Assembly: GCA_022835595.1 (NCBI GenBank)
Contig: BQUP01000005.1
Span: 124,001 to 188,000 of the forward strand
Direction: 5' to 3'
DNA from: Cystobasidium ongulense
Taxonomy: Eukaryota > Basidiomycota > Cystobasidiomycetes > Cystobasidiales > Cystobasidiaceae
DNA length: 64,000 nt
Part shown: piece after piece, positions 1 to 64,000 of the stretch
Position numbering within the stretch: the stretch's first letter is position 1
How the letters are laid out: every line of letters begins with the position of its first letter
The notes under the pieces: model-generated
Database searches by the model: none
Told to the model about the DNA's origin: nothing
What the model saw: only the letters and a program-made list of their open reading frames with translations
Made by a program: the position numbers and the translations under genes

Positions 1-1
1 C

Positions 2-661
2 TTTATCCGTGCTGCACTCGACGGGGGCGTCGAATACTTGGTACGAATCTCGACTACAGCTGCGAATGTCAAACCCGACTGCAGGGCATACTACTGCCGC
101 ACGCACTGGGCAGTTGAACAGTTGCTCTCTCAGCCAGAGTACAGCGAGAAGATGCATTGGTCGAGCTTGCAGCCCAACGTCTTCCTGCCGCTCATCCTCG
201 GCCCAGCAGCGGAGCTCATCAAGCAAATCCGGAATACTGGCAAACAAGAGAGTACGCTTAGACTCATGCCTGCGAAAGACGTGAAGCTCGCTCCTATCGA
301 CCCGGATGAAGTTGGGATCGTAGCTGCGCATCTACTCGCACAGGAGGACACCGCGAAGTACCACCGCCACAAATTGATCCTAAATGGTCCTGAAGATATC
401 AGCGGCCAGGATATCGTCAGGATGGTTGAAGAGCGAATAGAGGCCGGCAGAGTCACCGATGTCAATTACAAGGATATGACTTTCCTCGACGCCATGCTTG
501 AACACACGCCATACTCTAAGAACGTGATGAGAACCATCAGACACGCGCCCGAAACGAGCTGGGAAGGAATGTGCAAAGCAGAAACTACCACACAGGATGT
601 ACTCGATCTCGCAGCACCTAAGCGCACCCCAGAGGATGTTATGAGGGACTTGCTGAAGTAG
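2..661 (+). CDS. NmrA-like NAD(P)-binding family protein, 5' partial
   Basis: Open reading frame entering from the left edge in frame 2 and ending with TAG at 659-661; about 219 residues are present and no intron is visible. The segment LVRISTTAANV followed by AYYCRTHWAVE matches the part of NmrA-like or atypical short-chain dehydrogenase proteins where the YxxxK-type catalytic pattern is replaced by a degenerate one. The tail (HKLILNGPEDISGQDIV) fits the usual end of these proteins, where the expected gain from a state change is described by a helix binding the ligand pocket. The Rossmann glycine motif would lie upstream, outside the window. Family members are NADP(H) sensors or reductases in the cytosol; the substrate cannot be told from sequence. 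Confident in family, not in function. Confidence 0.8.
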   Translation, partial: FIRAALDGGVEYLVRISTTAANVKPDCRAYYCRTHWAVEQLLSQPEYSEKMHWSSLQPNVFLPLILGPAAELIKQIRNTGKQESTLRLMPAKDVKLAPIDPDEVGIVAAHLLAQEDTAKYHRHKLILNGPEDISGQDIVRMVEERIEAGRVTDVNYKDMTFLDAMLEHTPYSKNVMRTIRHAPETSWEGMCKAETTTQDVLDLAAPKRTPEDVMRDLLK

Positions 662-794
662 AGAGAGTAGCTACAGAGCTCAGCGAGCGAAAAGAAGCAA
701 ACGCATCGGTTGCCTGCATTGTCACACCATTTCAAATTTATGGCGAACGCATGCAATTGATACTTCTACTATACTGAGTTGCTCTCTTGAAGAA

Positions 795-1948
795 TCAGTC
801 TCGCTTGCTGACTTTATCATTTGGAGTATCTGCTAATCCTACCACGTGAGGCGTAAATGGGACTTTGAAATCTACCACAGCATCTTTACAATACAAACCA
901 GCCGAAAACGGTGTAACATTTGGAAAATCCGCGCTGTTAGAGTACGATTTACCATCTTTCAGAGAAGGTTTGATGTATGCAATACGAGCATTCGGCTGGG
1001 AAATATCGAAAGGTGTCTTTTGCCAGTCTTCAGTTGAAGTGGCGAACTCGTCGATTTGAGGCAAAGGAGGTTGAAGCAAATCTAGACTGATTGGTATCCA
1101 TTTTGTCTTGAGTAGAAAAGAGGGTAGCAACTTGGAAGGCGTGACCGTTGCTGAAAAGAATGGTTCGCTTGCATTGGGTAAGCTAATGATGATACTGATT
1201 TCTCCATTCGCTTGATAATTAAAGATGAAATCGGCTTTGTGCTGTTTTACCATTATTAACTGTCAGTTTTGTACAACTTCACCGAGGATTCATCAGTTCA
1301 GCAAGGAGTTAACCTGACGGACCTTTGGGATATTCCAATTCCTCCTGCCATGATAGATAGATGATTCAGTCGAGACATAGATCCGAGTAACACGCGGAGA
1401 ATGGTCCAGAGTGACTTTAGCACCTTCATTTCGTACAGCACTCTTGAAGAACCCTGGAATGAACATTATTTCATCGTATGGACCTATTCCGTGACAAGTT
1501 TGTCAGCCCTAGACCTTTTTCTTCTGGCCAGATGAGCAGCTGCGTAACAACAAATCCATCGTGCAATACGCTATGACAAATACACACTTACCCACTGGAC
1601 CAGTCTTGTACCGGAATATATTAACAGCCCAAGGCGTTCGAGCGAGTTTTGATTCTTGCTCCGCAGTGATAGCGCTTTCCTCAGCTGAATCAAAACTGCC
1701 CGGTGGGAAGGTAGGAGTCCAACTCCATCCGAAAAACATGTAACTTTCGGCTGTTAGATGCCATGGTGGTCTTGCATTGGGAAAATGTGGTTGCAAGCGG
1801 GCAGGATTGTGTGGTAAACATCAGCAAGTCGCGCACGTGAAGGTGTTTGGTGATTGTTACTCAGTCTAGCGTACTCGTATGTATGAGCGAGCATAAGTCA
1901 GGGGAATGATACATACGGTGCAGTCGATACGATACCAGGTGGTGTCAT
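795..1948 (-). CDS. Acetoacetate-decarboxylase-like domain protein
   Basis: Four exons on the minus strand: 1917-1948, 1592-1770, 1323-1483, 795-1241; 272 residues. The start was chosen because ATG at 1946-1948 gives MTPPGIVSTAPPPWHL across intron 1, restoring the APPPW opening common in fungal members; the frame of exon 2 is closed upstream by a stop and has no ATG of its own. Further family features are KTGPVGPYDEIMFIPG, RIYVSTESSIYHGRRNWNIP and the C-terminal beta segments. Introns are 146, 108 and 81 nt. Fungal proteins of this superfamily are mostly uncharacterised; some bacterial relatives decarboxylate acetoacetate through a Schiff-base lysine, which I cannot place with certainty here. 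It is convergent with the NmrA-like gene, 133 bp away. Function is inferred at fold level only. Confidence 0.72.
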
Positions 1949-3480
1949 CTACTTTGCTCGCTCACTGAAAACAAAGAATGGAGCCAAATAGAGCCTTACC
2001 TTGCATATCGTTGAACGCGGTATCGGGCCGATCAATAATGACAAAGACCAATTGACGAGCAGACTACTCCAAGCTACATAGTCAATCACAGAAAAGGGTC
2101 GCAAAGTAGCTCAATGACAACGCCGGAAATCGAGAGGCAATATCAATGTGACCTACAAGTCTACTCCAACGACCGGGAGAGTCAGTCTTTTGAGGGCAAC
2201 AGATCACAATTTCCTACATTCCATACCGTCAAACGGAACAAGTGGCATAGACGAAATCTCATGCTCGAGTTAGATAGACTAAAAAGAGGAGTAGAGATCA
2301 GAGTTTTCGCTTAAGTGAGATATTCTGCCTGCTATCATTTGTTATTTGTGAAAAACATAGAAAACGGTACCAACTACAAACAAAATATATCAGAAGAAGT
2401 AACTAGACACGGACACACATGTAGAGGGGGGTATACATCAAAACGGACCTAAGAATTACCGTGGCCTCTCTTTCAGAAAAAAGAAAACATAACGTTGGGG
2501 GTATATGTTTGAGGGATTTGATTGGAACTTGCAGAACAGGAAAGGGAGAGAAAAACTGAGAAGGCTTGCAGGAGTCTCCTATTCGTGTGTGTGTGTGTGG
2601 GTAGGTGGTGTTGCAATAGTGTGATCTTCGATCCATGTTCACGGACGTGTTTCAAGCCTTCTCTTTCTTCCTTGTCCAAAAAGCTGATAATCCCAAATAT
2701 CTCGCACGGCTTCCCTTTCTTTATTTAGATCTCATTCGATATACAGATGATGGATGGATAAAATGTCGGTCTGATGGTCTTCCATGTTCGGTTGTGCCTT
2801 ATCTCATTTTTAATCGTGTTTCATTTTAGTTCATGTAAGGTAGGTAAGGACATCGCTCGGAGGTATGATGTGTGTATGCCATGGTCTCGCTGATTCGCCA
2901 GTCAATTGGTGGTAAGGTGCGAAGCGAGGAAAAAGAGAAGAATTGCAATGACATGGAAAAGAGCTGAGGGCTCAGTAAAAGAATGGCAGTCAATGTGCGC
3001 TTTCGTTTGGGATTCGTAGGAGTGATGTAGGTATGACTGGCATTGACAAGAAATGTGGGATAAGAGATATAAGAGAGGTCTAACGATGTAGAACGAGTTT
3101 ATAAGAAAAGGGGGGTTGGGTACCGACAGAAAGGAAAAGAATAATGTAAAGAGGAGGGGAAATGGGTCGGTATATTCCGGACTAGCCTGGAACATGATAA
3201 GAACCGACAAGATGGCAAGATACGGGGTAGAGTAGTGTCGCCAAATGTTATAATTGAAAGAAGGAGATAATAGAGATGTATTGAGGGCATTTCAGAATGG
3301 AAACAAGAGGAAGAGGGATACATTGAAACCATGCTATTTCAGGAGATATTTCGATAAAGGAGATGTAAAATGGGGGTAAGCTTATAGAAAGTTCCAAAGG
3401 GAAATGGGGAAAGGGGTATGTTTAGGTAAGATGGGGAAGGGGAAAAGACGAAAGAAAGAGCTAATTATGATAGATTAGAT
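1949..3480. other. Intergenic, purine-rich on the plus strand
   Basis: No convincing gene. The 2.4-3.48 kb part is strongly A/G-rich on the plus strand, so it would be pyrimidine-rich if transcribed as the 3' untranslated part of the minus-strand GH128 gene. A short (GT)7 tract lies at 2585-2598. Open frames here are short and low in complexity. Confidence 0.5.
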
Positions 3481-5372
3481 TTATGCAGAACCCAAGTATT
3501 GAGCACCTAGACCATTCATATTTCCATCATCACTAATCATTAAAGAGTTGGGGTTAACACCACCTGCAGCCCAAGAAGTTAGGGGACCAAAGTAGAAGTA
3601 AGCAATAACATCATCTTGTTGATTTAACCAATTTTGAGTCTTTGATACGAATGCTTTGGTTTCGTCAAGTGATAGATCGGCTCCATATCCGAATGTCTCG
3701 GATGCGTATTCAGAGATGATGATGGCTGCGAGTTTCAATATCAATGTTAAAAAGTCAGTAATGATCCGTTGCTTGAAAATAGTAGACTGGCACTCACGTA
3801 AACCAAACACTCTCAATCGTTGAATATAAGCAATGAAATCATCGGCATTGGTACCATAGAAGTGAGTTTGTAGGATGGAAATGCCACAGTCCTTGCAGTT
3901 GTTCATGAATTCAGAAATCCATTGGAATCCCTTTTCATCCGAAGTGCAAGCAGGAGATGTGATCTTATAACCTTGGCTAGCTAGGGGTGTGAGTTGACGT
4001 TTGAAAGATCCAATAGCATCCCAAACTCCCAAGTTGGCTTGGCCTGGTTGATCTGGCTCATTGTAACCTAGAATAGTCATTCCTGGCTTGATGACACCTC
4101 GTGCGATTTGTCCTTGGATATCACCTTCCTTGCCGGGTCCCCAGTATTGAGGGAGGAACTGCATACCGTCGGGTAGTCCATCAGAGGGTGGGTAGGCGGA
4201 CCATGCTAAGGGAAGACAAGCGCATGACATTAGCTCAGGAATACACAACTTGATTGAGATGAGGAGAGAGACACGACGCACTGTAAACATAAGAAGCACC
4301 GTTCCACTGGTTGAGGACACCCTTGGGGTTGCGCCAGTCCCAAGCTACACCGAGCTTGTTCTTGCCGGATGGGACGACGACGGGAGGTGTGTATGCAGGG
4401 GGAGCAGCAGAGGATGAAGATGAAGAGGAGGCGTCGTTGCCGCTGCCGTTTCCATTTCCGTTACCGTTGTTGCCATTGCCGTTACCCTTGTTGTCGTTGT
4501 TCTGGGGAACCTTGATGGCGACCTTTGCAGCGGGAGTGGTCCATGTATCCTCTTGCTTCTGAGGAGCGGGCGAGGACGAAGCTGAAGGTTCAGGAGTCCA
4601 TACCTGAGTCGAGGTGACATCGACGTATGAGGTAGTATAGTCTGTAGAGTGCCATTCGTTCTTAGACGATGACGAAGCCACGGCGGCGTTGACATTGCCA
4701 TTGTCTGTAGGGCCAGCTCCAGATCCGAATACACCACCTTTTCCACCGTTGTTGTTGTCATCGGCAGAGACGGATGAAGATGATGGAGTTCCAGCGGCTT
4801 GTGTTTGAGGAACGCCGAATACACCACCGGCTTGCTGCTGCTCTTGCTCATCAGAGTGAGTTGGGACGGCAGGGTTGGCTTGAGCTTTCTGCTGCTCTGA
4901 TTGACCGGTTGGGCATGGGGTCCATTTGGCAGATGCGGAAGGGGAAGCGCCGGCTTTGCGGACGTAGGGGGTTGTGCGAGGGACTCCGCCTGCGTTAATA
5001 CAACAGAGGGCGTGGTGGGGTGGTCATGGTTGGAGTGAGTGCATGATATTCGAGTGCATCACGTGACCGAACAACAAGGGCGCGCGGGACAGGGAATGCG
5101 CAGATTGCATGCCAAGGGGAGGGAGGGAACCAAAAAACGGACCAGGTCAGTGCGGGCCATTCGGCACAGTACAGGGCGATGAGAGAGTACGCACATCTGT
5201 CGTATCCGTACGGTGCAAAGTCCTCTCGCTTGCCTAGGCCTTCGAAGAGGGTCCGTTTTGCGAGCTTGAGGTGCTTGCCGTGGTGGGCGGGCTGTTGATG
5301 GGGGGAGGCGGCGGCGACGAGCGAGGCCGAGAGGGAGAGGAGGGTGAGGGATGTCTTGATGAGTGGGGCCAT
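3481..5372 (-). CDS. Secreted Asl1-like glycoside hydrolase (GH128 type)
   Basis: Four exons: 5195-5372, 4282-4989, 3798-4205, 3481-3725; 512 residues. Residues 1-21 are a signal peptide (hydrophobic LLSLSASLVAAA), followed by KR sites at about 39-40 and 49-50 suggesting proprotein cleavage. A long linker rich in Ser, Gln, Gly-Asn repeats and Pro follows (about 60-290), then the catalytic domain: KNKLGVAWDWRN, WGPGKEGDI, GYNEPDQPGQANLG with the likely acid/base Glu in NEP, THFYGT, IIISEYASE with the likely nucleophile Glu, and YFYFGPL. Known GH128 enzymes cut beta-1,3-glucan; fungal Asl1 proteins sit in or outside the cell wall. The join RVFGLP-IIISEYA at intron 3 restores the conserved strand. 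Introns are 205, 76 and 72 nt. Confident in family; wall remodelling is inferred. Confidence 0.9.
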
Positions 5373-6667
5373 GGTGGTGAGTAGTATGTATCTCGACTAT
5401 GCCAGTAGTCGGTGTGTGTGTTGGAATTGGTGGGTGTCCTTGTTCGAGCGTCGAAGTTGAGTTGCGTGTGCTGGAAAAGGGGGGGACTGAGCGGGAATGG
5501 ATGGACGAGGGAGAGATGAAAGAGTACTGTAGAAGTGTCGTGCGTAAAGAGTGTGTGGTACCGAGGTGTGTGTGTGTTTATATAGTCTTGCGTCTTGCTG
5601 TGTTGATGGGAGAGAGAGAAAGAGCCACACGGCGAGGTTGCATGATGATGGTGGATCGAGGGAAATAAAAGAAAAGCAGCGCCGCCTCAGCAGGATGGAA
5701 TGCACGGGAGAACGGGGCACTCGCTCACCAGAGGACAATAGCGCAGAGCAGCACGGCGGTGTCCACAGCAACGTACAGTAGCAGAGTAGTGCAGAGGCAA
5801 GAGCAGTCTCGTCGTCCTCGTCCTCGTCCTCGTCCATCTCTGCGTGCATCCATCTATCCATCTCTGCACGCATCTCCATGGCGACCCATCCAAACAAACA
5901 CTTCGGCCCGTCCCCTATTTTCACTCGCTCGCTCGCTCGTCTCAAGTCACTCGCACTCGCTCGATTCATGCCTTGATTGATTGGAAACAACAGCATTTAT
6001 CATATTATCAACAACGTCTAATTGTAGCATTCTACTCTCACTCATAAACTCATAACGCATTCTATAGACGCACCCGCCCGGACTCACCTCGCCTTGAAAC
6101 TCCAATCTCCAATCTCAGCAACCAAGGTCACCCTCGTAAACCTCCCGACGGGCAACTTGCAGAAAAGCTTCAAAGGTTAGAAGATTGCACCATTACAATG
6201 AGCAACTCGTGATACTCCAGTCGGTCGCAACATGCACATCATACTACAATCACCAGTTCCTAGTATAATGTAATACCCTCCAGTGTTTCGTTTCGTCACA
6301 GGAGTAAAGTCAGTCAACAAAAGTCTGACAGGTCACGTGTCACTCACTACTCAGGCATTATCACTCCAATCATCATTTCAAAGACACGAAACCCTTCATT
6401 GTTAGCCTGACAGGCATGATAATTCAGTCTTACGACTTGCAAAGCTGATCTGATCGCTTGGCTAATCATCAAAACTCAAGCTGGCATTCTGCTTGCCTTT
6501 CCATGAAAAGGGTCCAATTTCAATGGCAAAATGGCAACATGTTTCATCCGAACACAAAGATAGCAATTTGACCTTTATACAGTTCTGCCGCTGATAGCTG
6601 AACCTGTCGCAGAACACTGCCCTTGATGTATTTATCCTTCCTTCTCTTCTGCCCACCTTCTGTTCAT
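5373..6667. other. Intergenic upstream of the GH128 gene
   Basis: About 1.3 kb without a supported gene. It holds the 5' leader and promoter of the minus-strand GH128 gene. Several simple-sequence stretches occur: a CGTCCT repeat around 5813-5835, CCATC-rich sequence to 5870 and a CTCG tetranucleotide run around 5926-5938. Open frames on both strands come from these low-complexity stretches. Confidence 0.5.
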
Positions 6668-7211
6668 TCAAATATCAACCTCATTCAACTCGCTAGCTTT
6701 CTTCAATACTGGATTACCGCTATCCTGTTCGATAACGACGCTGTTTGCGAGAGTAGTACAGGTAGTCAGCATCATATGAAATAAAAGGTTGGGCGATCTA
6801 ATATGAGGTAACGTACGCTGGATTCTCTTCATCTCCTTTCTTCTTGATCTGCAGTTTTTCCACAAGACCGTTTTTTAATATCAGTATACGCTTTTTATAT
6901 CCGACAATACGATGCTGCTACGTACAGGTTTACCATTCTTACTCTCAATTTCAGTATCTTCCTCTCTGACATCTTTGACCGTTCCAGAAGGGTGTCCATT
7001 TCCCCAGTTCCATCTGTTACAGTTTAACGGAATTGTGAAATCGACGAGCCAAATATGGAGAAACAAAGTAAACGATAAGTATCAGCATAGGTCTCTCATC
7101 AGACTGCTCTGTAATACGCCATGTCGATGCTATGATCAAACACCCCCTCTGCCGAAGTGTTCGTTAATCAACCTACGTGACTTCATCGCCTTTCTTGATT
7201 TGATCAGACAT
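6668..7211 (-). CDS. HVA1/DUF2945-type TUDOR domain protein
   Basis: Four short exons: 7177-7211, 6926-7013, 6817-6848, 6668-6740; 75 residues. The spliced protein starts MSDQIKKGDEVTWNWGNGHP and continues with SGTVKDVREEDTEIESKNGK, KPIKKKGDEENPAVVIEQ and ends DSGNPVLKKASELNEVDI. This is the complete hypervirulence-associated-protein TUDOR domain (DUF2945), a small beta barrel found alone in many fungi and bacteria. The name comes from Cryptococcus HVA1, whose loss raised virulence. Introns are 163, 77 and 76 nt. The largest exon is only 88 nt, so an ORF search alone would miss it. The molecular role is unknown in the family. Confidence 0.85.
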
Positions 7212-7846
7212 GTTTTCTTTGTGAACGAAGTGGTAGCTTGCGAGGTTGCAGTAGCAGTAGGTCCTTGGTGGATGAAAGCAAGAGGCAACCCTAAGCTGTC
7301 CACACCCAAGAATGACAGTATTCCGGTTCGATCGTCGATGATCTGGATCGCGGACAGGCGTCAGTGATTGATTTGACGTGCACGTGCAAATAATGAGAAA
7401 CAGCTGCCGTGCCCTCGCGTATTACCTAAGCCTAACCCTGCTTGTATGCTCTATTACGCGAGTCTGCTTCTTCCCGCTGTCGAATCAAACAGTCTTCCGG
7501 TACGACGTCGTAAACATCTTCAACTCGCATATCTTGTTTCAAGCAGGCTTCAGTGCCATATAAAAGCGCATTAGATACAGCGAGTGCCGCATTGTTCGTT
7601 AATCTCTGACAAACAATTATCATGGTTGGGTCTGTTTCTCAATTCGATACATTTGACTATCTTTGCCACTCAGGCCTACAAATCTACAAACGCAACATGA
7701 TGCAGGTCCAAGCTTGAAGTCTAAGAACCGAGCATCTCACAAAAGTCTATATAAAGATACAAATGATACATGGGTATGAAGGAACAAACAAGATTACCAT
7801 GTTGCCGTTTATCATTTCAAATGGCATAGATAAAAAGCTGAATTCT
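7212..7846. other. Intergenic between HVA1-like and PPN2-like genes
   Basis: About 630 bp carrying the promoter of the HVA1-like gene and the 3' end of the next minus-strand gene. Short open frames on both strands show no family resemblance. I see nothing else. Confidence 0.45.
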
Positions 7847-9736
7847 TCAAGGTTTCTTAGTCTTCATAGAATACACTCTAGCAAATCTACCTCCAATAGC
7901 AACATCAACAGATTCCAACTTCTTGGATTTTAATCTCTCTCCTCTTCTACTACTACTCTGCTTCTTTTTCTTACTATCATCGTCTTTTTTGCTCTTCTTG
8001 CTACCATCATTGCCTTTCCAATTCCTGCCTTCTACTACTAAAGCTGAAAATGATCGACCATAAACAGCTCCTGAATCTAGTCCGAAACTATATGGGTGGA
8101 GATCTAATCCTCTTGCTGCCGCGTGGCCGTATCTGGGGCACAAATTTGAGAGGATGGAGTCAGTCAAAAAGCAAGCAACAACTCAAAGGCTTCGACGTGG
8201 ACTTACATGACGCTCAATGGTCTACACTGACCAGTCTTCATTTGCCCGCTCGCCAGGTCATTATCATCATCATCACCAGATTGTATAGTCTGTTGGCAAC
8301 CTTTCATGACTTGATTCCAAATAGGCGCCCAAGGAACTCCCTTCTTGCTATCCTTAGTAACTTTGCCATTCTTCTTTAATCCTCTCATTTCTAACAAGGT
8401 GAAAGGTTTCCTGTTCAGTGGTACTGTCAAGATTGCGATCTCTGGATCTAAATCTTTCTTCTTATTTGCATCTACTGTTTCCGCGTCTGGAGAAGTGACT
8501 GGTATAAAGCTTGTTGCGCTTGATGACTCTAAGAGAGGTGTCTCTGGGGTGATACCGAACTCATTGCTGAAATCTATATCTGCAACGAAGTCGGTGTTGA
8601 CATCTTCACTATCTTCGCTATCTTGTCTATCCTCCTGAGTATGTACCGTCTTCTTCTTTCCTTTGTTCTTCGGTATAGTCCATGGTAGTAATCCAGCATG
8701 AACCACATAAGCATGTAAGGAACGTATATGTAAAGTCATGCTTCTTTTCTTGAGCCAATCAGCAGACTCTTGAGACATCGCTTTCGCAATTCTAAAGTGT
8801 TCATCTCTCCATTTATGTTTCAATACTTGAGGTACATTATCCGGGACTGTTTCTTCTTCTGCCTTCTTCCTTTTCCTATCTTCATCTTCTTGTGGATCAG
8901 AAGGAGAAGCAAGCTGAATTTCATCTCCTGCATCTTCCACGCCCAAACCTTGCAAAGAGCTAGATTCCATCCACGTTCGCCAATTTAGAACATCTTGATC
9001 GTGATTCCCTCGAACGGATGAAACTTCAAGTGAGCGTATGTAGTCCAACGTCTTCAGAGACCGTTTAATGTCTGGATGTTTAGCGACTAAATCGCCTACG
9101 AAGACGAGAGTATCGTTATGGTGGCGTGTTTGATCAGGTGAATATTCCAATTCGTGTAGGAATATTCTGTACGATGGTAGAAGAGGCGACAGTCAGCAAC
9201 TAGTCTACTACAAGTACAAGAATACCGACTCACTTCAGCTGGTCTACCATCCCATGCACATCTCCAACCACAATGAGCCTTCCGGAGCCATCGGCATCCC
9301 ATTCCAGGTCCTCGTGCCAGATGTACTTGGCCAGGCCCGACTTCAATTCAGCGTCGACCTGTTCATCCTCTTCGTCTGTCTCGCTAGCAATGGTGTCCCC
9401 TTCTTCCTCCTGCTCCTGCATGTGGACCTGCTGTGCTGCCTGCTCATCGTCATTTGAATTGCCCATTTCAACACCGCTCTCCCAAACCCATCTCTGCATA
9501 GAAGGTTGCCAGACGCTTTTCCCATCCTTTCCAGCTTGATCAACGCTCGTAGCTGCCATCCACACTACAAGGAGTAGGAAAATGGACAAACAACAAGTCG
9601 CTAATGCTCTTGGTTTCGCTCGTGGATGCGTTGGTGCTGGTAGGATGGAATCTAGTAAACCCTCGCGTTCTGCTTGCGATTCTCTCCTGTTGTAGGCCAT
9701 TTGTTTGCGTAGTCGGAGCGGCAGGAATGATGACAT
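7847..9736 (-). CDS. PPN2: Calcineurin-like metallophosphatase, Ppn2-like vacuolar polyphosphatase
   Basis: Three exons: 9234-9736, 8207-9166, 7847-8132; 582 residues. A cytosolic N-terminus (MSSFLPLRLRKQMAY) precedes one membrane segment (about 47-62, TCCLSIFLLLVVWMAA), typical of a type II vacuolar membrane protein. The metallophosphatase signature is complete: GDVHG, VFVGDLVAKHPD, VRGNHD, YVVHAGLLPW and IYGHAAARGL, then YSFGLDSGAVYG. Most family members have GHDA in place of GHAA; the metal-binding His is kept. The C-terminus is basic and lysine-serine rich. Yeast Ppn2 is a zinc-dependent endopolyphosphatase in the vacuole; orthology is inferred from architecture. Charged insertions (EEDEQVD; EDSEDVNTD) enlarge the protein. 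Introns are 67 and 74 nt. Confidence 0.82.
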
Positions 9737-10335
9737 AGTATCTTCACGTCGATGCTGCTACCGGCTGTTCATTGTCGCTTGTCGCTGGTAGTAAGGAATA
9801 AGAGAAGAGAAGAGGTCGTCCTGACCTGAGAGGTTGCAATGGCGCACGTTTCTGCATGCTCAAGCTGCAAGTAACACCAAAACAGGCAGTCATGCTGGGG
9901 GCACAAGCTACATGGCAAGCCTAACACTCGAGACACGGCACACTGGCCAGCTTCTACTCATCTGTGCTATCCCCTCATGCTTGCCCATGTCACTCGCCCT
10001 CGCCACACGAAAGGCGAGCTTCGGAGCTTCGGAGATGTGATCATGAAATGGGAGCAAGCCTTTCATTACTACTGTCTGACGGTCCGAAAACCATTATGAC
10101 AGAGAGATCCTGTAAAGCAAAGCGACAGAGCGTATGACTTGCTTGCAGTACGTCTAAAACCTTTCAGTCCTGTTTACCCGCGAAGTACTAGAAGCAAAAC
10201 TTCCCCAATTCCCTAAAGATGCATCAAAAAGCCCTAAAATGTTGAAGCCTGAATTCAGCTAGCATCGTTCTTTCAATCCACCGTCTTCGTCACTTGTGAA
10301 TACCGTAGCTTCACTGCGTTCTACTTCACCCCTCT
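9737..10335. other. Intergenic upstream of the PPN2-like gene
   Basis: About 600 bp with the PPN2-like promoter and the 3' flank of the next minus-strand gene. One 68-codon plus-strand frame (9834-10040) lacks any family resemblance. Nothing else seen. Confidence 0.45.
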
Positions 10336-12099
10336 TCAGTGACCTGAGCAGCAGCGCTTGGTAGACCTGTCTTCAAGGTTGACAGGATCTGGACCAGCCC
10401 CTGATGGTTCGATAAGATCGTCTTCAGCAAGAGGGATCTCTTGAGGATTGACAGGATCAGGTTCAGCTTCAGTTCCCTCTGGAGCAATGATAGGTACTTG
10501 ATCGTCGGGGCGGACGGGCTCCCAGGTCTCTACCCGCTTGATGGGTATAATCCTATCTTCTACTTCAAGTCGGGGAAGAGGCCAAGTTCCAGCTCCTAAG
10601 TCGAGTGTTCCGCTTCCAGTCAATACGTACGGTAGCATACCGGGAGTTACAGTGGGCCAGGGATTGGTGCCATCGAATGAATCCGGGAAAACAAGCTTGC
10701 CGGTACCCTTCAATCCTCGAGGAAGCGTCAAGCCAGATTGAATGACGACTTCGACGGACATCTTGGAAAGCCTTTCAGTCAAGAAGAGAGGAAGAGTACC
10801 ATCCGCCACCCATTCTTCGGGTACAGCGAGTCGGCCTCTGCTTTCGAGTACGAAAGAAAGAATGCTTTCCGGGGTCGGGGCGTTCGGGTCCTCGTCGATA
10901 AGTATAGTAGTGGCACCATTGGCTAGTAGCGGGAGTGGCAGGGTACCATCTGAAACAGGAAATGGCAAAGTGCCATCGGTCTCGAAGATGGAAGGGATCA
11001 CGGCTACGTCAGAGCAAAACAGGGCTCAAATCAGCATGTCTGGAATACCTAGATTTGAAGTTAAGGGATGGACCAACGCACAGCCGCTCAGGGCTACAAG
11101 ATTTCTGCCAACTTTCATTGCAGTGGTGCTTCCAGCGATGCGCAGGAATTTGACTACCTTGTCACCGACATCGCCTTGAGCTGCAACAAGACACCGCGGT
11201 CAGTAGCTGTGATCTCTCTGTTGTAGCATGAGAGGCTCACAGAATTTGCTGGACTGAACCTCGAGAGCTGCGGGGGTCTCTTCAGCTGCGCAAGAGTGGA
11301 GACATAAAGAAGTCAATACCATCAAACCTTTATCGGACTTGAGAACCACGCTTACAGGCATGCGCTTCCAGAAAAACGACGACCGCGCGTTTCCGGTGGT
11401 TGACTTCCTCATCCTCCACTGCATCATGCTTGGGAGAGCTTGTGTCTTCCCTTCCTCTGCTGTTGCTGATCAATGGAGCTAGATGGCCCCTACCAACAAT
11501 CGTGAAAGCGACTCTATCGGTACAGCCTTCTTTTAATGGAGAGAAGATCATCCTTCCTACCGCGTCCTCAAGAGACACGGGTAGACCTCTTCCCGTCTCC
11601 ATGATGACCGGGATGGAGAGCTTTTCCAAGCTTTCTGCAGTGAGCTCTGAAGGCCAGGAGCCGTCCTGGACTATGCCGGAGGCTGTGAAAGTGAATGGAA
11701 GAGATTCATTCGCGGCAACTGTTGTCTGTGAAGACAGGGCTATGTTGCCAAGGCCCGAAAGAGGAATTGGTAGCGCCTCTTCGGGAAATGCCTGCAAGTG
11801 TTCCGACTGCATGACTTCGATCCGCGAAAGCGTTCACACCGTCAAGCGCAGTTAAACCTTCGGTATTTTCAGCTCTACTCACCTCCAGTTACGAAGACAG
11901 TCGTGCTTCCGCTTCTGAACAGCACGCTCAGTTCCCTCTGTGCGGCTTGGGCGTCGACTGGAGAAAGTGATAAGCGTCAGAGAGCAAATACAAACACGCC
12001 ATAGATGCACGAACACCCCTTACCAACATCTGTCTCGCCTTGCAGGAACACAACGATGGCTCCACTCTTAAATATGGGGGGTTCTGCGAGTCCAGACAT
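10336..12099 (-). CDS. Orphan protein built from a tandem internal duplication
   Basis: Six exons: 12024-12099, 11883-11957, 11356-11814, 11241-11285, 11082-11180, 10336-11003; 473 residues. I recognise no family. The start gives MSGLAEPPIFKSGAIVVFLQ. Two related halves can be seen: AIVVFLQGETD / STTVFVTG / FPEEALPIPLSG / LEKLSIPVIMETGRGLPVSL in the first (about 13-175) and AVVVFLEAHAS / STTAMKVG / FETDGTLPFPVSDGTLP / LSKMSVEVVIQSGLTLPRGL in the second (about 193-375). A Pro- and acid-rich tail follows. All five introns (66, 68, 70, 60 and 78 nt) are phase 1 and exons 2-5 are multiples of three; two intron positions are shared between the halves. No signal peptide or membrane segment is evident. 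The gene model is well supported by frame; function is unknown. Confidence 0.75.
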
Positions 12100-12770
12100 G
12101 GCGGGAGGGTGGGTGGTGTCGATGGGTGGTCCACTGAGTGCGGTTCAGGTGGATCTGCCTGTACGCCGCCTGAAGTCCTCAACTATCGAAGAACAGCTGG
12201 GAGTAGTTGGAGCAGAGACAAGGAGGAGCAGAATCGACTTCACGGATAGTCAAGTGGTCTGAGCAGTCGTGTTGATGTTTGGCAGCTCGGGGTCCAGACT
12301 GGGCGATTCGGTTCAGCGAAGAGGCCCATCGGTCCAGGCAGTCTAGGCCCTCTCCGCTACAGAACGCTGCACACGCATATTATCTGGACACCTATGGACA
12401 ATGATTGTGCATAACGATGGATTGCAATTGATATTGACGGGTGTATACATTTTCACGTGCAGCGTGCAGTGGCACGGAAGATATGAAGCACTTCGGGCAT
12501 GCCAAGACAACGCATGACTTTGTTTATTGATTATTCATGATCTATTAACTATTAGATTCTAGATATGTAGCTCTCTTTGATGTGTTGGTGCGTGCATAGC
12601 TTCCCTCTCCTTCAAGAAGCTCGCAGGGCATCCTGGTATCCGATACGAAGGTATTGTTCCAAGATTACAGACCTGCACCAGAACAAAGGCGAACAATATT
12701 CTTACTGTCAGGTAAGCAGACTTTCGGCAAGACACATTGTGACACTCACTCATCTAGTAGGATTTCGCTT
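12100..12770. other. Intergenic upstream of the duplicated orphan gene
   Basis: About 670 bp; AT-rich around 12515-12565. It should hold the promoter of the orphan gene and the 3' flank of the next gene. No coding feature supported. Confidence 0.4.
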
Positions 12771-13289
12771 TCATCGACGTCTGACTACCATCCGCAGACC
12801 TTTCGGTTCAAGGACAGTGTCGGCGATTGGAATGTCGTCGAGAAGACCATCGAGCAAAGATCTGGCCTCGGCCCTTCTCTCTACCACCCGCTCCTTCTCA
12901 TGCGAGACATAACAGTCGTGCATAGTGTTCTCGCTGCAATTTCGTCGATCTTCGAGGCCGTCGTCCTTTTCTCCCTGCTGTGTATCGACCTCTCGTGGCT
13001 TCAAGAGTGGCATAGGAACCTTGGCAGGTTGAGCAAAGTCGAGTGCACTTCTTCTGATCCTTTTTGCAGTTCGCAAGTTGGCATTGGGAGATTCACGGGC
13101 TGCAAGTCTGCCACTAGTTCGGCGAAGGACTTTTGGCGTTGGTAGATCTATTGGAAGTGATGGGAGAGGGACAGGATCATCGACAAGACCAAGTAGGGGT
13201 GATGGAAGTGCCGAGACTTTGGCGACTTTGGTACATAGGAGGATGAGAGCCAGTGTTGGGATGAGCGAAACAGGCGAAGAGAAGCGCAT
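12771..13289 (-). CDS. Putative small secreted protein, no family recognised
   Basis: Single-exon frame of 172 residues. I chose the ATG at 13287-13289 because it opens directly with a classic signal peptide (MRFSSPVSLIPTLALILLCT, cleavage likely after KVSA). The mature part is Pro/Leu-rich at first (PLLGLVDDPVPLPSLP) and then very basic, with repeated Arg pairs (RR, KR) that could be proprotein cleavage sites, and ends RMVVRRR. An upstream AG at about 13334 and a GTGAGT at about 13464 suggest a 5' UTR intron. No catalytic motif is visible. It could be a secreted peptide precursor; that is inference from the signal and dibasic sites. Confidence 0.5.
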   Translation of the reverse strand: MRFSSPVSLIPTLALILLCTKVAKVSALPSPLLGLVDDPVPLPSLPIDLPTPKVLRRTSGRLAARESPNANLRTAKRIRRSALDFAQPAKVPMPLLKPREVDTQQGEKDDGLEDRRNCSENTMHDCYVSHEKERVVERRAEARSLLDGLLDDIPIADTVLEPKGLRMVVRRR

Positions 13290-13543
13290 ATTGCCAATGT
13301 GTGGGCTGAATGTGGTGAAGTGTTCGATGTAATACCTGGCAGAGGAGCAAGAAAGAGCAGTCATCAGCAACGAGCCTTTTATTCAGCTCTGACAGTCTGT
13401 TTTGCTGTTTACAATCTGGCGACGTGCCTGCCTGTATTCCAGTGCTGGCAGCGAGACCACTCACCTCAATGCAATGCGGTGCTGGCACGAGAATGTAGGA
13501 CACCGTCAATGGGAAACAGATATGATGATGCAGAAGACGACTA

Positions 13544-13857
13544 TCAAAGTCTAGGAATGAAGAAATCGTTCGTCTTGCCGGAAGACGTGCTGTGCTGTTG
13601 TCTGTCCACTTTCAAAGGATTTGCCCAGCAAAAGCCTTGTCGAAGCCAGCTCGAGAATGGAATGCAGGAATCACTGAGCGGTGGTTGGTGTTGATGGCAT
13701 GGAGTAGACCCTCACCGCTTATGAAGTGTCGCGCTGGTTGCAATAGCAGCAGCGGCCAGACTTGCGCCTCTTTCTTCAGAGCTTTTGTCGGTGTGGCGGT
13801 CCAAGCGCACAGCAAAGCAGTGGCAAGGGTTAAAAGCCGGCTGAAATCGCAATTCAA
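13544..13857 (-). CDS. Possible small secreted protein (weak model)
   Basis: Tentative two-exon model, 13716-13857 and 13544-13635, 77 residues. The first exon starts MNCDFSRLLTLATALLCAWT, which resembles a signal peptide ending near PTKA. The intron (80 nt) has GTGAGG and AAG ends. No homologue is recognised and the second exon has no distinctive feature, so this may be chance or a decayed gene. It lies just upstream of the other small secreted candidate on the same strand. Confidence 0.22.
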
Positions 13858-14127
13858 GAGAAAGCATTAGGACAATGGCGGAACATCTATACACGAAACA
13901 TCGTGATAATATCCCATTCGAAGATAGCTGAGCCATGTAGACTTCGAAGCAAGTCCAGGTGTTTCAATGTATCCCGAATTACCGTAATTCCCTCTTGTAA
14001 AGCAATACAATTCCTATGCTATCATACACTTGTTGTCACAAACGCTAGAACGCTGGTGCGATTCTGGCTTCCGGCTCAGATGTTGGAACCAAAATGCATG
14101 AGGCTCTAAGATCTATAATCTAAGACT

Positions 14128-16045
14128 CTAGAGGGTGTACTTGAAGAAGTCGGCCTTCTCGCCCTCGTCGGAGAGTGCAGCGCGTTCTTCGTTGGTCCAA
14201 GGACCGCGTTGAGCATTGCGTGCGTCTTTGAGGGCATTCTGGCGTTTCAGGTAGAAGAACATGATACCAGCTACGATGAAGCAGCCAACATCGTAGGCAA
14301 GGTTGATAGCGTGACCTGAATAGCACAGTGACGTCAGTAACAATCAAATTGAAGCGCGCTGAAGGATAACATACCCTGGAAGTAGCGGGGCGCTGTGGTT
14401 TTGGGGTAGGTGTAGGCGGAGATACACCCACTGATGGAGGAAAGGGCCAAGTCAGCATGAGAGCACCAAGACACGCGTCGCCTGAGTATTTGACTGACCC
14501 AGCATTACCAACGGAAACAATAATGGCTGTAGCAATACCCTTCTTCAATGAACCTCCGCAGTTGTTGGCGCCGAAACTGACAACCAGGGGGATGAGAGGG
14601 TATCCACCAGCAGCAGCAAGGAAGAGGCCGACGTATTGGACGCCAGGAAGCTTGGTAATCATAAGTAGCATAAATCCAAGAGCGCCGACGGCAGAGCAGA
14701 TCATGATGTAAGGAGCTCGCATTTGAGCTTTGTCGGACAGCCATCCAGCAAGGACTGTAGTGATAGCGGCCAGAACGTAAGGAGGAACGGAGAGAAGCTG
14801 AGCTCGTGCACTGCGAATATATCTCTGCGTTAGTAAGCGTTCCATACGACTGCCTATGAACGATACACTACTTACGCGGAGTAGCCCAAGTTCGCAACGA
14901 GTGTAGGAGAGAAAAGGGAGAAGGAATAGACCGGCATGAGGCAGAAGTGGAACATAAAGGCGAAAGCCCAGACCTTCCAGTCGAGGAAAGCATCCTTGAT
15001 GAATCTGGTCTTGTATTCGTGAGACAGGCCATCGTTGTCGAGCTTCAGACGTGCCATAACGTAAATCTTCTCCTCAGGAGTGAGGAACTTGGCAGTATCG
15101 GGGTAGTCGTAAAGCATCCAGAAACTGGCAATGGCGATAGCAACTGTAGCAATACCTTCAAGAATGAAGATCCTGTGTGGTTGGAGCCATCAGCATTTGG
15201 GCTTCAAGGAAACGTAAGGGTTTTTGACTGACCATCTCCATCCTTCGTACCCAGAAACTCCGTCCATCTCGTTGATCAGTCTCGCCAGCAATCCTCCGAA
15301 CGCGCCTGCTGCTGTAGCAGCAGAGAAGAACATTGCGATTCTGAAGTTGATTTCGTATCGTCTGTACCATTGGGTGAGGAAGAAGGAGACACCGGGGAAG
15401 AGCCCAGCCTCGGTAATACCGAGGAAGATACGTGCGATTAGAAGACCGTGGAAATTTTGAACGAAGCCCATGCCGACCATTACAGCTCCCCATCTAGATC
15501 TCAAGTCAGTCTCCTGCGACAGTCTTATGCGAGTGGTCAAGATACTCACGCAATCATGATAGTTGGTAGCCACATGGATGGACGCCATGCTTTCATGACC
15601 ATATTTGAAGGGACTTCGAAAAGGACTGTTAAGAGGCAGCAAGTAAGCTTGGTGCTCTTCCCTGACAGTCTAATAACAGGAAGACACGAACCATAGAATG
15701 CGAAGAAAAGTGCGAGACAGAGAGCATATTGAGGTGGTGTGAGCTTGAGATCTGCGCTCAGGCCGAATAAGTTGGCGTTTCCGATGTTGGTACTGTATAG
15801 TTACAAGGAAGTTCAGTATCAGATATCCAGCAACAACTGCCATAGATAGAAGCGTACCGGTCGAGGAAGGATAAGAGATAGAGAAGCGATAGCCAAGGGA
15901 CCAGCCGATAATCAATCTTGCGGACGATGGCTTTATCATTGATCGATGAAGCCTCGAGTTCCTCTGCACTGCCGATGTGCTTCTCTTCGTAATGCTCGGG
16001 AGTAGTCATGCCGCCTTTATCGTTGTCTACCGAGATACCGCTCAT
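14128..16045 (-). CDS. MFS transporter, allantoate/nicotinate permease (Dal5/Tna1-like) family
   Basis: Eight exons: 15858-16045, 15692-15792, 15550-15625, 15233-15493, 14876-15172, 14499-14810, 14375-14430, 14128-14315; 492 residues, normal for the anion:cation symporter family. The N-terminus is acidic and cytosolic, then KIDYRLVPWLSLLYLLSFLD-RTNIGNANLFGL marks TM1 and the first loop, VPSNMVMKAWRPS lies after TM2, and GVSFFLTQWYRRYE near TM4-5. Family members import allantoate, nicotinate, pantothenate, biotin or similar organic anions with protons at the plasma membrane; the substrate cannot be fixed here. Seven introns of 56-67 nt each all restore frame. The C-terminus is hydrophilic (NALKDARNAQRGPWTNEE). 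Confidence 0.9.
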
Positions 16046-17330
16046 CTTGCCTGGATTTTAGAGCGACAGAAATGAATGGGGAGGAAGTGGACCGTGTAGA
16101 GTGGACTGAAGAAGCAAGTGTGAAGAACGAAGGAAAGAAGCGAGATGGGCAGAGGCGAGAAGAAAGTTTGGGGCCCCCATGTGATGTGGACAAGACCCTC
16201 TGGTAAGCGGAATTTTCCGCGCTAGCGAGGTTGGCAGAGTCGAATTCCTGTGTCTGGGCGCTGAGCCCGGTTGGCAAAAAACCTGGGGCCCGCTGCTTGA
16301 GGATGTTCCCGGGGGAACAACACGATCCTCAAGTTGTCACTCATGGCGCGCATGAACGCTGTGGATATGCAGCTGAAAGCTGAAAGCCTCCGCATACCGC
16401 GTGCATACGTAACGCACCGCTAAATCGCACCTATAAATCGTGGGGCCCAGACTTCTTTTCGCAAAATGCCAAGCCTTTCTATCTCTCCGCCTCGCGTCAA
16501 TTTTGGGCCCCGAAAAGGCTGGTTGAAAGCGGATGTTCGCGGAGCCGACAGAGATCCAGAAGTATGCGCACTTCTGAAGTAACAGGCCTGATCTCACTGA
16601 GGTGACTGTCTGGAAAGAGACTCTAGCGCACAACTCGTTCTTTCGATTTTCCTTTGAGTGGTGCTTTCTGGCCAGGCGCCTGCGGTAGTGAGGCTTCTTC
16701 CAAATGGACAATTTGCTGTACCTAGGTAGAAAGGTCACATGTCCCCAGATCCAACGCACAGATAAGACTCCCTAACCAAACTTTATACTTGAGGGTCAGA
16801 GTACACTCGCTAGCCGTAGTCCGGTAAGTCCCGGTGAGATATAGCAACTCCTGCACATCTGATTGCGGAGCGATCGAATTCTTTGGTTTGAACCAAAAAT
16901 GATTGCACCCCGATGGTAGACGATACGGTAAGTTCCTGGCGATGAGGATGCTAAATGTCGTAGAGTAACTTGTACGGTATGGAGATCGTCCATATCCATC
17001 ACGCAAAATTTTTCCAAGGCAGGGATCGTTTCTCTTGGAAAGTGTATCTATATATAACTCCGAGAGGAACACCTACCGTACCAACACCGGATGGAGAACT
17101 CCCCAGCATTCTGGCTTACAATCCGGTAGGCGGGGCAGATACGCAGGAGGAACTTCATGCTCTGAGATAGGCAACTCGTTCGTTATCCCGAGATCGAATC
17201 GATCTTATTGGAATTTGATAACTGATACGGTATGCCTTTTGTTGACCTTGAAATTTGCTTGCAGCAATATGATGCGTCCGGCGACCGGGAGACAGCAATT
17301 TAAGCAGCGTTCCACTTCCTGGGATCGGGC
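16046..17330. other. Intergenic upstream of the MFS gene
   Basis: About 1.3 kb. It contains the MFS promoter and the 3' flank of the gene at 17.3 kb. A 140-codon minus-strand frame (16337-16759) has no recognisable domain, no signal peptide and no good start context. I see no repeat or transposon signature. Confidence 0.45.
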
Positions 17331-18486
17331 TCACCAGTCTCTACCGCTGACGAAACCTGCCTCATGTTCAGGTGGTACACGAGCTGAGGGTTGTCCAGCC
17401 TGAAAGGATCCTCTTCTGACAGAGTCTTCCGCGATGGCAGACGACGGCGCACTTTGCTCTAGTTGCGAAGGCTGGCCCAATGCGAAACCTCTCGGTGTGC
17501 TTGGGGATTTTGCAGGATCTTCCAGAAATGTAAGTGTTACAACCGTCGTAATATTGATGTCCGGGCTAACGAAAAAGGAGTGGACCGAACTGGTACTTGC
17601 GTTCACGGATGCGTACGTTCCCGGTACAATATCTCTTCTGATTAAAGTGAACTCTCCCGTTTCCTCGTTGACATTCCCGGTCGATAATGCCAAGGGTTCA
17701 TGTCCAGAGGCTCTACTTGTGCCACCGCCACCCCGAGCAGCTTTCCAGGCGCTACTTCCTGCTCTTTGAGCATTCTCTTTCCATATCGCTTGGTTACGAG
17801 GGTCGGTCGCTTTCTTGACGTAGTCCCGTGAGCCCTCTTCGACGCGCTCGACAATATTTTCTCGAAGACTCTCTGGGACGCCGGGCGTCAAAGCAAGGGC
17901 CTGATCCACGATTTGTCCAAGCACAAAGCTGCAGGTCATACCTGGAGTTAGTTCCCGCTGATAGTCTACAATAAGAGCGTCAAGTCGACCCATACCCTCC
18001 TTGAAGAGCGCCTCGAATACGGCGATTTACTTTCCCAAGTTGTGGTTCATCTGCCTCTGCAAAAGGTACTTGAGGCAGCGGCCGGTCATTTGAGACATCT
18101 TTTCCCTTGCTAGACTTGTTTCCAAATTTGAGTAGCGATGGCCTGCCCGATTTCTTGAAGTTATGAGGACTTTGCGATGGCAATGTTGTTGCTGGTGAGT
18201 CAACGTGACTTTGTACAGGTGGCGGTAGTCCACCTAAAGAAGTCGTGACAGTCGGTATAGTGTATGCCCCCGGCTCAGTAGTGAATGCATTCGTAATACC
18301 GTGACTTCCGTATGAAGCTGGTTCGGGTGGTGTGCTGGGCGGAGAGCTCTGCAGGAGTGCGCCAGCTATTGCTGAATAATTGGTCTGTGTAAGGTACCCG
18401 CTTTCGAAAAGGTAGTCGACCTGATTCAGAACTTGGCTGAACAGAAAAGAAACTGGATCGAGAGTAGATTTTACAGATGTAGACAT
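17331..18486 (-). CDS. Unrecognised two-exon protein
   Basis: Preferred model: exons 18070-18486 and 17331-18011, 365 residues. The N-terminus (LDPVSFLFSQVLNQVDYLFE) is an amphipathic helical region faintly like the start of Lsb1/Pin3-type proteins, but no SH3 domain follows. The middle is Ser/Pro-rich with a basic patch (RPSLLKFGNKSSKGKDV). The second exon has a helical part (EGMGRLDALIVDYQREL; DQALALTPGVPESLRENIV) and a disordered tail. The two frames overlap by 14 nt, so a splice is needed; a 58-nt intron from GTACCT to CGAG joins them in phase 0. A 31-34 nt intron starting GTAAAT would also keep frame but is shorter than any other intron here. Divergent from UBA4, 173 bp away. Confidence 0.55.
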
Positions 18487-18659
18487 ATTTGAGTTATGTA
18501 AAGACTATGGTGTGTTCTTTGAAGCGAAGCTGCCGGAGCTTTGACGTGATCGAAGTAGAGAGAGTATTTCACTTCTTTTCAACACGGTTTGTCGCTCGTA
18601 TTAACCTACTGTGTATCGACATCAGTCTACGCGCTATCAACATACACTGCTCCTCCGAA

Positions 18660-20359
18660 ATGGAGCCCCGGGAACGGATCACAAGTCGCATAAGCGAACT
18701 ACGAGCAGAGTTGGCAGAGTTGGAAGATAAGCTTGAAGAGCTAGACAAGGAAGAGCTAGAGCAAAGGACGCCGGACCATCTTCCACTTCGCTTGGACGAG
18801 TATAGAAGATATGGTCGGCAGATGATCCTGCCTGGTATTGGCCTTCCAGGTTAGACGAGAGCTGCCTGAAGACGCGCTAAGAGTCCAGTTGAAGCTGATC
18901 ACGTTTTCTCATCGCTTTCAGGGCAACTCAAGCTCAAGGCAGCGAACATCCTGGTAGTAGGAGCAGGTGGATTAGGGTGTCCTGTGCTGTTATACTTAGC
19001 GGGGGCTGGCGTGGGTGAGTGACATTGCAGCCTAGTCTCTGCCTTGCTGCAATATAAGGCTGATGCGGCTTTGTGCACCCTGTTCCAGGCAATATCACAG
19101 TAGTGGACAACGACACTGTCGAAACATCCAATCTGCACCGTCAAGTTCTGCATACACAGAGTCGTGTGGGCATGCCAAAGGTGGAAAGTGCAAGATTGGG
19201 CATCAAAAGGTGAGCAAGTCTTGCCACTATCATTGCAGGGATTGCCGCTGAAAACGACGGCTCTGTCTCTTCTGTCTGCAGCCTCAACAGCCTTCTGAAC
19301 GTGAAGACCGTCAACGAACGCTTCACAAGAGCTCTTCTCGAAACTCGGGATGAGAAGTCAAAGCTTGATTTGGCTTCTTTCGACTTGATTGTGGATTGCA
19401 CAGATAACGCGACAACTCGCTATCTACTATCGGACCTAGCAGTAGCGGCTGGAGTGCCTCTTGTTAGTGGAGGAGCCGTCGGTCTGGAGGGCTGGGTCGG
19501 CGTCTGGAATCTCCCAGCCCCTTCGTCAAGCGCAACACTCGTGAACCCTTCAAATGCTTCGAATGGGCAAGACGTAACATCTCGAGGACCGTGCCTACGA
19601 TGCATATACCCACAATCAAGCAACGACAACAGCGGAAATTGCGAAGATGATGGTATCTTAGGGACCGTCGTGGGGACTATAGGCCTGCTCATGGCTAATG
19701 AGGCCATCAAGCTTCTAGTCGGACTGCATGGTATGTCTACACGCCTACTAAAGCATGCTGCTCAAGGCTGAACATATCCTTCCATCAGAACTGAAGCCCG
19801 TTATGACTCTGTTCTCGCCCCTGTCCGCGCCCATGTTCCGTAACGTAAAGCTCAGAGGCCGTAAGCCTGGCTGCTTGGGCTGCGATGCATCTAGTCGTAC
19901 TGAATCAACCCACGAAGAAGAGAATGATCTTGCCTGCGGCACCGATGAAGTTGAGGGAGACTCTCGTGTAACAGTCAAGGCTCTGCAGGATATCATCAAA
20001 GGTGAAAAGCCGTATGTGCTCATTGATACACGGTCCGAAGTGGAATTCGGCATATGCTCCTTGCCAGAAGCTCTCAGTATGTTGTAAGCCTTTGTCGTGC
20101 TTGGAACGAAGCTAAATTAAACCTTTTTCACACAGATATTCCACATGCAAAAATTCTGCGCAATCCCGCAGAGCTCATATCAGCACTACCACCGAGCACA
20201 GATGCATATTTCATCTGTCGACGAGGTAATGATTCGCTCCTAGATGCACGCATAGCACAGTCAAACCTGGTCAAAAATGGCTACGACGGCCGTGTTTATG
20301 ACGTTCGAGGCGGTCTCCAAGCATGGAATGCTCTTCATCCAGACTTTCCGCTATATTGA
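18660..20359 (+). CDS. UBA4: Uba4/MOCS3: E1-like sulfur carrier activating enzyme with rhodanese domain
   Basis: Six exons: 18660-18849, 18922-19014, 19089-19209, 19282-19730, 19789-20076, 20136-20359; 454 residues. Domain order is an N-terminal coiled coil (about 1-40), a ThiF/MoeB adenylation domain ([67 protein letters not shown]), zinc-type cysteine pairs (GPCLRCIYP and PGCLGCD) and a C-terminal rhodanese domain ([12 protein letters not shown], active-site cysteine in FICRRGNDS). The enzyme adenylates and thiocarboxylates Urm1 for tRNA wobble-uridine thiolation and, in species making molybdenum cofactor, MOCS2A. Exon 5 starts at 19789: intron 4 (58 nt) contains a CTACTAAAG branch-like site, and this join gives [13 protein letters not shown]. 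Introns are 58-74 nt. Confidence 0.93.
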
Positions 20360-21403
20360 AAGACATGGTCTGTCTGATCTAGGGAAACACACGAGCAGGC
20401 GAAATGTGGCCAGTCACCATGCTATATGGCCGGTCACGGATTGCATCTAGATGCAGCAAGTACATTGCGGTCAGTGTAGTACCCGAGGCTCCTCGTATCA
20501 ACATATGTTTAAGGGCCAAATGCTGCGAGCCTATAATACCCGATGCACCAGCCGGCAATATGTCGACTAAGCAAGTGGAGGCACGATCACATTACTGGTA
20601 ACGATGTAACAAGAACCGCCAGTGGCACGCTCGTCAGCTCTGACTGTACGCAAGAAGTCCGGCCTGGGAACCAGTGCATCCGATATCTTTAGATTTGTGG
20701 CGACTTTACGCCTTTCCTTTGCGGACCACGTCAACAGTTCGAGCAGAGAATAACGCTGGATCGCGAGCTACGGTGAATATGACTTGAGAGCGTCACCGAG
20801 AGGCTCGTAGCATCCCGTCGAAGAAAGCTGGCGATCCTGAAGACCGTCTAAGGGATCACCCGTCGATCTGCGGATCTATCGATACAGTCTAAATGACGCC
20901 TCGATGAGTACAAGCAGGATCGACTGGTACAACCTGCCTATGGTCACGTGAACGACACAAGCATGAATGTACAGCAGCTTGCATGCATCGAAAGCCGAGC
21001 TCGCTTGACGTAAAGCATCGAACTCGTAGTCCGTCGTAATGGGTGATCGGGCTGTCACTTTTATCGACGCGATCCGCCACAATGTGCATAATACGCAGAT
21101 CATCAGGCTCCGCATCGAGGCTACACATCACTCTGCCAAACAACATGCATCACCGATAGCTCATCGATTTCCAGTGGCCCTACTCACGATGCACAATAAC
21201 GTCAACCCTGCGACTATACGCTGTGATGATCATCGATGTCAATCGGCCCCAATGGCCCTGTCTAGCAGCATGACGCGCGCTGGCGAGGGTATAAAAGCAG
21301 CGTATTCTCCGAGATCTCCTCTCTTCTCTTCACACAACACAAATACAGCTTCATAGCCAAACTCTCCCATATCCAATAAACACTCACACTATATCAAACC
21401 ACC
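20360..21403. other. Intergenic between UBA4 and the CON-10-like gene
   Basis: About 1 kb. It is the promoter of the CON-10-like gene, with a TATA box near its right end. Short open frames on both strands look like chance. I see no tRNA. Confidence 0.5.
21290..21296 (+). promoter_or_regulatory. TATA box of the CON-10-like gene
   Basis: TATAAAA, 108 bp upstream of the ATG, followed by C/T-rich sequence and a CACACAACACAAATACAG leader. A consensus TATA box is unusual among the genes in this window and fits a strongly inducible stress gene. Confidence 0.55.
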
Positions 21404-21824
21404 ATGTCTCAAAACTACTCTGCCAAGGAACACGACGGTCTCCGCAAGGTGAGTTATCACCAAGAGACATGCTATCGTTAGGTTCTATACTCACACGTGC
21501 TCTCCACGTCAACAGGACGGTCAGCCAGACCAGCGTCTATCCTCCGAGCACGGCTTCGGCGGTGACAGAGAGCGCGCCTCCGAGGCCGGCAAGCAGGGAG
21601 GATCCACCCAGCCAGATGAGGTATACAAGCCATCCGAGCACGGAGGTGTGAAGAAGAACGGTGAACCCGATGAGCGAACCAGCTCCGAGCACGGCTTCGG
21701 TGGCGACCGAGAGTTCGCTTCTGAGATGGGCAAGAAGGGTGAGTCGCCCATTATCAACCCTCTCGCACTGAGTCGCCGCTAACGTTTCCCTAACGTTTCC
21801 CTATGAATAGGTGGTGAACAGTAA
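21404..21824 (+). CDS. CON-10-like KGG-repeat stress/conidiation protein
   Basis: Three exons: 21404-21448, 21516-21738, 21811-21824; 93 residues. The protein is very hydrophilic and made of imperfect repeats: SSEHGFGGDRERASEAGKQG, SEHGGVKKNGEPDE, and SSEHGFGGDREFASEMGKKG, ending KGGEQ. This is the stress-induced KGG repeat of Neurospora con-10 and bacterial GsiB, small disordered proteins made in quantity during conidiation, desiccation or starvation. The mature protein is cytosolic. The last exon has only 14 nt (GEQ and stop). Introns are 67 and 72 nt. A TATA box lies upstream. Confident in family; the inducing condition is inferred. Confidence 0.88.
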
Positions 21825-22306
21825 ATGTTTCGCAATCGATTCCCGGTTTGCAAAGTGCAAGGTAGTTTGATCAATTAAAGTGCCACTAAAACACATGTAG
21901 CATTACACCGCAAATCCACTCCTGCGATTTTGCTAGTAGTCAAATCAAATAATTTTTCAAAGCAAATTATAAGCTCTTCAGCAGCTTGACCGTTCGGATA
22001 TGTTGAAATGGCTTTAATCCCCAACTCATTGAGCCAGACTTGTTCGCTACTTATATGCCTCCGCCACAAAGAACACTGCAGCAACATGACTATTCGCCGT
22101 AATAGTAGTTTGGGTGTCAAAAGTCGAAACTTGTAAATTTCGATGGTAGTCGCGCATCACCTCAGTATGTCCCATCAAGTCAAGGGTCACATGCTCTAGT
22201 CGCATTTTCAAGAGTTTCCTGTCTTTGTTCGGGCTCAACAGCCATCAACTCATCATCTATGATACACAAGAGTGCGATATATCACAACACAATCTGTTCA
22301 AATTAA
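21825..22306. other. Convergent 3' flanks of CON-10-like and PRPS genes
   Basis: About 480 bp between two convergent genes, presumably their 3' untranslated ends. No coding or structured feature supported. Confidence 0.45.
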
Positions 22307-23908
22307 TCACGAACTCTTCTCGAACGGCTTGGGAGTGCCGGGTCGAGTAGGAGGTCTAGAAGCTTGCGAAGCCTTGACGACTCTCTGTCCCTGTTCCGTA
22401 AGTACCTCTTCTTCAGTCTGAGCATAGTCGATACGAATGGGATCCCAGAGCATAGCGTCGAATAGATAGCTAACACTCTCGCCATAATGTGATCGTCTAA
22501 TAGTTTCCGCTAAAACATGTGATATATCTAGCATTTTGATCTTATCACAATTTGCAATGTGATCTTCCTGAGGTAGTGTATTTGTGACTACTAATTGCGA
22601 AATCTTAGAATTTGTAATCTTCTCTAGTGCGTTGCTCGATAGGATGCCGTGCGTGACGAGCGCCATGACTGATTTAGCGCCTGCTTTTTCGAGATTCTCA
22701 GCAGCGAGAGCTAGTGTACCGCATGTATCTGCCATATCGTCGACGAGAATGGCAGTCTTGCCAGTGACATTGCCGACGAGAACCATTCTTGAGACTTCGT
22801 TAGCCTTTTTCCGCTCTTTGTGGAAGAGGGCGAATTCTAGATTGAGCTTGGCTGCCAATGATGATGCTCTGTTGTAATTGCCAAGTGTCAGAAAGGGAGT
22901 CATACATAATAATATAGAAGGTAAACCACGAACCTCTTGGCACCTCCGGCATCAGGAGAAACAATGACTGCATTCTCGACGTCGACAGTTTGTCTGAGGT
23001 ATTGCACCATGGTAGGTTCCGCATACAGCTGGTATTGAAAGTCTTATCAGTTTTGGGTTGTTACTATTCTCTGCTCGAAGTGAGCATGAAAAGGGAGCGT
23101 ACACTGCGGGAAAGAGAGACGCGATCAGCCATCATGCAAGCGGCATAGAAGTGTTGAACTCACTTGTCTACAGGGACATCAAAGAAGCCTTGAATCTGCG
23201 AAGCATGTAGGTCCATCGTCTGGTAGAGGTGTGTGATGGATGCAAGCCTCATAAGCAGGGCGCTCGGACATGGTCGACACTTTGAAAGACCACTCACAAT
23301 GACATGATCGACTCCACCGGATTGCAGCATATTTGCGATGAGCTTAGCGGTGATTGGAGCTCTTGACTTGTCCTTCTTGTCTTGTCGTGCGTAGGGAAAG
23401 TGAGGTAGCTGTTGAGGGTGTACAGCGTTACAAGGTGTACAACTGAGGCAAGATTGTGGGAAAACCTACGACGGCTGTAATCCTCCTGGCTGAAGCAATC
23501 TTGCAAGCATGGCACATGATCATTGTCTCCATGAGAGCAGCATTGGTGGGTGTGAACGACGAGGATGCGGTGCTGTTGTCCGTTTTTACCATGTTCAGCT
23601 CCCGGAACTGGGCGTGCAAAGGAAAGTCCGCCTCACTTCAAGATGTAGACATCTGCTTCTCGGACACTCTCTTGCAGGTCGAGGCCAATCTCTCCAGATG
23701 GCTTGCGGATGAGACCAGCATCGGACAGAGGGATTCCCAGTCTGTAAAGTGATTGCTTCGCTTCAGCTGTTGTTCTGACTTTTCTTCATGCACGCGACTG
23801 CGAACCACGGCGGGCGGACGGGACTGACCGCTTGGAAACAAGATAGGCGAGCTCTGGGTGCGCCGACCCGGTGAAGAGCTTGATGGAGTTGAAGTTGCTC
23901 GACGGCAT
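22307..23908 (-). CDS. Ribose-phosphate pyrophosphokinase (PRPP synthetase)
   Basis: Makes PRPP from ribose 5-phosphate and ATP for purine, pyrimidine, His, Trp and NAD synthesis. Eight exons: 23829-23908, 23637-23741, 23470-23572, 23298-23408, 23164-23219, 23103-23103, 22934-23028, 22307-22868; 370 residues. Motifs: [113 protein letters not shown], the PRPP-binding [10 protein letters not shown], and [18 protein letters not shown]. The Asn codon of VDN needs AA from exon 5 and T from exon 6, so exon 6 appears to be one nucleotide, flanked by TTCCCGCAG and GTACGC. The C-terminal tail (about 40 residues beyond SYLF) is longer than in yeast. Several fungal paralogues exist, so I assign no PRS number. 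Confidence 0.92.
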
Positions 23909-25124
23909 CTCTGCAGTGTTGTGACGCTGCTTGCGGTCGTAGTTGGCGGTTCGTCCAGAGGTAATCCGAGAGAGCAGAGGAAAAAGCGCCGGAAGTGTCA
24001 GCCTGAGTAGAGAGCAATCTTGAACGGAGGAAGCTCACACTCATGGCGACTCGCAAGATGTGCGCAATGAAGTAGCAAGAGCAATGATTGGAATGAAGAC
24101 AAGACGGCTGACACGCACTGCCCTTTGGTCGCCTGACTTGTCGACCAGCTTTGTTCGCTGTTCGTTTGGCTGGCTGGCTGGGCATGGGCAACTTGGACAG
24201 GCTGATTTGCAAGATACCGACATGGCACGCAAACACGGCTGCAGCTGCATCAACTCATCAAGCTATTGCTAGGTGGTAATACGAACCTTTATTACGCTAT
24301 GCAGAAACCTACGTCAAACGACTAGCTGTGCATTGTTTCACAAGGGTTATGTACACCCACTTTTATGTGACCCATACAGGTGTTTCTTTCAAGAAAACCT
24401 GCATTCCGCAGAAATCATAAGAGCACCTCTTCCGTGTCATCTTTACGACCATGCCGCTGACAGACATGGCCGCATCCAAATCTGACTTCCTCGTTATCGC
24501 ATTCAAGAATAACTGGACTATGAAGCTGCGTTCTTCCAGGTTAAACTGTATCCTTACTCTCAGAAGTTGCTGATTACGCGTCGTTGTACTGCATGGCAAT
24601 GCTATGATAGATTAGCGAACACATCGGTGTACATTGCTTGCCAATATGCAACCACCGTGTTGCTCTGGCAGAATATCCCGAAGATGCTACCGGCTCTTTG
24701 AGCGTGCCGCTTTTCAGGTCAAGAGGCATCAGACAGCTGGCGAGACTGTGTGGAAGACATACATGCCGACTCAGTTTGCGCATCAAGGACGCTTCGGTAC
24801 CATCCACCCCGGCAGACTGGTACATGCGTGTAAAGCGCGGTGTGGAGCCCCACCTTTGTATTTGAACTCAACCTTCCCGCTGTCAGAAGTAGATGGGGCA
24901 AATGACCCGTGTGTTGCAGAGTGTCATCCTCCTATCATAGTTGTCCTTCTCGAGGTTGCTCATGACTGCGCATCTTTGTGTCACATCGTCATGCCGCTCT
25001 TTGCATCTGCGACTGCGGACAGTTGTGGCGAAACTCGCTTGCGCATCCTCTTTGTGCCGTCCTGCTTTCTTGCTTTCTCTTCTCTTGTGTTCTTACACCT
25101 GCACTTTTAACCAAATCAGACAGC
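23909..25124. other. Divergent intergenic region, PRPS to FAS1 gene
   Basis: About 1.2 kb holding the two divergent promoters. C/T-rich just before the FAS1 gene start. Many short frames on both strands; none has domain resemblance or a supported start. Confidence 0.45.
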
Positions 25125-27238
25125 ATGCACATCTCTGCAGCTCTGTGCAGCGTGCTGCCTCTGCTCGCCAGCGGCGTCGCTGCAGCACCCAGCTTCCAGC
25201 TGCCATTCACCAAGTCCAAGATCGCGAACACTCCAGGACGCGGAGAGGTCATCGACTTGCAAAAATACACCATTGGACAGATCTTGAACTACACTCTGTC
25301 AAAGCACAACCAGGAGCATCATGATGGTGATCATGAACATCACGACATCGCACGAGCTCTGGAGGATCACGGTCATCCACACCATCCGCCTCTAGTCAAG
25401 CTCGCCTGGATCGTCAATCGGACTGAGTCGGTGCGTTACTTCCTACGTCTTCTAATATGCACGCACACCCTTGCTAATCCCGCCTAATACTGCGCAGATC
25501 AAGGAATACCTTTCCGATCCAGATGTGCATGTTGTAAGTTGCCACCGGCAGACATAGCATCAGCGCTGTTTTCTCATAGCTGATACATGTCGACCGTACT
25601 CGATTTCAGACGCTGTTTGCACCAGACGATGAAGCTCTTACTCCACCTGGCCATGAGAACCGCGGACCTCACGACAACGCCGTAGAAGAGGCAAGCGCCC
25701 CGCATGACCATCCTTTCTATACCTTCACCGAAGACTTCCAAGTGACCAAAGAAGGCGATGGCGACGATGACGGAGACGATAAAGACAGAGAACGTAGACG
25801 TGAATTCATCAAGAAGATCGTTACTGCCATCCTCAGATATCACATCAGTCCGGACAAGCTCTTCTTTTCGGAACTCCGAGACAAGCAAACTATCGCTACA
25901 TCGCTGAACCAAACCAAGGATCTCGGAGTTCCTTTCAGAATTAGAGCTTCTCCACGCCTTGAAATTCTACCTCCACCTCCTAGGTATGAGGTTGCCCTCA
26001 ATTTCTATTCTAGAGTTCGAAATGGACCTGCTTTGCTTGCTAAGAACGGTATTGTCTACTTGGTAGGCTTTAAGAACTCGACGGAATACAGTACTCACTG
26101 GCTAATCTGCCTCTTTATCTAGGTCTCGGCGCCCCTCTTGCCTCCCTTGACTCCATTGGATCAGCTTCTCGCTTTCCCAATCCCATTCTCCGCTCTTACC
26201 AGCGCTATTCAGCAAACCGAGCTAGACTCAGCTCTTGCTCCTTGGCTACACCACCACAAAGATCATGAAAAATCTTCTCTATCTGCTCTACTTGAAGGTG
26301 GAGGGGAGGATGAACCATCTTCGATTGCTATGGCTGTTTTAGAAGAGCTCGTTGAAGAAGCTAGAAACGCCGCTGGTCTGCCCAACTCGGACGACTTCAA
26401 GGCTTTCCCGTTCACTATCTTTGCCCCTACCAACAGGGCATTTGCACAGATTCCGTAAGTTTGCACAGACCGGACAGCATCGCTTTCACTCATTGACTAG
26501 CGCCTTTCAACAGTTTCCGAATCAGGACATTCTTGTTCTCACCTTTTGGCAAGCAGTACTTAAAGAAGCTCCTTCAGTTCCATGTCGTTCCGCAACAGAT
26601 CTTCCATACCGACTATTATCTCAACGGAACTAGAGGAGGCAAGGACGAAGCCGAAGCGATGATCTCTGAAGAAGCCGAAATGCCTAATTCACACTTTTTC
26701 GAGAAGGATTTCGAGCCTACCTCGCTTGCTGATATGCCACACTTCCGACACATGCCTATGCCAAAGCGACCTGAAGGTGGCAAGTGCAAGGCTAAAGTTA
26801 CAAGACATGTCCTACCTACCCTTCTTGGATCAGCTAAGAACGAGAGCCTAGCTGTCAATGTTTACGAATACAGACTTGGCTTTGGCAAGGGGCCACTTGT
26901 CAGGAGAATCACTGTTGGTCATGTCGGGCAAGAAGAACATGACTACTCGAAGGTCTTCATCAGTGATGGAGTCGCATGGGGAGGTGCTGTTCATGTAAGT
27001 CCCCGTTCGTCATATGGTAGCTTTGGATACCTGCTGACCGGTACTTGGAACATGCTCTTCACAGGTCATCGGCAGCCTTGTAATGCCACCTTTCGCTGGC
27101 CATCATGGCCACAACGATCACGGTGATCACGGACATCATGGTCACGATGGACACGGTCATCCAGGCCACGGTCATCACGGCCACGGCCACGATGCTCTGG
27201 CAGCAACAGTTAAATACTTCGAAAAGTTGGCTGCTTGA
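25125..27238 (+). CDS. Secreted/vacuolar fasciclin (FAS1) protein with His-rich tail
   Basis: Six exons: 25125-25430, 25498-25533, 25610-26062, 26123-26454, 26514-26994, 27065-27238; 593 residues. Residues 1-20 form a signal peptide (ALCSVLPLLASGVAAA). Two FAS1 modules are visible: the first with TLFAPDDEALTPPG and AILRYHISPDKLFF, the second with FTIFAPTNRAFAQIPF and YLKKLLQFHVVPQQIFHTDY. His-rich stretches occur near the N-terminus (EHHDGDHEHHDIARALEDHG) and at the C-terminus (HHGHNDHGDHGHHGHDGHGH), a composition that can bind Zn, Ni or Cu. No GPI signal follows the His-rich tail; the end is helical (ATVKYFEKLAA). FAS1 proteins act in adhesion or at membranes; the metal role is inference. 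Introns are 59-76 nt. Confidence 0.87.
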
Positions 27239-27575
27239 GACCAGCCCAGTGTAGCATTACATCACTTTGATCAACGTGATCCCAGATTGTAGCATCTCAT
27301 CTCTCTTTCTCTCTTTCTGTTTTCCCGTTGAAAAGACTGCCCTCCAGAACGTGCGAATTCAGGATAGCTTGGTTAAAGCATTGCAACGCAATATTAGGCC
27401 TGTCATATATATGGACCATACCGGTTCAGCGCTTTCAATTGTCTGGGTCAAAAAATGGACCGGAATTTGATTTGTGTCACCGTGCAGCGACCTGCATCTG
27501 TAAATTACTGCGACTACTCTCAACACAGTGTTTTCAATCTTCATTATTACCAAATTCAATATCCTCAAAGCAAAA
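27239..27575. other. Convergent 3' flanks of FAS1 and MetRS genes
   Basis: About 340 bp between convergent genes, A/T-rich and pyrimidine-rich near 27290-27325. Nothing else seen. Confidence 0.4.
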
Positions 27576-30093
27576 CTATTCTTGCGTTTCCGTAACCTGA
27601 ACCGCTTTCAGTTTCTCCACCAGATCGCCCAATTCGTTCTTAAGCTCTAGTAATCTCGCAACCTCAGATCCGACTTCTCCCTCCGCTTTGCCTGCTTTAA
27701 TATCTCGAACTCTAACAGCTTGATCCGCTACATCCTTTTCCTTTTGAATGAGTTCATCAGTTTTTGGACCAGTATAGACGGGTCCTTCGCTCGCTTTAGC
27801 AAGTTTCGCTTTTTGAGCTTTCTTCTTGGTCTTCTTGTTATCTTCCTCTTCTGCAGGGACAGAGCTCTTATCGCCAAATTGCTTCTTCCAAACATCTTCC
27901 ATTTCAGGCTTAATCCGCGTGAACAAATACTCTGCTTTGCCTATCTTGTGCCCGGGCAGAATGTCCTTGCCTGTGAATTCCGCAGGCACACTTCTAGCAG
28001 GCGCTGCAAGTTGACGGAGGATGGACGCCTCAGTATCGGGCATAAAGGGGTGCGCTAGGACGGAAATTAGGTAAATAAGGTTGATAGCGGTGTTGACTAG
28101 TCTTGCACAATCTTGTGGTCGTTCGTTGAAAATGTTGTTTCCTAGGTCCGATGCTTGCAGATACTGATTGCCGCGGGCAGAGACCCTCATGACGAGTTCA
28201 ATACCGTTGCGCAGGCGCATCTGTTCCATAGTCTCAACGTACTCTTTCAGAGTCTCATTGATATCCTTGTAGAGCGACTTCTCATTCTCGCCATCTTCAG
28301 ATTGGTTTTCTGGCAGGATGCTGTCGTACTTTGCGTTAACGAACTTGACCAAGCGGTTGACAAAGTTTCCAAGGTTATTTAGGAGCTCAGCATTGTGACT
28401 GGCGATGAAGCTTTTCCATGTGAACTGGCTGTCCCCTGTCTCTGGTCTGTTGGACACAAGGTAATATCGCCAGACATCGGGAGGAACACCTGTCTCTCTT
28501 GCATTCTCGCCGAAGACACCGACACCTCTTGATTTCGAAAACTTGGTTCCTTCGTACTGTAGGTACTCCGTTGTTGATATCGAGTCGAGCATGGTCCATT
28601 TGTCACCCGTTCCAAGCAGATAGCCCGGGAAGAAGAGAGTGTGGAAGACAACATTATCCTTGCCCATGAACTGATAAAGCTTGACGTTGTCTGGATTGCG
28701 CCACCACTTCTCCCATTCTTTCGTGTAGCACGCTGTAATACTAGGATAGCCAAAAGGCGCGTCAAACTAAGAAATGCACGTCAGCTGCAACTACAAGAAG
28801 CAGAGACAAAACCTGTCACTTACCCAAACATACATGACTTTATTTTCCCATCCTTTCAGAGGAACCGGTACACCCCATTTCAGATCTCTTGTCACCATGC
28901 GAGGCTTTAGACCTTCTTTAAGCCAACCCTGTGTCATGCCAACAGTATTTGCGCTCCATTCTCCTTTACTGCTGCTACTGTCTACCCAGGCCGAGATCTG
29001 CTCTTGTAGCTTGTCAAGCGCAAGTGCCAGATGCTTTGTCTCGCGGATGACGGGTTTATCACTGCATAGCTTACATCGAGGATGTATAAGCTCAAGGGGC
29101 GACAGTGGGTTCGTGCAGTTGTCGCATTGATCTCCTCGGGCATCATCGTAGCCACACTTTGGACATGTACCTTCCACGAAACGATCTGCCAAGAAGCTAT
29201 AAAGGAAGATATATCAGTTGACTCCAGATAAAAAGGAGAGATCGAGTTGCCTACCGCTGGTCTCTTTCGCAGTACAATTGCGGAATATTTTGTTCTATTA
29301 GGTGACCATTCTTGTAGAGTTTCAAGAATGCATCTTGGCAGACCCTGTGCAACGGATGTTTTCGTCAGTGAGCAATACTTTCGAGTGCAGAGATGGACGT
29401 ACTCTGTCTGTTCTGGTGTACTGGTCCGTCCAAAATAATCGAAAGAAAGATTGAACCATTCGTAAGATTCCTTGTGAATCTTGTGAAATTTATCGCATAC
29501 TACAGTAGGATGCGAAGTCAGCAAGAGGCACTGAGTTCTAGATAAGAGACCTGACTAACGTTCGCGAGGTGAGATCCCATCGGCTAATGCCCTGTTCTCG
29601 GTTGTAGTGCCGTACTCGTCGGTACCGCAGATATAGAGGGTCCGCCTGTTCTGTGTGCGGTTGTATCTTGCAAAGACATCCGCAGACATGGTCGAGCCGA
29701 TGAGATTGCCTAAATGGGGTGCATTGTTAACGCTGAAAAAGACGAGATAAGCAGCTGCCTCCTTGCAATTCTCGTTCCTGTCTATGTATACTGGTACTCA
29801 CTATGGCAAAGCGGAGGTGATGAGAACGTTTCTTTCTCCATCTTTCGGTAGGCTTTAGGTTTCCAGTCATAAGGGTGGTAGGTTATTGCATGTTCGGGTG
29901 TTCAGTACATTGTAATTCCAGAGGGCAAGTAGGGTCGAAGAGTGGCACATAAGTCAGCGAAAGCAGCGGTAACCAAGCTCAGGTCTGAACAGCCGTCTCC
30001 TCACATCTTGCCGTTCTCGGTTGCTAGCGAGACACGGACGCAGTCAGCGTTGATGGTTGATGGCATAGATGCCGATGCCGAGTCGTTTGCCAT
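27576..30093 (-). CDS. MES1: Methionyl-tRNA synthetase, cytosolic type
   Basis: Seven exons: 30005-30093, 29802-29852, 29560-29732, 29403-29499, 29255-29344, 28824-29196, 27576-28766; 687 residues. Charges tRNA(Met) for initiation and elongation. Motifs: [20 protein letters not shown] with the HIGH-type signature [20 protein letters not shown], two zinc knuckles ([10 protein letters not shown]...DQCDNC and CKLCSDKP), [14 protein letters not shown], and the KMSKS signature as [12 protein letters not shown]. The N-terminus lacks the GST-like domain of yeast Mes1. The C-terminus ([38 protein letters not shown]) looks like a WHEP helix-turn-helix RNA-binding domain. The start exon ends in ENGKI, and the splice gives [12 protein letters not shown], preserving the family pattern. 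Introns run 57-152 nt. Confidence 0.94.
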
Positions 30094-30448
30094 GGCTGCT
30101 GCTGTTGATCTTGAGTGAAGAGAGTCCAAGTCAAGGTGTCACAGACCATGCAGGCGACGTGATCGACCAGCAAAACATAGCCAGTCAAGGTGCGATGGAT
30201 CTCAACGTTGGAAGTTCTGGGAACAAGAGAAGCAATAGGTGATGATGCATCTCAAATCCGTGCAATAGGTGCAAAGGCGCGGAGTTTTGTAAACTGCAAA
30301 GTCACGATGTTTCATCCCAGACCATACCAGTCTAAATCCGCCTTCTGTCGTCTAATGGTGTACACGCGAGAGAAGGAAAGAGCTCAGAGCTAACATGAAT
30401 AAGGGGGAATCACGAGGCCGGGGGAGGGAGGTAGAGAATCGCATTTCA

Positions 30449-31549
<1,101 letters not shown>

Positions 31550-32026
31550 TGTGACTTGCTTGTGTAGATTGACGAGTAGGTGAGCCGCTAGAATTGCCCT
31601 CCTTCGCTGTCTGCCTTGTGCGCCCACCGCGCTGGCCCCAACTTTTGGCGGGCAGGGAAGGCTCGGCTAGAATTTCCTTCCAGGACCAGCGCAACGACGA
31701 GAAGTGCCGGAATAGACATTATAAGCGCGGACAGCGAACAACACAGCTACTTGCAAAGCATTACCTCTAAGGCTGATTCGACCAGCAAGCTGATTTCCTG
31801 GAATTTGTGCAAACTGATAGGAAGACACGGGAAATTCTGCCCAAGCACCGGTTGACCCACCTCGCAACGGGCGAAAGATGCATGCGGTCGTCCCAACACC
31901 TAGGTAGCATTATGTCATCGTATCGATGATAGTTGCAAACTCTGGCTGCATCGCTCTCTAGCCCTGACCTAGCATTATTGTCGATGTTTTCATCGACAGT
32001 TTCTACCGAAAATTCACAACATTACG
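31550..32026. other. Divergent promoter region, RPS14 and small unknown gene
   Basis: About 480 bp. Contains an 8-bp hairpin at 31979-31998 close to the start of the small plus-strand gene. No coding feature supported. Confidence 0.45.
31979..31998 (+). other. Perfect 8-bp stem-loop upstream of small gene
   Basis: TGTCGATG, four T, CATCGACA: a perfect inverted repeat 28 bp before the ATG of the small gene. If transcribed it would form a hairpin in the 5' leader; as DNA it could also be a dyad binding site. Either role is inference. Confidence 0.5.
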
Positions 32027-32229
32027 ATGCCGGGTCCGCTTTTCGAGTACGTCAAAGGAAGATCTCTTCAGGCTGACACGCGTTCTAATACACTGCCTTG
32101 TAACAGGCCAAAACAAAGACCACGTGCTATCGCTTCGCTCACACTTCTTCTGTCAGTCGTTCGCTAAAATCCACGAGCGACGAGCGGTCCAATGGCAAAA
32201 CTGGCCATTTGGTGTATGACCCACAGTAA
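32027..32229 (+). CDS. Small unknown protein, two exons
   Basis: Model: exons 32027-32050 and 32107-32229; 48 residues starting MPGPLFEYAKTKTTCYRFAH and ending SNGKTGHLVYDPQ. The 56-nt intron has a GTCAAA donor, a TTCTAATAC branch-like site and a TAACAG acceptor, and its removal opens a frame through the second exon. I recognise no family. The composition is basic and Ser-rich without a signal peptide. It is divergent from RPS14. Below the size that gene finders usually keep, so it could easily be missed, or it could be chance. Confidence 0.38.
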
Positions 32230-33235
32230 AGACCACATCGGGTATTCACGTGCCTTCTGATTTGACCAGCAACGTCTTTCTTGGAATACAGACCTTCTCA
32301 GCGAGAGTGACTCCCAACGTTATGGAACCTGCAACGCTTCAGACGCTACAGGAAACGGAGATCGTGTCATCACTGCTTCTACTTCCGTGGGCGGATGACT
32401 AGGTGCAGGACAGCATATTTGTTCTGCTTCAGGAGTACATCATAGGAACAATATACCAAAGGAGCATATCCTGTAAAGGCAGCTTGAGACCAGGTTTGCG
32501 CCAGTAATTAGGCACCGCGCAGTCGATAGCAGACTAGAAGTGGATAAATAGAATGCTTGACCTGGTACAGCGGACTAGCTCATCTGTTGTACCATTTCGA
32601 AACGTTCTCTGTGGTTACTACGGCAAGAGTGATTGCTCCTTCTACTGCTAGCTCGACGGTGAAGTCAGGCAAGTATCGTCCCATTCACGCCAGCTCACTC
32701 TCGGCTTCTATAACTAAAGGTTTAGAAGTCAGCGGATATGAATTCTGCTTATCAGTGTGCATCACTGTAAGCTTTCTCGCTCGCTTGTGATTTAAGGCCA
32801 GCGACCATAAGGCCTACGAAAGTGGAGAATTGCAATAGCCTATCGGTACAAGCATAAGACTCACAGAACGTATGCTTTAACAGAGTGGACTAACGAGTAT
32901 TATAACTATAGTTAAGAAGACAGGCTCGAGATAACGGAATCTGGCTGCTAGACACGGTCACGTGCGTCGGTGTTGAAGCAATGGGAGCTTCTTCCCTCAC
33001 CGGTCGAGCCTTTGAGAACCAGGCGCAGTCTATTCCGCCGACCTATCCACCAGATGAATGACCGTATCTTTAATTGTGATCCAGGTCATTGCCTGCATGC
33101 AAGCCGTGCTGTCTGCACCTTTTCGCCACATTTGCTGCGTCCGGCCTCGGTCATTGCCTCCGAAACCCGCCAGCGGGAGGTGGCTCTCTCTTCAATCTAC
33201 ACCATCTTCCCTGAAGAGGCTGAAAGAGGAGCACA
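32230..33235. other. Intergenic upstream of TAF8
   Basis: About 1 kb. A 77-codon frame at 32557-32790 lacks family resemblance. I see no repeat, RNA gene or transposon remnant. Confidence 0.4.
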
Positions 33236-34314
33236 ATGAATGCCGATTTGGCGCACGAGTGCTTGCGGAGGCTCATCTGCAGCGTACTCCGGCAGAGCGG
33301 CTTCGATGCTGCAAGTCCTGATGCGCTCGTCGAGCTCGAAGACAAGATGGGAATGCGTCAGTGACACCGCAGCCGGACGAGGCAGTAGGATAACAGAACA
33401 ACAAGCTGACATGCGTTCATCTGCCTGTCACACAGTCCTCGGTGGCCTACTTCACATCGCTCACGAGTATGCAGAGCTCGCTCGACGCACAAGGCCTGTC
33501 CCATTTGACTTTATGAAAGCATGCGACAATCAAGGCATAAGCATTGCCGAAATGGAGGATATGGTTGAAGAAAACAAAGCAATCAAGGACGAGTGTAAGC
33601 CTGCGCTCGGTCTCTTGGTATCCGGCCTAGATCGTTCCGCTGAACCCACTCGCATTTGCAGATCACGACCTGCCCATACGGCTACAAGCATCAACGTCCA
33701 CGCCCCCATCCGAAGCAGATGCTATCAAGCATTTCCTCCCTGACAGCGAAGAAGACACACACAGAAGAGCAGATTATGCCCCAGACTTTCTGCCTGTACT
33801 TCCGCCATCCCATTCGTATATGCGTACGCCAGTCTACGCCTACATCGCAACACCAGAACAGGCCGAAGTTGCTGGCATTCCCATCATTGACATGTCGCGG
33901 GCAGTCGAATATAATCAACAAGCCGATATTGAAGGCCAGTCTGCCGATGCTAGGATCTCGCAGCTAGATGCACGCATAAAGACGACTCGACTCGTCGAAG
34001 CGAGCTTGCAGAATCTCATCAGAGCAACTAGTAAAGCGAGCCAGAAGACAAAGGATGGCGCTCCTTTAGAGGAGGACATGGATGGAGATATGGCCAGCTC
34101 ACTCGTAAAGAGGAAGCAACCACGTGAGAACCTTCTACTTCTCCTCAAGAAGTACGAGCGGGATGCAGCAGTCTGCAACTTCGAATTGGAATGGTACCCA
34201 GCAGGAGGAGCCAAACCGATTATCAGCGAAGCCGTCACGAAGGATGTCATCCCGCGTACACAAGTCAATCAGTTTGCCGGACCGACGAGAAAACGAGGCC
34301 GATGGAAGGCTTAG
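33236..34314 (+). CDS. TAF8: TFIID subunit TAF8
   Basis: Three exons: 33236-33356, 33436-33594, 33662-34314; 310 residues. The N-terminal histone fold (MNADLAHECLRRLICSVLRQ, LLHIAHEYAELARRTRPVPF, FDFMKACDNQGISI) pairs with TAF10 in TFIID. It is followed by the TAF8 C-terminal signature DFLPVLPPSHSYMRTPVYAY, which in the family follows the histone fold after a short acidic linker (HFLPDSEED). A helical tail and a basic end (RKRGRWKA) may carry nuclear localisation. Intron 1 (79 nt) joins KMGM to LLGGLLHIA; the junction residues are less conserved, so this splice is slightly uncertain. Acts in the nucleus in Pol II preinitiation complex assembly. Confidence 0.85.
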
Positions 34315-34609
34315 AAAACAAAACAAACTCGACGGATAGCCGTGACTGCCAAGAAGGGGATGCAAGACGCGAATTCTCGCAATGTATCTCTACTGTAACG
34401 GTATTGTGATAGTTATACGAAGCTGCGAAATCAATAAATTTGACAATTGAACTACTGGTACAGTATACAATTCCAAGCGTCAATCGGAAGTCTATCGAAT
34501 CTCAGCCCCAATACAGCCCTGCCTATTCACTTATACTGGCGTCGTACCACGGCTACTGCCTGACTTGTTTATGGCAATGACTCATGAGACACTTTAACTA
34601 CGCAGTCAA

Positions 34610-37600
34610 TCACTCATGTTCGAGTCTGTCGTCCCCTCCGCGTCTCGGTCTGTCCAAGCTGCCTCGAATTCGGCTAGTAGTGCGTGACAGTTTACTTATT
34701 TGACTAGCTCTCCTCTGTGCTCCATCGCCGTTGAGGAGATTGTTACCGTTGCTACTACTCGTGACGCTTTTCACATCTTTGCTCCGCGCAGTATTGGACG
34801 GATTTAAGATGGCATTATTACGGAACACTCGAATTACGCCGCTGTTATCGTCTGTGGTTATAATTATTGTACCATACGCGCTGGATCCAGTCGCGGCAGC
34901 GATGGCGCTGTCATCTGATTTGTTCGACATACTTCCGAAGGGAGTACTCGGCTGTTCGTTTGGGTTCGAGGATGCCGATGAGCTAGCTTGTGATTCCGAC
35001 CTTTGCAAGACAGTGCTATGTTCGTGAAGTGAATGATCCTCGGATCCATACAGAGGATCACCACCCCTTGCTAATGTGAGTCTGGTTTCCATAGGCGCAA
35101 AGACGGCACAGGTAACTATGCCTGGCGATATGTGAATGGGGCAATGGGAGTCGTTCCCCAAAGAAGGGTTGAAAGACTCGCATCCAGGTGATTTGTCCGC
35201 GCCTTTCTTACTCGTCTGAGCGAAAGGGACAGGAAAGTCAAGCAAGCCGGATTGCCAGATGTAGCATTGCCTATCTTCACTGCCTGAAATAACATACCGA
35301 CCATCATCCGAGAATGATGCCTTGATCTGAGACGAAGTGTTCTCGTGTCCTTTATACTTGGCATCGACGTGTCGTTCCGAAATGAGTCGCGGCGCATTGG
35401 GCTTGCCATCGGTCTTGTCTTTTGAAGGTGCACACAGAGCGCTTATATCCCAAAGACGGAGGCGAGAATCATTGCTCGTCACCAGTATTCTATCTGGCTC
35501 TGATGGTTCACCTTTAGGGAGAGAAACAATACTTGTGATCTTCCTGCCCTTTGCATATTTGCCCCGCGCGCTACGAGAATGCAATTTGGCGACAAAAGCA
35601 AGGTCTCGAACATCGAAGAACAGCTGTAAAGGTGATGGAAGATCAGACTGTGCACGTCACACGCACAAGGAGGAAGAGATCCGACTCACGCATAGACCGA
35701 CAAATGTACCCGCACAAGCAAGTTTGCCTTCTCCAACGAACGCAACGCTTGTAACAAGTTCAGGCAGCTGAGTCCAGCAGTGTACTTTCTTATCCGGTAT
35801 ACTCCAAAGTCTGAGCTTAGCATCCAGTGATCCAGATAAGAAATAACGATCATCTTTAGGATGAAATGCTATCGAAGTAACAAAGTCTGGATGTTGGAAT
35901 ACACACAGACATTCTTTGCGGGATATATGCCATAGTCGAACTGTCTTGTCCATCGATGAAGAAATCATGAAATTGTTTTTGCTCCAGCTCAGATCTAAGA
36001 TATCACTTGTGTGTCCTTTCCATTCGTGGATTGGTTTGTTCACAAAGACAGGAGCGAATGGACGAGAAGATGAAGTGTTCGCTGCATTAGGCCCCGACAT
36101 ACCAGTGTTGACCGTACTGACCGTAGACTGTCCGTGTGTTGTCGAAGTTGAGACGATTGAAATCTTGCTATTGCGCTTATCCTTCTTCGACATTTGCTGA
36201 GTATTCAAATGATCACCAAAGCTAGCAGCCGCCGGAAAGACGATTCCACTTCCACCGGCATCAGTTGCTGAATCGTCAACGTCCGTATGCGTAGCTTTCA
36301 TCACATTTTCCCTCTCTTCAGAGCCCGAGATCACTTGCCAAATCCGAACAACACCATCTTGTCCCGCACTAGCCAGATAATTCCCATCTGTTGAGAACTT
36401 AAGTGCCCATGTAGAAGGGGTGGCTTCTTTGGATGCTTTTTTGCTGGATTTGTTCTGCGCCGCACTAGAGGCCTTACGACCGATTGAGGATTTGGATGTC
36501 GCTATACTATGGGTGGGCGAATCTACAGAACTTGGTGTTTCAGGAAGTTCTGGGAGGGCGGAAGGATGGAGAGCATCGCTCAAGGCAGGCGACGAGGCAG
36601 ATGTTGAGCCTGAGAGACTCAGCTCTTGAGCGAGGAATAGATGGTTGAATTCTCTTTTCGATTTATGCTTAGCTTTTGTCTTGATATACCGCGATTTCTT
36701 GCTTGAACTTTTCGTTGTCGGGGTAGGACTGGGAAAGGCACCAGTACTAGCTTCGGATTGGGGCGACCCCATAATATCGATGGCTCGACTTGAACCGGAT
36801 GGCATCGGTAGAGCTCGATTGATATAGTCGCCATTGCTCGTAGTAGCTTCAGCCACAGCTTGGAAAGAACCAACAAAGGAAGGAGCAGCTTGCGACGAGT
36901 CAAAGGACGATACGGAGTTGGACTGTGGCAAGCGAACTTGAGGGACAGGAGGTACACCCTTTTTGGATGAAGATGAAGGAGCAGACTTGTTGCTAGGAGA
37001 AAAGCCCAAGCGTCCGAATAAGGAACGTTTTCGACTAATATGCAATGGCAGAATGTGAACGGAAAAAATTGAGTTCCTTGCTGAGACTACTCAAATGTAG
37101 AGCAAGCAAACTTACGTCTTCTTGGTTTCGGGCGTACCATCAATTGCCGGGTGCCCATTAGCAGTAGAGTCTGGAATAGGCGGGGAGCCAAGACCTATAG
37201 CGGCGAACTTGCTTTCTCTCTGAGGTACCAAAGGTGATCTAGGTCTCGTATCCATCGACTCTTTCGATGCTATATGTGTTTGCATATCCACGTGCTTCAG
37301 ATGCGGGTTTTCAGCTTGTTCCTGCAATCTATCCATCAAATCCAGTTGACGAGTTCTATCTTGACGTTCTCTCTCTACTCTTCTAGCGTCAGCTTCCGAG
37401 GTTTTGCGTCTTAGAGTTTGATATGTAACTGGGTCTAGTATACTTCTGCGGCTCTCGCTGTTCGACATAGGATGTGAAGCTATCGGAGCGGTTGCAGTCG
37501 ATCCATCCTCTGTTTCGTGCAAAGAGAGGGAGCTTGTCGATGCGTATGTCAGATTTGATTGGAAAGGTGATAGGCCACCTCGAGATGATGAACCGCCACT

Positions 37601-38758
37601 CGATTCGAGTGTGGTACTTGTGCCCACTCGAGCGACTGCATCAGGCTGGAAGTAGTCAATGCTATTCGGAGAGAGATCGGCTGCGTCTTCCAAGCTGTTC
37701 TGTCTTCCATTTTTGTTGACTAGCGGTGAATCGCCATAAAATCTATTATCACCCGTTGCGTCCTCTATACGGAGATCCCTGTCTTCCGTGAGGTCAGCAA
37801 GCTGACCATCTTCTCCTCTGGGATACTCATCCTTTGCAGTGAACGAGGAGAGGCCACCAAAGACAGAAGGTAATTTATCAAGCGATGTTATGCTTGTCAA
37901 AAAGTCAAGAGATGACGAGATAATGCCTGATCCGCTGGAAGGGAGGTTCCCAAATATGCTCTGCTGGCTCTGTGTCGGCGTGCGGAGCTGATCTTCCCTA
38001 TCTCTGTCTCTCTCCTTGAGAAGTGATTGCCGAGGAGTCATGTTGCGATAGCTCTCGTTCTCCCCACTGTACGCGCTGGGTGAGGCCGCCAGAGGACTGC
38101 TCATGCTTATGCTAGTGGGACTGTCTCTGGAGACGCCACCAGTACTGCTGGATCCGAGGAACGATGGGATGGGGTTGGATAGCTTGCGCATACGCTTAGC
38201 TGCACTGCTATTTGAGAATGCGCGTTTGACTTGAGTTCCGCCTGCGAGGACCGGTGTGCTGATGGGGGCTGCGCTTGACTGGGTGTTTATGCTTGTGTTG
38301 GACGCGGAAGAAGAGGGTCGACTAGTGGATTGACCACGCCGCTGCGACGTGCTCGGTGCTGGCGAGACGGTGTCTGAGGCGGTGGTGTAGCTGCTACTGC
38401 TCCTCCTCACGGTGGTGGCATGGTCGGCATCGGCATCCTGACTTGGCGCGTCGGGCTTTGACGGTGCAGGCGAGCCCGAGAGGCTAAAGGTCCTGAAGAA
38501 CGAGGTGAGGCCGGATGTCGATATTGGTACTGGAGAGGGTGCTGCGATGGTCCCAGACGGAGCGGGAGGTGCATGTACAGAGTCATTCTTCGTCGACTGC
38601 GATTCTTCTGCTGGAGCCACCGCAAAGGGCATGGAGCCAGGCAGGTTGGGCAGTGGAGACCCCATGGAGTAGGGCAAGGACGACATGTTGGTAGGGCTCA
38701 TGCTTGCCTCGATATGACCTTCCTGCCCATCATCGACCATGCCCATCTCGACGCTCAT
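34610..38758 (-). CDS. Large WD40-repeat protein (WDR44/Dgr2-like)
   Basis: Three exons: 37116-38758, 35690-37034, 34610-35623; 1333 residues. ATG at 38756-38758 (MSVEMGMVDDGQEG) is the first methionine of the open frame. About 650 residues at the N-terminus are Ser/Pro/Thr-rich and disordered, with a coiled basic patch (TYQTLRRKTSEADARRVERE). WD40 repeats follow: ALKFSTDGNYLASAGQDGVV, HTSDILDLSWSKNNFMISSS, KTVRLWHI, FVTSIAFHPKDDRYFLSGSL, AKLRLWSI, LRLWDISA and FSDDGRYVISGSEDRQCYIW, about six or seven blades. Long insertions between blades are typical of fungal Dgr2/YMR102C proteins, related to the Rab11 effector WDR44. Role in fungi is poorly known. Introns are 66 and 81 nt. Exon 2 starts in a basic stretch (RKRSLFGRLGFSP). 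Confidence 0.83.
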
Positions 38759-39268
38759 GCTTGTACAGTATGCTGACGATGATCCAGCTGTCGGCACGAG
38801 CAGCTCGGTGATCCCCTATTCTCGTGACGGGCGCATCGCATGTATCAGTGGTGCTGACGGCGTGAGAGTGACAGAAACCCATCCATGGTATTGTATGTTG
38901 CGATGGATAGCAGTTGTAGTATTGCCAACCTGCGTCGGTTTCGCTATTTACAGCTTGATTGAACAAGGGCCTCCAAGCGATAATCGCACGATTACGCTGC
39001 AGGGCCATGAAGAAAAGGAAAAGCTCGGCTTACACCGGACTTAAGCGAATTACAGTACTCGATTTGTAACAGAAATTAGGTGCTTTGCAACACCACGCGC
39101 AGATCTGAAATGAACCTTGTTACTCAGATCCTCTCTGACAGAATTCCATGACTAGGTAAATCAAGGGAAGAAAGATTCCAGATATATTCCACTACGGCAA
39201 CCTAATACTACTGTACCCTATTACACTGCCCGACTCGTATCAGTGACACTTTCTATTGACAGCACCGA
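38759..39268. other. Intergenic between WD40 and ZRC1 genes
   Basis: About 510 bp with the promoter of the WD40 gene and the 3' flank of the zinc transporter gene. A plus-strand frame at 38739-39044 is mainly chance. Nothing else seen. Confidence 0.4.
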
Positions 39269-40861
39269 CTAACTACAACACGCTGTTGTCGCACACTGGT
39301 CGCTGGCGCAGGGGATCTGACAGCGTGTCGACCGCATGCCCGTAGAATCTGGGGTGTCCACAGCACTGCTTACAGCGGTCTCCTCCAGACTAGTTGATCC
39401 AACTACCTCTGGAGTGATGCTCCGACTGTGTCCAGCGAGCTCTGGTTGGATCGTGACACCTCCGTGCAAGCCCCAAGCATGAAGACACTATGAGGGTTTT
39501 AAGCGAATCCATAAGAGGGGTATGAGCTTCAGGCTTTATTCTGACTCTGCAAAAAGACCGCTCACCTCTCTCAGGTGCTTTACGACCTCCATGAACCCTC
39601 CCATCGTCTGTTCTGGCGACACCACGACGTGCAAACTTGCAATATGTTTCGTCTGGGCTATAAGCGAGCAAAGAGGAGAAACGTCATATGTTAGGAATCT
39701 AACGGCAGCGTAAAGACTGTCGACCGTTACTTTGGTTGGCTTACTCAAACTAAACACGTGCATCTCGTGTACTCCTTCTATTCCTTCCACACGCATTATA
39801 TCCCTCTCCATACCAGGGAGGTCCATTTCTTGAGGGGCTGCTTCGAAAAGCAGGCGACCGCTATTCTTCATCAGCGGTATGGCAGTACCGATAATCATCA
39901 GCCCCACAAGGAGTGAGGCTATACCATCGGCTCGTATGAAGCCAGTCTGCCAGATTATAGCTGCGCTGACCATTACGAAGATATTGTTTATCGCGTCGCC
40001 TAGAAGATGTATCATCACGCCTAATAGACCTAAATCATAGCCTGATCCTTTGGGTAGTACTCGAGTTGAATGTTCATGTTGGGCGTGCTGCAAGTCAAAC
40101 AAGTATAAGAAAGTTATTGAAGAGCGCTGCATGTCTATATGGGAGGGCCTACTAGACTTGACAGTCGGACCATGGGAATACCGGCATGCTTGCCACTTTC
40201 AGCATCGGCGTCGTTGAGTGCGATATTAGGTGTGTTTGATCCGCTACCCCTTTTATGAGCATGTCCATGCCCATGTGAATGGCCGTGTTCTCCATGGTCA
40301 TGCACTACGAGAGCCGAGATGATGTTCAAGCCGAGACCGACTGCGCCAACCTGTATAAAGCGCAAGGTTATATATCAGGTCACTTTCATTCGATCCTTGC
40401 ATAACTTACAATTAGTACGAGCTTAGGCTCGCGAACGTCTTCTGGGAAAATGAGGCGTTCTATAGATTGCAGAACAATTGAGAAGCCCAGTCCACCTAGA
40501 AAACAGCCATTGAAGAAAGCGCCTAGTATAGGTCCTCTTTGTAGACCATATGAGAATCCGACTGTCCACAAAAGAGAGTACCGTCGTCAGTCTTGTCATA
40601 ATGGGTGTCGTCCTGCCCAAGACACATGACACGTTTGCCACCAGATACCAGGATACTTGTCGACTTACGCGGTATACCAGTCTTCCTATCTGCCAGTATA
40701 CGAGCTACTAGAGCTACGACGAATCCTATGATATCGCTAGCGACGTGAAAGGCATCTGCGACGAGTGCGAGGGAGCGCTGTCTGAACCCTAGCACTATCT
40801 CGACGATGAAGAATGCGCTGGAGATTGCTATGGCCGAATAGATCTTGGTCGTTTGCTTCAT
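39269..40861 (-). CDS. ZRC1: Zrc1/Cot1-type vacuolar zinc transporter (CDF family)
   Basis: Six exons: 40669-40861, 40410-40561, 40153-40350, 39731-40087, 39566-39652, 39269-39487; 401 residues. A cation diffusion facilitator exchanging cytosolic Zn for vacuolar protons. TM2 has the metal site HxxxD (VADAFHVASDIIGFVVALVA); the loop after TM4 is a His-rich metal sensor (VVHDHGEHGHSHGHGHAHKR); TM5 has the second site (GVMIHLLGDAINNIFVMVSA). The cytosolic tail carries EGVHEMHVFSLSKPT, HIASLHVVVSPEQ and LHGGVTIQPE, as in yeast Zrc1, and ends Cys-rich (QIPCASDQCATTACCS), where family members bind or sense metal. Intron 4 is 78 nt, a multiple of three without a stop. Final exon confirmed by GLHGGVTIQPE, characteristic of the family. 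Confidence 0.92.
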
Positions 40862-41074
40862 GGTGTCCGAGTAAGGACAGCGGATCTTCTAAGTGATTGT
40901 TGGGCAGAAATAGCTGTCAGTACTTCAGTCAGCTGAGAAGCAACGTGGGATCCGTTGCATTCCTGTCGTGCCTCTTTCAACCTTCAAGGTCAAGCTCGCC
41001 AGTCGATCGCCTTTTCGTACTTTCTTGCTGTCGAATAAAACAGTACTACTTCTCGCCAAACAACAACAGCAGCC
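40862..41074. promoter_or_regulatory. Short divergent promoter, ZRC1-like and GCIP-like genes
   Basis: Only 213 bp separate the two ATGs, so both promoters and 5' leaders share this region. It is C/T-rich toward the plus-strand gene. No TATA box or known zinc-response element is evident to me. Confidence 0.55.
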
Positions 41075-42333
41075 ATGTCGGGTGGGTCTTCATCCAGTCG
41101 CAGAGGTGAGTGAGTCCCGTAGTACGACCATATTGGTGCTGATTCGTGGGGTCAGGCCAGGCTTTGGCCACCTTGAAGAACCTGTCGGGCTTTTTAGATG
41201 CCACTATCGGCTCGCTATCTGCCGCTTCTGTAGCAGCGAATGCCAACTCTACATCTTCCAATAACACCATCTCAGACGAGGAACCTACTCTACCTGCCAT
41301 CTTGTCCGACCTCCACAGTCTCTTTGCTCTCATATCGAAAGAAACCACAAATCTATCACTGGCTTTCGCACCTCCAAAAGAGCATTGGGATGCCGTAGAT
41401 GGAACAGCAAAAAAACTGAATGACCTCTCGAGTAAAGTAATATACGGTTTAAAACTCCTTCGAATCCAGACGTCATCTGAAGATGTCGTAGAACATATAC
41501 TCGCGAAGCAGTGGCGACTTGCTTCTATCACAGCCTTTGAATGCCTAATGGAGCTGTCGAGTTCCTGTGTTGCGATATATACAGCACTAGGAGATAAACC
41601 AATTCAAGCATCGCAACGCAAACGAATCCTCACGAATACATCACTTGTCTGGAAAGCCATCGAGAGAACCGAGAAATTACCCAAAGATGAGCGAAGTGCT
41701 TTTATTATTTCTTGGAAGGAGACACTAGGAACATTCGAAGATGCCCTTGAAGAAGTAGAGGAGCTTTCCAAACGGGAAGCAAAGGGGAAAGGAAAAGCGG
41801 AGAATCAGGATGAAGAAGCTGAAGAAGGGACACAGGAAGGAGAGCACGAAGAAGATGACGAGTTCGACTTCGATGATCTGGATGACGATGAAGCGATATC
41901 AGAAGAAGAGCTTAGAGTGGTGCAATCAGTCTATCAATATATGAAGCTCGTCAAAGCTTTACTTCGCAAGATTGGGACCATACAAGGCGAGACGTTACCT
42001 TTTGGGAGAATCGCAAAATTCGGTAGTCGTATAGCTTCTTGTCAAGACGAGCTGGCATCCGCCATACAACCACCGCAAGACACTTCCAGCATACGAACAG
42101 AGACGAAGAGTTATGGAGAGAACATCGACGCTCTCATCAAATTGGTAACAGAAAGTCTGTCTGTCAAAGAGTTGGCTGACAGCCTGGACAAGGCTAGCCT
42201 AGCAGGACAGAAAGATGATAAAACGAAAGCAAGTCCTACGGATACCCGGAAATGGTTTATGGTGTGCAAGCAGCACCTGGAGAAGGCTACTGCGTCGATC
42301 CTGACGCTTTGTGAAGCTGAACCAGAGAGATAA
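41075..42333 (+). CDS. Cyclin-D1-binding protein 1-like (GCIP family) protein
   Basis: Two exons: 41075-41105 and 41156-42333; 402 residues. The 50-nt intron is the shortest I accept confidently in this window. The protein is all-helical, with TLPAILSDLHSLFALISKET, LNDLSSKVIYGLKLLRIQTS and EHILAKQWRLASITAFECLM matching the Grap2/cyclin-D-interacting family fold, and a C-terminal helical bundle (YQYMKLVKALLRKIGTIQGE). An acidic stretch in between (about residues 230-270, EEDDEFDFDDLDDDEAISEE) is disordered. The human member binds D-type cyclins and Grap2; fungal homologues are unstudied, so the cellular role is inference. Start exon MSGGSSSSRRG is disordered. Confidence 0.8.
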
Positions 42334-42474
42334 CACAGGTATCAGCAGACTGGTATACTAGCAATATCGACGATGCTGTGCAAGAGAGTAGTTTTACGAC
42401 ATATTCAGCGGCGGTGTCCTAATTTGCGCAACAATATCAAGAAAACAGATGAATAGGCTTGGTAATACAGAAAA

Positions 42475-44123
42475 CTACAGAAGCTCCATCTCTAGATTCT
42501 GTCCCTCGAGAGGTTCTTCCATCATATCACCTCTAGCGACGGAATGTACCAATTCCCTTCTGATTTCCGGTGTGATCTGGATGTGCACTTTAACGCGCAA
42601 GACTTCCATGAGCGCTTCCTTCTGTTCAGGTGTTAAATCAGACTTGTACCGTTGTACAAAGACAAGGAAAGCTTGATGCCATAGAACAGGCAATTCCCGT
42701 TTGTCGCGTTTGAAGCGGAGGAAGTGGAACACCAATGCGTCAACTACTTTGTACGGCAGAGCATACTTCTTGTCGAGCAAAACGCGAATGAACAGCGAAT
42801 TTGGACCCGAATAGTCCATATCTGCGAGCTTGAGGAGTGCAGCACCGGAATGCAGCACTGGAATTGAGACTTTCTGTAACACTGATCCAATGATGACTGC
42901 TTCTTGAAGTGTGCAAGTACCGCTCTGTTGTGAAAAACCATGTAAATTAGCCTCGGCTCACATATGGAATGACATATATTGTGACATACTTCGCAAAGAG
43001 GGAAGAGTAAACCCTTGAAAAAGGCAGCTGGCTTGTACAGCGCCTTCTTCAATGCTTGATAACTGTGCACATTCAGCTTCTTTTCTAAGGCGATTTCCTC
43101 TCTGATGCGGTCACTCAGGAAGTCCCTGTAGAATCGTTGCGACTGTTTCGGGTCCAAGTTCGAGGCGAATATACGTGTTGCAGCTAAGAGTGCGTGTGGT
43201 GTCCAACCCTCTGGGTTGGTGATTGATAGGAGCACAGGCCACTGTTGCAGACTGGGAAGAATCTTGAATGCTTTGGGAAGAGGGCCTGATTTGTATCTCG
43301 ATAACAGTTGACCGACGCTGTTCAAAACTTGTCAGTTAGCTTACGTACATAAATTTGCTGAAGGCGGCCAGCGGCTTACCGACTATATACCTCTACTACC
43401 TTTGGGTCGAGGCCTGCTTCTCTCGCTACCTCAGGGACTGCAGGATATATAGATTGTTAGCGAGAGCAAATTTTTAATGAGTCTGCGACAATTACCTGCA
43501 GCAGCTTGGTCTTCACCAGCCTCTCTTGCTTGAATCTTTTCCATGATCAAATCCGCTAGGTTTCGGGTGCCGCCACCGTTGGGCATGAAAGACTCCAATA
43601 TCGCTTGGTCGCCTTCGTCGATGTTCTAATAAAGCAATATCATCAGAGGTTTCTTCATGTAATATTATCATAGGGTGGACATTGGCTTACGAGTTCTTCG
43701 TACTCTTCATCTCCAAAGTTCTCATCCTCATACTCTTCATCTTCAGACAGTTCTTCATCGTCGCCTTGCATTGCAAGAGGGAGTCGCGAAGGTCCTGCGA
43801 CCGACGATGTCTGATTCTCGGCAGCAGTGTTGCCATTGCCACCTTCTTCTTCCTCTTCTTGCTGCTCTTTCGCCAGATCCAGGATACGTCGCGAGGTTTT
43901 GGCATCTAAGTGAGACTGGGTGACACAAGGGTTCAGTATACAGCGCAGATGGATGTATAACTGATTGACAACTCACATCCTCTTCCTTTGCTATTTTCTT
44001 ATGCTTCTTGTTGGCTCGTCTTCCTGGTGCAGAGAGCAAGCCAGACGTGTCTGTTCTCAACTGGACGCCCAGCGGATCATGGCGCTGTGACCCAAGACCG
44101 CTTGATTTATCTGAACGACCCAT
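42475..44123 (-). CDS. ENP1: Bystin/Enp1, 40S ribosome assembly factor
   Basis: Six exons: 43977-44123, 43691-43915, 43496-43625, 43380-43437, 42990-43317, 42475-42924; 445 residues. A nucleolar protein needed for 18S rRNA maturation and export of pre-40S particles. The N-terminus is basic then acidic ([34 protein letters not shown]). The bystin domain shows [120 protein letters not shown] and [20 protein letters not shown]. All joins restore conserved sequence. Introns are 58-70 nt. The acidic exon 2 is not obvious as an ORF because it has no ATG early on. Confidence 0.94.
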
Positions 44124-44525
44124 GCTATTGATGAGATGGGGAGAAAAGTAGCAGCTGTTGTATCCTTTGCGTGTGCGAGAAAAGAGCAGAATCACCCAAG
44201 CATCAACATTTTTTGCACGTTTTTTCCGATCACGTTTTTACGGTACGACCACCACGGTGGCCTCTTCAATTACTACCGATAAGCACCGCATAAGCTTTGT
44301 AGTAGCACGCAGCTTCATTGACAGCATACACGCTTCTAAGGCTCGGGTACGCCGTGAGCTGACAAGCTTGTATGCGGCACAACGCGAAACTATACGACAA
44401 GCAAAGCCCCCAATGATGATACCAACATACAGAAAGTTAACACACTAGAAGGCGCATAACAACATAATCCAGGTTCGAGACGGCAAGCTTCTCAGTGTCT
44501 AGCACCTGAGAATACTCTTCTGCAA
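44124..44525. other. Intergenic between GH128-like gene and bystin
   Basis: About 400 bp: bystin promoter and 3' flank of the GH128-like gene. A 96-codon plus-strand frame overlaps it but has no family resemblance. Confidence 0.4.
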
Positions 44526-46283
44526 TTATGCAGCGCCATATGCAGCACCTATGCCGTCTATATTACCCATTGCATTGAAATTGTCCGCATTGAAGAGCTA
44601 CCATGTCGGTAATGAAACTTAACATCAGGATAGGTCTACGAAGTGGATCGCATATGCCGGTACTTACCGCGTAGCCCAATATCCAGTCCTGCTGGTCCAT
44701 CCATTCACAGGCCTCCTTGATGAAAGCGGCGAGCTTTGCCTCGCCATCTTTGGTCGGGTTCCTATCGACCACGCTTTGAGGCGCCCATTCCGTGACGTAA
44801 ACAGGTAACTTTCCGAATGCCGGATTATTGTGAGCCTTTGTGATGTAGTCTTTAAAGTAATCCATCATAGTGACCTCCTGATACCAATGCAGCGCGATCG
44901 CACCAATGCCGCACTCCGCTGGTGGACATTTCGCCATGAATTGGGTAAGCCATTCTTGCGACCCGGGAGTTTGCGCGATTGAAGGCGCAACAAGGGTTGC
45001 TCCTTTGGCCTTATAAGGCAGCATAAACTGTTTCCATGCTGCTACGGCCTCGCTGCCGATATGGAAAGCTGGTGTAAGTACTGCGCTCTAACGTTTGGCA
45101 AAGCTTACAGAGCTGCTCCATACGTACTCTACGCCCATGCATGCTTGCCCATGTTGGCACATCTCGTTCTCGGGCTCGTTGAACTGTTCACCAGCATCAG
45201 CATCGAAAATCCTCATTTTCATTTGGAAAGTACGCACGCCAAGTAGAACGTTATGTCCACGCGCTATGGCAGCTTCAGCGTTGACCTGCCAGCGGTCGGT
45301 TCTGTCCTTAGCCGCGTTCCAGCTATGATTGAGGGAGAAAGGTAGATCAGCTTTTCAGATGTCCGTGTCTTGGACCCCTCAAGACTTACAGCATCGGATA
45401 ATATCTCACGCCTTGCGGGATATCCTGGAGTTGCTGGTCCCAATTCGTCACCCAGCTTACACCCGGGAACTTGGAGATCAGGCTCGGATTGTTATAAGTC
45501 AGACCTTTCTTCCCACCGGGAGCCGGTGCGACTTTCGGAATGGCCGCCTGGCCCGTGGGAGATTTAGGTACCGCTGCTGGAGCTTTCGCCTGGCCTGATG
45601 GAGACTTAGGTACCGCTGCTGGAGCTTTCGCCTGGCCCGATGGAGATTTAGGTACCTCTTTTGGTGCTGCGCCCGACGGAGGTTTAGGTACCGCTGCTAG
45701 TGCTTTCGCCTGGCCCGATGGAGATTTAGGTACCTCTTTTGGTGCTGGGCCCGACGGAGGTTTAGGTACCGCTGCTAGTGCTTTCGCCTGGCCCGAAGCT
45801 CCGTCAGCAAGTCGTTCCCCTTTCCGGGCTGGTATCTGTGGCTTTGGACCGTCAGCGTTGCCCGGCGCGGGAGTATCCGGGGTGTCAGGAGTATCTGGAG
45901 TTGGAGTGGCTGCCGCAGGTGCTGCAGGTGCTACTGGAATCTGAGGAGCCTCAGGGGTCTCAGGTGTTTCATGAGTCTGAGCCTGAGGCAACACCGTACT
46001 GGCTTAGCGCGGTTCTAGCGGACCTTTCGAAACGACTCACTTTTCCCCCTACATACTGTGTGACTGTGACAGTAGTAGTAACGATTTCCGCTTCCTCACA
46101 GCATTCGTGTCCACCTCCATCGACTCTTGGCCAGCCGCCATGTCCACGATGCCCACCATTTCCACCATGTCCAGCATGGCCGCGACCCCGCTTTTCCCGT
46201 ACACCTGCTGATAAAGGTCTTGACGTAACTTGCAAAGTCATGCATAGAATCAGGAGACCCGATGAAAGGTAATGGCTTCGCAT
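44526..46283 (-). CDS. Secreted Asl1-like GH128-type protein with repeat linker; one junction unresolved
   Basis: Exons as far as resolved: 46057-46283, 45390-45998, 45238-45322, about 45133-45183, about 44668-45068, 44526-44597; near 490 residues. A signal peptide (YLSSGLLILCMTLQVTSRPL) leads into a Gly/His-rich part and VTTTVTVTH, then a Pro/Lys/Ala linker with tandem repeats, then the catalytic domain: KKGLTYNNPSLISKFPGVSW, VTNWDQQLQDIPQGVRYYPM-LWN, NVLLG-FNEPENEMCQHGQACM with the acid/base Glu, EAVAAWKQFMLPYKAKGATL, GAIALHWYQEVTMMDYFKDY, LPVYVTEWAPQS with the nucleophile Glu, and ALFNADNFNAMGNIDGIGAA at the end. Joining the NEPE exon to the EAVAAWKQ exon with GT-AG sites leaves the frame one base off, so either an atypical splice, a one-base error or decay is present. 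Family assignment is firm; integrity is not. Confidence 0.68.
45567..45806 (+). repeat. Coding minisatellite, 42-bp and 36-bp units
   Basis: GGTACC recurs at about 45567, 45609, 45651, 45687, 45729 and 45765, so spacings are 42, 42, 36, 42 and 36 bp. The 42-bp unit encodes VPKSPSGQAKAPAA and the 36-bp unit VPKPPSGPAPKE (minus strand). Copies are nearly identical in DNA, which suggests recent expansion. A second, shorter Pro-Asp-Thr repeat (TPDTPDTPDTP) lies near 45880-45900. Located in the linker of the GH128-like protein. Confidence 0.85.
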
Positions 46284-47671
46284 TTTTTTCTCTTATCGCA
46301 GAGTCCAGGAGAGAGACCTTGTGCAACAAGCTTAAGCCGGGGATTGTGAGTTATGAGAGCGAAATCAAAGAGACTAACGGAGGAGAGGATGAGAAAGAGG
46401 AGGGGGGAGCGAGCAAGCAGGAAAGTGAGTCCGTCATAAGCCAAACATCGAAAGGTTTGGTCAGTATTCATGAACATTGACCTTGCTCATGAAGGGCGCC
46501 TTTGAAAAGGCACACCGGATGTGAGCCTCGCAAGCAGTGCCTATTGTGCCGGTCGATCTACCCAGTCATGAACTGCAGGCTTGCCTGGTATCCGACAACC
46601 TATGGGATAACGGACGGTAATGCTGACCCCTTCAAGGTCTTCCCCATCTTGTGCGCGGTGGCGGCAAAGCCTTCGGTTGCGGACCATCCTGATGTACGTT
46701 TATGGAGGGGTTGCACGCGTTGCCTATCACAAGCGGCACTTGCGAGGTCCAGCTCGATATTTGTCAATGAGCAGGAAAGTTTGCAGTGGTCCTTCGAGGC
46801 TGACATTGGAAGAATGCCAACTGTGTCGATTACTATACGCTAATACTATGTTTGCTTGCATAGTCATTGGCATCGAGAGGGTAGAGCAGCACAGACATAG
46901 AGCAACCCGAGGAAGTACTGGGACCCTGCAGATATGTGACAATGCTAATGGCTAAAGCTACCATAGCATTACCAGGTCTTGCGGGATTCCATTCGAGTCC
47001 ATCAGCCAGAAGGCGGGTCGGGTCGGCCGCCACTCGGTGCTCCACGCTGCGGCTTCTGCGTGTAAGTGACGCAATGCCAGACGAACTGTAATTATCTGCA
47101 ATGATTGAGATAGTGGAGCATCGTTCCTGCTTTGCTTCTTGCTGCTTGATGCTTGTCATAGCTGCCGCTGCTGAATTGGCGTGACCAAGAAGCGCGACTC
47201 GCCATCTCTTGACTTCTCGCCCATGAGCTTGATCGGGAAAGTCACGATGCATCACAGCGCAGAAGCGCAGTTGGCAAGCTTGCACTGATGGCATTAACGC
47301 TGATTGCTGCAAGATGGCACGCTGGTATCGTCTCCAAGACTGCCGCAGACCTGCCTGTGATGCGGCAATGGCGGGCGGACAGGAAAGCATTGAAAAGGCA
47401 TCCGCTGCGGTCGTCGAGATGGCAATGTCGCATCAGATGCATGCAGCAGCAGGAGCATAATGCATGACTGAACCTCACCTCCCTTCTTCTTCTCTTACCA
47501 ATTGTTCATACACTCAGTTATACCTTGACAGAGACCAGGTGTCGTCAATACATACTCAACAACAGGCAACCTCGACGGTATCAGATCAAGCATTCATAGC
47601 AGCTATCGACTAGCTCGCATACAACAACTCTCATCCACGCTCCCTTCTACTCGTCAACCTATACCTCTGCA
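46284..47671. other. Divergent intergenic region, GH128-like to GH5
   Basis: About 1.4 kb without a supported gene; it contains two divergent promoters. A plus-strand A/G-rich stretch lies at 46370-46440. A 185-codon minus-strand frame (46833-47390) has no domain or signal peptide. I do not call it a gene. Confidence 0.45.
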
Positions 47672-49333
47672 ATGCGGTCGTTTTCCTACATGTCGGCGAT
47701 TTTCGCCACCGCCTTCGCAATGGCAGCAGCTTCTCCCCAGCCAGCTCCTTCTTCATCGTCAAGTAGCATCAACAGTGCAAGCGAAGCATCAACGAGCAAG
47801 GTAGCTGAAACTTCCATCAATATCAATCTGAAGAAAGCTACTCAGACCTTGTCAAACCCAAAACTTCAGTTCAGTCGGGGAGCTACAAGCAGTAAAGCTT
47901 CTCAGAGCAGCTCATCCAAAGCAGCGACATCGACAACGAAGCGCGGTGGTGTTTTCCTACCTGGTCCATCGAGTGCTACTACAAAGTCAAGCTCCAAAGT
48001 TTCATCTAGAGCAGCGACTTCAACGAAAAGCTCATCATCTGCAGCTGTTTCTGCCACACAATCTTCAAAATACTCCCAGAGCGGAGATGCCCTTCCCGAC
48101 TTCTATTTCGGTAAGCCGTTTCGCTTTTTGAAAGATGAAATCTAAGCTAACTCTCTATCTTCCATTTCTCTAGGCGCCAATTCATACTACCTTTACGCAC
48201 TTCCAGATGCAGACAGAATTGCAGTACTCGACGCCATGAAAGGTTCCGGCATGAGCGTAGTTCGAATCTTCATCACTCACATCTACGAGAACAACAAAGG
48301 CAGCGGAAACGATGAGATTCCAGATCTCGAGCAATGGGGACTAGGCCAATACGACGACACAATTCTCAAGAAGATCGACAAGCTCATGGCTGAATGCTAT
48401 GCTCGTAATCTCAAGCTCATTATTGCTTGTGGAGATCGATATGCCCTCGGCTTCTGGGATACAGATCAATACGCATATGCCTACAACATTGTCAGTGGCG
48501 GCTCAGGCGCACAGAAGGTTTCCGATGCCTCAACATTCTACACTAGCAACAGCGCAATGACCTATTTCGACAAGCGTATCGACCATATCCTCCAGCACAA
48601 GAACTCTTACATGGACAATCTCCCTTGGTCACAGCTTGATTCTGTCATCTACGCTCTCGAGCCACAGAACGAACCTCAAGGACACATGGACCTCGCTTCT
48701 GATACATGGACATGCGATCGTTCCGGCCGCATCAAGGAGAATCTCCCATCCAATAGCAACATTCTCATTACTACCGGAGGTGGCATTAGCGTCGCTACTT
48801 CTCTAGCAGATTGGGCATTCAGCTGCAAAAATGTCGATATCATCTCAGTCCACGATTATGGTACTTCTGCCAGTTCGACAGTTTCAGCGCTCCTTCAAGG
48901 CAAGAAGAAGGCAGCAAATTACGGCAAGAGCATTCTTTTCGAAGAGTGGGGTGCCCTAGGATCCAACAAGGCCAACATTCTACAATCATTCGCTTATGCT
49001 CTTAGAGACGCTGGTATCCCTTGGTTATACTGGGAAGTCGTCAAGCCAGGCAAGGGATCTTCAGACTTTGAAGTCTGGACAGACGAAGATTCTTGGTATC
49101 AAGCTATTGGTAACGGTGACGTGACCGGCGCTATCAACTGGGGTAGCAGAAGTAGCAAAGTCAAGAGACACGCTTCGGCCGCCGAGATCGCTGGCACGCC
49201 TGCTGCTATGCCCAAACTTGGTCGCAGACTGGTCAAGCCAGAGAGCTTGAGCAAGCACGCGCCTCTTCACAAACGAAGACAAAACAAGCGAAGAAACGCA
49301 GTCTCTCAGGAGAGCTTCGAGTCGTTGATGTAA
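47672..49333 (+). CDS. Secreted GH5-type glycoside hydrolase (mannanase-like)
   Basis: Two exons: 47672-48110 and 48174-49333; 532 residues. Signal peptide MRSFSYMSAIFATAFAMAAA, then a Ser/Thr/Lys-rich linker (to about residue 135), likely O-glycosylated. The catalytic domain has GANSYYLYALPDADRIAVLD, MKGSGMSVVRIFITHIYENN, NLKLIIACGDRYALGFWDTD, the acid/base Glu in YALEPQNEPQGHM, VDIISVHDYG, the nucleophile Glu in SILFEEWGALGSN, and WLYWEVVKPGKG. This is the GH5 layout of fungal beta-mannanases or related enzymes; the exact subfamily is uncertain. The C-terminus is very basic (HKRRQNKRRNAV) and no GPI signal is seen. Intron 63 nt. Possible targets are plant or fungal mannans; inference. Confidence 0.86.
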
Positions 49334-49810
49334 ATTAATACAAGTATGTATCGGTGCAACAGGGAGGAAACTGGGATTCAACAGTGGGCAAGAAACATGG
49401 AGTAGATTATTAGGAGTCTTATTGGTAGTCAAGCTTCAGTGAAGCGGTAGAACAAACACTTTTGGTTTCATCTTTCTCAACAATGTTTTATTAGTCCTAA
49501 CTTTTTTACAATCCACCTTGATGGGGCATTCGAGTAGATCTTGGGAGGCAATGCGAAACTATTCTGAGCCAGCGAGACTGGCATTGAGCACATCATACAA
49601 CTGACACACTGATAAGATCGTCTGGACCGCCTGCCTGCTTTCTCTCCCATGTTTATTTCGCCACTTGCATTCCTCGCCTGATTTACGCGCCCGTATTTCT
49701 TGAAGTTCAAGTCGAGAAGCGCGTCCCAGCTCTGACTTGACTTGACACCGACTATCACAACTACCGAAGACCGTTTACATCCTCCTACTCGCCTTACACC
49801 TCGCACTACC
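49334..49810. other. Intergenic upstream of PCNA
   Basis: About 480 bp: GH5 3' flank and PCNA promoter. Near-matches to the fungal G1/S element ACGCGT occur (ACGCGC near 49685, GCGCGT near 49718), but no exact copy, so I do not annotate one. Confidence 0.4.
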
Positions 49811-51504
49811 ATGTTTGTAGGTCTCGCTCACTGTGCCTTGCTTTTCGCCAGGTTGGATGAAATGCTCATGCTCCGTCCACGCGCTTGAACGCATCTCGAA
49901 ATACAGGAAGCAACACTCGAAAAGGCAGAGCTTCTCAAGAAGATCCTAGATGGTGCGTGAAGCTGTCTGAACACTCTAGCACGCTCCGCTGACGATGTCT
50001 GTCTTCATTCTCGTTTGCATCTTTGCTCGCCTGCCTTGATCCACCTTTCGAACACCATCACACAATGCAACAACAGCCGTCAAGGAACTCGTCACAGACG
50101 CCAATCTAGACTGCAACGATGAAGGTCTTGTAAGTACACTTCAGCGTGTGGTACCTACTCAGCCATCAACAGCTGTGCTTCTCGGCCAATACAGCTTTCC
50201 CAATTCTGACGCGTCCACCTTTTCGCCCCTCCTGCGCGCCTGCAATATTTGGTCATACTCTCGAACAATTGATACCTTTTGATACGAATTCATCAGAAAC
50301 TACAAGCAATGGACAATTCTCACGTTGCTCTCGTCTCACTATGGCTCAAGACCGACTCGTTCAGCGAATTCAGATGTGACCGTGATATGACGCTGGGTAT
50401 GAACTTGGGCTCTCTACAGAAGATCATCAAGTGCGCCAACAACGACGACAACTGCAAGCTTTCTGCAAGCGAAGACGCCGATACCCTCAATCTTCAGTTC
50501 CAGGGCAAACGTGAGTGTCTTTAATAGCTGGATGCCAACTGAGACTCTCTGTTTATGGAAGCAATGCTGACGACCGCCACTGTGTTTTGTATTGTACACA
50601 GGCGCCGCACGAATCGGCGAGTATGAAATGAAACTCATGGACATTGACAGCGAGCAGCTCGGAATTCCGGAGACAGACTATGACGCCAAGATCCGCATGC
50701 CATCTTCTGAATTCGCTAAGATTATGCGAGACTTGAAGGATCTAGGCGAGAGTGTCAGAATTGAAGCGACCAGCGAAGGAGTCAAATTCACTGCTGAAGG
50801 TGAAATTGGAAGTGGTAGCGTTACTATTAAACCTACAGGAGAATGGGAAGAACCAGAAACTAAATCAAAGAAGAGAAAAGCTACTTCATCTTCAAATAAA
50901 AAAGTCAAGAAGGAGCGTGCTGGTTCTGCTCGTGTAAAAAAGGAAGGGAATGGTGAAGAAAGCGATGAGAACATGGATGAGGATGAGGAAGATGTCAAGC
51001 CCAAAGTGAAGGACGAGCCAGCTTCCGATGATGAGGAAGAAGAGGATGAAGAGGAAGACGATGATGAGGAGGAGGGAAGTGGCAGTGAAGACGAAGAAGC
51101 TTCAAGTAAGAAAAAGAAAGGAGCGGCTGCTTCTAAAGCAACGAAAGGCAAGAAAGCCGCTACCGATGGCGAAGATTCAAGAAATGTATTCATTGACGTC
51201 TCACAAGCTGTTTCACTCAACTTTTCAATCAAATACTTGAACAACTTTGCAAAGTCTACTCCTCTATCCAATGAAGTTATCCTGCAAATGAGCAATGATG
51301 TCCCTCTACTCGTGAGTTCCCGCCTGCATAGCTGTCTTGCGAGATATTAAATTTAACATCTGCTTTCCTTTTCTAGGTCGCATACGAATGGGACGGTGGT
51401 GCCATCAAGTTCTACCTCGCACCTAAGAGTGAGTGAATTGAGGCATACTCTCCATTAAGCCGGTCTCTAACTCGTTCCTTTCCTTCGCAGTCGCCGAGGA
51501 CTAG
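49811..51504 (+). CDS. POL30: PCNA sliding clamp with a large internal charged insertion
   Basis: Seven exons: 49811-49816, 49907-49952, 50077-50129, 50297-50510, 50602-51311, 51377-51428, 51491-51504; 364 residues against about 260 in the family. Motifs: MFEATLEKAELLKKILDAVK, KLQAMDNSHVALVSLWLK, CDRDMTLGMNLGSLQKIIKC, ADTLNLQFQGK, YEMKLMDIDSEQLGIPETDY, RMPSSEFAKIMRDLKDLGES, then after the insertion SLNFSIKYLNNFAKSTPLSN, YEWDGGAIKFYLAPKIAED. The insert (about residues 194-299, nt 50862-51180) sits between VTIKPTGEWEEPET and NVFIDVSQAV, an outer loop of the second domain, and is Lys-rich then highly acidic then Lys-rich. It contains basic nuclear-signal-like patches. The first exon codes only Met-Phe. 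The clamp tethers DNA polymerases in replication and repair. Confidence 0.93.
50862..51180 (+). other. Charged low-complexity insertion inside PCNA
   Basis: About 106 codons in frame in exon 5, with no splice sites that would remove it cleanly. It runs basic (KSKKRKATSSSNKKVKKERA), mixed, acidic (EEEEDEEEDDDEEEGSGSED) and basic again (ASSKKKKGAAASKATKGKKA). GAA/GAG codons dominate the acidic part. Confidence 0.85.
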
Positions 51505-52045
51505 TTGGTCTCAGGCTGCGGGTTTCTTCTCATACGGGCATTCACCTCTTCTCTTCACCTTTCGAATCATTTCTTAGCCTTCCATGGCATTATTACTTAT
51601 AATTTTCCATAAGTACACCCCCGTCTTCGGCCTCGATAATGCTTACACATAAATCATCAAGCAATTACAACGATCATGATGTTCGCAAATCCTTGTTTGT
51701 CTTTGTCGAAGTACAGCTGGTCGCTCTCAACGGAGCTTGACACAGTCATTTTTCACTCGTAATTTCGTTGTATATTATCGGCAATACAGGAACGTGACCT
51801 GTAATTACTCTCTGGGTAGCGGGGGTACTGCCCTTGGTTCTCGGCCATTTAGCGTTTGCATACTTTGCATTGCAACACTATTAAAACGGTACATGTTGCT
51901 ATTTTCCCTGAATGATACAACTTGGACTTCAGCAAAGAAGAAAAGCGGAAATAGCTAAGGCGAGGTTCAATGCGATGGCAGAATGCTCAAATAGCCGGAA
52001 AGCGTATATCCTGAAGTCGTTCATCCATCCTCCCTTTGCTCTTCT
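51505..52045. other. Convergent 3' flanks of PCNA and PRE7
   Basis: About 540 bp between convergent genes; presumably two 3' untranslated ends. A 73-codon plus-strand frame (51737-51958) is not supported. Confidence 0.4.
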
Positions 52046-53354
52046 TTAATCCCGTTTCAAAGCCTTACGTAATACTCCCATCTCCGTATTAATCATTTTA
52101 CCAGTTTTTTCGTCTCTAATGACTCTAATAACGTATAATTCCATCATGTCACCAACATAGATTTCTCTTTCAGTGGCTCCTGTGAATGCATCTGTTACTA
52201 GACCTAAAACTCTTTCTAATGGTAAATTTGCTCTTTCTCCGAATCCTAAAGGTTGTTCACCTGGTGCTGGTAATTGATTCTTGCCATTGACCTGAAAAGA
52301 TACAAAATACACTTAGCATGTGTACAAAATCCCGCTCGACATAGCTGCTCGGCGCAGTTTAGACCGGGAGGGGGCAATACACGCACCATGGCATCAAGGA
52401 AAGGCTGGACTAGGGATTGAGCAGCTCCAGCAGCGCGACACGATTCACGCTCATAACTTCCAACTGGGTCGAAAGAGTAGACTGCGCCGGTACCATCACG
52501 GTCGATACCACCGACTGAAATAGCACACGTTTACCCACCGCCAACGTCAGCGCAATGAAGCCAAATTACTTGAAGTAAAGCACGAGGATGTGATGCTACT
52601 CACGGATAACATAGGTGTAGAAGGGGAAGAAACGCTTGCCGTATAGCATTGTCTGTATCATTCTTGCGATGGAAGGGAGCTCCATTTGTTTATGGTGAGT
52701 GTGGGAATATGACTATACACGGTCATAAAGTCAGCCTTCTGATCTTGTCTCGGCCTCTCCATCCGCCCGTCTGAATGGATGGAACTGCCACGCACCTCTA
52801 TCCTCTGCTTGAGTCTCTTGACAAACGTATCCGCATCACCTTGGAAACCTTGAATAGTGATAACAGTCGTAGAAGTCAAGGGGAAGACTCTAGGAGTATA
52901 CCTAGATTGAATCGAATAGCCCTCTGATTGTCTTGTATCTGATCCCACGATGACGAAGTCATGCGAGGAGATGGCTAGGATTGTACCTCCGTTGTCCTAT
53001 GTGACCAGTAAACCGTATTATCACGAGGGTCGTAGGTTGACAGTTATAGCGTGCATGGCGTGTTCACGGTCGCCAGAGCATCGAGCACAATCACAGAGGT
53101 GTGCGTAATCGGGGATCCGTCGAAGCAGGAACGTCAGCACCGAGGAGCAGCAGCAGCAGCAGTGTTTGGAGAGTGAGGGTCGGAGAGTCATTCAGTCCAT
53201 ATACCACTAGCGTGCTCTGCATACAGTCTAAGCTGCAACTCACAGAGTAAGGGTCGAATCGACGCTGTTGCGCCTCTCCAGCGACATGCGTGTTGCCGAG
53301 CATGACTGCGCCGGACGAAGCAGCGGCGTGCGAAGGGTGGATGTGGGCTGTCAT
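52046..53354 (-). CDS. PRE7: Proteasome subunit beta type-6 (Pre7/PSMB1)
   Basis: Five exons: 53244-53354, 52796-52996, 52604-52712, 52387-52514, 52046-52291; 264 residues. A non-catalytic beta subunit of the 20S core. The N-terminal propeptide region contains RFDPYS, followed at the exon junction by DNGGTILAISSHDFVIVGSD and TRQSEGYSIQSRYTPRVFPL. Later motifs are QGFQGDADTFVKRLKQRIE, SYSHTHHKQMELPSIARMIQ, LYGKRFFPFYTYVILGGIDR, GAVYSFDPVGSYERESCRAA and AFTGATEREIYVGDMMELYV. The N-terminus after the propeptide does not start with the catalytic Thr, as expected for beta-6. Introns are 83-247 nt. An AGC repeat in intron 1 (about 53140-53160) is a small microsatellite. Confidence 0.94.
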
Positions 53355-54300
53355 CGTAGCTGGATCTCCGGATGTATGACTTTGAGTCGAGTAGTCGGAT
53401 TGTGCTGAAATTAAGATGCAGTGATGGGCTTGTTCAAGCAACCGACGCGCAATCGATCAGTAGAGTTGCATATAGCCATCAAGCAGTTGCAAGACAATCG
53501 TAATGAGCCATGCAATTAGGCGTGCTAGCAGAAAGAGGCGCAAGAAAAGATTGGGAACAGGAAAAAAAGCTGAATCGTTATTGCATACAAGGAGAGGAAG
53601 TATACATAGGAGCGTCAAAGAACAGGAAGAGCGAGAGAGAGGGAAGGACAACGTAGAGAACGGGGTCATAGAGAATGGGAAAATGTAAAGTGGAATGAAA
53701 AACACTGACGAATGCCAACGACCAGGAAGAAGGTCTTCTTTGCTTTGCTTCGCAATACGCTTCAATAGAGAAAGGTAAAGCGACACCTGGAATGATCTTG
53801 CCAAAAGGTTTCTAGTTTCGAGGTGAGAATACCTTGTTCAATTGCTTGCTTGTTTCGTAGATCGTCTTTAGATGGGAAGAGAGTGAAAAAAAAAAAACAA
53901 ATATGCTTGCAGTCGAGGAGAGAGGAGAAACTTCGTGAAGAGTGTGGGAAAAACATTTGGGAGCCAAGGTATGTAGGGTGAAGCTACTAGCCCAAAATCG
54001 ATAGAAAGAATACGACAATTTTCGGAAAGAAGAAAGACGGCCATGGGCTAATAATGAAGGTAAAAAACTGATGTGACAAAACAGGGGAGAGTAGAGGGAT
54101 TGTCGAAATGATTGTCCGTTTGGGTTGTGAGGAAAAGATGTTGCGATCTCATCGTTGACGAAGCGGCGTTAAGTTTGTCACATGAGAGGACTGTAGTCTT
54201 ATATGTGAGTATTATTTTTTGTATCTGCGTGATTTTATATCTATGTAGGATATGACTCCCTCTTCTCTTGCACGCGCACGGCGGAGGGAAGGAGACTGCT
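53355..54300. other. Intergenic, purine-rich on the plus strand
   Basis: About 950 bp between PRE7 and ROT1 (both minus strand). It is strongly A/G-rich on the plus strand from about 53500 to 54170, with a 12-A run near 53887-53898. As minus-strand RNA this would be a pyrimidine-rich ROT1 3' end or PRE7 leader. No gene supported. Confidence 0.45.
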
Positions 54301-55805
54301 TTATGCCATCAAACTCCAAGCCATCACGGCAGCACCAAGTCCAACTATCCCACCAATACTGAGATCCCTAGTTCTAGAAGCATCACTACTTCTGCCCTGA
54401 GCAGTCTCGTAAGTTTTATAGGCTTCAGAAGTCCATAATTGTTCTGTTGGTAGCATGTTGGGAGGCTGGAAGTAGAGGTATAGTCTAGGTAGGAAAGCGC
54501 CGTCGAATCTGACTAGTCTCAACATGTTGCGGTTATGGTTGATATCGTATGATACTGAAAATCCTTGCATTATCCTGTGGAAAAGGTTTATATGTCAGCT
54601 ACATATTCGGACATGCCAGTTGGCAAGTCTGAGATGCATTGCTAAACGCACGTTGGCTGATTGTAGTATGTAATGACATTCGTTTCCGAAGCGCACGGAT
54701 CTTGAACTTGTATACGACCATCACCTTCGATTGGAGTGAGGGTGATTGAATTATTAGAATTGATGGTATAGTTTCCGTGTTGCCAGATGACTACAGCTTG
54801 TACGCAGTGTGGTTCGGAGCCTGAGGGACATGTGAACAATACATCAGTTCACAATGCTCTCTTTTTCTCTTTGGAGAAAGCCTGGGAAAAGGGAGTACAC
54901 ACCATTCGCATTAAATCGATATTGAGCCTCTTCGAAATGACCCAGTCCATCAAAGGAGTAGGCAATTCCAGTATTGTTAGGATATGTAAATGTAAAGTTC
55001 GTAGGTTGAGCGAAGCCCTGATTGATTGAACGAGCGATGATGCGGTAGTATAGCAATCGGCGGGCATAACAAGTCGGGCGGATCGTGAAGTGCGATTTCC
55101 AAGCGAATTGTAAGCCAAGTTGATTGTAGATAAGGGACGAGAACACAAAGTCAGTACATCTGCGCTTCTCCGCGAGTATACTCCATTCAATTTTCCTGTG
55201 CATGCTCTCTTCGTGCTCTGTCTGTGATTTGCTCCCTCTCCATTACCTTAGCGGGGCATCTCGTGGCATGTGTCTCTGTCGCCCAGTTGCTTAGCCCTGC
55301 TCATCGTGCCATTATTGATGGACAGGCAGGCAGGCGTGTGATGGGAATGAGAGGGGACAGAAAGGCGAGAGGGGCCGACAGCGATGCGCAGTGTATGCAG
55401 GCAGGAATGCTTGTATGGTTCTCTTCGCCATCCCGCTCTCCCGCTGCAGGACTGAAGATGAGCTGCTGGCTGAGCGAGGCTTGCAGAGAAAGAGCGCGCG
55501 CCGTGAGGGAGGGTCGTTCGGTCGATGAGGAGATCCCCACGCATGCAGAGCACAGCACCCCCGAGAGCATGCACATAATCAAGAGTAAAGAGAGAGAATG
55601 GACCCACCGGACCCGTCATTACATCCCCCGATCCACTGGACCATGATCCATAGAGTTCATCCCGCTGCTGAGCGTGGACAGAGGACGCAGCACCGAGTGC
55701 GACGATGGCCAGCGAGGCGAGACGCGAGGTTGTAGTGGACGATGACACACGTGTAGAAGTGCGCCGCCGTGTGTTGCTGCTGGTGCTTGTCGATGTGGAT
55801 GCCAT
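54301..55805 (-). CDS. ROT1: Rot1, ER membrane chaperone for wall and glycoprotein folding
   Basis: Four exons: 55608-55805, 54903-55017, 54652-54820, 54301-54574; 251 residues. A Ser/Thr/Arg-rich N-terminus precedes a signal anchor (ASLAIVALGAASSVHA). Family motifs: ELYGSWSSGSGDVMTGP, joined over intron 1 to GFAQPTNFTFTYPNNTGIAY, then SFDGLGHFEEAQYRFNANGS, HCVQAVVIWQHGNYTI, SITLTPIEGDGRIQVQDPCA, YNQPTIMQGFSVSYDINHNR, RLVRFDGAFLPRLYLYFQPP and NMLPTEQLW. The end has one membrane segment (IGGIVGLGAAVMAWSLMA). Yeast Rot1 is essential, acts as an ER chaperone and supports beta-1,6-glucan synthesis and N- and O-glycosylation. Intron 1 is 590 nt, about ten times the local norm; the others are 82 and 77 nt. 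Confidence 0.9.
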
Positions 55806-56427
55806 GTTTGCTTGCTTGCTGAACTGGCTTTGCTTCCCAGTGGATGTCTGGCCCTTGTCGATGGGGATAGCTCGTGAGAGGCAGAGGACAAGCAGCGGGG
55901 GGGTCTACTGTGTTCTGTGCGGTGCGTTGCTGTGCGTCTGCTGTGGTCTGTGTCCTCCTTCTGTCCTCGCTGCTGCAGTTGATGCGAGTCCAAGCTGTTG
56001 TCGCTCTGTTCAAGCTGACGGGCTGAGCAGAGGCGCGCAGTGAAGCGTCGATGGGTGAGCAGAGCACAGACTGGCTGAATGGCAATGCTGTACAAGTTAC
56101 AAGGCCAGTCTACTTGAACCCTACTACTACTACTCCACACCGCTCTCTCGACCGTCTTTCAACATCATTGCACCAGTCGAGGATAGTACTCGGTAGTAAC
56201 CCCAATCGAGCACGCGTCCCATCAAGAAAGGCGACCATCTTCACACAACAACAGCAAGAACACGGACAACACCCACAGCGTGCTCGTACCTACTCGCCAT
56301 CCTTGACCTTACTGCGAGATTGCAAGGGCGTCTTCCAGGTGTGCGCAGATACGCGAAATACCTGCATAGTGCTGTATATACCATGTCCACAACACGGCAA
56401 CATCAGTATTCTCGACCACTCTACTCT
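55806..56427. other. Intergenic upstream of ROT1
   Basis: About 620 bp with the ROT1 promoter and the 3' end of MVP1. A small CTA microsatellite lies near 56120-56132. An acceptor-like CGCAG followed by TAA near 56310-56317 could serve an alternative last exon of MVP1. Confidence 0.4.
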
Positions 56428-59045
56428 CTACTCTAGCCTTTGGTGAAGACTCACCTTATTCTCCCTCATCGTCCAATCGCTAGCTACCACCCTCATCAAA
56501 GTTGAGTATCTCCAAATAAAGCGAATCTCACCCGTTATAGACCACTTGAAGAAAGCTCTTCTATTCAATAAACGTTCGATTTCATTCTGATCGTCTTCAA
56601 TTTGTGTTATAATCCTTTTCATTTCCTCTTCTTCTTTAGGCTTCCTCGTCTGATTTGGTGTATTATTGAGGGTTGAATACCGATTCTGTGATGTTTCAAT
56701 CTTCTTCTTGATTTTATCTATATTATCATGTTTTAATTTACTTTCATACTTAGAAAGTAATATCAATAAAGATCTCCATACATCTCTTTGTAATTTCAAA
56801 TCCCTCTCTAAATCCTCAACCCTTCCATTCGTGTTACTCTCTTGTAATTCTGCTATATTTCCAATGTCCTCACTCAACTTTAGAATATCACGATTGAATA
56901 TCAAAGTTTCCTCTTCAATTTCTTTAGGTCTACCAGCATGATGTCCACCATTACTTAATCCTTTATAAATCTCACCAAATGAATCTAAAGCTAATCTAGC
57001 CCTGACTAAATCAGAAGAATTCTGTTCATTCCTATAATTGATCCTTTCTAACAAAGCACATAACCTAGTCAATGAATCAATCAGACCAGGTAAAGATTCC
57101 TTCAAAGTAGCAAGTATACTATCAAATGAAGTAGGTATTAAACTCTCTTGTGAATTCGTCAATTTCCCAAGCAAAGAAGCTTCATCATTCAAAGCAATAT
57201 CAATCGTCAAACTTGATAAATGTATCTTGCGCCATACTTGAAATTCCATCGTCTCTGTTAAGAATGCTTTCACTGCCTTGTCATGTTTCATAATAGGATG
57301 ATTCGCTATAAACTCGATATACCGCGTGAGACCGCGCCTTCTTCTTTCGAGGAACTGCCCGTCCGATGCGATATGTACATGTCGAGAGGAGACTACATAT
57401 AGACAGTCACAACATCAGCATCTTTTACTCGCTTCATGTTCGATATAGTTCCAGTCGTGTATGGGAAAGGGGAAGGCGACTCACTTCCCATCCTCTTCGG
57501 AGGTAAAGACAATCTAACCCTCCCAGCATATTTAACCTCGAGATAATCATGAAGCACACTCCAATCCGAATATCGTCTAAGTACTTCAACTTTTCTCCGT
57601 TCATTGATGACCCTGTAACAGGTATATCTATTCAAGAAATTCCCTTTCAATTCGTCTTCTTGAATGATGATTATCCTTTCCAAGTCATCATTTAGTCTTG
57701 ACGATGAATAAAATGGAGGTAAAGATAATAAATTCGAATTTGATGATTCTCCTGTTATGTTTCTATTCATAAATTCGCTATGTGGAGCCGAAGTAGTATC
57801 ATCATTATCGTCATTTTCATTAAAAGAAGGGAAATGAGAATAACCATTTTCTGTAGTTCGAGCTGCTCTCGGAGGGGAATACATAGGAGGTTGAGAAATC
57901 GTATATGCCGATGGGGAAGTTCTGAATGGATCGTTGCTGCTGCCTTCCGCATGCGAGGGAGCTCTAGGAGTATTTGAACTAGCTGTAGCATTATGAGCTA
58001 CTCCACCATTACTACCGACATTCCATGGATCGTTGGCTGAACCAATTGACATCTTGTGACTTCTATAAGGAGTAGTTGGAGAACTTGGACTTCTTGTATT
58101 ACTTGGTCGTTGTGATAGTGTACTGCCTCCGGATGCTTGTAAGGCCGATAGATCGAGAGTTGGGATAGGGAGATTGCTCTTACGCGAAGAGACAGCTTGT
58201 ATGGACAGGGCTATTCGCATCATACGACAAGGTAAGGATCACAATTGCAAAAGATTCAGTCGTCTGCACTAATCGTAACCCAAGGCACTCTTGAAATACG
58301 ACGGAATGCGATAGAAACCGGAATAAGGTGTGACTTACCTTCTTTCTGCTGCGCTAAAGCAGCCAAAGCTAAAGCTATATAAAACTCCAATCTTGTAATT
58401 CTCCCATTTCCAATATTTCCATTACCAGTTGTACTGCGAAAAGGGGAAGTAGGAGACGTGGCGTTGCCGCTTGTTGTTTGGGTGTATGAAGAGGCTAGAT
58501 TGCTTGATGTGCTCGATACTAGGTTTACGATCTATTTGATTGATACGATAGTATGAGTGTACCAACGATTAGGGTTATAGATGATCGACCTGTCAGTCTA
58601 TAGATCCCCCATGAAACCCGACAGATGGGAATGCTTGAACGGCTGCGCTCACCTTCTCAGTCTCTCCGGCGCTCAACGCAGCGCAGTTGGAGAGGACCTT
58701 TTGCAGCACAGCGAGTGATACAGTATTGCCAGTGTTGAAAGTGCTCCCGAATGAAGTGGACGATGACGAAGTGGAAGCTGCATTCCACGCTCGTACGTAT
58801 ATATCCGGTATAGCATCTTCATCAATGACTCCAGACAAGCCAGTCGAGACATCATTGCTACTTGAAGCAGAGGGAATGGGCGGATTGTAGTAGCTGCTCC
58901 ATGGATCTGTCGCTGCTGATGGACCACTGCCACCATGTACAGCAGTGCTCGGCCCGGCGGCTAGTGGATCGTCCGTCGTATCCTGGAACGAGGCGAATGG
59001 ATTGTGATGCCCCAGGACACGAGGAGTGTCGAACGAGGTGGTCAT
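56428..59045 (-). CDS. MVP1: Sorting nexin Mvp1 (PX-BAR protein)
   Basis: Four exons: 58653-59045, 58339-58531, 57485-58210, 56428-57392; 758 residues. The N-terminal third is disordered and Ser-rich, with DPWSSYYNPP and DPWNVG motifs and a short helical block (TRLEFYIALALAALAQQKE) like an EH-type region. The PX domain binds phosphatidylinositol 3-phosphate: RYTCYRVINERRKVEVLRRY, SDWSVLHDYLEVKYAGRVRL, SLPPKRMG, then FLERRRRGLTRYIEFIANHP. A long helical BAR-like region follows (SFDSILATLKESLPGLIDSL to RAFFKWSITGEIRFIWR). Yeast Mvp1 drives retromer-independent recycling from endosomes. The frame ends ENKVSLHQRLE; a GTGAGT after ENK could give an alternative end. Divergent from COQ3, with 149 bp between the ATGs. 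Confidence 0.9.
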
Positions 59046-59194
59046 TGCGTGCGCCGACTTGGTGTTGTAGATGAACAAGAGGGTGTGGTGAGCGTTGATT
59101 GTCGAGAGAGTGCAGTCCGATCAGGCTGTTCTTCGTCTGATACTTGTCATGACAGCTCTTCCTTGCACCCCAAACACACTCGACAATCACTGAC
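59046..59194. promoter_or_regulatory. Short divergent promoter of MVP1 and COQ3
   Basis: Only 149 bp separate the two start codons, so both 5' leaders and promoters must fit here. No TATA box is visible. Transcripts may overlap at their 5' ends. Confidence 0.55.
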
Positions 59195-60429
59195 ATGCAA
59201 GCAGCACGCTCTTCTGGAAGGGCATTGCGTCCGTTATCCTGCTCACGCTGTTTGACCCGCTCTTCAAGCTCGACTCTCCGTCCTGCAATCCTCCATCACA
59301 ATCGACAATCGAACAACACATCCCCATTCGCATCATCGTCAGTGTCAAGGAGGTCAATAAATACAATATCACCAGAAGAAGTATCACACTTCTCATCACT
59401 GTCTCAAACATGGTGGAATGAAAAGGGTGATTTCAATGTTTTACAAAGAATGAATAAAGTTAGAGTTGAATTCTTGAAGGAACGATTAAAGATGGTCAAG
59501 AGATATGAAGAGGGCGTGACATTGCAAAATCTTCAAAATCTTGATGGTCCTTTTCCACTACAAGGGATGAAGGTGCTTGATGTCGGATGTGGTGGTGGCT
59601 TGTTTACTGAAGTAAGAACTGATCATTCGACTTATATAAAACGTATACTGACATATAAGCCTTTGTCTGGTCTTAGAGACTCGCAAGATTAGGTGCAAAC
59701 ACACTCGCAGTAGACGCATCAGAAGAGAATGTCAAAGCAGCCATCATGCACGCATCGCAGGATCCCCACTTGAACTCGTTGTTGGAGAGTGGACAACTGG
59801 AATATCGACATGCGGCAGTAGAAGACCTTATGCAGTCTTCTGAAGTAGAAGGCTCCTTTCACAAACCGCAATTCGATGTTGTCTTCGCTATGGAAGTCGT
59901 CGAACATGTCGCCGATCCGCAAGGCTTTCTCCGATGCTTGTCTGAAATCGTAAAGGTGAGCTCATAGATACTTGACATTACTTTATGCATTTAGCGATGC
60001 CTGACTGCTTCACCTTTCTTCTAGCCCGGCGGTCACATCATCCTCTCTACCATCTCACGCACACCCCTAGCTCGTCTAGTAGCTATCTCATTGGCAGAAT
60101 CCCCCCTCATCCGTCTAGCGCCCGCAGGCTCACACACATACGACAAGTTCATCCGTCCAGATGAGATCATAAGCTTCTTCACAGATGAGCTGAACTGGCC
60201 TGGCCCTATCACTCCATCATCAATTCACGGAGCGGAACAGCAAGCTAAATTAGGAAATCATCTAGGTAAAGATCAGAAATCTCTAAGGTACAATATGGAA
60301 GTCAGAGGTACGACGTATCTACCTTGGTTAGGGGAATGGAAACTATTCGCTCCGGATGATGGGAAAGGTGCAGTGCAAAGTCTAGCTAAGAGCTGTAACT
60401 ACTTCTTCGGGGCTAGAAAACCGCTGTGA
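59195..60429 (+). CDS. COQ3: Coq3, ubiquinone biosynthesis O-methyltransferase
   Basis: Three exons: 59195-59611, 59677-59955, 60025-60429; 366 residues. Does both O-methylation steps of coenzyme Q synthesis on the matrix face of the inner mitochondrial membrane. The N-terminus is Arg/Ser-rich without acids (MQAARSSGRALRPLSCSRCL), a mitochondrial presequence. The core has SQTWWNEKGDFNVLQRMNKV, the SAM motif MKVLDVGCGGGLFTERLARL, TLAVDASEENVKAA, FDVVFAMEVVEHVADPQGFL, PGGHIILSTISRTPLARLVA, GSHTYDKFIRPDEI and VRGTTYLPWLGEWKL. A membrane-interacting helix is expected between the last two. Introns are 65 and 69 nt. Length fits the family. Confidence 0.95.
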
Positions 60430-60805
60430 GGGATTGATTTTTGGGTCAAGCATGATAGACCAGCCGTGCGTGCATGCATGCTTGACTAGGGAGATAGTTG
60501 TTGTATTTTATCATGCAAACTGCAGCTAGAGTAACTTGGAGTAAACACTGCTTATCACTCAATCTTCCCGATTGCCTTTCGGTAAACCAGCTCGCAGTCC
60601 CGCTTGAAAGGTTGCATCATTACCGTCTCATTCTAAAGAAGAAGTGTCGCAGACCTCCGGCCTTTATAGACCCAATCAGATCTACGCCCACGAGTTAAGC
60701 AGCTTCCACGAACGTGCAACTCCAACCTGGTCCAGGTCGGTCTTGTCTGACAGTCACAGGCCCGCGACGAGCAAGCCACGGCGGTAGGGCCATTGCAAAG
60801 CAGAT
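60430..60805. other. Intergenic between COQ3 and PFK-2-like gene
   Basis: About 375 bp; COQ3 3' flank and promoter of the next gene. A GCATGCATGC-type run lies near 60472-60482. Nothing coding supported. Confidence 0.4.
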
Positions 60806-62957
60806 ATGGCTGCTCCACTTGTAAGTACATTCGTTCATCCAATCCGTACACGCGTCGCGTGGTCGATACTGACGGACATGCTCTGGGATGCACAGTACTC
60901 TACGGAATCTGGCAGGCTGTGAGTCGAGTTCGAACAGTTGCTAGACCTCGGTAGCTGCATGTAGACTGACTCAAATTGACCCACCATCTACGCGTATAGA
61001 TATCATGCTGGTCAAATCCTTGTAAGCTCAAGATGCTGTCGGCTTGTGTAGTCCCTCTGCTGATCTTGACTTGGAATTCAGATATCATGCGTTGGTCTGC
61101 CAGCTCGAGGCAAGACGCACATTGCTCGGTCAATGCTTCGCTATCTAATGTGGCTAGGAGTGAAAGCAGAAGGTAGGTTGCGCAAATATATTGCACCATT
61201 GATTGCTTCTGCTATATTGACTTGACTTGACTCGTCCCGCTCTTCACTTCATGCAGTCTTCTCACTAGGTGACTATCGCCGCAAGAGACTGGGCAATCCC
61301 GCCAATTTACCCAAAGATTACTTCTCGCCTGATGCACGGTCTCCCGAGTCTGAAAAATTACGGTCTCAAATGAAGACTGAGATGATGGATATCGTTACCA
61401 AGTACTTCCGAGATGGGGGTCAGGTCGCTATTTACGATGCGAATAATACGACCATAGCAGAGAGACAATTCTTGCGGGATGTATGCGCAAAAGAAGGGAT
61501 TAACATCATGTTTATTGAAACTATCTGCACAGATGCAATAGTAGAAAAGAACATAAGAGCAGTTAAACTAGCTTCTCCTGATTATAAAGGGTGGAATCCA
61601 GAAGATGCACTCAAAGACTATTGGTTGCGTATTCGAAATCAAGAAAAGTTCTATCAACCAATTGAAAATCCTTCTTTTCCATACGTAAAAGTCATTGATA
61701 TCGGAGAACGCATCATCGTGAACAATATTCAAGGATATCTACAAAGTCGTATTGTATTCTTCCTAATGAATATTCATAATCGATATAGAAAGATATACAT
61801 GGCGAGAAGTGGAGCAAGTTATGCTGAACATAGCTATAAAGCAGATGCTGGACTCTCGGAAGTAGGAGAAGCATACTCTTACGCACTTCGTGATTTCCTC
61901 CTCAATAAGCGACAGCAAGACAGACTTGATCCAATTGAACGATCAAGACAGCGTAAACTTGTAGTTTGGACATCAGCTAGAAGAAGATGCGCTGGTACAG
62001 CTAAACCATTCCTCGAATTCGGATATAAAGTCATCGAGAGGGGTCAAATGGCAGAGATTAACCCTGGTATCGTTGATGGACTATCGAGAAAGGAGATCAA
62101 ACAGCTGTACCCTGATGAGTATGAAAGAAGCATCAAGGAACCATATGCGCATCGTTTCCCTCGCGCGGAAAGCTATCATGACTTGTCGGTTAGACTGGAG
62201 CCAACTATATTCGAGCTAGAGCGAGACAGGTCGGATCTGCTCATTATCGGTAAGCCTCTCAGAAATTACGTCTTCTACTTTCAGTCTTGCAAGCTGACGG
62301 TCTCCCAATTTGTAGGACATGGAAGTGTATTGCGCTGTCTCTTTGCGTACCTGAAAGGTCTTGCGCCAGTTGATATTCCGAAAGTTATGATCGAACGAGG
62401 AGACCTTGTTGAAATAGCACCTGTGAGCTTCCTGAGTATACTGCACCTGTCTGAATATCGCTAAAATGATATGTTCCCAGACGTCCTACGGCGTAATTAG
62501 CAAGACGTATACCTTCTGGCGTCCTCCTGCAGGGCATGAAGATGTTCAAACTGAACCTGGAACGATACCCGGCACTTATGGCAGTCCAGCGAATCCACCT
62601 GCCGGCTTCGGACACCTTCTCACTTCTCCACCTGGATTTGCAGCTAGATATGGTCCCGATATCGAAAATGAGGGGAAAACACCTACTGCAGGCAGAGATT
62701 GGCTTACTCTTACAGAAGCGACACCGCGTATGCGCAACCTCAGCCTCGAAGAAATACAGACTGCTTCGTTGAAGAGCCCTAGATGGGGTAATGCACCACA
62801 TTTGCCTGAGGAACACGTCAGAGAAGATCCTTACGAAGATAGAGAAGGTGAAAGTGGAAATAGCTGTGGATGGGAAAAAGCTATGTCTCCTTCGTTGATG
62901 GCTGTTCAGGAGCAAGCGCCGGGCAGATACGCTGAAGCCAAAGAGGATAAGGCGTAG
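60806..62957 (+). CDS. 6-phosphofructo-2-kinase/fructose-2,6-bisphosphatase-like, phosphatase site altered
   Basis: Seven exons: 60806-60820, 60896-60918, 61000-61021, 61082-61172, 61257-62249, 62316-62422, 62481-62957; 575 residues. The first three exons hold only 60 nt in total. The kinase half has the P-loop CVGLPARGKTHIARSMLRYL, VFSLGDYRRKRLG, GQVAIYDANNTTIAERQFLR, FIETICTD and VNNIQGYLQSRIVFFLMNIH. In the phosphatase half the RHGE motif is replaced by MARSGASYAEH, so the histidine that would carry the phosphate is Ser; TSARRRCAGT, AEINPGIVDGLSRKEIKQLY and GHGSVLRCL are retained. A similar His-to-Ser change is known in yeast Pfk26, a kinase without phosphatase activity. The product fructose 2,6-bisphosphate activates glycolysis. 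The C-terminal 120 residues are disordered (PPAGHEDVQTEPG). Confidence 0.92.
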
Positions 62958-63188
62958 GCTTCTCATAGGCTGTAGTGGACTGGAAATGTTGTGCGATTGG
63001 CTTGGTGCCATTAATTCGTTGCACTGGCGTAATGAACTCTATATTCAACGCTACCTCTACTTCCTTTCAAAGGCGTTTTTGTAGCATATATAGTACAGCG
63101 ACATGATGAAGAATTCTAGAAAGTAGCATGTTTATGCAATAATTTGACATTAAAGCCAGAAAGGCCAACGCGACGTCTAGCCTGCCAG

Positions 63189-64000
63189 TCATCCATCCAA
63201 TTGACAACCTTCGATAGTGACTTGCTTCAGCTGCATGGTGGGCTCAGGTGTTGTCGTCCAATTCAGTGTGCCAGCCCATCCTTCGGCTGTGGGAAACGAA
63301 ATCACAGTCAGATGTGAGTCTCTAGTTAGTTACTCCAGATTGCAAAGCTACTTACGTGCTGCCCAAGGCCCCCATCTGAAAGGCAAGGGTTGATCAGGCC
63401 AGCCACCACACTCTATTCTCCGAACATCTAGCAGCTTCTTCCCATCTACCGACCAAGTCAGGTGGTCCTTTTCCCAAAGCACGGTCCAGTCGTGCAATGT
63501 CGAGAACGGAACGACTTGGCTATCGTCAAATACCCATGGTGCCAATTCTCGTGAAGTATCGGCGAGTGTCCAGGTTACGTCCTTGTCCTTTTCTAGGCGT
63601 GTACCGTTGCTCCACACAGGCACTTGGTAGGTCCCCTCGATAAGCTCGAGATCTATCTCATCTGTTCCAGCCTGACCGAAGATGGCGCAATTGACGATAC
63701 CACCGGCACCAGCTGATTTTATGGAAGCTGTCATTTGAACGGGTGCAATCCATCTGCAAGTAGAGAGCGAGTGATTAGCTTTCGCCATACTCCCGCGAAT
63801 CGCAGAAATGTTGGACTCACTTTGCTTGGCTCTCAAAAACAATGTTTGGGCTTTGCTCCGTCAATTTCATAATCATGCCGTCCGAGCCAAACGCAATTTG
63901 ATCATCCGCAGCTAGTTCTCGCTTCCATTTGCTATCGTCGAAGGTAGCCTGGAGTATCGAAAGGAAGAACAGATCAGTCAAAGGCGAGGTGTACTTTCTG
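63189..64000 (-). CDS. GH16-like glycoside hydrolase, 5' partial
   Basis: Exons seen: 63821-63948, 63356-63753, 63189-63286, with the 5' part beyond the right edge (the intron before 63948 runs off the window). About 208 residues. The exon joins give ATFDDSKWKRELAADDQIAF, NIVFESQAKWIAPVQMTASI, the GH16 catalytic signature as GTDEIDLELIEG (nucleophile and acid/base Glu in EIDLE), HDWTVLWEKDHLTWSVDGKK, DQPLPFRWGPWAAPEGWAGT and the end TIEGCQLDG. GH16 enzymes of fungi include wall glucan/chitin crosslinkers (Crh family) and endoglucanases; the sequence WTTTPEPTMQLKQVTIEGCQ fits a Crh-like core. Without the N-terminus a signal peptide cannot be judged. Confidence 0.82.

Follow-up and report, generated by a model that had tools for sequence, protein, structure and literature searches.

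The PRPP synthetase gene described here raises a simple question, namely how an intact enzyme can be made from a gene in which two neighboring, well-recognizable exons do not join in frame. The gene lies in a stretch of 64,000 nucleotides from Cystobasidium ongulense (contig BQUP01000005.1, positions 124,001 to 188,000), referred to below as the window, and all coordinates are those of the window. The explanation favored here is a predicted exon of one nucleotide (U in the RNA), which is probably constitutive and is placed between two ordinary short spliceosomal introns; the probability that this exon is real is estimated at about 0.88. That the cell splices the transcript in this way is what we infer, while the sequence, the reading frame, the splice-site scores and the rarity of the arrangement are demonstrated here and are presented first.

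Structure and Identity of the PRPP Synthetase Gene

The features of the gene that are needed to follow the argument are as follows.

22307..23908, minus strand: PRPP synthetase gene, 8 coding exons in the model, 370 amino acids
23164..23219, minus strand: exon 5, 56 nt, 3' end GTA GAC AA
23104..23163, minus strand: intron 5, 60 nt, GTGAGT...CGCAG, branch-like GGCTGAT with its A 22 nt from the 3' end
23103..23103, minus strand: predicted exon 6, consisting of one T, which ends the Asn codon AAT
23029..23102, minus strand: intron 6, 74 nt, GTACGC...ACCAG, branch-like AACTGAT with its A 19 nt from the 3' end
22934..23028, minus strand: exon 7, 95 nt, beginning CTG TAT GCG (LYAEP)
23166..23171, minus strand: rival donor GTAGAC within the V-D codons, very weak by the donor profile of the window

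The predicted protein is a member of the PRPP synthetase family, as Pribosyltran_N (1.2e-42) and Pribosyl_synth (1e-41) exceed the Pfam cut-offs and are accompanied by Pribosyltran (1.9e-15), and the match to known enzymes is full-length. Searches with a query that carries one extra V and lacks the C-terminal tail return human PRPS2 at E 1.3e-115 and human PRPS1 at E 2.8e-114. The seven introns of the model measure 87, 64, 61, 78, 60, 74 and 65 nt.

The original prediction had placed the end of exon 5 (GAC-AA) at 23164 and the start of exon 7 at 23028, and both the letters and the coordinates are as it described them. The 135-nt interval between these exons (23163-23029) contains TTTCCCGCAG-T-GTACGC, in which the T at 23103 stands between an AG and a GT, divides the interval into introns of 60 and 74 nt, and completes the Asn codon (AAT) of VDN|LYAEP. 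The predicted spliced junction is GTAGACAA-T-CTGTATGC.

Reading Frame and Conservation of the Junction

Translation of the possible products demonstrates that the intact 370-residue enzyme requires the T, apart from the rival splicings discussed in this and the following sections. Direct joining of exon 5 to exon 7 brings in a stop after 193 amino acids, which bears out the frame loss that had been predicted, while retention of intron 5 or of intron 6 leads to a stop after 152 or 164 amino acids, respectively. Such early stops are what would be expected if the locus were a decaying copy that makes no full enzyme, or if the T were skipped alternatively so that a frameshifted mRNA tunes the level of the enzyme. 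Either situation is improbable here, as the other exons have open frames and align with PRPS from end to end, and no lesion was seen in the model besides the frame problem at this junction.

The residue completed by the T had been described as highly conserved. In the best 5 of 31 PDB matches, the alignments to human PRPS1/2 run without a gap through GFFD(I/V)PVDNLYAEP, and the Asn is present in both human enzymes. Among 29 aligned prokaryotic or phage ORFs the position is occupied by Asn in 14, Tyr in 8, Asp in 4, His in 2 and Ser in 1, indicating that the residue is not universal while the length of the segment is kept; none of the 29 is missing the V-D-N residues. These 29 are part of 34 fetched ORFs, the others being L030-L033, which aligned poorly, and L034, which is not PRPS-like; alignment was used in place of a motif pattern, which matched 6 of the 34 loci. 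A literature search for a role of Asn144 in PRPS1 found no paper, and consequently no function is ascribed to this Asn. The lone base that sits between the AG of one intron and the GT of the next is needed both for the frame and for a conserved residue, as expected of a nuclear one-nucleotide exon.

The relatives recovered by sequence searches of viral and prokaryote collections were of prokaryote or phage type, with no fungal locus among them, and uninformative on introns. Prokaryote genome contigs yielded 32 loci, all bacterial, and a whole-protein search of viral contigs yielded 2 loci of prokaryote or phage type that are 38% identical; an exon-8 alignment search of the viral contigs recovered 0 relatives among 88 stretches.

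Conservation also bears on the idea that the interval is removed as a single non-canonical intron of 134 nt, either with GT-CA ends or with a donor starting in TG. Both variants remain in frame and give a product of 370 amino acids that reads VDKLYAEP, with AAG (Lys) instead of the Asn codon. The non-canonical ends and the Lys, set against the Asn of human PRPS1/2 and found in 0 of the 29 aligned prokaryotic or phage ORFs, make this idea scarcely credible.

Splice-Site Strength

The sites flanking the T were compared with those of a reference set obtained with a small gene finder self-trained on the window, which produced 29 gene models with 93 introns besides introns 5 and 6; Pfam matches bound only 24 introns of this self-trained set. 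Among the 93 introns, G occupies position +5 in 98% and C or T precedes the AG in 96%, and the branch site is CTRAY-like. Introns 5 and 6 both have a donor with G at +5, a CTGAT branch-like site (22 and 19 nt from the 3' end) and a CAG end, and their lengths, which had been called normal for this DNA, indeed fall within the range of the other introns (median 68 nt, n = 93).

The two introns differ in strength. Intron 5 stands at the 86th percentile of the 93 predicted introns, and intron 6 at the 17th, with its donor at the 12th, its acceptor at the 11th and its branch site at the 61st; the donor GTACGC is present in 1 of the 93 other introns. Relative to the 24 introns bounded by homology (inside Pfam matches in seven genes), intron 5 scores above 21 and intron 6 above 3. 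Intron 6 is weak yet inside the range of the introns in the window, and by length, splice sites and branch site both flanking introns are credible, intron 6 near the low end.

A single intron spanning the whole interval compares poorly. At 135 nt it scores above 4% of the 93 introns and would be long, as a length of at least 130 nt occurs in 3 of the 93. It had also been predicted that use of the GTAGAC donor (23171) would delete V-D-N in frame, and translation confirms this, the product being 367 amino acids long. The corresponding alternative is that the T goes unused and this donor serves either a single 143-nt intron or a second step after removal of intron 5, yielding an enzyme without V-D-N. 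The frame is preserved in both forms and the two-step form scores -1.5, but the donor score of -1.79 lies below those of all 93 other predicted introns, and the 143-nt intron falls at the 1st percentile. Moreover, nothing is deleted at this position in the human PRPS alignments (best 5 of 31) or in the 29 of 34 prokaryotic or phage ORFs that align well, so that loss of V-D-N through this donor is very unlikely.

Competing Parses of the Junction

Canonical one-step and two-step removals between the end of exon 5 and the start of exon 7 were listed for introns of 40-200 nt; for two-step parses each intron was required to score at least 0, and both orders of the same pair were counted. The list holds 144 in-frame, stop-free parses. 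The one-nucleotide exon obtains 5.1 when intron 5 is removed first and 4.6 when intron 6 is removed first, and the next different protein product, which loses five residues, obtains -1.2. The interpretation of the T as an exon is thus supported as the best-scoring in-frame canonical parse. The interval does not behave as a stwintron, as two-step parses that also remove the T keep the frame only at the cost of conserved residues (highest score -1.2).

The score of the best path of the gene finder drops by 8.0 to 9.6 when either or both introns are forbidden, and the substitute models carry an in-frame stop because the gene finder ignores codons split by introns. With introns 5 and 6 left out of the site profiles, the one-nucleotide exon was picked in 5 of 5 self-training rounds. 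Training that excluded this gene altogether still placed the intron pair in a clean best model at three of six settings of the prior (-11, -12.4 and -14). The model at -9 is degenerate, since spurious micro-exons abound in it beside the intron pair, and the models at -16 and -18 lose every intron of the PRPP synthetase gene. The T is the sole internal exon of 10 nt or less at -12.4 (1 of 68) and at -14 (1 of 58), and it is joined by one other, of 6 nt, at -11 (2 of 78).

Chance Expectation

The frequency with which such an arrangement arises by chance was estimated from 5000 dinucleotide-preserving shuffles in which the outer donor (6 nt) and the outer branch/acceptor end (24 nt) were fixed. 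The observed score of the one-base exon was reached in 0 of 5000. An AG-N-GT that leaves 42 nt or more to its left and to its right was present in 461 of the shuffles, and an AG-N-GT whose base would yield Asn in 340, indicating that the bare motif is not rare and that the rarity lies in the good sites around it. Overlapping real stretches of the window, taken from both strands and placed between the same ends, reach the score in 15 of 127,730 cases, and all 15 contain this same site. The two strands of the window carry 450 AG-N-GT sites, and by the score of the two-intron unit the T site is first among them (29.4; next 26.1); by acceptor plus donor alone it is third.

These counts weigh on the possibility that the assembly lacks one base at the junction, the interval being an ordinary single intron of about 135 nt. 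Errors of one base occur commonly in certain assemblies, and both outer sites, donor and acceptor, could serve. If the sequence were in error, however, the CAG-T-GTACGC inside the interval and the branch-like sites that go with it would be a matter of chance (none of the 5000 shuffles reached the score), and one and the same base repairs the frame, the conserved residue and the intron lengths. An assembly error is accordingly given little credence.

Two further properties of the interval are unremarkable. RNA folding of the 135 nt reveals nothing unusual (z 0.21 and -0.27), and introns 5 and 6 are not recognizable duplicates of one another, their local alignment score of 12 being reached by 304 of 500 shuffles.

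Proposed Order of Splicing

In the proposed pathway, which calls for no RNA structure, introns 5 and 6 would each be recognized by intron definition, for which their size is suitable. Simultaneous assembly on both is unlikely and they would be removed successively, because the AG of intron 5 falls within the region that is read as the donor of intron 6. Intron 5 would probably be removed first, since its sites are stronger. Its removal would place AAU before GUACGC, a slightly better donor context in which the score of the intron 6 donor rises from 3.96 to 4.46, and removal of intron 6 would then produce AAU-CUG (Asn-Leu).

The origin of the intron pair may be sought in a shift of intron position by one nucleotide. 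The two introns lie one base apart, in phase 2 (AA|T) and phase 0 (AAT|CTG), and the pair could represent the intermediate of such a shift, although this reading is regarded as doubtful. Were it true, loss of either intron would leave relatives whose intron positions differ by one base, and one-nucleotide exons would recur in intron-rich fungi as a step of intron turnover that annotation tends to miss. One study is reportedly concerned with single-nucleotide intron shift.

Relation to Known One-Nucleotide Exons

One-base exons have reportedly been described in mitochondrial genes as well as in nuclear ones. The original prediction invoked Arabidopsis APC11 as precedent, and this precedent stands, although it is no longer the only one: nuclear one-nucleotide exons have been published for APC11 (PMC4674806), for plant VPS55 (PMC8831610) and for Fusarium CYP621A (PMC12940212). 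Proof of the APC11 exon came from cDNA and base changes in the work of Guo and Liu (2015, PMC4674806), who favor intron definition and successive removal of the two introns. Like the predicted PRPP synthetase exon, it is a coding exon of one nucleotide between AG and GT that is needed by the frame. In contrast, it belongs to a plant gene and its base lies 333 nt into an interval of 422 nt (PMC4674806), whereas the PRPP synthetase exon is predicted and its interval measures 135 nt.

Another likeness is to a fungal gene. For Fusarium CYP621A, a claim is made by the authors to the first one-nucleotide exon in a fungal gene (Nelson and Syed 2026, PMC12940212). In both fungal genes one base sits inside a conserved motif, and CYP621A too was noticed through a frame problem in an interval twice the length of a usual intron (139 nt in F. 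graminearum). CYP621A encodes an ascomycete P450 of unknown function, its base is G, and the exon is found in at least 20 orthologues and is present in RNA reads (PMC12940212). The PRPP synthetase exon, unlike it, would lie in a core gene of nucleotide synthesis, has T as its base and is predicted from one sequence.

The one-nucleotide exons of plant APC11 and VPS55 are absent from annotation, and RNA-seq and RT-PCR support them; forms of VPS55 with and without the base coexist in some plants (PMC8831610). Ascomycete stwintrons share with the proposed pathway two successive splicing reactions within one short interval (PMC5639578, PMC9024468, PMC6616335). In a stwintron, a splice element of one intron is split by the other and no base is left behind, whereas in the PRPP synthetase gene one base would be kept.

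Searches of the open-licence literature, which took PRPP synthetase and micro-exons as separate subjects, found no report of a one-nucleotide exon in a PRPP synthetase gene or in any basidiomycete. The exon described here is probably a further case of a rare but known kind, in an unusually central gene.

Other Unusual Gene Models in the Window

Three other genes in the window have structures of interest. The gene of the ribosomal protein S11/uS11 family (RPS14-like; 31549-30660, minus strand) is modeled with a first coding exon that consists of the ATG only, followed by a 13-nt exon (31476-31464) and then an intron of 143 nt; these two short exons suggest that the genome may hold further micro-exons. 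The PCNA gene (50309-51504, plus strand) contains an acidic, lysine-rich insert of about 100 residues inside the PCNA C-terminal domain, and its model is without the first residues of the N-terminal domain, suggesting that an upstream exon was missed. The first intron of the methionyl-tRNA synthetase gene model (29852-30093, minus strand) is 152 nt long, about twice the usual size here.

Significance

A one-letter exon is an extreme of gene structure that has been reported for few genes and is easily overlooked by gene-finding software. If the exon is real, a core metabolic gene joins the very short list of those with nuclear one-nucleotide exons, and the 135-nt interval would provide a compact natural substrate for studying how the spliceosome copes with two introns that are separated by one base. 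The locus would also demonstrate how annotation fails in such a case, as any tool that imposes a minimum exon length is bound to break or truncate the PRPP synthetase. Whether one-nucleotide exons mark one-base intron shifts could be learned by comparing related fungi.
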